This document shows, piece by piece, positions 1 through 40,386 of a stretch of 40,386 nucleotides of DNA. Both the position numbers and the translations under genes were made by a program. The notes under the pieces are model-generated. The model did no database searches. It was not told where the DNA came from and saw nothing but the letters and a program-made list of their open reading frames with translations. Source of the stretch: Bryobacterales bacterium (GTDB taxonomy: Bacteria > Acidobacteriota > Terriglobia > Bryobacterales > Bryobacteraceae); contig PLEX01000225.1 of NCBI GenBank assembly GCA_003136575.1, positions 48,952-89,337 on the forward strand. The letters run 5' to 3'. Numbering within the stretch: the stretch's first letter is position 1; each line of letters opens with the position of its first letter.

Positions 1-1
1 A

Positions 2-484
2 GGCGGCGGTGGCGCGGCATTTGGCGGCAGCGGCAGGGGCGGCGGTGGCCGTGCGCAGGTTGCCTGTGCGACTCCGCCCCCTCCGCAGCCCGAGCGAGGG
101 TCTCTGTCGAAATGGAATATGAACGGTTATCAGGTGGACTTCGACGCCAACAACCAGTGGGGCGGAAATATCTATGAACAGGGTGGCAGAGGTATTATCA
201 ACACTCCCGGCCACGCTCTTCTGGCCGAGCCCGGCCAGCCGGTTCGCGTGACGGCCACGCTCGCCGACAAGGCGACTCTCGATTCCTGGTTCCACAAAGA
301 CGACTACAACCACATGATGGTCATCGCCCAAGGTCACACGATCCAGACGTATATGAACGACCACTTGATTATGTCCCTGATCGACAACGATCCCAATTAT
401 TTCCGGGCCACCGGGCTGCGGGGGCCGGAAGTGGAAGCCACAGACGGATATTGGGTGAAGAATATCCATCTTAAGAAGCTATAG
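2..484 (+). CDS. DUF1080 (3-keto-disaccharide hydrolase) domain protein, C-terminal part
   Basis: The reading frame is open from base 2, so the start lies outside the window. About 160 C-terminal residues are visible. They begin with a glycine-rich stretch (GGGG, GRGGGG) and a proline run (PPPPQP), then the typical DUF1080 beta-sandwich end: GYQVDFD, a WGGNIYEQGGRG segment, an NDHL-type strand and a final conserved strand with YWVKNIHLKKL. The family is secreted and related to concanavalin-like glucanase folds; some members act on 3-keto sugars. The Gly-rich insert resembles one in the PQQ dehydrogenase at 3509. Substrate unknown. The domain call is by pattern, not by a search. Confidence 0.75.
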   Translation, partial: GGGGAAFGGSGRGGGGRAQVACATPPPPQPERGSLSKWNMNGYQVDFDANNQWGGNIYEQGGRGIINTPGHALLAEPGQPVRVTATLADKATLDSWFHKDDYNHMMVIAQGHTIQTYMNDHLIMSLIDNDPNYFRATGLRGPEVEATDGYWVKNIHLKKL

Positions 485-610
485 GCAAGGATTTCGAGGA
501 CGGCGTTTGTGCGCGCGACCGGTACAAACGCGGTACGCCGATACGGATCAAGCCTGTCGCCGCCGTAGTCGTTAGGGTCGGCGTCGGGGCACCTCACGAC
601 CACATGGAAA

Positions 611-1590
611 TCAGATGGCATTCGGGCGACTGCTCACCGACTCGATAGAGGCAGCATCGGACGAGCGAAGAGCCTTAAGATCCCGCAGAGGCGGCTGGCC
701 AACAAACGCACTGTATTCGCGGCTGAATTGGCTGACACCTTCGTATCCAACGTCAAATGCCGTCCTCGAAACGCCTGCACCTTCCGCGAGCATCCGCGAG
801 CGTGACGCCTGCAGCCGGAGCAGCTTTTGATGCCGAAGAGGACTCATTGCCGTCAACATCCGGAAATAGATGATGCAGCGTGGATACGCCCATGGCCGCG
901 ATTTCCGCCAGAGATTCCACTCGTAGCGGCCGGGGATAGTTCTCTGGGATGTGCCCAATGGCTTTTGTCGTCCGCTGGCTACTCTCATCCAGGGTTGCGA
1001 CGGCTGGCGAGACGTGCGCCCGCGAAATCGGCAGAACCCGGTAGATGATTTCCTGTTGGATCGCTGAGAAACAGAATATCCTGGAGAGTTTCGGGCAAAC
1101 CCACAAGGCGGCAGCATGCGCTGAGGAATTCGCAGCGGTCTCACCGGTTGCCATGGCAGGGCTGTCAGGCGGCGCCGCTGCCATCTGGATCTCCTTCCGG
1201 CTAAGCAGCTTTCGAACCACAGACATTTTCGACTTTGAGCGACAAGGTCAGGTACGGCGTCGCGGCGCTTGCCTGTCGCGGCGCTTGCATTGACAACTCG
1301 TGCGACGACGTGCATGTCGACCGACGTGAGCAGGACTCGCGACACGCCGTAGGTGAAGATGTTTCGGCCCAGTTCGACCCTCTTCTCACCCCGAGCCGCC
1401 ACAAAGATGCTCGGCTCGTAAGTTATGGCGCACGGCTCAGTCGGGGCGGTTCGCTGGGCCAGCATGCCAGGAGCGGCCGTCGCCCGCCTCTCTGCCGAAC
1501 CCAGGAATGTCGGACACTCGCCGCAACAACGTTGAAGGATGGCTGGCCCCCTGTCGCCACGCGAGCGAATCGAAGAGGAGCGCCTGCCCG
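611..1590 (-). pseudogene. AraC-family transcriptional regulator, multiply frameshifted remnant
   Basis: Pieces of one AraC regulator of the AraC_N (YqhC-like) type are spread over all three minus-strand frames, in the correct order. Near 1450-1290 lie the N-terminal pieces (YEPSIFVAARG, TYGVSRVLLTSVD). Then come PYLTLSLKV, SVVRKLLSRKEI, MATGETAA, an out-of-frame CCRLVGLPETLQDILFLS, IQQEIIYRVL, and the HTH part (PLRVESLAEIAAMGVSTLHH, then MLTAMSPLRHQK, then FDVGYEGVSQFSREYS and PPLRDLKALR, ending at 611). At least five indels are needed to join them. One is a 16-bp tandem duplication at 1259-1288. The frames cannot give a working protein. The upstream limit near 1590 is approximate. Confidence 0.85.
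1259..1288. repeat. 16-bp-period tandem duplication inside the AraC remnant
   Basis: GTCGCGGCGCTTGC occurs twice (1259-1272 and 1275-1288) with period 16. Since 16 is one more than a multiple of three, the second copy shifts the frame exactly where the AraC_N homology moves from one frame to the next (ASAAT to PYLTLSL). This is a clear inactivating mutation. Confidence 0.85.
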
Positions 1591-2033
1591 GATGGCGGTC
1601 CCAAATCCATCGTCTTTCACTAATTCGGTTAGCGAGCGCGAAGAGAATCTTCACCGCGAGCGCCTGATAGAGACAGTCGGCAGCGACGCCTTGGATGCCG
1701 GTTCGCTTAAAAACATAATATACGGAAAGGATTTTGTGGCTGGCGCGCATTGGCGTGTACGCCATCCGTCCGCCAAAAGCGCGCGCCATGCCGACCGTTA
1801 CGAACATCGTTTCGACCGCCAGTACACGGCGCGCTCGAAGCCTTCGATGGTCCGAAAATCGTGCGCACCATTCGATCGCACGATCCAGCGATCCGTCGCA
1901 CCCGTGTGTATCCGTGGCCAAACCTCCGTCCACTCACGCAAGATTCTGACGTGGCCGACCTGGTGTAGAATAACCGCTAGCCGGATGCCGGAGCGTGGAA
2001 ATTCCGGTATTCATTTCAAGGAGGAGAGAAGTG
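1591..2033. other. Gene-poor stretch, no recognised feature
   Basis: About 440 bases between the AraC remnant and the PEP-CTERM gene. Open frames exist on both strands, as expected at this GC content, but I recognise no domain, RNA gene or repeat. A good Shine-Dalgarno sequence (AAGGAGGAG) near 2018-2027 belongs to the gene starting at 2034. Confidence 0.5.
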
Positions 2034-2332
2034 ATGCGAACGGTCCCCCTGGGTCTTCCGTTACCGGGTTTCTTGCGACGATTACCGACGCGTCCGCACC
2101 AGCATCGATGAATTGGTTCGCCTTCATGGAGGACACGGGCGGCGGAGCGTACGCATCCGGCGGGAACTTCAACGGTGGGGAGAATCCTGGATTTGAAGGC
2201 ATCGCCGCAGGCGCTCCCGGCAACTTCCCTCTGCCGACTCCGGAGCCTTCATACTATCTCGTTACAGGCGTGGGTTCTCTCGGCCTTTTAAGCTTGCGCA
2301 GAATGAAAACAAGGCGGCCGCAGGCCATATAG
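2034..2332 (+). pseudogene. Short PEP-CTERM sorting-signal protein with one frameshift
   Basis: A strong Shine-Dalgarno sequence (AAGGAGGAGAG) precedes GTGATG at 2031-2036, giving MRTVPLGLP. That frame then stops. One frame over, the text continues as VTGFLATITDASA, then a Gly/Asn-rich middle and a C-terminal PTPEPSYYLV, hydrophobic helix and RRMKTRR tail. This is a PEP-CTERM signal, which directs secreted proteins to an exosortase for anchoring or export. Adding one base between 2045 and 2060 (runs of five C and three G) restores about 99 codons with an N-terminal signal-like segment. It may be a real pseudogene or a sequence error. The middle part matches nothing I know. Confidence 0.65.
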
Positions 2333-2443
2333 CAACCGCGGCAGATTCCGCCTTTCGGCCGCGCGTCGGGAGGTTTCGTCTCCATTCCGCGGATTCGTAG
2401 CCATCCCGTCGCGTTCGTTATAAACTAGCCGAATGGAGATTAA

Positions 2444-3502
2444 GTGAAACGGATCCCAAGCGCATTTTCCGTAGCCAGCCTGCGGGCAGCCCATAGACGA
2501 AGTAAGCCCGGACGCCGCAGGTTCCGCGCCCGCGTCGCGGCAGGCGTGTTTGTCCTTGCGGCGTCCCTGCTACACGCCGCAGGCTTCCCCGAGGCCGGCA
2601 TTTCCAATGGCCTACTGACCGCAAAGCTTTACCTTCCCGACGCCGCAACCGGGTATTATCGGGCGACCCGCTTCGACTGGTCCGGCCAGATTCCGGACCT
2701 GGTCTATAAAGGACACAGCTATTTCGGCGAGTGGAATCCCGCGCCGTACGATCCGAAGCTGCACGACGCCATCACGGGTCCGGTCGAGGAGTTCCTGACC
2801 AACAACGCCGGTCTGGGCTACGCCGAAGCCAAAGCCGGCGGCACGTTTATTAAGATTGGCGTCGGTGTCATTCGCAAGCCCGACGAACCGCGGTTCCGGC
2901 AATTCGAGACTTATGAGATTGTCGATCCAGGCAAATGGACGGTGAAGAAGCACGCGGATTCCGTGGAGTTCACGCAGATCGTGGCCGATCCGTCTTCCGG
3001 CTACGCTTACAGGTATACGAAGATCGTCCGGTTGTTGAAGGGAAAGCCATCGATGGTGCTGGAGCATCGACTAAAGAACACGGGCAAGAAGCTGATCGAA
3101 TCCGACGTCTATGAGCACAATTTCTATATGATCGACAAGCAGCCGACGGGGCCGGATGTCGTCGTGAAGTTTCCCTTCGAGGTTCACGCGACGCAGGATC
3201 TGCATGGTCTGGCCGAAACGCGCGGCAAGCAACTCGTCTACCTGAAGGAATTGTCGCCAGGCGGTCAATCCGCCCAGAGCAATCTGACAGGTTTCGGCTC
3301 CGATCCGAAAGACTACGACATCACCGAGGAGAATCTGAAGACCGGCGCCGGTGTGCGGCAGACATCCGACAGGCCTGTGGCGCGCATCAACTACTGGTCC
3401 ATACGCTCCACCGCGTGCCCCGAAGCGTACATCCACATGTCGATTCCGCCGGGCCAGGAATTCACGTGGAAGATCAACTACGATTTCTACACGACAAAGT
3501 AA
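2444..3502 (+). CDS. Secreted protein of unknown function
   Basis: The start is GTG with GGAG seven bases upstream. A long basic N-terminus leads into a hydrophobic signal segment (AAGVFVLAASLLHAAG, about residues 31-46), so the 352-residue protein is probably exported. The mature part is rich in beta-strand patterns and aromatic residues, with no cysteine pairs or known catalytic motif. A sugar-mutarotase-like beta-sandwich is possible from the strand pattern (ISNGLLTAKLYLPD, LEHRLKNTGKK), but this is a guess. It ends six bases before the PQQ dehydrogenase start, so the two are probably cotranscribed and act together in the periplasm. Confidence 0.85.
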   Translation: MKRIPSAFSVASLRAAHRRSKPGRRRFRARVAAGVFVLAASLLHAAGFPEAGISNGLLTAKLYLPDAATGYYRATRFDWSGQIPDLVYKGHSYFGEWNPAPYDPKLHDAITGPVEEFLTNNAGLGYAEAKAGGTFIKIGVGVIRKPDEPRFRQFETYEIVDPGKWTVKKHADSVEFTQIVADPSSGYAYRYTKIVRLLKGKPSMVLEHRLKNTGKKLIESDVYEHNFYMIDKQPTGPDVVVKFPFEVHATQDLHGLAETRGKQLVYLKELSPGGQSAQSNLTGFGSDPKDYDITEENLKTGAGVRQTSDRPVARINYWSIRSTACPEAYIHMSIPPGQEFTWKINYDFYTTK

Positions 3503-3508
3503 CGCGCC

Positions 3509-5596
3509 ATGAAGCCACGTTCGCTGATACTGTTCGCCTGCACAGTCCTGGCCATTCTGGCTGGTGCCGTTGTCGCCCAGACGAATAAGGGCCAAGCCGT
3601 CGATGCCTCGAAGGAATGGCCCACCTACGGCCATGATCCCGGCGGTATGCGCTTCTCGCCGTTGACGGAAATTACTCCAGCCAACGTCGACAAGCTGAAG
3701 GTTGCGTGGGTCTATCACATGACTCCGCCGGGTGCGTCGGGCGCTTCCGGGGCTGGGCGCACTGGCAGGGGCGCGTTTGCGGGATCCGGCGCGGGTCGGG
3801 GCGCGACTGCGGGTGGAGAAGCCGGGGCTGGCGATGCGCCGGAGACCGCGCAGTTTGGCCGAGGACGTGGCGGACGCGGAGGCGGTTCCGGCTTTGCCGC
3901 GAGCGAAGTCACGCCGTTGGTGATCGACGGAATCATGTACATCGCTACGCCCCGCGCCCGGGTCGTGGCCATCGATTCGTCCACGGGCAAAGAGATATGG
4001 GCATATCAGCTGCCTTCCAGCGTTCCTTCCACGCGCGGCGTCGAGTACTGGCCGGGCGACACCCGGACCACGCCCCAAGTCGTTTTCGGCTCGAGCGAGG
4101 GCAAGCTCTTCTCTCTCGATGCGAAGACCGGCAAGCCGAACGATTCGTTCGGCGACAACGGCATCGTCAATCTGAACACGCCGGAAATTCTGCACGGGCT
4201 GCCGGGACGCGACGGTCTGAGCTCGCCGCCCACCGTCTATAAAAACCTGGTGATTACCGGCGGCACGACGCAGGAGAACCCGCCGCTTGGCCCCGCGGGC
4301 GATGTCCGCGCGTGGGACATGCGCACCGGTAAGCTGGTCTGGACGTTCCACTCGATTCCCGGACCGGGCGAAAAATACAACGAGACTTGGGGCGGCGATA
4401 GCTGGAAGAACCGTTCGGGCGTCAATGTTTGGGGATTCATCACGGTCGATGCGCAGCGGGGCATCGTCTACATGCCGTTTGGCGCGCCGTCCGTGGATCA
4501 GTACGGCGGCGACCGCCCCGGCGACAATCTGTTCAGCACGAGTCTGGTGGCCGCCGATGCAAACACCGGCAAATATCTGTGGCACTTTCAGGTGGTCCAT
4601 CACGACATCTGGGACGGCGATATGACGGGCGCGCCCGCTCTGATTGACGTAAAGCAAGGCGGCAAAACGATTCCCGCCGTGGCGGCGATCAACAAGCTGG
4701 GGCTGCTCTTCATATTCGATCGGGTTACCGGCAAACCGATTTACGGCATTGAAGAACGTCCGGTGCCGCAGAGTGAGGTTCCGCTGGAGCGAACGTCGAA
4801 GACCCAGCCGTTCCCGTTGAAGCCACTGGCTCTCGTGCGAACAACAATGAGTCCCGCCGATCTGAACACGGTCACACCCGAACTCGAAGCCGCTTGTAAG
4901 AAGCTGGCGGAGGGCGTGCAAATGGGCGGACCGTATCTGCCCCCGGCGTACAATCGCCTGCGTGTCCAGTTCCCGGGCAACCACGGCGGCGTGAACTGGG
5001 GTGGCACATCCTTCAATCCGCAACTGGGCTATCTGTTTATCAATACCAATGAGCTGGGGCAGCTTTCGGGCATGAAGGATCACGATCCGAAGACTGGCCG
5101 CGCCAATGGCCGGGGCGTGGGCAATCGCGTCGATCCCGATGGTCCGTACGAAGGCTTTCCCGGTGGCGGGCGCTTCAGCGTGCCCGGCCCCGACGCCCAA
5201 CAATTGCCGTGCCAGCAGCCGCCATGGGGCGAACTGACCGCGGTGAACGTGAACACGGGCGAATTCGCCTGGCGCGTGCCGCTCGGTGTCACCGACAGCC
5301 TTCCGGCGGACAAGCAGAAGACCGGGCGGCCAGGCAACGGCGGCACCATCGCGACCGCCGGGGGACTCGTCTTCGTCGGCGCGACCGACGACGCCCGCTT
5401 CCGCGCTTTCGATGCGAAGACGGGCAAGGAATTGTGGACGTTCAGGCTGGGCGGCGCGGCGGAGGCGACGCCGATTACTTATCAGGGCAAGGATGGAAGG
5501 CAGTACGTGGTGATCGCGTCCACCGGCGGCGGGTTCTTCAACAACCCGGTCACGGACGACAGCATTATGGCGTTTGCGCTGGATGCGGCGAAGTAA
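3509..5596 (+). CDS. PQQ-dependent dehydrogenase (quinoprotein, glucose/alcohol dehydrogenase type)
   Basis: This 695-residue periplasmic quinoprotein has a signal peptide (residues 1-23, ending VVAQ). The opening WPTYGHDPGGMRFSPLTEI is typical of the membrane-bound glucose dehydrogenase/alcohol dehydrogenase family. Repeated beta-propeller blades carry tryptophan-docking patterns such as GKEIWAYQ, GKLVWTFH, GKYLWHFQ and GKELWTFR. Enzymes of this family oxidise sugars or alcohols with bound PQQ and pass electrons to the respiratory chain. There is no CxxCH haem motif, so it needs an external acceptor. Residues about 75-129 form a Gly/Arg/Ala-rich low-complexity insert between the first blades. 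No strong Shine-Dalgarno sequence is seen; translational coupling to the gene six bases upstream is likely. The substrate cannot be told from sequence. Confidence 0.93.
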   Translation: MKPRSLILFACTVLAILAGAVVAQTNKGQAVDASKEWPTYGHDPGGMRFSPLTEITPANVDKLKVAWVYHMTPPGASGASGAGRTGRGAFAGSGAGRGATAGGEAGAGDAPETAQFGRGRGGRGGGSGFAASEVTPLVIDGIMYIATPRARVVAIDSSTGKEIWAYQLPSSVPSTRGVEYWPGDTRTTPQVVFGSSEGKLFSLDAKTGKPNDSFGDNGIVNLNTPEILHGLPGRDGLSSPPTVYKNLVITGGTTQENPPLGPAGDVRAWDMRTGKLVWTFHSIPGPGEKYNETWGGDSWKNRSGVNVWGFITVDAQRGIVYMPFGAPSVDQYGGDRPGDNLFSTSLVAADANTGKYLWHFQVVHHDIWDGDMTGAPALIDVKQGGKTIPAVAAINKLGLLFIFDRVTGKPIYGIEERPVPQSEVPLERTSKTQPFPLKPLALVRTTMSPADLNTVTPELEAACKKLAEGVQMGGPYLPPAYNRLRVQFPGNHGGVNWGGTSFNPQLGYLFINTNELGQLSGMKDHDPKTGRANGRGVGNRVDPDGPYEGFPGGGRFSVPGPDAQQLPCQQPPWGELTAVNVNTGEFAWRVPLGVTDSLPADKQKTGRPGNGGTIATAGGLVFVGATDDARFRAFDAKTGKELWTFRLGGAAEATPITYQGKDGRQYVVIASTGGGFFNNPVTDDSIMAFALDAAK

Positions 5597-5607
5597 CGGA
5601 TTGCAAT

Positions 5608-8082
5608 TCAGGTCGCCGAACGCGGCCCAGGGTGGAACACGCGCCTGACGAGACGGCTCAAAAAGTTTCCCCGTCGCACGAAGCTCAGTTTTAGCCCGCC
5701 GATGTCTCTCCGTGGCTTCGGAACCGTGAGCGTAATGATGTGGCCTCCCTCGCGGTACGAATCGACAACGCCCCTGAACAAAAACGGCGTCCCCGGCGCG
5801 ACCGAGCCCCTGATTGGATCGGCAAAGCGCAGAATCGCGTCACCGGCGGCATCGTCCACGTTGACGAGCAGTTCCCGCGGCGAAGACTGCGAAACTACAG
5901 TCGCCTGGAACATTGCCGGTCCCCGGTAATCCTGGCCGCGGCGCGGTGGCAACGTTTCGGCCCGAACCTCGTGGAAGTAGTCGTCTCCGCGTTCCGCGAT
6001 GCCCGTCTGAACGCTTTCCCACAAGTCGAGATCGGGACGGGTGTCCCCGCGCAAACGACGAGCGTTCCGCCGCACTTCAGCTACGCTCAACAGATGGAAA
6101 CCCGGCGGAGGAAACATCGAGGCGGACGCCTGGCTCATCAAATCGCTCATTCCTTCGTCACTGCCGTGATACCCCGCGTAAGTGTTCCGCAGAGCGTTTT
6201 CCGCCGGATCCCGGTCCGCGCCGGCAAGCGCGTGGGGGCCGGTCAGGGCGAGCGCCCGCGCGAACTCATAGATAGCCTGAGGGAGGCGAGGGTCTTCCTT
6301 ATTGCCCGAAATCTCCCGCAACAGCGTCACACCAAGCTCGTATGAAGCCGACGCTTGTTCCGGGTCAATCTCAAGCACTTTCCTGAATTCCGATTCAGCC
6401 GTCGCATCGTCTTTCTCCGCTTGCGCGATCCAGGCGAAGACGGAATGAATCTGCAACTGAGACGCCCGCCGGGTTTCCACCCATCGCTCGGGCGGCAGGC
6501 TGTCGGGTTTCACCGAGTCGTCGAAGTAAGCTTCGAAGTCGTTCAGCAATTCCAATCCTGCCTGCTTTCCGGCCTGTAAAACGTCCGCATTGGCTGCGGG
6601 CTTGCCGTAAGCGGCTTCAAGCACGGAGAGCAAAGCCTCAGCCGTCATCAGCGTGCGCTGGTGTCCGAGTTCGGAATTCGGATATTGCCGTTTCCATTCT
6701 CTGAGAAGCGCCAGCTTTCTGGCGGGATCTTTCTCTTTCGCAGCCGACATCCCCAGTTCGGATTCACCCTGATCGATCCACTTTGGTCCCGTCCGGGCTG
6801 ACAGTGGTTGTATCAAAGGCGTGGATGCAATGGCGATTGGCGGCGCAGGGGCAGCCGAAGGCGCGGAAAGCTCAAACGCCACATTGACCTGCTTCGCGCC
6901 GATGTTCAGATCGGGAGCGAATCGCACCGCCGTGGCCGACTCCACTGCGGCGCGCCGCAGTTCCCTCGGTCCGCCAACGGCCTCAGCGCCGCTGACGCGC
7001 CCGAGAGCGTCCACCGTTATTTTCACCGGCACCGTTCCTTCTATTCCTTCGTCCCGGGCCGTCTCGGGATACTCGGGGATTGAGGGCGGCAGCGGTACGG
7101 ACGCTCGCACCGGACCCGAATAGATTGCCGCGCACACCAACGCCAGAAGCAGCGCCATCATGCCAGGCAGCCGCGACGACCGGTAGTCCCCCGCGCTGGC
7201 GCCGACGATGCGGCGTATCCGGTACTCCAGCGGCGCGTCACCCATCCCCAGAGCTCCAAGAACTACCTGCGGCGAACCGATCCGCAATTTCTCCAGCGCC
7301 GTCACCGCCCGCGCGTAGCACATCGCGTCGCCGCAGGTCCTGACTGCAAGATCGTCACAGCAAAGTTCCCGTTCCTGCCGGATTCGGTTTGACACCCACC
7401 ACACCGCAGGATGATAGAAAAGCAGAGTTTCGGCGACGGACTGTGCGATGTTGACGACATCGTCGTAACGCCGCATGTGAGCGATCTCGTGGGCGAGTAT
7501 CGCTTCCAGTTGCTCCGGCGTAAGATTGAGAACGCCGGCTGCAGGCAACAGGATCACGGGGCGCACCCATCCGGCCAGGCCGGGGCCATCGGGAATTGCG
7601 GAGACGAGAACGCGAACTGTCCGCGTCACGCCCATGCGCCGCGCAAGGTCAACTGCGATAGCCGTGATCTGCGGACTTGCGGTACTACCGGATCGGCGCA
7701 AAGAAGACACCCGCACTCCCAGCCAACTCAGCCGCAGCGAGAGGAACACGACACCCAGCACCCAGAACCGCAAGACCCACGGTTGGGAAGCATTCAGCCA
7801 CCGTGTCAAAGAGGAAACAGAACCACTCCAGACGGCCCGGATCGTCAGCGTCACGGCGGCGGGACCTGGCTGGGCGTGCTCAAACGGATCGTACGACGCC
7901 ACCGCGGTGGCGACCGGGAGCAGCGCCATCACAAACAGCGCAACGCAACACACGCCGTAGCGCACCTGAGGAGCGCGATTGCGCAGAACGAACAGAACGG
8001 TCCAGACGATGAGCGAGACGGCGAAACCCTGCCAGACGAACTGGAGGAGTGCCGATGTAATCGCCTGTGCCAGCGGCGTCAT
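5608..8082 (-). CDS. BlaR1-like M56 peptidase with TonB-C and repeat-type sensor domain
   Basis: An 824-residue membrane-bound antirepressor. Residues 1-325 form the M56 unit with transmembrane segments (about 10-33, 42-62, 104-122, 307-325) and the zinc motif HEIAH at 198-202, followed by an E-rich ERELCCDDLAV segment. After the last helix comes a TonB C-terminal-like domain (about 332-405, IPEYPETARDEGIEGTVPVKI), and then some 370 residues of helical-repeat and beta type where BlaR1 would carry its penicillin-binding sensor. That last part is paralogous to the product of the gene at 8496-9892. It overlaps the repressor gene by ATGA, so the two are coupled. In this family, sensing outside leads to protease action on the repressor inside. 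The ligand is unknown. Confidence 0.9.
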   Translation of the reverse strand: MTPLAQAITSALLQFVWQGFAVSLIVWTVLFVLRNRAPQVRYGVCCVALFVMALLPVATAVASYDPFEHAQPGPAAVTLTIRAVWSGSVSSLTRWLNASQPWVLRFWVLGVVFLSLRLSWLGVRVSSLRRSGSTASPQITAIAVDLARRMGVTRTVRVLVSAIPDGPGLAGWVRPVILLPAAGVLNLTPEQLEAILAHEIAHMRRYDDVVNIAQSVAETLLFYHPAVWWVSNRIRQERELCCDDLAVRTCGDAMCYARAVTALEKLRIGSPQVVLGALGMGDAPLEYRIRRIVGASAGDYRSSRLPGMMALLLALVCAAIYSGPVRASVPLPPSIPEYPETARDEGIEGTVPVKITVDALGRVSGAEAVGGPRELRRAAVESATAVRFAPDLNIGAKQVNVAFELSAPSAAPAPPIAIASTPLIQPLSARTGPKWIDQGESELGMSAAKEKDPARKLALLREWKRQYPNSELGHQRTLMTAEALLSVLEAAYGKPAANADVLQAGKQAGLELLNDFEAYFDDSVKPDSLPPERWVETRRASQLQIHSVFAWIAQAEKDDATAESEFRKVLEIDPEQASASYELGVTLLREISGNKEDPRLPQAIYEFARALALTGPHALAGADRDPAENALRNTYAGYHGSDEGMSDLMSQASASMFPPPGFHLLSVAEVRRNARRLRGDTRPDLDLWESVQTGIAERGDDYFHEVRAETLPPRRGQDYRGPAMFQATVVSQSSPRELLVNVDDAAGDAILRFADPIRGSVAPGTPFLFRGVVDSYREGGHIITLTVPKPRRDIGGLKLSFVRRGNFLSRLVRRVFHPGPRSAT

Positions 8083-8465
8083 TTCTTTTCCGCCTCGATC
8101 CGTTCCAGAAGTTTTTCGATTTCCTCCAGAGCCTTCGGAGAAGTTTTCTCGGTCGATAGCGCCTGCATCACCATCGCCCGGGTGGAGCCGCCGAAGGCAC
8201 GCTCGAGCAAATGACGCAGCAACTGGCGCTGTGTGCTGGCCTGCGGGTCGCGGGGGCGATAAATCTGCGGACGGCGCGATTCGTCCCGTTCGACCAATCC
8301 TTTTTCAGTCATGATCTGCATGACTTTGAGCACGTTCGTATAGCCCGTCGGTTTCTCTTCGTTAAGTTTCTTCAGCACTGCGCGCACCGAAAGGGGGCCG
8401 TTCTCCCAGAGGATCCGCAATATCCCGAGTTCCGCTTCCGTTGGGCGAGGCCGTTCCGATTTCAT
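8079..8465 (-). CDS. BlaI/MecI/CopY-family transcriptional repressor
   Basis: The 128-residue protein has the winged-helix start PTEAELGILRILWENGPLSV and the recognition region TGYTNVLKVMQIMTEKGLVERD, as expected for the penicillinase-repressor family, followed by a C-terminal dimerisation helix rich in charge. The family length is about 120-130. Its stop overlaps the start of the M56 gene by four bases. A palindrome ATGACGA-N6-TCGTCAT lies between the -35 and -10 of its own promoter, so it is likely autoregulated and released when the partner M56 protease cleaves it. The predicted transcript starts at the A of ATG, so no ribosome binding site is expected. Confidence 0.93.
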   Translation of the reverse strand: MKSERPRPTEAELGILRILWENGPLSVRAVLKKLNEEKPTGYTNVLKVMQIMTEKGLVERDESRRPQIYRPRDPQASTQRQLLRHLLERAFGGSTRAMVMQALSTEKTSPKALEEIEKLLERIEAEKK

Positions 8466-8471
8466 AGCTTT

Positions 8472-8499
8472 AGTATGACGAGTTTATTCGTCATGTCAA
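8472..8499 (-). promoter_or_regulatory. Promoter and BlaI-type operator of the repressor/M56 operon
   Basis: Read on the minus strand: TTGACA (8499-8494), 16 bases, CATACT (8477-8472), then the ATG at 8465. The spacer and both boxes contain the perfect palindrome ATGACGA-gtttat-TCGTCAT (8475-8494), so a bound repressor would cover the promoter. Seven steps downstream of the -10 is the A of the ATG, which predicts a leaderless mRNA. The -35 box overlaps the stop codon of the upstream gene. Confidence 0.75.
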
Positions 8500-9892
8500 T
8501 GGGGCGTAGTCCCTTTCGACGCGGCTTTTCCCCGCCCTCCGGTTTTTGGCGCTGCGGTCGCGGCGGGCAGGAAGGTAACGCCGTCGGGCAGGCCAACGAT
8601 ATCGGCTCTTGGCTCCTGAACGTTGAGCGTCAGAACGTACGAGGGACTCTTTGTGTACGATTCGACCACCCCTCTGAACCGGATCTCGATTCCGGCGGGA
8701 ACGTCACCTTTGATTTTGTCGTCGAACTGTAGCAGCGCGTCGCCGGCGGCATTGGAGACATTAACGAGAATTTGCTTTGGCGTCGGGACCGATACTACCG
8801 TTCCGCGGAACATCGGGGGGCCTTTGTAAGCGTCTCCCGCGGGAGGCGGGAATGCAACGTCTTTAAGGGACGCATTGAAGAAACCGTCGCCCCGCGTCTC
8901 CACTTCCGCGCGGATCGTTTCCCAGAAATCCAGGTCCGGGTGCTCCAGAGCCCAGGCGGCGTGATCTCTCTGTTTGGCATCGTCGATATCGACGATGCTC
9001 GGAATATGAAATCCATCGGAGGCAGTGCAGACCTTGCTGACTGTTTCAGCAAATCGTCGAGGCCGTCCGGACCGCCATGATAATTCGCGTAGTTGGACTT
9101 CAGGGCCTTGTCCGCCTTCGCCCTGGCGTCGGGTGGGAGCGCATTCGGCCCCTCAACGGAAAGAGACCGGGCAAGTTCGTACAGCGCCTCGGAGTAACGC
9201 ACGAAGTTCTTTGTCTCGAGCATTTCGTGGATGATCAGCGCTCCCCACTGATAAGACGTCGCGGCCTGAGTCGGGTCGATTGCAAGAACCTTTTTGTATT
9301 CGGTCTCCGCCGTCACGGTGTCCTTCTTCAGCGCCGCGGCATAGGCCATCAGCGCGTGCGCCTGCATTTCGGAGGTGGAGCGGATTTTGGTCCACTCGGC
9401 GGGGGACATTTGCGCAAGTTGAGGAAGCGATCTCAGGGAGTCGTCGAAGTACGTGCCGATGCCGTCAATGAGCTGTTGCGCTGCCTTCCTTCCGGCGTCG
9501 AGAACCGGCCCCTCCTGCTTGCCGAACGCCCCGGTTATCAGCCCTGTCAGCGCCTGCGTCGTCATAAAAGTTCGTTGAGCGGCGAGAGCGGTGTTCGGGT
9601 ACTGCTGTTCCCACTTCTTCAGCAGCTCCAGTTTTCTGGCCGGGTCCTGTTCATTGCCGGCGGCCAGGCCGATATCGGATTCTCCCTGATCTTTCCATGT
9701 CGGACCTGGGGCCGTTTGTGCCCATAAAACGGAGTTGAAGCACACGGCGGCCAGTATGCCTGCCATGAGGAACCAAATGGCCGAATGGAGAATCCTCGCC
9801 CATCCGCCGAATGGAACGCAAGGTGCCACGCCGGGAGAGGACGGCGACGCCGCGGCGGAAATCGCACGATGACGATGGTTTTCGTCTTTCAT
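8496..9892 (-). pseudogene. Stand-alone paralogue of the M56 sensor domain, one frameshift
   Basis: From ATG at 9892 the frame encodes an N-terminal hydrophobic anchor or signal (about residues 36-58, ending VLWAQ), then GPTWKDQGESDIGL and a helical-repeat region that aligns along its whole length with the last 370 residues of the neighbouring M56 protein. At about 9019 the homology leaves the frame: SARSALP is followed one frame over by DGFHIPSIVDIDDAK, continuing to a stop at 8496 with MFRGTVVSV, LVNVSNAAGDALLQF and FRGVVESY, all matching the paralogue. One base missing in the CCTCCG run explains it. Corrected length is about 466 residues. It has its own copy of the repressor operator. Either a recent pseudogene or a sequence error. 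Confidence 0.8.
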
Positions 9893-9898
9893 GCTTCC

Positions 9899-9926
9899 AT
9901 TATGACGATATTTTTCGTCATGTCAA
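9899..9926 (-). promoter_or_regulatory. Second BlaI-type promoter-operator
   Basis: On the minus strand: TTGACA (9926-9921), 16 bases, CATAAT (9904-9899), start codon at 9892. The palindrome ATGACGA-tatttt-TCGTCAT (9902-9921) has arms identical to the one at 8475-8494 and the same six-base spacer, in the same place between the promoter boxes. Again the expected first transcribed base is the A of ATG. This ties the stand-alone sensor gene to the repressor at 8079. Confidence 0.78.
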
Positions 9927-10029
9927 CCGGAATCTTGATCGGCGGGTGTCTCTTTGACGCAGATGCGTCCGCACCGGACTCGTCCGGATGGGCATTCGGG
10001 CGCGGCCACCCGCCTCGCCACCGGAGGAA

Positions 10030-10731
10030 TTATCCGCCGTCGCTGCGAAAACGGTAGCCGAAGAACGCGTCGGTCGTCAGATAGGTCGGCTTAGCCGGAG
10101 TATCCTCGATCTTCTTTCTTAATTGCCGGACGAACGTGCGCAGATACTCGACCTCGCCGCTGTAATCCGGACCCCAGACCGCGCGAAGAAGATCCTCATG
10201 CCGTACGGGCACGCCCGCGCGGCTCATCAGCAGTTCCAGAACGTCGAATTCCTTTGGCGTGAGGTGACGCTGCGCACCGCTTTTCATCACGCAGCGCCGC
10301 TGGCGGTCGAGCACGACATCTCCTACCACGATCTGCTCCGGCGTATGCGGGACAGTCGTTCTGCCCCGGCGAATCGCGCGGAGCCTGGCGGTCAGCTCCG
10401 GCACAACAAATGGCTTTGTGATGAAATCGTCGGCGCCGGCCTCGAACGCCTCCACCTTGTCGTCTTCGCTGTCGCGTACCGTGACCATCAGAATGCCCGC
10501 GGTCTGCAACTCGCGCCTCAGATCCCTGCACGTCGCGATGCCGCCTTTGCCCGGCATGTTGACGTCAAGCAGTATTGCATCATACGAAGTGCGCCGCGCC
10601 AGTTCGATAGCGTGTTCGCCGGTCGAGGCTTCGTCCGCCCTGTATCCGAGCGCTGTCAGCGTGGCGCCGAGTGCGCGGCGGATACCGGGGTCGTCGTCAA
10701 CGATAAGAACGGAACCGTTGGAACCTGTCAT
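10030..10731 (-). CDS. OmpR/PhoB-family response regulator (KdpE-like)
   Basis: A 233-residue regulator. The receiver domain (about 7-120) has the acidic cluster VDDD at 11-14, phosphoacceptor D56 in ILLDVNMPGKGG, and the lysine of TKPF. The winged-helix output domain (about 135-230) has HLTPKEFDVLELLM and the closing YLTTDAFFGYRF. That KdpE-like ending (GYRF) and the kinase type suggest the Kdp branch. It begins three bases after the histidine kinase stop, as the last gene of a minus-strand operon. No kdpFABC genes are in view, so the target is open. Confidence 0.92.
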   Translation of the reverse strand: MTGSNGSVLIVDDDPGIRRALGATLTALGYRADEASTGEHAIELARRTSYDAILLDVNMPGKGGIATCRDLRRELQTAGILMVTVRDSEDDKVEAFEAGADDFITKPFVVPELTARLRAIRRGRTTVPHTPEQIVVGDVVLDRQRRCVMKSGAQRHLTPKEFDVLELLMSRAGVPVRHEDLLRAVWGPDYSGEVEYLRTFVRQLRKKIEDTPAKPTYLTTDAFFGYRFRSDGG

Positions 10732-10733
10732 AT

Positions 10734-12338
10734 TCAGTCGCCTTCAGATATTGGGCTGCTGCCCGCTGTTTCCAGTGCTCCGGGAATTCCGGGCGGGCTG
10801 AGAGCTCCGTCCTGCATCCCGCCGGACAACGCGGGCAGAGCGAAAAAGAAAGTTGTTCCGGCGTCCGGGTCGCTTGTGGCCCATACGCGCCCGGAGTGCG
10901 CCGCCGCGATCTTGCGAGCGACCGACAGGCCGAGGCCCGTTCCCGCAATCTGCTGAGCGGTACCCGTCGCGCGATAGAACCGCTCAAAAATGCGCTCCAA
11001 CTCCGGTGCCTGAATCGCCGGGCCCTGATTGTTCACGCTCAGCACAATCCCTCCTCGGCCATGTTCGGCACGGATCGCGATCTCCGAAGCGGACGCGGAA
11101 TACTTGATCGCATTGTCTACCAGTTGTGCCAGTGCCATCCCGAGCAACTGTTCGTCGCCCGATACGGCCATTCCTGTTTCAAGGCCCGTGATCCGGATGG
11201 CGTGCCCCTGGGTCCGCCCTTCGAATCCATTAACCACGCGGCGAAGGAGCGCATCGATCCGAAGACTGCGCGGCCTCAGCCGAACCTCTCTTTCATCCAG
11301 CCGCGCCATCACGAGCAACCGGTTGGTGATATCGTCGAGCCGTCCCGCTTCGCTGTCGATCAGCGAGACGAGTTCACCCTGCGCCGGTCCGAGTCCTCCC
11401 ATTTCGAGCAGCCCGGAACTGGCGGTGCGAATTGCCGTCAGGGGTGTCTTCACGTCGTGGGCGAGAGCGTCCAGCACCGCCGTGCGCAGTTGCTCGTTCT
11501 GGCGGGCGGCCTCTGCCCTGTTCTCTTTTTCAAGCGACCGGAAGCGTTCGAGCGCCACAGCGACGAGCGACGCCAGCGCCCCGGCGACCGGCTCGCCGAT
11601 ACGCCCGCCGCAGAGCGCCAGAGCGCCAACCGGGCGCACTCCCATCCGCAGCACGCAGTACCAGGTGTGGTCGGCCTTGTCAAACCAATCCTTCGCCCCG
11701 ATGTAGGTGTGTTTGGCCTTGCGTTCGAGGTCGGCGCCCGTTGACCCCGCCGCTGCGAACCTGGCCGCCTCCGCGTCGTAGACTCCGGCGCTTTCACATT
11801 GGAAGACGCGCACGATCAGGCCCGCCAGTTGAGGGCCGGGGGCCTGTGCACGGTCCATCAGCAGGATCAGGCGGCTGATTTCATACAGGCCTTCCGTCTC
11901 CTCCCGGCGCCGGATAGCCACTTGCGTCTGTTCAGCGGCCCGGCCGGATAAACGGCTGACAACAAGCGCGCAATACTCGAATGTGGCGAGAGCGATCCAG
12001 TTTTGCGGATCGGCCACAACCCAGGTCAGAACGGGCGGCACCAGAAAATAGAGTTGGCAGACGACGGCGAGAATCGAGATCGCGCTTGCCGGCCAAAAGC
12101 CGGATCGTCGCGCGATCAGGACGACTACGGTCAGGTGGAGGAATGCCGCGGTAGTCAGATTCAGGTGGAATCTGTAGCCAACGAAGGTTATGGCGGCAAC
12201 GGCGGCTGTGCCGGAAGCTATCGTCAAAACCATCTGCCGCAACGTTCGCAAGTCGGGCCGCTCCGACTCCGCCGCCGGAGACCCTGCCGACCGGCTGGCT
12301 GCCGGTAGATCTTCCGCGGTCGTGACCATCAGTGCCAT
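10734..12338 (-). CDS. Sensor histidine kinase with DUF4118 membrane domain (KdpD-like, lacking the UspA part)
   Basis: A 534-residue kinase. A DUF4118-type four-helix membrane bundle lies at about residues 35-130 (for example FHLNLTTAAFLHLTVVVLIA, with the FLVPPV turn). A GAF-like region follows at about 165-265. The HisKA box ALAHDVKTPLTAIR has H294. The HATPase domain has QLVDNAIKYS, an FERFYR block and GTGLGLSVARKI. This matches the C-terminal half of KdpD; the N-terminal KdpD and UspA-like domains are missing, as in many shortened relatives. It sits between two KdpE-like regulators in one operon (17 and 2 bases between genes). Signal unknown; K+ or osmotic stress is only an analogy. Confidence 0.92.
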   Translation of the reverse strand: MALMVTTAEDLPAASRSAGSPAAESERPDLRTLRQMVLTIASGTAAVAAITFVGYRFHLNLTTAAFLHLTVVVLIARRSGFWPASAISILAVVCQLYFLVPPVLTWVVADPQNWIALATFEYCALVVSRLSGRAAEQTQVAIRRREETEGLYEISRLILLMDRAQAPGPQLAGLIVRVFQCESAGVYDAEAARFAAAGSTGADLERKAKHTYIGAKDWFDKADHTWYCVLRMGVRPVGALALCGGRIGEPVAGALASLVAVALERFRSLEKENRAEAARQNEQLRTAVLDALAHDVKTPLTAIRTASSGLLEMGGLGPAQGELVSLIDSEAGRLDDITNRLLVMARLDEREVRLRPRSLRIDALLRRVVNGFEGRTQGHAIRITGLETGMAVSGDEQLLGMALAQLVDNAIKYSASASEIAIRAEHGRGGIVLSVNNQGPAIQAPELERIFERFYRATGTAQQIAGTGLGLSVARKIAAAHSGRVWATSDPDAGTTFFFALPALSGGMQDGALSPPGIPGALETAGSSPISEGD

Positions 12339-12355
12339 AGCTTACTTGCCCGTAT

Positions 12356-13150
12356 TCATGTACAAACGCGCGTGTCCGCCGGGGCGCACGGCTGTCGGTC
12401 GAGCGAGACGGAGTCCGCGAACCGGTAACCGACGTGACTATCGGTCAGCAGATACTTCGGTTCGGTGGGATTATCCTCCAGCTTTTTTCGGAGCTGGCGG
12501 ATAAACGTTCTCAGATACTCGTTCCGGCTGGCATATTCCTGCCCCCAGACCGTTGTCAGAAGCCGCGCATGATTGACGGGCGACCCGGCGTGAGCCATCA
12601 GATAGTGAAGAAGATCGAACTCTTTCGGCGTGAGGAGCACAATCGCTCCCGCCTTCTCCACATAACGGCGGGCGGGGTCCAGTACGATTTCACCGATGCG
12701 GATGCGCGGCTCATGATCGGCTGCCGGTGTCTGCACGCGGCGAACGGCCGCGCGTATCCGGGCAGTCAACTCCCGCATGTGAAACGGCTTGACGACATAG
12801 TCGTCCGCTCCGGCGTCCAGCGCGCCCACCTGGTCGTCCTGAGTGCTTCTGACCGAGAGCATCAGAATCGCGAGACGCGGGAAGAGCTGCCGTAGATCCC
12901 TGCATACGTTGACGCCGTCTTTCCCCGGCATATTGATATCGAGCAGGACCGCATCGAATCTTACTGCGCGCGCGAGCGATAGCGCCTCGGTGCCGGAGCA
13001 AGCCTCGGTTATATCGAAGCCCTGAGCGTACAGCGTCATATGAAGGGCGCGCCGGATCGAATAGTCGTCATCCACGATAAGAATGCGGCCGGCGGATTGG
13101 GGCTCTTCGGCCGGTATGCCGTAAGGCGCCGATTCCCGCTCACTCGTCAT
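12356..13150 (-). CDS. OmpR/PhoB-family response regulator (KdpE-like), first gene of the operon
   Basis: A 264-residue regulator with GGAG seven bases before its ATG. The receiver has VDDD at 26-29, phosphoacceptor D71 in LLDINMPGKDG and K in VKPF. The output domain has LLTPKEFDLLHYLM and ends LLTDSHVGYRF, followed by about 20 extra residues. It is clearly a paralogue of the regulator at 10030 (shared LLDxNMPGK, NEYLRTFIRQLRKKLED versus VEYLRTFVRQLRKKIED). Two regulators around one kinase suggest a branched output or competition for phosphate. Confidence 0.92.
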   Translation of the reverse strand: MTSERESAPYGIPAEEPQSAGRILIVDDDYSIRRALHMTLYAQGFDITEACSGTEALSLARAVRFDAVLLDINMPGKDGVNVCRDLRQLFPRLAILMLSVRSTQDDQVGALDAGADDYVVKPFHMRELTARIRAAVRRVQTPAADHEPRIRIGEIVLDPARRYVEKAGAIVLLTPKEFDLLHYLMAHAGSPVNHARLLTTVWGQEYASRNEYLRTFIRQLRKKLEDNPTEPKYLLTDSHVGYRFADSVSLDRQPCAPADTRVCT

Positions 13151-13465
13151 ATAGTGTCTCCGCCTTCGAGTGCGGGGTTCCGCTCGCCCTCTATTCGTAT
13201 ATCAGGTTAGAACGACTCACGTAAGAAAGTCATAAAAAAACCGTATGGAAAAAGGGGATATCCGATCCGAATCCAACGAATGCAGCTGTTTCTCACCGGG
13301 AACGCTTATCGGGCCAATCGAAAGAATTAGAGGCGCGCAACGGATTAATCACATGGCCATTATGCCGTCCTGATGTTACCGCCAATAAGCTCGTGATCGG
13401 GTGCTCGTAATATGGCAGCTGCTCAAGCCGGAAACGGGCACAAGAAAGACAACAGGACAATCCAT
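13151..13465. other. Divergent intergenic region between the two-component operon and the beta-barrel gene
   Basis: About 315 bases that must hold promoters for both directions. An A-rich run (CATAAAAAAACCG, near 13231) and several weak -10-like hexamers are visible, but I see no confident promoter pair, no strong palindrome and no gene. The regulators at 10030 and 12356 could bind here, but no direct repeat typical of OmpR/PhoB sites stands out. Confidence 0.4.
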
Positions 13466-15589
13466 ATGACTTCGAATCGAACGCGAAGTATTTCCGCGAT
13501 GGGCACAATCGCCGCGCTGGCTCTTTTCCACGCGCCGATCAACGCAGTCGCTCAGGAGGCGAGTAGCCAGGCGGGCATCGCGCCCGGCAGCGCGGTTTAC
13601 CCGGGAACCATTGTTGGCACGGTACGAAACACGGCAAACGCAGCGATTGGCGGCGCAACCATCACCGCGACGCGCCTCGACAACCACAGCATCCGCAGCA
13701 CGATGTCGACAAGCGAAGGCATCTATTCCTTCTCGGATCTGGCGCCGGGAAATTATTCATTGTTGGCGCAGGCGGACGGCTTTCCGGACGCACAGATCGC
13801 GTCGGCGGCGGTGACGTCGGGGAAACCAACCACGATAAACATCGGGATGGCAAAGCTGCCGACTGTTCTTGCTAAGCCTGCTTCGATCTCTTATAATTCC
13901 ACTGTGCCCGAACCTGGCGCGGCTGGCGTCAGCCAGCCGCGGCCGGCCACGACGGCGTCCAATGCGAACGAAGGCCTGTGGTCGGCGCTCTTCAAGAGAG
14001 CTGTTACGCACGACTTGACGGCCCCACGGCCGAAACCGGCACCCGTGAACACGGCTTCGCTCTCCGCTCCTCCGGCCTCGGCATTCGATAAGCCAAATAC
14101 GGATGCGCTTTCGCCAATGCCCGCACCTCAGGCAATTGCGCCTGTTGCGTCGGTCGCGGGCACCCTGGCGCCGGCTCCTGCGGGGGCCGAGCCGGCTGTT
14201 GCGCCAGGCGCTCCCCCCGTAGACACATTTACTCCTTTTGCCGACTATGACGCGACCTGGCTGAACGGCAACACACGCCAGCACGACTCTCCACTGGACA
14301 GCAAGTACGTCAGCGGCGAATTTCGGGCGGATACCTTTTACGGCGAAGACTTCAATCAGCCGATTGATCACTCCATGGGCGGATCGAGCGAGGTTTTCCG
14401 AAGCGGCGAAGTGCAACTGGAAGATCTGTCGCTGGGTGGCGATTTTCACGACGGTCACATGCGCGGCCGGGTTCTGATGCTCTTTGGAATGTTCTCCGCC
14501 ACGACGGTGCGCAACGACCCCAGCCCCGCGGTCGGCCAATGGGACGTCCGCGCGGCGTACAAATATGTCTCCGAAGCCTACGGCGGCTATCACTGGAATG
14601 TGCAGCACGGACTCAACATCGATGCCGGTATTTTCGTTTCCTACGTCGGTCTTTTCAGCTATCACAATTTCGACAACTGGGCCTATCAACCATCGTATGT
14701 GTCGTCGAACACACCATGGTTTTTTAATGGCGTTCGGATCCAGTGGTTCCCCACCAACCACCTGAAAATCGAGCCGTGGATCATCAACGGGTGGCAGTCC
14801 TACAACAAGATGAACGGTCACCCGGGGTTGGGAGGGCAACTCAAATATACTCCGCACGACTGGATGACGTTGATCTTCAATCAGTACGGTTTTGGCGAAG
14901 ACAACGTCGGTCTTCCCAAGCGCGCGCGATACCACACCGACGACAGCGTGGAAATCAAGTACTTCGATAAGCAGGTGCCGGGCAACGGCATCGACAAAAT
15001 GGCATTCACCTTCACGGGCGATTTGGGATGCGAGAGCGGTGAGGGCGTTACCTGCACGGGAGGACATGGCCCGTATAACCCCCTGACGGGACTCGGTGGC
15101 CCGAAACAGGCATTTCTCGGTTACATGATTTACGACCGCACGTGGTGGCACCACGACCTTTTTGCCTTTACTTTGGGCGGTGGCGCGATGAATAACCCCG
15201 GTCGCTACCTCACGCTGGTACTGCCCATCAACGGCGCGGATGCAATCTCCGGGACGCCCTATTTCCCGGCAGCCCCGGGGTTACCGTTGAAAGCCTACGA
15301 TGGAACAGCTACGTTGGACTACATGCCCAGCCAATTCGCCACCTTCCGGCTGGAGTTTGGTTATCGTCACACGAATGTTCCGTACTGGTCGGGCCGAGGC
15401 GGAATCACACCTCCGGGCGGTAACAATGGTTCTCCGGCGGACTTTGCGTGCATTACCGGCGCATCTTCCGGACAGACAGATTTGGGGGCTGCCGAAGTAG
15501 CCTGCGGCGGAGGCCGTAGCAGCGTCTGGTTCCCGGATCTCCGCGAAGGGCAGGCGCTGTTAAGCGCCGCCATCATGGTGAAGTTCTAG
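13466..15589 (+). CDS. Outer-membrane beta-barrel protein with N-terminal carboxypeptidase-regulatory-like domain
   Basis: The ATG at 13466 has AGGA eight bases upstream and gives a normal signal peptide (MTSNRTRSISAMGTIAALAL, cleavage near AVAQ). An earlier in-frame ATG at 13412 lacks a ribosome site. About 80 residues follow that look like a CarboxypepD_reg/CNA-B beta-sandwich (GTVRNTANAAIGGATITATR, YSFSDLAPGNYSLLAQADGF). Then comes a roughly 130-residue Pro/Ala-rich linker, then a long aromatic barrel of the putative beta-barrel porin-2 type (PFADYDATWLNGNTRQ, FRADTFYGEDFNQPID, ending AAIMVKF with a terminal Phe as in outer-membrane proteins). Probably a porin or solute channel; solute unknown. 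It is divergent from the KdpE/KdpD-like operon. Confidence 0.85.
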   Translation: MTSNRTRSISAMGTIAALALFHAPINAVAQEASSQAGIAPGSAVYPGTIVGTVRNTANAAIGGATITATRLDNHSIRSTMSTSEGIYSFSDLAPGNYSLLAQADGFPDAQIASAAVTSGKPTTINIGMAKLPTVLAKPASISYNSTVPEPGAAGVSQPRPATTASNANEGLWSALFKRAVTHDLTAPRPKPAPVNTASLSAPPASAFDKPNTDALSPMPAPQAIAPVASVAGTLAPAPAGAEPAVAPGAPPVDTFTPFADYDATWLNGNTRQHDSPLDSKYVSGEFRADTFYGEDFNQPIDHSMGGSSEVFRSGEVQLEDLSLGGDFHDGHMRGRVLMLFGMFSATTVRNDPSPAVGQWDVRAAYKYVSEAYGGYHWNVQHGLNIDAGIFVSYVGLFSYHNFDNWAYQPSYVSSNTPWFFNGVRIQWFPTNHLKIEPWIINGWQSYNKMNGHPGLGGQLKYTPHDWMTLIFNQYGFGEDNVGLPKRARYHTDDSVEIKYFDKQVPGNGIDKMAFTFTGDLGCESGEGVTCTGGHGPYNPLTGLGGPKQAFLGYMIYDRTWWHHDLFAFTLGGGAMNNPGRYLTLVLPINGADAISGTPYFPAAPGLPLKAYDGTATLDYMPSQFATFRLEFGYRHTNVPYWSGRGGITPPGGNNGSPADFACITGASSGQTDLGAAEVACGGGRSSVWFPDLREGQALLSAAIMVKF

Positions 15590-15671
15590 CCGGGCATGGA
15601 TTGTGTGGAGCGGACAACGCCGCGCGCCTTCGTCGCGGCGTTGCTCCCGTCGGCCAGGCAGGAGGTCCGCG

Positions 15672-15974
15672 ATGGATTTATCGCAAATGAGTAATCCTGG
15701 TCTTCAGAATGCCGTGAGGCGGAACCTGGTAAGCTTTCCGTCACAAGCTCCGGTCTTCCCGCGGCAGGCTCGAACCGATATCCAATGGCGTGTGGCGCTG
15801 CTCTATTTCGTCCGTGGTTGGTCGTTCAACGCCATCGCGGGTCGATACCGTTTATCTCACGAGCGCGTCGGGCAGATTGCGAGGGACTGGCGGACAGCGT
15901 CTATTGCCGCTGGTTATATTCAGGAGATCCCTGGCGGTCCATTGCGGGACACAGTGAAGGCAGGATATTTGTGA
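15672..15974 (+). CDS. Small helix-turn-helix protein
   Basis: About 100 residues from an ATG with a clear AGGAGGT sequence eight to fourteen bases upstream. An open frame extends further up to 15603 but has no ribosome site. The C-terminal half reads TDIQWRVALLYFVRGWSFNA, then IAGRYRLSHERVGQIARDW. This resembles a sigma-70 region-4-like HTH that might bind DNA, of a kind repeated in acidobacterial genomes (memory-based). There is no sigma region 2. Function unknown; it stands alone between the beta-barrel gene and the EF-hand gene. Confidence 0.7.
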   Translation: MDLSQMSNPGLQNAVRRNLVSFPSQAPVFPRQARTDIQWRVALLYFVRGWSFNAIAGRYRLSHERVGQIARDWRTASIAAGYIQEIPGGPLRDTVKAGYL

Positions 15975-16074
15975 ACGGGTCCGCGTGCGCCTGCGAAAAT
16001 GGCAGCGGCAAAGGTCCGAATCTCAAGACCTGTTTGTGAACCTGATTTGGGAGAGAGATATGCAGGAGCCAGCC

Positions 16075-16396
16075 ATGTTAAAGGAAACGAAGATCCTGTG
16101 GGGCATCGCGATCGTTGCAATGCTTACCGCAACGATGATCATGACAGGGGCTGCTATAGCACAAGGGCAGCGGATCCGAAGACGCAGGATAAGCTGGCGC
16201 TGGGATTGGATGAAGTCACACAGTTGGTGTTGCTGATGGACGCCGACAAGAACGGGAAGATCTCCAGACAGGAGTTCATGAAGTTCATGGAAGCCGAATT
16301 CGACCGCTGGATAAGAATAAGAGCGGAGAACTCGACGTCACCGAACTAAAGCGGTCGAGGTTGCGCGTAAGTCACTTCACCGCAGTGGGTAAATGA
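16075..16396 (+). pseudogene. Exported EF-hand protein with two frameshifts
   Basis: AGGAG seven bases upstream supports the ATG at 16075; an ATG at 16060 is also possible. The first frame gives a signal peptide (MLKETKILWGIAIVAMLTAT, then AAIAQG). The second frame carries DPKTQDKLALGLDEVTQLV and a canonical EF-hand loop DADKNGKISRQE. The third carries a second loop, DKNKSGELDVTE, and runs to a stop at 16394-16396. Restoring one G at 16165-16167 and one G at 16309-16310 yields a continuous protein of about 108 residues with two calcium-binding loops. Both breaks are one-base losses in G runs, so an error in the sequence is as likely as decay. Confidence 0.75.
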
Positions 16397-16528
16397 CAGC
16401 CCGTCGCGGTCTGATTCCTGGAGATGTGGCCCTTGTTGTTAACCGTCTGACTTCGCTCGGCATACGGCAACGGTATCGGACGCGCTTCTTTGCCGACCTG
16501 GCCGACTCGTCCGCCAGGGAAATCGGCG

Positions 16529-17008
16529 CTACGCCGAATTGCCCGGGTTCTTCCAATATCCCGACATTAGTTCGGTCGACCAGGTTGGTTGCCGCACCGA
16601 ACCACGGGGGCCGAACTCCTTCATGTACGGCTTGATGTCGAGGACGGGCGTGCCATCGATTGCGTCGAGACCTTCGACAGTAATGGACAGACCCTGAACC
16701 GAAACCAGCCGGCACGTTGTCACTCCCAGCCTGTTGGGGCGGCTCTTTGCCCTCTGGGCGAAGATGCCTGTCAGCGGCCAGTCCTTGCGTCCGCGAGGGT
16801 GCCGGGCGCCTGTGGCAATTTCGCCCTCTTCAACGCGGTGGAACAGGAATACGATCTCCAGGTGGGAAAATTCGTCGAGACCGGTGAGGCAATCGGGAGT
16901 GAATCGGGAGTCGTCGAGGTCGATTCGCGAGATTACTCCGCCCCACACGTCGTCGACAGCCTCCCGGACCGGGTTGGCGACGTGACCGATGGGATTCAGT
17001 TCCGGCAT
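16529..17008 (-). CDS. TsaA-like/TrmO-family protein (tRNA N6-threonylcarbamoyladenosine methyltransferase type)
   Basis: About 159 residues from the ATG at 17008 (start MPELNPIGHVANPVRE); an upstream in-frame ATG at 17050 would add 14 residues, and neither has a good ribosome site. The family pattern is clear: IGHV at the N-terminus, DDVWGGVISRIDLD, LDEFSHLEIVFLFH, ARHPRGRKDWPLTGIFAQRA, RPNRLGVTTCRLV and LDAIDGTPVLDIKPYMKEF. YaeB/TrmO uses SAM to methylate t6A37 of some tRNAs, but many members of this UPF0066 beta-barrel family lack a proven role. It lies 64 bases downstream of ahcY on the same strand, so it may share its transcript. This would fit a SAM-using enzyme next to the gene that removes the SAH product. 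Confidence 0.85.
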   Translation of the reverse strand: MPELNPIGHVANPVREAVDDVWGGVISRIDLDDSRFTPDCLTGLDEFSHLEIVFLFHRVEEGEIATGARHPRGRKDWPLTGIFAQRAKSRPNRLGVTTCRLVSVQGLSITVEGLDAIDGTPVLDIKPYMKEFGPRGSVRQPTWSTELMSGYWKNPGNSA

Positions 17009-17072
17009 GTTATTGCACTTGCAAGCCACGCGGGACGTGGGAAAGAACATCAGTCCCGCGCGGCATGCGGAC

Positions 17073-18500
17073 TTAGTACCGGTAGTGATCCGGTTTGTAC
17101 GGACCCTCCACGGGCACGCCGATATAGTCCGCCTGTTCCTTCGTTAATGTCGTCAGCTTCACGCCGATCTTTTCGAGATGCAGGCGCGCCACCTCCTCGT
17201 CCAGCTTCTTCGGCAGCACGTAAACGCCCGGCTTGTAGGTGTCCTTGTTGGCCCACAGATCCAGCTGCGCCAGCGTTTGGTTGGAGAAGCTGTTCGACAT
17301 GACGAAGCTCGGATGCCCCGTCGCGCAGCCAAGATTCACCAGCCGGCCTTCGGCCAGCACGAAAATGCTGTTGCCCGAGGGGAACGTGTACTGATCCACC
17401 TGCGGCTTGATTTCCAGCTTCTTCGCCTCGGAATCGTTCAGCTTATCGACCTGAATCTCGCTGTCGAAGTGGCCGATGTTGCATACAATCGCCTGATCCT
17501 TCATGCGGCGCATGTGTTCGAGCGTTATGACGTCCACGTTGCCCGTGGTGGTGACGTAGATGTCGCCGCGGCCGAGCGTATCTTCGATCGTCGTGACCTC
17601 GTAACCTTCCATCGCGGCCTGAAGCGCGTTGATCGGATCGATTTCCGTGATCACGACGCGCGCCCCGAGGCCTCGCAGCGAATGCGCGCTGCCCTTGCCA
17701 ACGTCGCCGTAACCGCAAACCACGCAGACCTTGCCCGCCACCATTACATCGGTCGCGCGTTTGATGCCATCGGCCAGCGATTCGCGGCAGCCGTAGAGAT
17801 TATCGAACTTCGATTTCGTCACCGAATCGTTCACGTTGATTGCGGGAACCAGCAGTTCGCCCGCCTCGTGCATCTTGTACAAACGGTGAACGCCTGTGGT
17901 GGTTTCTTCTGAAACGCCGCGCCAGCCCCTCACTACGTTGTGCCAGATCGTTTTGTCTTCCGCGTGGATCTTCTTCAGCAGATCCTTGATGACCTGCTCT
18001 TCGCGATTGCCCGAAGGCGTGTTGACCCAGTCGGAGCCGTTCTCGAGTTGGTAGCCTTTGTGGATGAAGAGCGTGGCATCGCCACCGTCGTCGACTATGA
18101 GTTCCGGGCCAAGGCCTCCCGGATGCGACAGCGCCATGTTCGTGCACCACCAGTATTCCTCGAGCGTCTCGCCTTTCCAGGCGAAGACCGGAACGCCGGC
18201 GGCTGCGACGGCGGCGGCGGCGTGATCCTGCGTGGAGAAAATGTTGCAACTCGCCCAGCGCACGGACGCGCCCAGATCGACCAGTGTTTCGATCAGCACG
18301 GCGGTCTGGATCGTCATATGGAGCGAGCCGGTAACACGGACGCCGGCCAGCGGCTTCGTTTTTGCGTATTTCTGGCGGATCGACATCAGGCCGGGCATTT
18401 CCTTCTCGGCGATGGTGATTTCCTTGCGGCCCCATTCGGCCAGCTTCATATCTGCGACTTTGTAATCAAGCCCGATTTCGGGCAATGTGGCGGTGCTCAT
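17073..18500 (-). CDS. ahcY: Adenosylhomocysteinase (S-adenosyl-L-homocysteine hydrolase)
   Basis: A 475-residue cytoplasmic enzyme that splits S-adenosylhomocysteine into adenosine and homocysteine with tightly bound NAD, relieving inhibition of methyltransferases. Hallmarks seen: [32 protein letters not shown], the NAD-binding [31 protein letters not shown], and the C-terminal KPDHYRY used in the neighbouring subunit. The length fits the bacterial form. The ribosome site TAGGAG lies seven bases before ATG. It is divergent from the ArsR-methyltransferase fusion at 18603, with a palindrome in between that suggests direct regulation. Confidence 0.98.
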
Positions 18501-18519
18501 TTTAATCTCCTATCAACAA

Positions 18520-18535
18520 ATCAAAATATCTTGAT
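18520..18535. promoter_or_regulatory. Candidate ArsR-type operator between ahcY and its presumed regulator
   Basis: ATCAAAATATCTTGAT is an inverted repeat ATCAA-N6-TTGAT that extends to eight-base arms with one mismatch. It sits about 20 bases upstream of the ahcY start and overlaps the -35 proposed for the ArsR-methyltransferase gene. ArsR-family repressors bind such short AT-rich palindromes. The assignment is inference. Confidence 0.6.
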
Positions 18536-18560
18536 GTAACGGGTGGACAAGCTTTACAAT
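18531..18560 (+). promoter_or_regulatory. Predicted promoter of the ArsR-methyltransferase gene
   Basis: TTGATG (18531-18536), an 18-base spacer and TACAAT (18555-18560) form a plausible sigma-70 promoter about 40 bases before the GTG start. The -35 shares its TTGAT with the right half of the palindrome, so autorepression is likely if the operator is real. Confidence 0.5.
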
Positions 18561-18602
18561 AGCATATTGCGGGCAGACGACGGTACTGTCCGGGAATAAA
18601 CC

Positions 18603-19526
18603 GTGGCGGCGATTCTCAAAACCCTGAAACTCATCTCCGATCCCAGCCGTTTGCGCCTGTTGCTGCTCCTCGAGCGGGAAGAACTGTCGGTGGCGGAGTT
18701 GCAGGAGATCCTCGCGATGGGGCAGAGCCGGATTTCGACGCACCTTTCCCAACTCAAGAGCGCGGGACTGGTCGAAGACCGCAAGCAGGGCAAGAATAGT
18801 CTTTATCGGATACTGGACAGGCAACTTATAGATCTTCTTCACTCCGCCGGGAGCGAAATCCCCGAAGCGAAAGACGACGCCCGCGCCCTGCAACTGGTTC
18901 TCGAAAAGCGCCGCGACAAGGTGCGGGGCTATTTCGACGAACTGGCGGGGAAATTCGGGAGGAACTACGTCCCGGGCCGGAGCTGGAAGGGTCTGGCGGA
19001 AACGCTGTTGCAACTGATGCCGCCGATGGCGATCGCGGACCTGGGCGCCGGCGAAGGCACCTTCTCGCAACTGCTTGCTCAACGGGCCGAGCGAGTGATC
19101 GCCGTGGATAATTCGGCCAGGATGGTGGAATTCGGCGCAACGCTGGCGCGCGAAAACGGCATCGCGAATCTGGAGTACCGTCTGGGCGATCTGGAATCCC
19201 CACCGATTGACGATGCGACGATGGACCTCGCGTTCTTCAGCCAGAGCCTGCATCACGCGCTGCATCCGGATCGCGCGGTGGTGGCCGCCGCCCGGTTGCT
19301 GAAACCCGGCGGGCGCATAGTCCTCCTGGATCTCAAGAGACACAGCTTCGAACAGGCCCGCGATCTCTACGCCGACACCTGGCTGGGGTTTTCGGAGGTT
19401 GAATTGCGCGGATTCCTCGATAGCGCCGGGTTCGGCGAAGTGAGGAGTTGGGTAGTGGACCGGGAAGCGCGATCGCCGGGGCTTGAGACCATCCTGGCGA
19501 TGGGACGGAAGCATCCGACGGCGTAG
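18603..19526 (+). CDS. ArsR-family regulator fused to a SAM-dependent methyltransferase domain
   Basis: A 307-residue fusion starting at GTG. Residues 1-85 are an ArsR winged helix (KLISDPSRLRLLLLLEREEL, SVAELQEILAMGQSRISTHL, KSAGLVEDRKQGKNSLYRI) without the cysteine metal site of ArsR/SmtB sensors. Residues about 105-305 are a class I methyltransferase: motif I IADLGAGEGTFSQLL near 144-158, the acidic VIAVDNSARM, SQSLHHALHPDRAV and LLKPGGRIVLLDLKRH. Because the second domain should bind SAM or SAH and the gene is divergent from ahcY, it is probably a regulator that reads the SAM/SAH state, like the SahR group known in proteobacteria. Catalytic activity is unproven. Confidence 0.9.
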   Translation: MAAILKTLKLISDPSRLRLLLLLEREELSVAELQEILAMGQSRISTHLSQLKSAGLVEDRKQGKNSLYRILDRQLIDLLHSAGSEIPEAKDDARALQLVLEKRRDKVRGYFDELAGKFGRNYVPGRSWKGLAETLLQLMPPMAIADLGAGEGTFSQLLAQRAERVIAVDNSARMVEFGATLARENGIANLEYRLGDLESPPIDDATMDLAFFSQSLHHALHPDRAVVAAARLLKPGGRIVLLDLKRHSFEQARDLYADTWLGFSEVELRGFLDSAGFGEVRSWVVDREARSPGLETILAMGRKHPTA

Positions 19527-19558
19527 CTGCGTACGCGGCCCAAGCGTTTATACGGATG

Positions 19559-19585
19559 AAATTCGTCCACTACATGGACGAATTT
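19559..19585. promoter_or_regulatory. Perfect palindrome upstream of the DUF4143 ATPase gene
   Basis: AAATTCGTCCA and TGGACGAATTT are exact reverse complements (11-base arms) around CTACA. It begins 33 bases after the ArsR-methyltransferase stop and ends 15 bases before the -35 of the next gene. It could act as an operator or, given the trailing T run of four, as a weak terminator for the upstream gene. Confidence 0.6.
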
Positions 19586-19599
19586 TATCCTTGATCAAG

Positions 19600-19629
19600 T
19601 TGACAATCATCCACCATACGGGCGATAAT
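19600..19629 (+). promoter_or_regulatory. Predicted promoter of the DUF4143 ATPase, near-leaderless
   Basis: TTGACA (19600-19605), an 18-base spacer and GATAAT (19624-19629). The ATG at 19635 lies five bases after the -10, so transcription should begin at or next to the start codon and no ribosome site is present. Confidence 0.6.
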
Positions 19630-19634
19630 CGATC

Positions 19635-20900
19635 ATGGATTCGCTGCGCCGCCATCTCGCCGCTTCCGTGCTTACATCGCTGACGGACAGTCCCGTGGTG
19701 TTTATTCAGGGAGCGCGGCAGACCGGCAAAAGCACGCTGGCCCGTTCGCTCGCCGTCGCCGATGGGTACCCCGCGCGCCACGCGGCGCGATACCTGACGC
19801 TCGACGACAGCGCGGTGCTCTCGTCGGCGTTGTCTGATCCCGATGGATTTCTCGCGGGACTCGACGGTCCGGTCATCCTGGATGAGGTGCAGCGCGCTCC
19901 GAACCTCGCCGTCGCGATTAAAGCGGCGGTCGATCGAGACCGGCGACCGGGGCGATTTCTGCTCACGGGCTCGGCCGATTTCATGGTGTTGCCGAAACTG
20001 GCCGAGTCGCTCGCCGGGCGCGTCGAGATCCACACGCTCTGGCCGTTTTCACAGGGTGAACTCCTGGGGCAGCGCGACACGTTCGTCGACGCGGCATTTG
20101 CGGGGAAGTTCAGGCCGCCGTCCGCAGCCGGCCAGGCTATGCCGGAACTGATCCCCCGTTTCGTCAAAGGCGGCTATCCCGAGATGCTCCGCAGGAACGA
20201 TGCCGCGCGGCGGCGCGCCTGGTTCGATTCCTACATTGCCGCCATTCTCCAGCGCGATGTCCGCGACATCTCGAACGTCCGCGATCTTGCGGATATGCCG
20301 CGACTGCTGACGCTGATTGCATCGCGCTCGGCGTCGCTGCTCGACTACGCCGATCTGTCGCGGGGGCTTTCGATGCCCCAGACCACGCTGAAGCGGTATA
20401 TGGCGCTGCTCGAAGCGACGTTCCTGATACAAACCCTGCCACCGTGGTTCGTGAATATCGGCAAAAGGCTGGTGAAGACGCCCAAGCTGTTTCTCAACGA
20501 TACGGGACTTCTGCTCCACCTGACGGGGGCGGATGCGGCGCGTCTCCGGCGGGACGCCATGCTCTGCGGGGCGGTCCTCGAGAACTTCGTCGTTATGGAA
20601 CTGCTGAAGCAGCGGGGCTGGTCGAAGGTTCGGCCTTCGCTGCATCACTTTCGCACACACAACGGAGATGAGGTGGATATCGTTCTCGAAGACGCCGCCG
20701 GACGCGTGGTGGGCATTGAGGTAAAGGCGGCCGGAGGCGTGACGGCGAATCATTTCAAGGGCCTGAAAGTGCTGGCCGAGGCTGCCGGCGACCGTTTTGT
20801 GCGCGGCTTTGTGCTCCATTCGGGGCCCGCCGTCGTTCCGTTTGGCAAAAACCTGCTGGCGATGCCGGCGTCCGGGATTTGGGGCGGGCCTGCCGATTGA
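19635..20900 (+). CDS. ATP-binding protein, AAA domain plus DUF4143
   Basis: A 421-residue protein of the AAA_14/DUF4143 family. The Walker A GARQTGKST is at residues 26-34. The Walker B region GPVILDEVQRAP is followed by the sensor motif RFLLTGSADFM. The middle has YIAAILQRDVRDISNVRD, and the C-terminal DUF4143 part (about 210-380) includes TTLKRYMALLEATFLIQTLP, KLFLNDTGLLLHL and the nuclease-like ending HNGDEVDIVLEDAAGRVVGI-EVKA. The ExK element with the preceding D resembles a PD-(D/E)xK core. The family is widespread, often mobile, and its role is not settled. Here it stands alone behind a palindrome and its own promoter. Confidence 0.9.
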   Translation: MDSLRRHLAASVLTSLTDSPVVFIQGARQTGKSTLARSLAVADGYPARHAARYLTLDDSAVLSSALSDPDGFLAGLDGPVILDEVQRAPNLAVAIKAAVDRDRRPGRFLLTGSADFMVLPKLAESLAGRVEIHTLWPFSQGELLGQRDTFVDAAFAGKFRPPSAAGQAMPELIPRFVKGGYPEMLRRNDAARRRAWFDSYIAAILQRDVRDISNVRDLADMPRLLTLIASRSASLLDYADLSRGLSMPQTTLKRYMALLEATFLIQTLPPWFVNIGKRLVKTPKLFLNDTGLLLHLTGADAARLRRDAMLCGAVLENFVVMELLKQRGWSKVRPSLHHFRTHNGDEVDIVLEDAAGRVVGIEVKAAGGVTANHFKGLKVLAEAAGDRFVRGFVLHSGPAVVPFGKNLLAMPASGIWGGPAD

Positions 20901-21006
20901 TCGGCGAATGAGGTTGCGAGTGCCCCCGCAAGCCTGGCCGGGAACCGGTGATTACCGCCGGGGCTGGAGACCATCCCTGCAAGGGACGGACTATGTTCCC
21001 TTCCCT

Positions 21007-21051
21007 GAGCCGGAAGACCAGCCGAGCCGGACCCGCAACCCCATCCGGCTC
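21007..21051 (+). promoter_or_regulatory. Leader with alternative hairpins before the GGDEF-EAL operon
   Basis: GAGCCGGA occurs at 21007-21014 and again at 21024-21031; its exact complement TCCGGCTC lies at 21044-21051. Only one copy can pair at a time, giving two mutually exclusive stems in the 210-base gap upstream of the operon. No match to a known riboswitch was recognised. The regulatory role is a suggestion only. Confidence 0.3.
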
Positions 21052-21114
21052 AACGTCCTGAATCCAGCGCCGATATGTCCGAGGTAGGACACTTCGCAGG
21101 CACACACGACGACC

Positions 21115-23790
21115 ATGAGACTGACGGGAGGAATTCGCCTCAACTCGATACGAAAAAAGCTGTTTCTACTGGTAATCGTGAACGGTGGCTTCGCGCTGCT
21201 GCTGGTCGCAGTTCTTCTGTTCGGTTACGAAAGAATCGAGACACGCGAGGCGGCGAAGCGCGAACTTTCCAGCCAGGCGGGAATCGTAGCCGACAGCAGC
21301 GCGGCAGCCCTGACATTTCTCGACAACCAGGCTGCGGCGGATACGCTCAAAGCGCTGCACGGGGACGCTAACATCGTGCAGGCAGGCACCTATGCGCGGG
21401 ACGGCAGCCTGTTTGCGGCCTACGAGCGGGGCGACCCCGATTCCGGCCATCTGCCCCGCCGGGCGGCTGCGGAGGGCTCGAAGTTCGAGAGCGGCTACCT
21501 GATGATGTCTCTGCCGATCCGGCTGGGCAACGAAGTTTTGGGCACGGTCTTCCTTAAGGCGAGCACGAAGGATGCGGATGCGCAACTGCGCCACGACATG
21601 GGTTTCGTCTTTCTGGTGTTGCTGGTGTCGCTGGCGCTCGCGCTCTTGCTTACCACTTCGATGCAGCGGACGATTACCGGGCCGCTTGCGGAGCTCTCCA
21701 ACTTAGCCCGGTTGGTTTCCGTGGAGAGAGACTATTCCGCAAGGGCGGTGAAGCGCACGGACGACGAGGTTGGGCTTCTGGTCGATTCGTTCAACGGCAT
21801 GCTGACACAGATCGAAGCGCGCGAACAGGCGCTGCGGGAAAGCGAAGAGCGCTATGCGCTGGCCGCGAGGGGGGCAAACGACGGCTTGTGGGACTGGAAT
21901 CTGACTACCAGCCGGGTGTATTGGTCCTCCCGCCTGAATCAGATGCTTGGATACCCGGATGAGGAGACGTGGTCCGGCCCCGAACGCTGGTTTGAAAGCT
22001 TACACAACGCGGACGTGGAACGGGTGAACGCGGAAGTTGCCGCGCATATCGAAGGCAGGACCAAAGAACTGGTTACGGAATGCCGCATCCGGCAAAAAAG
22101 CGGCGGTTACATCTGGGTCCTGAGCCGCGGAATCGCCGTCCGGGACAAGAGCGGCAAGGCAATCCGCATGGCGGGTTCGATGACCGATATCACGCGTGGC
22201 AAGGTGGCCGATCCGCTGACCGGGCTCCCGAACCGCCTGTATTTTCTCGACCGCCTCGAAAACGCGCTGGACGTCTCGATGCATAACGGTGCGCACATCG
22301 CGGTGCTGTTCCTGGATCTGGACGGGTTCAAGCTGGTCAACGACAGTCTGGGCCACGCGGCGGGCGACACGCTCCTCAAAGGCGTCTCAAACCGGCTCCG
22401 TTCCAGCATAGCGGCCGCCCGCGGCTCCGGCAACGCGGGGGAGTGCTCGCTGGTCGCACGGCTTGGCGGCGATGAGTTCGCGGTTCTTCTCGAGCTGGCC
22501 GAGGGCGCTCCGGCTGCAGCGCGTTTTGCGGAAGCCATCCTCAAAGATGTGAACGCCCCATATCTGGTCGGCGGTCATCAGGTCTTTGTTGGCCTCAGCA
22601 TCGGAGTGGCCCTGAGTTCCCCGCCCGATTCCGGGCAGCGCAACTCCCCCGACGAACTGCTTCGCAACGCCGATACCGCCATGTATCGTGCGAAAACGGC
22701 CGGCAAGGCGAGATTCGCGTTATTCGACGAAAGCATGCGTCGTCAGGCGATCGCGCGCCTCGAAATCGAGACCGAGTTGCGCAACGGGATAGAGAACGGC
22801 GAGCTGCTGCTCCATTACCAGCCGCAGGTGTCGATCGACGGGCAGCGGCTGACGGGTTTCGAAGCCCTGGTCCGATGGATGCACCCGAGGCGCGGCATGG
22901 TTCCGCCCGCCGAGTTCATTCCCGTGGCCGAAGAGACGGGTCTGATCGTTTCTCTGGGTAAGTGGGTTCTCCGGGAAGCGTGCAGGCAGATGGTGCAGTG
23001 GCAGGATCGATACGGCCTTTCGCCATCGCCGACGATCGCCGTAAACGTATCTTTCAGGCAGTTGGTTGGCAAGGGCTTTGTCGACGATGTCCGGCGGATT
23101 TTGCGGGAGACCGGGCTTGCGCCCTCCGCGCTCCGCCTCGAGATGACGGAAAGCGCTGTGATGAAAGATCCGGAAGAATCGATTGAAACCCTTCGGCACC
23201 TGAAAGAACTCGGCCTGGCTCTCGAGATCGACGATTTCGGAACGGGCTATTCGTCGCTCAGCTATCTCAGTTCGCTGCCGTTCGACACGGTAAAGATCGA
23301 CCGCTCGTTCGTAACGGGGCTGGGCGGCGCCGAAGACCACTCGGAAATCGTGAAGACTATCGTCGAACTGGCGCGCTCGCTGAATATGGACGTCATTGCC
23401 GAAGGCGTCGAAACCGAGACCGAACGCCGGAAACTGGTGGAACTGGGTTGCGAACGTGCCCAGGGCTACTACTTCTCGAAGCCGCTGCCGGCGGTCTCCG
23501 CCCCGGCGGTCTTCGAGGTGGAAGCTTTAAAGCGCGCATTCGGCGGGCTGAAAATGCAGCCGGGAAGCGCGATCCCTTCCGCTCCGATGCGCGCCACAGC
23601 GGCGGCGAAACCGTCGGGCGGGGATCTGGAAAGGCTTGTCCAGGTTCTGGGGGACGAAGTATCGGAATTTGGCGGAGGAGACACGGCCGCCGTGGATGAT
23701 GTCTCGGATGACGAGATATTGCAGTTGGCCCTTCATGGATTCTCAAGAGCAGTGCCAGGGCTGGAAGAAGCAAAAAGGGGTACGAGATGA
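21115..23790 (+). CDS. Membrane HAMP-PAS-GGDEF-EAL protein, YfiN-like sensor end
   Basis: An 891-residue c-di-GMP enzyme. Transmembrane helices at about 15-37 and 163-181 frame a periplasmic sensor of CHASE8/YfiN type (AGIVADSSAAALTFLDNQAA). A HAMP segment follows (about 182-235), then a PAS domain (245-360, EERYALAARGANDGLWDWNL). The GGDEF domain (about 363-535) has an intact GGDEF at 451-455, but the product-inhibition RxxD is missing just upstream (ECSL instead). The EAL domain (about 555-795) has intact FEALVRW and DDFGTGYSSLSYL. A C-terminal tail of about 95 residues has no recognised domain. It could both make and break c-di-GMP. The downstream yfiR-like gene suggests periplasmic control of this enzyme. 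Confidence 0.93.
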   Translation: MRLTGGIRLNSIRKKLFLLVIVNGGFALLLVAVLLFGYERIETREAAKRELSSQAGIVADSSAAALTFLDNQAAADTLKALHGDANIVQAGTYARDGSLFAAYERGDPDSGHLPRRAAAEGSKFESGYLMMSLPIRLGNEVLGTVFLKASTKDADAQLRHDMGFVFLVLLVSLALALLLTTSMQRTITGPLAELSNLARLVSVERDYSARAVKRTDDEVGLLVDSFNGMLTQIEAREQALRESEERYALAARGANDGLWDWNLTTSRVYWSSRLNQMLGYPDEETWSGPERWFESLHNADVERVNAEVAAHIEGRTKELVTECRIRQKSGGYIWVLSRGIAVRDKSGKAIRMAGSMTDITRGKVADPLTGLPNRLYFLDRLENALDVSMHNGAHIAVLFLDLDGFKLVNDSLGHAAGDTLLKGVSNRLRSSIAAARGSGNAGECSLVARLGGDEFAVLLELAEGAPAAARFAEAILKDVNAPYLVGGHQVFVGLSIGVALSSPPDSGQRNSPDELLRNADTAMYRAKTAGKARFALFDESMRRQAIARLEIETELRNGIENGELLLHYQPQVSIDGQRLTGFEALVRWMHPRRGMVPPAEFIPVAEETGLIVSLGKWVLREACRQMVQWQDRYGLSPSPTIAVNVSFRQLVGKGFVDDVRRILRETGLAPSALRLEMTESAVMKDPEESIETLRHLKELGLALEIDDFGTGYSSLSYLSSLPFDTVKIDRSFVTGLGGAEDHSEIVKTIVELARSLNMDVIAEGVETETERRKLVELGCERAQGYYFSKPLPAVSAPAVFEVEALKRAFGGLKMQPGSAIPSAPMRATAAAKPSGGDLERLVQVLGDEVSEFGGGDTAAVDDVSDDEILQLALHGFSRAVPGLEEAKRGTR

Positions 23791-25879
23791 GCAATCGGGG
23801 AATCAACGGCGAAAGCACCCCCCCGGCGCGGGAACGACAATTTCGGGAAGCCGGCCAGCTTGCGCGCGGCTCGCGCGGGCCGTATTGACAACTGTGAGTC
23901 TGGCTGGATCGTTGATCGCGCAAAGCCCCGTTCCGCCGGCTCTCAACGGGGCAAGCCTCGAAGACTTGATGAAGATCGATGTCACCTCAGTCTCGAAAAA
24001 GGACCAGACGCTCTCAAGAACCGGCGCCGCCGTTTTCGTGATCGGACAGGAAGATATCCGGCGGTCCGGGGCTACCAGCATTCCCGACGTTCTGCGGATG
24101 GCGCCAGGCGTCGAGGTCGCGCAGATCAACGCCAACCAGTGGGCCATCAGCATACGCGGCTTCAATGCTGTCTATTCGAACAAGGTTCTGGTGCTGATCG
24201 ACGGTCGAACGCTTTATAGCCAAAGCTTTTCCGGAGTGTTTTGGGACGAAGTCGACACCCCGCTCGAAGACATCGAGAGGATCGAAGTGATTCGGGGGCC
24301 GGGCGGCACGGTCTGGGGCGCCAATGCGGTCAACGGCGTGATCAACATCATTACGAAGAGTGCAGCGGATAGCAAGGGTGGCGTCTTGGTTGCCGGATCG
24401 GGATCGCAGCAGACAGCGCAGGGAATACTGCAATACGGTGGCGATGCCGGCTCGCAGGGGGCCTGGCGGATGTTCGGGAAATACTTCAACGACGACAACT
24501 CGCCCGCGCCCGGTGGAGGAACTGCAGTTGACGGCTGGCACACCACCCATTTCGGCTCTCGCGCGGACTGGGGCCTCGCTTCCGGCGACACCGTCTCGTT
24601 GCAGGGGGATTTTCTGACAGGCGCCGGGGGAACCACCAGCCTGACACCGGCTGGTTTTCCGCCAGTTGAAACGCAGGTGAATACGCGCGTGACCAACCGT
24701 TCGGGAGACGTGCTGGCTCGTTGGGAGCACCCCCTCGCGGGTGGGTCCCGGATGTCGTTCCAGGCGTACGACAATGCGATCGGGAGAGAACAGTACGGCG
24801 AAAGCGTCGCGGAAAACACTCTCGATCTTGAGTTTGAACATCATTTGACAATCGGCCAACGGCACGACGTCGTATGGGGGCTTGGCTTTCGCCGGACGCG
24901 CGAGGATCTTTTCCCGCTCCGTTCCGATGCGATACACGTCAACGTGCAACTGGCGTCGACCAGCCTTTTTTCGGCTTTCGCGCAGGACGAAATCCAGGTG
25001 TCGGGGTCCGTTTTCCTCACGTTGGGGGCGAAACTCGAACGCAACGCCTATACGGGGTTCGAACCCGAGCCCAGCGCGCAGCTGGTCTGGAACAAGAGTG
25101 CACGGCAGACGTGGTGGGCGTCGGCAGCTCGCGCCATCCGGGAGCCGGATACGCTCGAGCACGGCATGACTTTTGAACTGGGCACGGAACCCGTGCCGGA
25201 GTTTGGGAACGCTCTTCTGGTTCTGAGCGGCAATCCGAGCCTGCAAGCGGAGCAATTGACGGATTTTGAGACCGGCTACCGCGCTCAGCTCAATCGGCGC
25301 CTATCCTTCGATGCGACCGGTTTTCTCAGTTTTTACCGCCATCTGGTGACGACCGAGACGGGCACGCCCTACGTTACGTTCAGCCAGGACGGAGCCAGTC
25401 AGTACGAACCGCTCCTCATCATTCCGCTCGAGGACGAAAATCTGGCACATGCAAGGGAATACGGCCTGGAACTTTTTGGCAGCTGGCAGGTGACGAACCG
25501 TTGGAAGATCAGCCCTGGTGTCAGCTTCCTGCGTATGCATCTCGCCGAGAATCCCGGTGGAAACGACTCCATGATCGGCCAAACCGGCGGAGATTCTCCG
25601 CGGGCGCAGGCTGAATTACGTTCGTCGCTGAATCTGCCGCGAAACATCGAGTGGGACAGTAGTCTGAAATATGTGGACTCGCTCGACGTGCAGGGAATCC
25701 GTCCGTATCTGCGGTTCGATACGCGGTTTGGTTTGCGTCTTGGAGAGCGCACCGAGTTCAATCTGATCGGGCAAAACCTCACAAGCGGGGGACATTACGA
25801 GTTCGTCGATAACTCGCTGCTAACATCCACGAGTGAAGTGGCCAGGAGCGTTTCAGTGAAGTGGAGCATCCGATTCTGA
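23735..25879 (+). CDS. TonB-dependent outer-membrane receptor
   Basis: About 700 residues with a plug domain (SLEDLMKIDVTSVSKKDQTL, TGAAVFVIGQEDIRRSGATS, IPDVLRMAPGVEV, ISIRGFNAVYSNKVLVLIDG, IERIEVIRGPGGTVWGANAV, NGVINIITK) and a C-terminal barrel ending in VSVKWSIRF, as outer-membrane proteins do. The start is uncertain. The in-frame ATG at 23735 lies within the end of the upstream gene, lacks a ribosome site and puts 50 residues before the signal helix. An ATG at 23787, overlapping the upstream stop as ATGA and preceded by AAAGGGG, looks far better but is in another frame; one extra C in the seven-C run at 23818-23824 would join them. Ligand unknown. It lies between GGDEF-EAL and YfiR genes. 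Confidence 0.92.
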   Translation: MDSQEQCQGWKKQKGVRDEQSGNQRRKHPPGAGTTISGSRPACARLARAVLTTVSLAGSLIAQSPVPPALNGASLEDLMKIDVTSVSKKDQTLSRTGAAVFVIGQEDIRRSGATSIPDVLRMAPGVEVAQINANQWAISIRGFNAVYSNKVLVLIDGRTLYSQSFSGVFWDEVDTPLEDIERIEVIRGPGGTVWGANAVNGVINIITKSAADSKGGVLVAGSGSQQTAQGILQYGGDAGSQGAWRMFGKYFNDDNSPAPGGGTAVDGWHTTHFGSRADWGLASGDTVSLQGDFLTGAGGTTSLTPAGFPPVETQVNTRVTNRSGDVLARWEHPLAGGSRMSFQAYDNAIGREQYGESVAENTLDLEFEHHLTIGQRHDVVWGLGFRRTREDLFPLRSDAIHVNVQLASTSLFSAFAQDEIQVSGSVFLTLGAKLERNAYTGFEPEPSAQLVWNKSARQTWWASAARAIREPDTLEHGMTFELGTEPVPEFGNALLVLSGNPSLQAEQLTDFETGYRAQLNRRLSFDATGFLSFYRHLVTTETGTPYVTFSQDGASQYEPLLIIPLEDENLAHAREYGLELFGSWQVTNRWKISPGVSFLRMHLAENPGGNDSMIGQTGGDSPRAQAELRSSLNLPRNIEWDSSLKYVDSLDVQGIRPYLRFDTRFGLRLGERTEFNLIGQNLTSGGHYEFVDNSLLTSTSEVARSVSVKWSIRF

Positions 25880-25899
25880 ATCTTCTTTGCGTATCGTGA

Positions 25900-26451
25900 A
25901 TGGTTTCAGAATTCAAACTCGGAGGATTTGCGGCCCTCGTGCTGGCGGTCGTCGCAGCCATGCCCCTGGCGGCACAGCCTGCCCACGAAATGGACGAATA
26001 CCAGGTAAAAGCCGGGTTCTTAACTGCCTTCGCGGGTTTTATCGAGTGGCCGAATGGGGCGTTCGCGGGTCCAGCCGATCCTTTAGCGATCTGCGTACTG
26101 GGAAGCGACCCGTTTGGCCCATCGCTCGATACCGTGGTGGCGGGAAAAGTAATCGGCGGACGCGCTCTGGCCGTGCGGCGCATTTCCGACGTGCGCCGGG
26201 CCACCGGTTGCCACATGGTGTTTGTCGGTGCATCCGAGCACCTGCGCCTGCGGGCTGTCCTTACCGCTCTGCGGGATCAATGCGTCCTGTCCGTCGGGGA
26301 TACGAGCGACTTCATTGCCGAAGGCGGCATCGTGAATCTGCGGCTCGAGAACGGCAAAGTCCGCATCGATATCAACGAAGATGCGGCGAAAGAAGTTCAT
26401 CTGCGGGTCAGCTCCAGACTCCTGCAACTGGCAAGAAACGTGAAGCGTTGA
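25900..26451 (+). CDS. YfiR family protein (DUF4154)
   Basis: A 183-residue periplasmic protein with a signal peptide ending PLAAQPA. Family features: the YQVKAGFLTAFAGFIEWP start (normally K-A-x-F-L-x-x-F-x-x-x-x-x-WP), LAICVLGSDPFG, GRALAVRRIS, CHMVFVGASEHLRL, and the end FIAEGGIVNLRLENGKVRID followed by INEDAAKEVHLRVSSRLLQLA. In Pseudomonas, YfiR is a periplasmic inhibitor of the diguanylate cyclase YfiN. Here it is the last gene of the operon, 20 bases after the receptor, with a YfiN-like sensor protein two genes upstream. The usual cysteines of Pseudomonas YfiR are only partly represented (three cysteines seen), so redox control may differ. Confidence 0.9.
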   Translation: MVSEFKLGGFAALVLAVVAAMPLAAQPAHEMDEYQVKAGFLTAFAGFIEWPNGAFAGPADPLAICVLGSDPFGPSLDTVVAGKVIGGRALAVRRISDVRRATGCHMVFVGASEHLRLRAVLTALRDQCVLSVGDTSDFIAEGGIVNLRLENGKVRIDINEDAAKEVHLRVSSRLLQLARNVKR

Positions 26452-26637
26452 GCCTTCCCGCGTTAGGCCTCGTGCGCGGACGGGGATGTCGGCGAATCCT
26501 TGCGTACTTCAGCCGTTTATCAACATCCAGTGCCCGATGCCGATAAAACGTTTAACTCGAGTCCGCGGCGAACGGCCCGATAGGAGAAGATAAATTCGGA
26601 AATTGTCAACTGAGGTTCGTTCGGGGCGGGCGCAAAA

Positions 26638-26810
26638 TCACGGCCGCTTCATCGGGAGCACGCGGAACCGGCGGTTGCCTTCGGTCCGATATGTCTCAAA
26701 ATCCGAATAATCGACGGTGAAAACCGTCGCCATGGATTCCGCTTTGCCAGTTGTACGAGAGTTGCGTCGGCGTACGTTTTGCTCGAAGCGCATAATCGGC
26801 TGGCGAGACC
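26638..26810 (-). pseudogene. C-terminal remnant of a VapC-like PIN-domain toxin, frameshifted
   Basis: KTYADATLVQLA in one frame and KAESMATVFTVDYSDFETYR in another, ending NRRFRVLPMKRP at a stop at 26638-26640. This is the usual end of a PIN ribonuclease (ADATLV for the third acidic residue, TVDYSDF for the fourth). The N-terminal half, including the first active-site aspartate, is absent. It is joined directly to a Fic remnant upstream. Not functional. Confidence 0.7.
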
Positions 26811-27115
26811 TCAGTGTTCATGCCGCGCGAGTTCGCGCACATAGCGGATGCGTCGCAATGATCGAGCGCCTCAAGATGGTCTCTAAGAGGCTTGCCGCCG
26901 ACAGTAATCCCTTGTTCGATGACCAGCGTCGTTTCAACCGGGCTGAGCGTGTTGCCTTCGATGGCGTTCGAAGTGTACGTAAGCTGTATGTCGTAATAAT
27001 GCTCCAGGTTGGCGAGCGCCTTCGGCCACAGAGGCCGCAAATGATCGAGCAGCCTTTTTTTCGCGGCGATAGAGATTAGAAGTTCATCCATGACGTACAT
27101 GAAATAACATGACAC
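26811..27115 (-). pseudogene. N-terminal remnant of a Fic-family protein
   Basis: The frame from 27115 (or the ATG at 27091, MDELLISIAAKK) gives LTYTSNAIEGNTLSPVETTL and GITVGGKPLRDHLEALDHCD, the well-conserved N-terminal and inhibitory-helix region of Fic proteins. One frame over, the homology continues as IRYVRELARHEH and then meets a stop at 26811-26813. The catalytic HPFxxGNGR core is missing. Fic enzymes attach AMP to target proteins; this piece cannot. The following DNA belongs to a different toxin family, so a deletion fused the two. Confidence 0.8.
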
Positions 27116-27171
27116 GGCGCCTGGGCCAAGCCTGGAAGCAAGAAGCGCCGGACGCGGCGCGCCTGGCTTAC

Positions 27172-27177
27172 GATAAT
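27172..27177 (+). promoter_or_regulatory. Possible -10 box placing the transcript start at the GTG of the response regulator
   Basis: GATAAT at 27172-27177 ends four bases before the GTG at 27182, the same layout as at 19624. No convincing -35 is visible at the right distance and there is no ribosome site, so a leaderless mRNA is likely but weakly supported. Confidence 0.4.
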
Positions 27178-27181
27178 TTCA

Positions 27182-27850
27182 GTGCGCATACTGGTGGTTG
27201 AAGACGAGAAACGAATGGCCGATCTCCTGAAGCGCGGCCTCGCCGAGGAAGGCCATCAGGTCTTCATCGCCAACGACGGCGTCGATGGCTACGAAATGGC
27301 CCGCTCCGCCGACTTCGACGTGATCGTGCTCGACGTCATGCTGCCGGGCATGGATGGCCTCGCCATCGCGCAGAAGCTCCGCGAGGCGCGCAACCAGACT
27401 CCCGTGCTGATGCTCACCGCGCGGGACACCGCGGCAAACATCGTCGCGGGCCTCGATGCGGGGGCGGACGATTACCTTACCAAGCCGTTCTCCTTCGAGG
27501 TCTTCCTCGCGCGTCTCCGGGCCGTGAGCCGGCGCGGCGCGATTCCAAGGCCCGTTTGTCTCGAAGTGGCGGACCTGAAGCTCGACCCCTCCACGCGCCG
27601 CGTGACCCGCGCCGGCAAGGCCGTCAGCCTCACGCCGCGCGAATTCAGCCTTCTGGAATTGCTGATGCGCAACCACGGCCGCGTGATCGCGCGCGACACG
27701 ATCCTCGAATCCGTCTGGGGATTCGACACCGACGTCGCGGAGAACACGATTGAAGCCTTCGTGCGCCTGCTGCGCCTCAAGGTGGATGCGAGCGAGCCGA
27801 AGCTGATCCACACCGTTCGTGGCATAGGCTACGTGATTCGGGAATCGTAA
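27182..27850 (+). CDS. OmpR/PhoB-family response regulator (CopR/CusR-like)
   Basis: A 222-residue regulator starting at GTG. The receiver has VEDE at 6-9, phosphoacceptor D51 in IVLDVMLPGMDG, and K in TKPFSFEVFLARLRA. The winged-helix domain has SLTPREFSLLELLMRNHGRV and ends TVRGIGYVIRE. The GTG of the kinase follows the stop codon directly, so the two form a cognate pair. Sequence pattern alone places it near heavy-metal or envelope-stress systems (CusR, QseB and similar); the signal cannot be decided. Confidence 0.93.
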   Translation: MRILVVEDEKRMADLLKRGLAEEGHQVFIANDGVDGYEMARSADFDVIVLDVMLPGMDGLAIAQKLREARNQTPVLMLTARDTAANIVAGLDAGADDYLTKPFSFEVFLARLRAVSRRGAIPRPVCLEVADLKLDPSTRRVTRAGKAVSLTPREFSLLELLMRNHGRVIARDTILESVWGFDTDVAENTIEAFVRLLRLKVDASEPKLIHTVRGIGYVIRES

Positions 27851-29221
27851 GTGAAGCCAATCAACACGCGTTCGATTCGTTTTCGCCTCACCGTCTGGTA
27901 CGCGCTTATTCTGACGACTGCGCTCATTGTCTTCAGCGGCCTGGTCTGGATGATGATGCAACAGCGTCTGCTCGGCGACATCCGGCGTGGTCTGGACGAC
28001 GAAGCCGCGCGGTTTGATGCCTTCGTTCAAAGAGAGGCGGCGGAGATTCCCGCCGTCGACATGGCCGACGAAATCGAGGAGTTTTGCCACGCGCTGCCGT
28101 CGTCCAGCTATCTGGAGTTAAGGCGAGCCGGCGGCGCCACGGCGTTCCGATATCCCGCTTCTGGCAGGCCGGGGAGAACGCGCTACGAAGTGCTGACACG
28201 CGCCATGCGAATCGGGAACCAGCCGTTCACCCTGGAAATCGGCGCGTCGCGGGCCGAGATGCACCGCGCCATGGAGCTGTTGCAAACGTTGTTGCTCAGC
28301 CTCGTGCCCGTTGTAATCGCCGCATCGTGCCTTGGCGGCGCTTGGCTCAGCCGGCGCGCGCTGACGCCGGTCGATGAAATCACTTCCGCCGCCAAGGCCA
28401 TCGGCATCGAGAATCTGTCGAATCGCCTGCCCGCGCCCGGAACGGGTGACGAACTGGAACGTCTGGCCGAGACCTGGAACGCAACACTGGCGCGCCTCGA
28501 ATCGGCGGTGGCGTCGCTTTCGCGGTTCGCCGCCGACGCGTCGCATGAGCTTCGCACGCCGGTCGCCGTTATTCGCACCAGCGCGGAACTGGCGTTGCGC
28601 CGCGAGCGCGAGCCGGAGGCCTACCGCGAAGCACTGCGGGAAATCGCCGCGGAATCCGAGCGCATGACGCAGTTGGTGGAGGATCTGCTGTTCCTCGCCC
28701 GACGGGATACGCGCGGCGCGGGAATGACGATGACACCTCTCGATCTGCGCGAGGTGCTCAACGATGCCGCGCGGGAACTGCATGGACTTGCCGAGGCGCG
28801 CGGCATCCGGATTCGCGTTACGGCGGAAACGGACATTGGGGACGCTGCGACCATCGCAGGCAACACCGCGGCGCTGCGGAGGCTGTTCCTCGCGCTGCTC
28901 GACAATGCGCTCAAATACTCCGCCGAGAGTACTCAGGTGGATATCTCGGTCGTTCGCGGCGACGGCCGGATTACGGCGGTTGTGAGAGACCGCGGAATTG
29001 GCATCGCAGCCGAGGATCTGCCGCACATCTTTCAGCGTTTCTATCGCGCAAATAAGGCGCGGTCCGATGGCGGTCACGGACTGGGGTTGTCGCTGGCGCA
29101 AAGTGTCGCCCAGGCGCACAATGCGGTGATTGAAGTGGAGAGTGAGCCGGGACAGGGTTCGGTTTTTCGGGTGAGTTTCGAGCCGCGGACCAGAGTCCCG
29201 CCCGCGGCAGGGCTATCGTGA
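27851..29221 (+). CDS. Sensor histidine kinase (HAMP, HisKA, HATPase)
   Basis: A 456-residue inner-membrane kinase. Transmembrane helices lie at about 12-35 and 146-165, with a periplasmic loop of some 110 residues between them. A HAMP region follows (RRALTPVDEITSAAKAIG), then the HisKA box DASHELRTPVAVIRTSAELA with H232, and the HATPase domain (LLDNALKYS, VRDRGIGIAAEDLPHIFQRF, GHGLGLSLAQSVAQAH). The start is GTG immediately after the regulator stop. The arrangement is the CusS/CopS type, but the periplasmic loop carries no clear metal motif. The next gene starts two bases after its stop. Confidence 0.93.
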   Translation: MKPINTRSIRFRLTVWYALILTTALIVFSGLVWMMMQQRLLGDIRRGLDDEAARFDAFVQREAAEIPAVDMADEIEEFCHALPSSSYLELRRAGGATAFRYPASGRPGRTRYEVLTRAMRIGNQPFTLEIGASRAEMHRAMELLQTLLLSLVPVVIAASCLGGAWLSRRALTPVDEITSAAKAIGIENLSNRLPAPGTGDELERLAETWNATLARLESAVASLSRFAADASHELRTPVAVIRTSAELALRREREPEAYREALREIAAESERMTQLVEDLLFLARRDTRGAGMTMTPLDLREVLNDAARELHGLAEARGIRIRVTAETDIGDAATIAGNTAALRRLFLALLDNALKYSAESTQVDISVVRGDGRITAVVRDRGIGIAAEDLPHIFQRFYRANKARSDGGHGLGLSLAQSVAQAHNAVIEVESEPGQGSVFRVSFEPRTRVPPAAGLS

Positions 29222-29222
29222 A

Positions 29223-30368
29223 ATGAAGACTATGGACGAGCAGACACACCCTTATTCGTTGCGTTCGACGGAGAACATCCTGACTCCCGCCCTGGTGGTT
29301 TATCCCGAGCTTGTCGACGCGAACATCCGCACCACTTTGCGGATGATGGGCGGCGATCCGAACCGCTGGCGGCCGCACATCAAGACGGCCAAGATCGCTT
29401 CCGTGATCAGCCAGATGATCGGGCACGGCATCCGGTCTTTCAAATGCTCGACGACTCTGGAACTTGTCACCGCCTGCGAAGCCGACGCCGACGATGTCCT
29501 GCTGGCCTTCCCCGTGGTAGGCGCGAATGCCCGCCGCACCATCGATCTTGCGCGGAAATTCCCGAATTCGCGTGTGTCGGTGCTGATTGAATCGAACGAA
29601 CAAGCGGGTTCGTGGCCGGGCACAAACGTCGGAATCTTCATCGACGTGAACCCGGGCATGAATCGCACCGGCATCAGCCAGGAACGCGCCGGCGACATTT
29701 GTGCATTGGCGAAACAACTGGGCAAGGCGTTTCGGGGACTGCATTACTACGATGGCCACGTCTCGGCCGCCGATGTGGCGCAACGTGAACGCGCGGCGCA
29801 TGAAGGTTACGATCGGCTCATCGAAATTGTCCGGGTGCTGACGGCGGCAGGATACGCACCGGATGAAGTGATCACCTCGGGCACTCCGGCCGCGCCCTGC
29901 GCGCTGAGCCACGCGGGACTGCGCGCCGGACCATTCCTGCATCGGATCTCGCCCGGCACCGTGGTTTACAACGACATGTCGAGTCTCGCGCAATTGCCGG
30001 ACGCAGGCTACACCGCCGCGGTGGTTGTGCTATCGACGGTTGTGAGTCATCCCGCACCCAATGTCTTTACGTGCGATGCGGGGCATAAGAGCGTTTCCGT
30101 CGACGCGGGAGTGCCTAACTGCCAGATTGCCGGGCATCCCGGTTTCAAGCCGCTCAAGCCAAGCGAGGAGCACTTGCCGATAGATGCCGGCGCGGAGGAG
30201 GACGTTCCCCCCATCGGCAGCAAGGTTTACCTCATCCCGCGCCACGTCTGCCCGACGGTAAACAATTTCGATGAAGCGCTGATGGTGGTGGAAGGCGAGA
30301 TTCGCGGCGTGGAACGGGTGACCGCGCGCGGCCACGAGAGCCCGCTCATCGGGAGTGGTCGGGTTTGA
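29223..30368 (+). CDS. PLP-dependent D-threonine aldolase-like protein (DSD1 family)
   Basis: A 381-residue fold-type III enzyme. The alanine-racemase-like N-terminal barrel has the PLP lysine in RPHIKTAK (K54), GIRSFKCSTTLE, FIDVNPGMNRTGI, HYYDGHVSAADV and VITSGTPAAP. The C-terminal domain has CDAGHKSVSVDAG and PRHVCPTVNNF, whose His and Cys bind the divalent metal in D-threonine aldolase and D-serine dehydratase. The family cleaves D-threonine to glycine and acetaldehyde or acts on other D-hydroxy amino acids. An ATG at 29235 is an alternative start. It lies two bases after the kinase gene, unusual company for a catabolic enzyme. Confidence 0.88.
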   Translation: MKTMDEQTHPYSLRSTENILTPALVVYPELVDANIRTTLRMMGGDPNRWRPHIKTAKIASVISQMIGHGIRSFKCSTTLELVTACEADADDVLLAFPVVGANARRTIDLARKFPNSRVSVLIESNEQAGSWPGTNVGIFIDVNPGMNRTGISQERAGDICALAKQLGKAFRGLHYYDGHVSAADVAQRERAAHEGYDRLIEIVRVLTAAGYAPDEVITSGTPAAPCALSHAGLRAGPFLHRISPGTVVYNDMSSLAQLPDAGYTAAVVVLSTVVSHPAPNVFTCDAGHKSVSVDAGVPNCQIAGHPGFKPLKPSEEHLPIDAGAEEDVPPIGSKVYLIPRHVCPTVNNFDEALMVVEGEIRGVERVTARGHESPLIGSGRV

Positions 30369-30426
30369 GACGCGCAAGTGCGTCCCATGATCCGCGTTCC
30401 CTGTTTCGCGTGGTAACGTGACACTC

Positions 30427-30621
30427 ATGAAGACGACCGTCGAGACTGACGACCCCCTGGTCAACGGGACCAAGGCTGTTGCCGTTAACGAGAAGCCGCG
30501 CTGCCGCTTGAGCGATGGCAGTTTTAAAGGCGGGCATGGACTTCAGCCAGGCGTGCGGTGGGAAGACCTTTCCACGCTGGCTTATGACGAAGCCGCCTCT
30601 GTCAAGCGACGATCGCGGTAG
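30427..30621 (+). CDS. VapB-like antitoxin, internally shortened
   Basis: 65 residues. The start MKTTVETDDPLVNGTKAVAV matches the ribbon-helix N-terminus of VapB antitoxins (usually MKTTVEIDD...LLxxAKxxAA), and the end has LSDGSFKGGHGLQPGVRWED, typical of the toxin-binding tail. Family members are near 80 residues with a middle stretch like TTLRALVEEGLRL, which is missing here, as though about 15-20 codons had been lost in frame after NEK. No ribosome site is visible. It precedes and overlaps the PIN toxin frame. Probably impaired. Confidence 0.65.
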   Translation: MKTTVETDDPLVNGTKAVAVNEKPRCRLSDGSFKGGHGLQPGVRWEDLSTLAYDEAASVKRRSR

Positions 30622-31055
30622 ACACGAACGTCCTGGTCCGTGCGCACTGGCCGAACTGGCCGCTGCATCGTGTCGCCGCATCGGCCGTTAAGCGGTTAGC
30701 GGAAGGCAGTGCTCACTGGGCGATACCCTGGCCCTGCGTCCACGAATTTCTCTCGGTTTCGACAAACCCACGGATTTTCAAGCCGCCAAGTCAGCCGGAG
30801 GTAGCGGTTCGGCAGCTTGAAATATGGATGGAGTCTCCCACGCTCCGTCTGCTTCATGAGCCGGCTGGCTATTGGAAGGAACTCCGCGCCGCGTTTCTCA
30901 ATGGGAAAATCTCCGGCCCCCGGGTGCATGACGCCCGAATTCACGCGATCTGCCGCGCAAATGGAGTGCGCGAATTATGGTCGGCGGACCGGGATTTTTC
31001 GCGTATGCGGGGCCTCGCCATCCTCAACCCCTGCCTCGACTGGAAACCTACATGA
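30609..31055 (+). CDS. VapC-like PIN-domain ribonuclease without a standard start codon
   Basis: The frame is open from 30588 and reads [20 protein letters not shown] near its start. All four acidic positions of a PIN nuclease are present ([24 protein letters not shown]), and the end is complete. However, no ATG, GTG or TTG occurs before residue 74. The codon where relatives have ATG (before IAVDTN) is ACG at 30609-30611, so I place the start there as the ancestral position. Relatives cleave RNA and are held in check by VapB. Either the toxin is silenced by this one-base change or it is weakly made from ACG. It overlaps the 3' end of dnaJ by eight bases. Confidence 0.7.
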
Positions 31056-32178
31056 AGTAATCTTTGACCTTATCGAGCAGCCCTTTTTCATGCGGCTCGT
31101 TATTCACCGGCAGCGTGCCTTCCAGTTCTTCGAAAATCCGCCGCTGCTCGCGAGTCAGCTTGGTCGGAATCCTGACGTCGATATGCACGATCAGATCGCC
31201 CCGTCCCCTGCCCTGCACTTCCGGAACGCCCTTGCCTCTGATCCGCAACTCCGTTCCGTTTTGCGTGCCTTCGGGAATCGTAATCTCGTGCGGGCCTTCA
31301 AGCGTAGGTGCCTGAATCTTCGCGCCAAGCGCCGCCTGCGCCACGCTGATCGGGATATGGCAATGCAGATCGTTCTCGTGCCGCTCAAAAATCTGATGTT
31401 CTTTAACGGTGAAGAAAATGTAGAGGTCGCCGCTCGGCCCGCCGTTCGTGCCCGGCTGCCCTTCGCCCGCCACGCGCAAACGATTGCCGTTCGCAATTCC
31501 GGCCGGCACGGTCACCTTCAGGCGCTTATTGATATGTTTGTAGCCTTCGCCGCGGCACTCGCGGCAAACCTGCTTGACGATTTCGCCCGCGCCGCCGCAA
31601 TGCGAGCACGTGCGCCGCACCGAAAGGAAACCCTGTGAGAACAACTGCTCGCCCCTGCCCTTGCAGGCCGGGCATTGCATCATCGAGCTATCGGGTTCCG
31701 CGCCGCGCCCGCGGCACCGCGCGCATGCTTCCAGCTTCGGCACCTGGAGTTCGACCGCTTTTCCGAACGCCGCTTCTTCGAACGTCAGCGTCAAGTCGTA
31801 GCGAAGGTCGTCGCCCTTCGTCGCGCGCGGTCTGCCGCCGCGCTGTCCCCCCGCGCCGCCGAACATGTCGCCAAAACCGAAGACCTGGCTGAGCAAATCG
31901 CCCAGGTCCATCGACGAAGGATCGAATCCGCCTCCGCCGCCTGCGCCCGAGAGGCCCGCATGGCCATACGCGTCGTACGCCGCACGCTTCTGGGCATCCG
32001 ACAGGACGCCGTAGGCTTCGGCCGCTTCCTTGAATTTCTCCTCGGCCTCGGCGTTGCCCGGATTCCGGTCGGGGTGGTACTGAAGCGCCAGTTTGCGATA
32101 GGCGCTCTTCAATTCCTGCTCGCCCACGCCGCGGCTGACGGCCAGTACCTCGTAGTAGTCGCGTTTAATCGTCGGCAT
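31048..32178 (-). CDS. dnaJ: Chaperone protein DnaJ
   Basis: A 376-residue co-chaperone that delivers clients to DnaK and stimulates its ATPase. The J domain (about 5-70) has YHPDRNPGN with the HPD triad. A Gly/Phe region ([22 protein letters not shown]) is followed by four zinc-finger repeats, [24 protein letters not shown] and CRECRGEG, and then the peptide-binding beta domains ([32 protein letters not shown]). Full length. It is the third gene of hrcA-grpE-dnaJ, 16 bases after grpE. Its last bases overlap the convergent PIN gene. Confidence 0.98.
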
Positions 32179-32194
32179 GGTAATTCAGCTTCGT

Positions 32195-32776
32195 TCAGAT
32201 GTTGAGGATTTTGGAATCGTTGCGGGGAGGCGCGGGTATGGGCGCCGCTACGGCAACACGGACCATGGATGGCCGCAGCAGCTTGCCCTTGAAGTGATAG
32301 CCCTTCTGGAACTCGCCCAGCACGGTGTTATCCGGCGATTCGTTGGTTTCGACGCGCTCGATGGCCTGATGGATGTGCGGATCGAATGGCTTGCCTGCCG
32401 TTTCAATCGGCTCGAGACCCGTCTTTTTGAGCGACTCGGCCATTCGCTGGTAAATCAACTGAATGCCCTTCGCGTATTCCGGACTCCCGGAATCGGCCAT
32501 CAGCGCGCGCTCGAAATCGTCCAGAATCGGCAGCAAATCGCCCACAACGTCCATACTGGCGTAGGTAATCTGTTCCTGGCGCTCCCGTTCGACCCGCTTG
32601 CGGAAATTGTCGAATTCGGCCTGCCGGCGCAACAGCGTATCCCGCAGTTCATCCCGTTCCACCCGCAAGCCATCGCGTTCGACGCGTAGCTGGTCGAGTT
32701 CCACGTTCGCGGCGGTTTCAGTTGTGGTTGTTTGGTTCGCGGACACGCCGTCCGCCTTGGTTTCAGTATTTTCCAC
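32195..32776 (-). CDS. grpE: Nucleotide exchange factor GrpE
   Basis: A 193-residue protein. A long coiled-coil N-terminal region (VELDQLRVERDGLRVERDEL) contains a visible heptad-like duplication. The conserved core has RRQAEFDNFRKRVERERQE, DLLPILDDFERAL and GIQLIYQRM, and the beta-wing has KPFDPHIHQAIERVET, followed by LGEFQKGYHFKGKLLRPSMV. GrpE releases ADP from DnaK. It lies 105 bases after hrcA and 16 before dnaJ on the same strand. Confidence 0.97.
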   Translation of the reverse strand: MENTETKADGVSANQTTTTETAANVELDQLRVERDGLRVERDELRDTLLRRQAEFDNFRKRVERERQEQITYASMDVVGDLLPILDDFERALMADSGSPEYAKGIQLIYQRMAESLKKTGLEPIETAGKPFDPHIHQAIERVETNESPDNTVLGEFQKGYHFKGKLLRPSMVRVAVAAPIPAPPRNDSKILNI

Positions 32777-32881
32777 TGTTAAATCTGTCTTCAGGTTAAC
32801 ATTCGGCTGAGCCGGGCGCGGCTTCCGGCGGTTCCGGAGTAAACCGCCCGCGAGATGCCAACGGGCGACGACGGACGGCGT

Positions 32882-33916
32882 TCAGGCCTGCGATTCAAAC
32901 GCCTGGCCGATCTGCTGCACGGCCGACATCACGCGCTCATAATTCATCCGCATCGGTCCGAGCACCGCGATCCGCGCCCGCACCCCGGACGGGAGATCCA
33001 CGGTTACTCCGATCAAAGCCAGCTCGCCCATGGCGGGATGAGCCTCCTCCAGTCCGACATGCACGCCAATCTGGCCGTGCGATCCGGCGAGAAAACGATC
33101 CAGCAGCGCCACCACCTGCTGTTTCTGCTCCAGCGCGCGGAACAGCTCGTGCATGCGCTCACGCGTCAGATGAAGGTCCAGGCCCACCAGGTAGGAAGCG
33201 CCGTCCATCGCAAGCTGAGGATCGGAATCGGCGAAAAGGCCCTTGGCGCATAAGACGGTAAGATGGCGCAGAATCTCGTCGTACCTGGCGCGCTCTTCGT
33301 CGATGCGGCGCAGCAGTTCGGTGCGGGCGCGCTCGAGCGTCCAGCCCGCGAAATGGTGGTTTACGTAGTTCCTGAGAAGCGTCAGATCGTCTTGCGGCAG
33401 TTCGCGATCGAGTGTCACCACGCGATTGCGAACCAGCCGGTCGCGCGTCGCGACGATCATCAGCACGCGCCGGTCGGAAAGTCCGATCAGTTCTATATGT
33501 TCGAGTTCCTGCGACGACAACGGCAACGCGGCCGCGATCCCGACGTTGTGGGTGAATTCCGTCAATGCGCTGGAGGCGGCCGCCACACGGTCTTCAAGCG
33601 AATGGGCGGATTGCATGCGTGCATAGATGCGCTGGCGTTCTCCTTGCGGCAGCGGCCGAAGGGGAACGCTCACGGCGAAATCGCGGAATCCCTTGTCGGT
33701 GGGAACGCGCCCGGCGGAGGTGTGCGGCTGCGCCAGATATCCATCGTCGGAAAGATCCGCCATTACGTTGCGGATCGTGGCGGGGCTCAGCGAAAGATGA
33801 CGCAGGCGCGCAAGCGTCCGGGACCCCACCGGCTCTCCCGATTCGATGTGGGCGCCAACAATCTCGTGAAGGATCGTCCGCTCTCGCGGCGTCAATTGTC
33901 TTTGTGGCGACTGCAT
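32882..33916 (-). CDS. hrcA: Heat-inducible transcription repressor HrcA
   Basis: A 344-residue repressor. The winged helix has LTPRERTILHEIVGAHIESG, EPVGSRTLA and LSPATIRNVMADLSDDGYLA, then QPHTSAGRVPTDKGFRDF. The GAF-like part and C-terminus have IELIGLSDRRVLMIVATRD and IGVTVDLPSGVRARIAVLGP, then MRMNYERVMSAV. HrcA binds CIRCE elements to repress chaperone genes. I see no CIRCE (TTAGCACTC-N9-GAGTGCTAA) in the 94 bases upstream, so its targets are probably elsewhere, for example groESL. Divergent from the DUF481 gene. Confidence 0.97.
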   Translation of the reverse strand: MQSPQRQLTPRERTILHEIVGAHIESGEPVGSRTLARLRHLSLSPATIRNVMADLSDDGYLAQPHTSAGRVPTDKGFRDFAVSVPLRPLPQGERQRIYARMQSAHSLEDRVAAASSALTEFTHNVGIAAALPLSSQELEHIELIGLSDRRVLMIVATRDRLVRNRVVTLDRELPQDDLTLLRNYVNHHFAGWTLERARTELLRRIDEERARYDEILRHLTVLCAKGLFADSDPQLAMDGASYLVGLDLHLTRERMHELFRALEQKQQVVALLDRFLAGSHGQIGVHVGLEEAHPAMGELALIGVTVDLPSGVRARIAVLGPMRMNYERVMSAVQQIGQAFESQA

Positions 33917-34010
33917 GGCTGTGTCGTCCGCCGAACTTGTACACCCCTGCTTTGACTATATACCGAGAGTCCGGCGCTGGAAACGACGGGGTTTGGGAAG
34001 ATGGAGGATT

Positions 34011-35189
34011 ATGCCAATTTCGACATCAGCGACAAGCTCCACGGAGTGCGCTTTCGCAACATCGGGCAGCCGCCCGGCGGCGGGGTTCCTCAGCCTTCTG
34101 GCAGGGGCGGGCCGGACCTGCATGGCATTCGCGCTCCTCACCCTGCTTGCCACATGTTGTGCCTGGGGCGATCAGGTCACGCTGAAGAACGGCGACCGGG
34201 TCAGCGGTTCCATTGTCAAGAAGGACGGCAACAACCTCACCGTCAAGTCCGACCTCATGGGTGTAGTTACGATTCCCTGGGATCAGGTCGTCGAGATCAA
34301 ATCCGCTGGTCCTCTGAACGTAGTATTGGCCGGACAAACCGCCACGCCGCCGGCCGTGATCAAAGCGACCATCGCGTCGAATAACGGGCAGATCACTCTC
34401 TCCGCCGGTTCGGGCGCGCCGCAAGCCGTGGCTCCCGCGGGAATCGCGGCTATTCGGGATGGGGTCGAGGAAGCGTCGTATGAAAGGCTCCTGCATCCCG
34501 GCCTGCTGGAACTTTGGACCGGCACCGCTACGCTCGGCCTCGCCGGCACGGCGGGCAATGCGGTGACCAGCACGTTCACGACGGGTGTGAACGCTTCGCG
34601 CACGACCAATCACGACGTAATGTCGATTTATTTCAGCGCGGTGAAATCGTCGGCCACCGTGAACGGCGTCAGTTCCAACACGGCGCAGGCAGTTCGGGGC
34701 GGATGGAAGTACAATCGCAAGGTGGGTTCGCGGCTTGACGTCAACGTGTTCAACGACTATGAAAACGACAAGTTTCAGAACCTCGATCTGCGTTTTGTCG
34801 TGGGCGGCGGCCTTGGCTACAGGGCGTGGAAAGGGAAGAAAGGCGCATTCACGCTGCAGGCCGGCGCCGACTACGATCGCGATGCGTTTTCGGCACTCGC
34901 GGCTTCCCCTGCCTTCTCGCGGACTGCGGCCGAAGCATATTGGGGCGACGACTTCAGCTATAAGATTAATGGCTCGACAAGTATCACGCAATCCGCGCGC
35001 ATGTTCAACAATCTGACGCTCACGGGCGACTACCGAGCCAACTTCGATCTGGCCGCGAATACGAAGATCAGCAAGTGGCTGGTCTGGAATCTGGCATTCG
35101 GCGACCACTATCTAAGCGATCCGGTCGCCGGACGCAAGCCGAACGATGTCCTGTATACGACCGGCATCGGCGTGACCTTCGGCCACTGA
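34011..35189 (+). CDS. DUF481 (YdiY-like) outer-membrane protein
   Basis: About 392 residues from the ATG at 34011, which has GGAGG close upstream. Earlier in-frame codons run into hrcA, and a later ATG at 34122 would start directly at the signal helix MAFALLTLLATCCAWG. The mature protein opens with DQVTLKNGDRVSGSIVKKDG and SDLMGVVTIPWDQVVEIKSA, a small SH3-like fold common ahead of DUF481. The DUF481 barrel follows (ELWTGTATLGLAGTAGNAVT, NVFNDYENDKFQNLDLRFVV, GGGLGYRAWKG) and ends YTTGIGVTFGH. Function unknown; in enterobacteria YdiY is acid-inducible. Confidence 0.85.
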   Translation: MPISTSATSSTECAFATSGSRPAAGFLSLLAGAGRTCMAFALLTLLATCCAWGDQVTLKNGDRVSGSIVKKDGNNLTVKSDLMGVVTIPWDQVVEIKSAGPLNVVLAGQTATPPAVIKATIASNNGQITLSAGSGAPQAVAPAGIAAIRDGVEEASYERLLHPGLLELWTGTATLGLAGTAGNAVTSTFTTGVNASRTTNHDVMSIYFSAVKSSATVNGVSSNTAQAVRGGWKYNRKVGSRLDVNVFNDYENDKFQNLDLRFVVGGGLGYRAWKGKKGAFTLQAGADYDRDAFSALAASPAFSRTAAEAYWGDDFSYKINGSTSITQSARMFNNLTLTGDYRANFDLAANTKISKWLVWNLAFGDHYLSDPVAGRKPNDVLYTTGIGVTFGH

Positions 35190-35240
35190 CGCGCAGACGA
35201 CGTCCGCCGGGCATCCGGCTAAAATGGCAATAAATCCAAT

Positions 35241-36359
35241 ATGACGCGAATTCCCTGGTACATCTGGCTATCGGTCGCCGGCGTCACGTCGGCGATGATC
35301 GGAGTCCACTGGGACATTTCCTGGCATCGCTCGATCGGCCGGGACACGTTCTGGACGCCAGCGCACCTGGCGATCCAGTTGTGCGGCTTTATCGCCGGCA
35401 TCACCTGCGGCTATCTCATACTGGCAACCACCTTTACCAATTCGCCCCTGCGCGCGGCGTCGGTCAATGTACTTGGCTTCCGCGGACCGCTCGGCGCATT
35501 CATCTGCGCCTGGGGCGGTTTCACCATGATCACCTCCGCACCTTTCGACGACTGGTGGCACGCGGCCTACGGCCTCGACGTGAAGATTCTGAGTCCTCCG
35601 CATGTGGTGCTGGCAATCGGCATGGTCGCCGTGGAGATCGGCTCCATGGTTCTGATCGCCTCGGCGATGAACCGCTCGGCGGGTCTTGTGCGAAAGCATC
35701 TGGAGTGGCTGTTCCTTTACGTGAACGCCATGATTCTGGTCGCGCTTCTGATCCTGGTGCTCGAATTCACCTACCGCACCGGTCTCCACATGGCGATGTG
35801 TTATCGCGCTATTTGCATTCTGGTGCCGATCGTGCTCGCCCTCGCATCGCGTGCCACGGGACTGCGCTGGGCCTCCACGATCGCCGCCGGGTTCTATACC
35901 GCTTTCTTGTTGGCTCTGCTATGGATTCTTCCGCTCTTCCCGGCACAACCGAAGCTCGGCCCGGTAATGCATGAGGTCACGCAGTTCATCCCGGCCGGAT
36001 TCCCGCTCCTGATCCTCATTCCGGCGTTCGCGCTCGATCTCATCTGGCCGCATATTTCAAAATGGCGCAAGTGGAAACAGGCAATCGTTTGCGGGCTGTT
36101 GTTCCTCGGGACGCTGCTGCCCGTCGAGTGGCCATTCGCCGACTTCCTGCAATCGCCTCTTGCGCGGAATGCGTTCTTCGGCAGCATCTACCTCGATTAT
36201 TCTCAGGGGCCACGCAGCTATGCCGCGCTGTACCGGTTCATCCCGACTGAACCCGCGGCCGAGTTCCGGATTGGTCTGGCGATAGCGCTTGCGTGCGCCA
36301 TCGTTTCCGTCTGGCTGGGGATAAGCGCCGGCGACTGGTTGAAGCGTGTCCGGCGTTAG
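35241..36359 (+). CDS. Polytopic membrane protein of unknown function
   Basis: 372 residues with about nine or ten predicted membrane helices across the whole length. Conserved-looking polar residues sit at helix ends: HWDISWHRSIGRDTFWTPAH near the N-terminus, SAPFDDWWHAAYG, SPPHVVLAIG and HEVTQFIPAGFPLLIL. The histidines and tryptophans at membrane borders could bind haem or metal, but no family is recognised. Its stop overlaps the GTG start of the next gene by 14 bases, so the two are translationally coupled and probably act together. Confidence 0.85.
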   Translation: MTRIPWYIWLSVAGVTSAMIGVHWDISWHRSIGRDTFWTPAHLAIQLCGFIAGITCGYLILATTFTNSPLRAASVNVLGFRGPLGAFICAWGGFTMITSAPFDDWWHAAYGLDVKILSPPHVVLAIGMVAVEIGSMVLIASAMNRSAGLVRKHLEWLFLYVNAMILVALLILVLEFTYRTGLHMAMCYRAICILVPIVLALASRATGLRWASTIAAGFYTAFLLALLWILPLFPAQPKLGPVMHEVTQFIPAGFPLLILIPAFALDLIWPHISKWRKWKQAIVCGLLFLGTLLPVEWPFADFLQSPLARNAFFGSIYLDYSQGPRSYAALYRFIPTEPAAEFRIGLAIALACAIVSVWLGISAGDWLKRVRR

Positions 36360-37776
36360 GCCGCTGGCGGTCGCGACGGCCGTTGTCGCGGGTTTGTTCG
36401 CCGCTAATCTCTTCATTCCCAGCGTGGGCGCGCACGTGGGAAGCCCGGACGTCTTCTTTCAGGGCAAGGCCGGCTCTTATCCGCTGCTCGTTGCAATTCG
36501 GCCTCCCGACGTGATCCCCGGCATTGCGCGCATTGAAGTGCGGGCGCTTTCAAAGGATGTGCGGGGGATACGGCTTACGCCGACGCCGATGACCGGCATC
36601 GCGGCGAAGCACCCGCCCGTGCCGGATACCGCCGTGCGCTCGGCTTCCGATCCGCAGTTCTTTGAGGGGGCGTTGTGGCTGATGAGCACAGGTTCGTGGG
36701 AAGTACGCATACACGCGATCGGAGCCAGCGGCGAGGGTGATCTGCCGGTGCCCGTTCCCGCGGTCACGCTACAGATCAAACCGATGCAGACCGGGGTCGG
36801 ATACTTTCTGACCGGCATGATGACCTTTCTCACCGTCGGCATGGTCGCGATTGTGGGTGCGGCAGTGCGGGAGTCGCAGCTCGATCCCGGGGCCGGCGGC
36901 GCGCGATGGGATCGCAAGACGGTCCTCGCGATGGTGTGTGCGTCCGCCGTGCTGATCGGCGGACTTTGGCTCGGCGGCAGTTGGTGGGGCGAGGACGCTG
37001 CGACTAACAGCAGGAAGCTCTATAAACCGCTCGGCATCTCAGTCGTGCCCCACGCCGCGGCTGGGCGGATGGATCTCACGCTCACCGACCCGGGTTGGTT
37101 GCCGCTGCGCAAGCTTGACGACCTGATCTCCGATCACGGCCATCTCATGCATCTGTTTCTGGTGCGCTGGCCCGCTATGGATCGGGTCTATCATCTGCAT
37201 CCGGACCAGACTGCGCCGGGGTACTTTTCGACCGCGATGCCTTCGATGGCCGCGGGGAGCTACCGGCTCTATGCCGACATCGTGCACGAAAGCGGGTTTG
37301 CGGAGACGGCGGTCGGCGAGACTTCGTTCCCGGAGACAGCCGGCGCGACTTTGGGTGGCGACGATGCCGTTGGTCCGAGTCTGCCGGCGGGCGGTTACGA
37401 CATGGTCTGGCTGCATGACAAAGCGAAGCCGATCGTCGCGACCGAACTGAATCTGTTCGCGTTCGAGATTACGGGACCCGATGGCCGGGCCGTAAACGAC
37501 CTCGAACCGTACATGGGAATGGGTGGCCACGCCGAGTTCATCAAAGACGACGGCTCGGTGTTCGCCCATGTGCATCCGACCGGGTCGGTTTCGATGGCAT
37601 CCGAGGAGGTTGCTTCGCCCGCGGCGATGGTCGCGATGCACGAGACGAAGCCGGGGCCGGTCGTATCGTTCCCGTACGGCGTGCCGACGCCGGGGAGGTA
37701 CCGCGTGTTCGTTCAAATGAAGCGGGCGGGGAAAGTCGAGACTGGGTCGTTCGAGTTCGTGGCCAAAGGCAAGTGA
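36346..37776 (+). CDS. Membrane-anchored His/Met-rich protein, possible copper-handling role
   Basis: A 476-residue protein from a GTG inside the previous gene. A signal or anchor helix lies at about 5-25 (AVVAGLFAANLFIPS) and is followed by an extracytoplasmic beta domain. Two further helices lie near 153-173 and 197-215. The large C-terminal domain carries DHGHLMHLFLVRWPAMDRVY, HLHPDQ and later PYMGMGGHAEFIKDDGS-FAHVHPTG. These clustered His and Met residues resemble copper-binding sites of YtkA/CopC-like proteins. Together with the upstream membrane protein it may serve copper delivery or export; this is inference from residues only. Ends four bases before cimA (convergent). Confidence 0.75.
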   Translation: MSGVRPLAVATAVVAGLFAANLFIPSVGAHVGSPDVFFQGKAGSYPLLVAIRPPDVIPGIARIEVRALSKDVRGIRLTPTPMTGIAAKHPPVPDTAVRSASDPQFFEGALWLMSTGSWEVRIHAIGASGEGDLPVPVPAVTLQIKPMQTGVGYFLTGMMTFLTVGMVAIVGAAVRESQLDPGAGGARWDRKTVLAMVCASAVLIGGLWLGGSWWGEDAATNSRKLYKPLGISVVPHAAAGRMDLTLTDPGWLPLRKLDDLISDHGHLMHLFLVRWPAMDRVYHLHPDQTAPGYFSTAMPSMAAGSYRLYADIVHESGFAETAVGETSFPETAGATLGGDDAVGPSLPAGGYDMVWLHDKAKPIVATELNLFAFEITGPDGRAVNDLEPYMGMGGHAEFIKDDGSVFAHVHPTGSVSMASEEVASPAAMVAMHETKPGPVVSFPYGVPTPGRYRVFVQMKRAGKVETGSFEFVAKGK

Positions 37777-37780
37777 GCGT

Positions 37781-39352
<1,572 letters not shown>

Positions 39353-39378
39353 GGTGGTTATGGTTTAAGTCAGAAAAG

Positions 39379-39449
39379 GCGCAGGCGAAAACGCCTACTC
39401 CACATTGCGGCCTCGCTGTAAAGAGGCAGGCGGAAGCGCCTGCCCCACA
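39379..39449. repeat. Two REP-like hairpins between ilvC and cimA
   Basis: Two related units, GCAGGCGAAAACGCCTACTC near 39381 and GGCAGGCGGAAGCGCCTGCC at 39425-39444. The second is a perfect eight-base stem with a GAAG loop; the first has a five-base stem with an AAAA loop. Both are followed by CCACA. The arrangement looks like an extragenic palindromic repeat family and may tune or end ilvC transcription before cimA. Confidence 0.6.
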
Positions 39450-39468
39450 AGCAATGAGAAGGGCCGCG

Positions 39469-40386
39469 TTACGCCTGCGGGATGCCCGCCTCTTTCGTCC
39501 TCTTCAGGAAGGTCATCATCTTGCGCAGTTCAGCGCCTACCTGTTCGATCTGCTGGCCCTGCTGCGCGTCGCGCATGGCGAGGAATTTCTTCCGGCCACC
39601 GGTCTTGTTTTCCGCAATCCAATTCCGTGCGAATTCACCGGACTGAATCTCGGCGAGGATCTTCTTCATTTCGGCGCGCGTGGCGTCGTTGATAATACGC
39701 GGTCCGCGCGTGTAGTCGCCGTATTCCGCCGTGTCGGAGACCGAGAAACGCATGTAGCTGAGGCCGCCTTCATAGATCAGGTCGACGATCAGCTTCAATT
39801 CGTGCAGGCATTCGAAGTAAGCGATTTCCGGAGCATAGCCGGCTTCGACCAGCGTCTGGAATCCCGCAATTATGAGTTCCGCCGCGCCGCCGCAAAGCAC
39901 GGCCTGCTCGCCGAACAAGTCGCTTTCGGTCTCTTCGCGGAAGCTGGTTTCGATGACGCCGGCGCGCATGCAGCCGAGGCCGGTGGCGTAAGCGAGCGCG
40001 TTTTCCAGAGCCTTGCCGCTCGCATCCTGATAGATGGCGACGAGCGCGGGAACGCCGGAGCCTTCGGTGAAGACTTCGCGCACGCGATGGCCGGGAGCTT
40101 TCGGCGCAATCATGGACACGTCGACGTTGGCGGGCGGCGTGATGGCCTTAAAGTGAATGCTGAAACCGTGGGCGAACATGAGCGTCTTGCCGGCCGTCAG
40201 GTTCGGGGCGATGTCGGCCTCATAAATGTCGGACTGGAGATGATCCGGCACGAGGATCATGATGACGTCGGCGACCTTCGCGGCTTCGGCCGGCGTCAGG
40301 ACCGTGAGGCCCGCGGCCGCGGCCTTCACGCGGCTCTTGCTCGATTCCGGGAGGCCGACCACAACGTCGAGACCCGAATCGCGCAG
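39469..40386 (-). CDS. ilvC: Ketol-acid reductoisomerase, C-terminal part (start beyond window)
   Basis: The frame runs through the right edge ([20 protein letters not shown]), so the N-terminal NADPH fingerprint is outside. The visible 305 residues show the class I short form: [53 protein letters not shown], the metal site in [16 protein letters not shown], and a C-terminal domain with [15 protein letters not shown] and [20 protein letters not shown]. IlvC converts acetolactate and acetohydroxybutyrate to dihydroxy acids in valine, leucine and isoleucine synthesis. It is followed by cimA after 116 bases. Confidence 0.97.

Follow-up and report, generated by a model that had tools for sequence, protein, structure and literature searches.

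BlaI-M56 systems are understood chiefly as beta-lactam switches. In Staphylococcus aureus, the repressor BlaI is cleaved directly by the receptor BlaR1, whose sensor is a relative of the class D beta-lactamases (PMC9834060, excerpt). The operator core of BlaI and MecI is given as TACA/TGTA, and the CopR/CopY copper repressors carry C-terminal Cys-X-Cys motifs (PMC7253601, excerpt). One of the BlaI regulons of Clostridium thermocellum contains a hypothetical protein that is suspected to be a response gene (PMC8457756, excerpt).

The locus described here lies in a window of 40,386 nucleotides, the whole stretch of DNA that was analysed, from a Bryobacterales genome. It consists of three tandem genes on the minus strand, in the order stand-alone TPR gene, blaI and M56 gene, the last of which encodes a C-terminal TPR part (Table 1); this tandem cluster was found in 4 of 19 genomes of the genus, those of related acidobacteria from soil. 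The cluster resembles the bla and mec systems (blaZ-blaR1-blaI and mecA-mecR1-mecI) in pairing a BlaI-family repressor with an M56 receptor that has an outer domain, in using one operator type for autoregulation, in clustering the regulated product with its regulators, and in a sensor that is kin to proteins of the same business, there the class D beta-lactamases (PMC9834060, excerpt). It differs from them in having no penicillin-binding or beta-lactamase domain, in that sensor and product belong to one protein family with 44-48% identity, and in an operator core other than TACA/TGTA; further, its genes are tandem on one strand in all four genomes, whereas bla and mec form a divergon (PMC9834060, excerpt). 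The regulons of C. thermocellum share with it a small number of operons per BlaI, autoregulation and inverted-repeat operators, but their motifs are GTCTAT/GACTAT, and kinship between sensor and product is not described in the excerpted text of PMC8457756. Bla and mec, whose products act on the same drug as their sensor relatives, are the nearest design; in the TPR cluster, sensor and product are directly akin. A published description of the TPR-blaI-M56 layout was not recognised among the matches listed, in a literature search that covered few subscription journals. One match, PMC12578637, was set aside as irrelevant, since 'M56' is a catalogue number in the excerpted text.

Table 1. Coordinates of the features of the TPR-blaI-M56 cluster within the window.
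Feature	Position	Strand	Remarks
M56 protease-receptor gene, 824 aa	5608..8082	-	PF05569 94 bits; PF03544 (TonB_C) 35.7 bits
M56 C-terminal part, residues 432-797, homologous to stand-alone TPR gene	5692..6789	-	BLASTP
blaI, 128-aa repressor	8079..8465	-	PF03965 84.9 bits, cut-off 22.6
blaI promoter with operator O2 (palindrome 8475-8494)	8474..8499	-	exact in genome-wide and family-wide searches
blaI promoter elements	-35 TTGACA 8499-8494; -10 CATACT 8477-8472; ATG start 8465	-	
Stand-alone TPR gene, second piece, other frame, OB-like beta domain	8496..8903	-	model mean pLDDT 75
Stand-alone TPR gene, first piece, 365-aa ORF	8795..9892	-	hydrophobic N-terminal segment 34-52; off family frame near end
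O1b, third operator-like site, 1 mismatch	9869..9888	-	33 bp from O1; overlaps first TPR-gene codons
TPR-gene promoter with operator O1 (palindrome 9902-9921)	9901..9926	-	exact in genome-wide and family-wide searches
TPR-gene promoter elements	-35 TTGACA 9926-9921; -10 CATAAT 9904-9899; ATG start 9892	-	

The blaI product contains the Penicillinase_R domain (PF03965) that marks the BlaI/MecI family, and its residues 9-123 matched the S. aureus BlaI chain 1sd4_A (E 3.1e-5). Its score with TIGR02698, 33.9 bits, was under the cut-off of 121.95. The C-terminal Cys-X-Cys trait of CopR/CopY was absent, and the blaI product is devoid of cysteine altogether.

The M56 protein is composed of four hydrophobic segments, an HEIAH motif, a TonB_C domain, a TPR part and an OB-like part. 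By hydrophobicity plot, the segments were located at about residues 8-26, 46-64, 103-121 and 307-325, and HEIAH falls between segments three and four. Hydrophobic segments with HExxH between the third and fourth are the BlaR1 arrangement, and the part of the M56 protein beyond residue 325 should lie outside the membrane. BLASTP alignment revealed 44% identity between M56 residues 432-662 and the first TPR ORF and 48% identity between residues 698-797 and the second. The blaR1_generic model gave 64.2 bits against a cut-off of 400, and Pfam detected no penicillin-binding domain in the window M56 protein or in P0118-P0120. By analogy, the M56 receptor is therefore considered to work like BlaR1 outside the penicillin-sensing family. 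The M56 protein of genome G007 (691 aa) and P0121 (694 aa) both have a short C-terminal end.

No Pfam or NCBIfam family was found for the two TPR ORFs of the window or for the homologue P0002, and none in NCBIfam for P0067. Precomputed Pfam annotation listed entries for P0067, P0103 and P0115, which we take to be TPR types, and TonB_C for P0097. Further, a profile of the TPR family matched designed consensus TPR proteins (best 3.7e-19). The predicted model of P0002 (mean pLDDT 87) placed helices at residues 36-306 and a beta domain at residues 328-409, and the window beta piece modelled by itself displayed a weak likeness to OB folds.

An earlier, sequence-only reading of this DNA had reported two 20-bp palindromes, ATGACGA-N6-TCGTCAT, with identical arms and spacing, each lying between a TTGACA and a CATANT element. 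Both observations were confirmed at the positions in Table 1: each exact site is framed by TTGACA, a 16-bp spacer and CATA[A/C]T, and the ATG follows 6 nt past the -10 element. With the usual distance from a -10 element to the first RNA base, both promoters are predicted to give leaderless transcripts. Three features had been overlooked in that reading, namely O1b, the frameshift in the TPR gene, and the co-orientation of all three genes with a 30-bp gap between the TPR stop (8496) and the blaI start. The -35 element of the blaI promoter overlaps the stop codon (8498-8496) of the preceding frame, the end of the TPR gene. Since the TPR stop lies in the blaI -35 and leaves no space for a terminator, the three genes probably form a single operon that contains an internal promoter; blaI and the M56 gene overlap by 4 bp. 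G001 (L053) has a site like O1b at equal spacing, and no site with this spacing was found in G007 and G012. O1b, about three helical turns from O1, might accommodate a second repressor dimer. At window positions 10030-13150, the ORF translations suggested by eye two response-regulator-like genes (10030-10731 and 12356-13150) flanking a histidine-kinase-like gene (10734-12338).

A whole-genome scan for the palindrome, proposed in the sequence-only reading, demonstrated that the element is not scattered: across the 6.6-Mb genome only the two promoter copies in the window cluster were exact. With up to two mismatches, 48 sites were detected in this genome versus 4 for a reversed control pattern; loose matches are therefore ordinary background in its DNA. 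The three one-mismatch sites outside the cluster and the strays in G001 (C28) and G027 were all within long open frames (5/5), a position that is weak evidence, the DNA being GC-rich.

The search was extended to relatives, with the window's own genome included in both counts. Among the 19 genus genomes, TTGACATGACGA-N6-TCGTCATA at up to two mismatches matched 9 sites, comprising both promoters in G000, G001, G007 and G012 (six of these sites exact and two one mismatch away) and a single stray with two mismatches in G001. These four are the genus genomes whose M56 matches include a protein with both M56 and TPR parts. Thus, an operator-promoter was present at both genes in 4/4 genomes with a fused M56 protein, versus 0/15 of the remaining genus genomes, all without one, at the same mismatch limit. 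Among 237 family genomes, TTGACNTGACGA-N6-TCGTCANA at up to one mismatch matched 10 sites: eight exact matches, all at the TPR-gene and blaI promoters of the four clusters, one at a paralogous blaI promoter in G001 (C52, L093), and one in G027. The paired-gene co-occurrence that the earlier reading had suggested looking for was likewise found, the cluster with both operators being present in 4 of the 19 genus genomes and missing from 15.

The eight promoters, among them the O1-type elements that precede the TPR genes of G001, G007 and G012, share an identical TCGTCAT arm, a -35 element identical save for one position, and an agreeing -10 element. The other arm is ATGACGA in six and TTGACGA in two, those of blaI in G001 and G012, and the N6 and upstream flank differ. 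No match to the TTGAC-operator was found at the start of any unlinked TPR gene in the four genomes; looser ACGA-N6-TCGT matches lay 550 bp (L056) and 458 bp (L058) upstream of two of these genes. In each of L056, L057 and L058 (G007, G012 and G001, respectively), the unlinked TPR gene is followed by a small zinc-ribbon-like gene, FmdB-type by eye, and this pairing is conserved. The proposal that one operator type serves two promoters, those of blaI-M56 and of a sensor-like gene, is supported in four species, and the predicted co-regulation of both promoters by BlaI is well supported by these comparisons.

We propose, with a probability of about 55%, that BlaI represses the TPR and blaI promoters via the palindromes until the M56 protein cleaves it, and that the TPR isoform is the inducible output of the circuit. 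In this model, BlaI would bind both palindromes, each of which reaches from the -35 to the -10 element of its promoter. The TPR/OB-like part of the M56 protein, held outside, would meet the signal, perhaps something that touches the ordinary envelope TPR protein, upon which BlaI would be cut by the M56 protease, allowing large amounts of the TPR isoform to be made. In this view, the sensor would be a tethered substitute for a protein of which an inducible isoform is produced as the output, much as MecR1 and BlaR1 relate to mecA and blaZ. The TPR product may also dampen the signal.

The sequence-only reading had described the stand-alone gene as a copy of the sensor; the phylogeny suggests the reverse relation, in which the sensor looks derived. 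A homologue of the stand-alone protein was detected in 58/61 genomes (own included), a distribution much wider than that of the fused M56 proteins. The seven M56-fused domains formed a single clade within the TPR family (100/98) in a tree of 51 TPR parts whose root was placed on eight distant members, and they likewise grouped together in an earlier FastTree of 122 sequences (0.93). Since the fused domains nest in a family that is much more widespread than the fused M56 proteins, it is most likely that the sensor domain of the receptor came from the exported TPR family. The fused clade joins unlinked members, such as that of G007, with a support (89/76, not starred) that leaves either unlinked or linked proteins as the source. 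The linked TPR genes occupied two positions in the tree, those of the window and G007 together (100/100) and those of G001 and G012 inside a 100/99 clade, and the fused domain of the window grouped with those of G012 and G001 (100/98). The linked TPR gene may have been swapped while the operator stayed, or all linked TPR genes may have one origin (35/95).

These findings bear on a rival explanation, suggested in the sequence-only reading, that is possible, though unlikely, in which the BlaI-controlled stand-alone protein is a feedback decoy that competes for the M56 ligand, or binds the outer part of the M56 protein, and so ends the response. Such a role would be consistent with the shared operator, with the TPR and OB-like parts common to both proteins, and with their predicted location in the same compartment: by hydrophobicity plot, the window, G007 and G012 TPR proteins each have a hydrophobic N-terminal segment (none passed the threshold in that of G001), and the stand-alone protein is predicted to be secreted. 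However, the TPR family predates the receptor and is much more widely distributed, which argues that it has a job independent of the receptor, and the window lineage has no intact TPR protein, yet its receptor is intact. Because of the age and breadth of the family, we lean toward the TPR protein as an output rather than a decoy.

The stand-alone TPR gene of the window is divided by a frameshift into the two ORFs listed in Table 1. In P0001, a homologue on a 1752-bp contig that is one residue off the window ORF, the end is broken identically, and because a second contig shows it, the break is probably real and not an assembly slip. The reading frame is intact in P0014 (87% identical) and in the copies of G001 (446 aa), G007 (437 aa) and G012 (423 aa). 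P0006 leaves the family sequence directly after the TPR part, a truncation unlike that of the window. No sign of programmed frameshifting was seen by eye in the stand-alone TPR gene. Unusual divergence of the broken part was not observed: the C/N ratio was about 1.85 for the window and P0014, versus 0.58-2.1 in 12 other pairs. No sign of relaxed selection on the broken part was seen, and since this part diverges no more than usual, the break is judged to be recent or tolerated. As the gene is broken in the window lineage and truncated in P0006, the TPR output is taken to be dispensable, at least in part.

The same broken and truncated frames would be expected if the TPR gene were a passenger, transcribed by position only and with an irrelevant product, its operator being kept for read-through into blaI. 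The co-orientation of the three genes and the 30 bp from the TPR stop to the blaI start are also compatible with this explanation. We regard it as improbable: the TPR gene is intact in G001, G007, G012 and P0014, the divergence of the broken part is ordinary, and blaI owns an operator-promoter, which makes read-through unnecessary.

Other BlaI-M56 loci of the same acidobacteria were compared with the TPR cluster. The window's genome contains 15 BlaI genes, 13 of which are directly followed by an HExxH-bearing frame. These loci are likewise blaI-M56 pairs, with differing C-terminal parts; they differ from the TPR cluster in having no second operator at another gene's promoter. Among the 69 BlaI genes in 66 regions, a non-random sample chosen mostly from G000, G001, G007 and G012 among the matches listed, only the four TPR loci had the operator repeated at the promoter of another gene. 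A further palindrome copy was present in the region for 9/69 BlaI genes, including those of the four TPR loci. The extra copies of L106, L116, L130 and L143 were confined to the blaI promoter, L094 had one at -49 and, in addition, chance-like matches at positions +1635 and -2746, and L054 had one chance-like match. Related blaI genes carried ACGA/TCGT-type elements at a like promoter position (L093, L094, L095 and L099), which, together with the presence of the operator in 4/4 genomes with the cluster and 0/15 without it, makes it very improbable that the palindromes bind another regulator or arose by chance and that BlaI controls neither promoter, despite the departure of the arms from the TACA/TGTA core. 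A match between the recognition helix and the operator was considered and dropped, since the residue concerned differs in L094 despite nearly the same arms.

By eye, an M56 receptor adjoining a stand-alone homologue of its C-terminus looked like a general rule; the pattern was clear for two types only, and the rule was rejected. A census of 84 M56 proteins in 64 regions, with the count based on the 82 proteins, from 63 loci, whose C-terminus was usable, identified a neighbour matching the M56 C-terminus in 21/63 loci, versus 11.3 expected from swapped neighbours, and 0 of 20,000 shuffles were as high. By type, assigned by a rough scripted rule under which one locus may fall under two types, self-matches were found in 4/4 TPR-type loci (expected 0.3), 2/2 of the CarboxypepD_reg type (0.1), 3/13 of the TonB type (0.9), 13/29 of the TIGR03435 type (10.3, near chance) and 1/20 of other types (0.8). 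L094 and L110 were missed by the census filter; L094 does have an M56 gene.

The CarboxypepD_reg-type loci resemble the TPR cluster in having a homologous gene, here directly downstream, in 2/2 cases (L093 and L130). L093 (G001:C52, 4719-9133) is a blaI-M56 operon with the operator TTGACGA-N6-TCGTCAA. Its M56 protein of 934 aa has CarboxypepD_reg-type domains at its end; these domains recur in a 537-aa protein whose gene comes next and overlaps the M56 gene by 4 bp. L130 (G007) contains a similar M56 gene with a CarboxypepD_reg-type partner directly downstream. As the operator of the paralogous blaI of L093 is almost identical to that of the TPR cluster, the two loci may engage in cross-talk in G001. 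Among the TIGR03435-like loci, L119 (G000:C109, 5367-10572) has a single blaI followed by three tandem M56 genes with TIGR03435-like ends, and the blaI-M56 locus L111 (G000:C96) is flanked on both sides by rows of stand-alone TIGR03435-like genes.

With only two marked promoters in each genome, the operator links a receptor to a member of the protein family to which its sensor belongs. More broadly, and tentatively, the TPR cluster may represent a target-capture receptor, in which a BlaI-M56 system takes the domain of an envelope protein as bait while BlaI keeps an inducible isoform of that protein ready. If this is true, the cluster would be a mec-like replacement circuit whose target is unrelated to penicillin. 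The signal should follow once the binding partner of the TPR protein is found. The arrangement suggests that receptors of this kind may acquire new specificities through fusion with a domain from an already exported protein.
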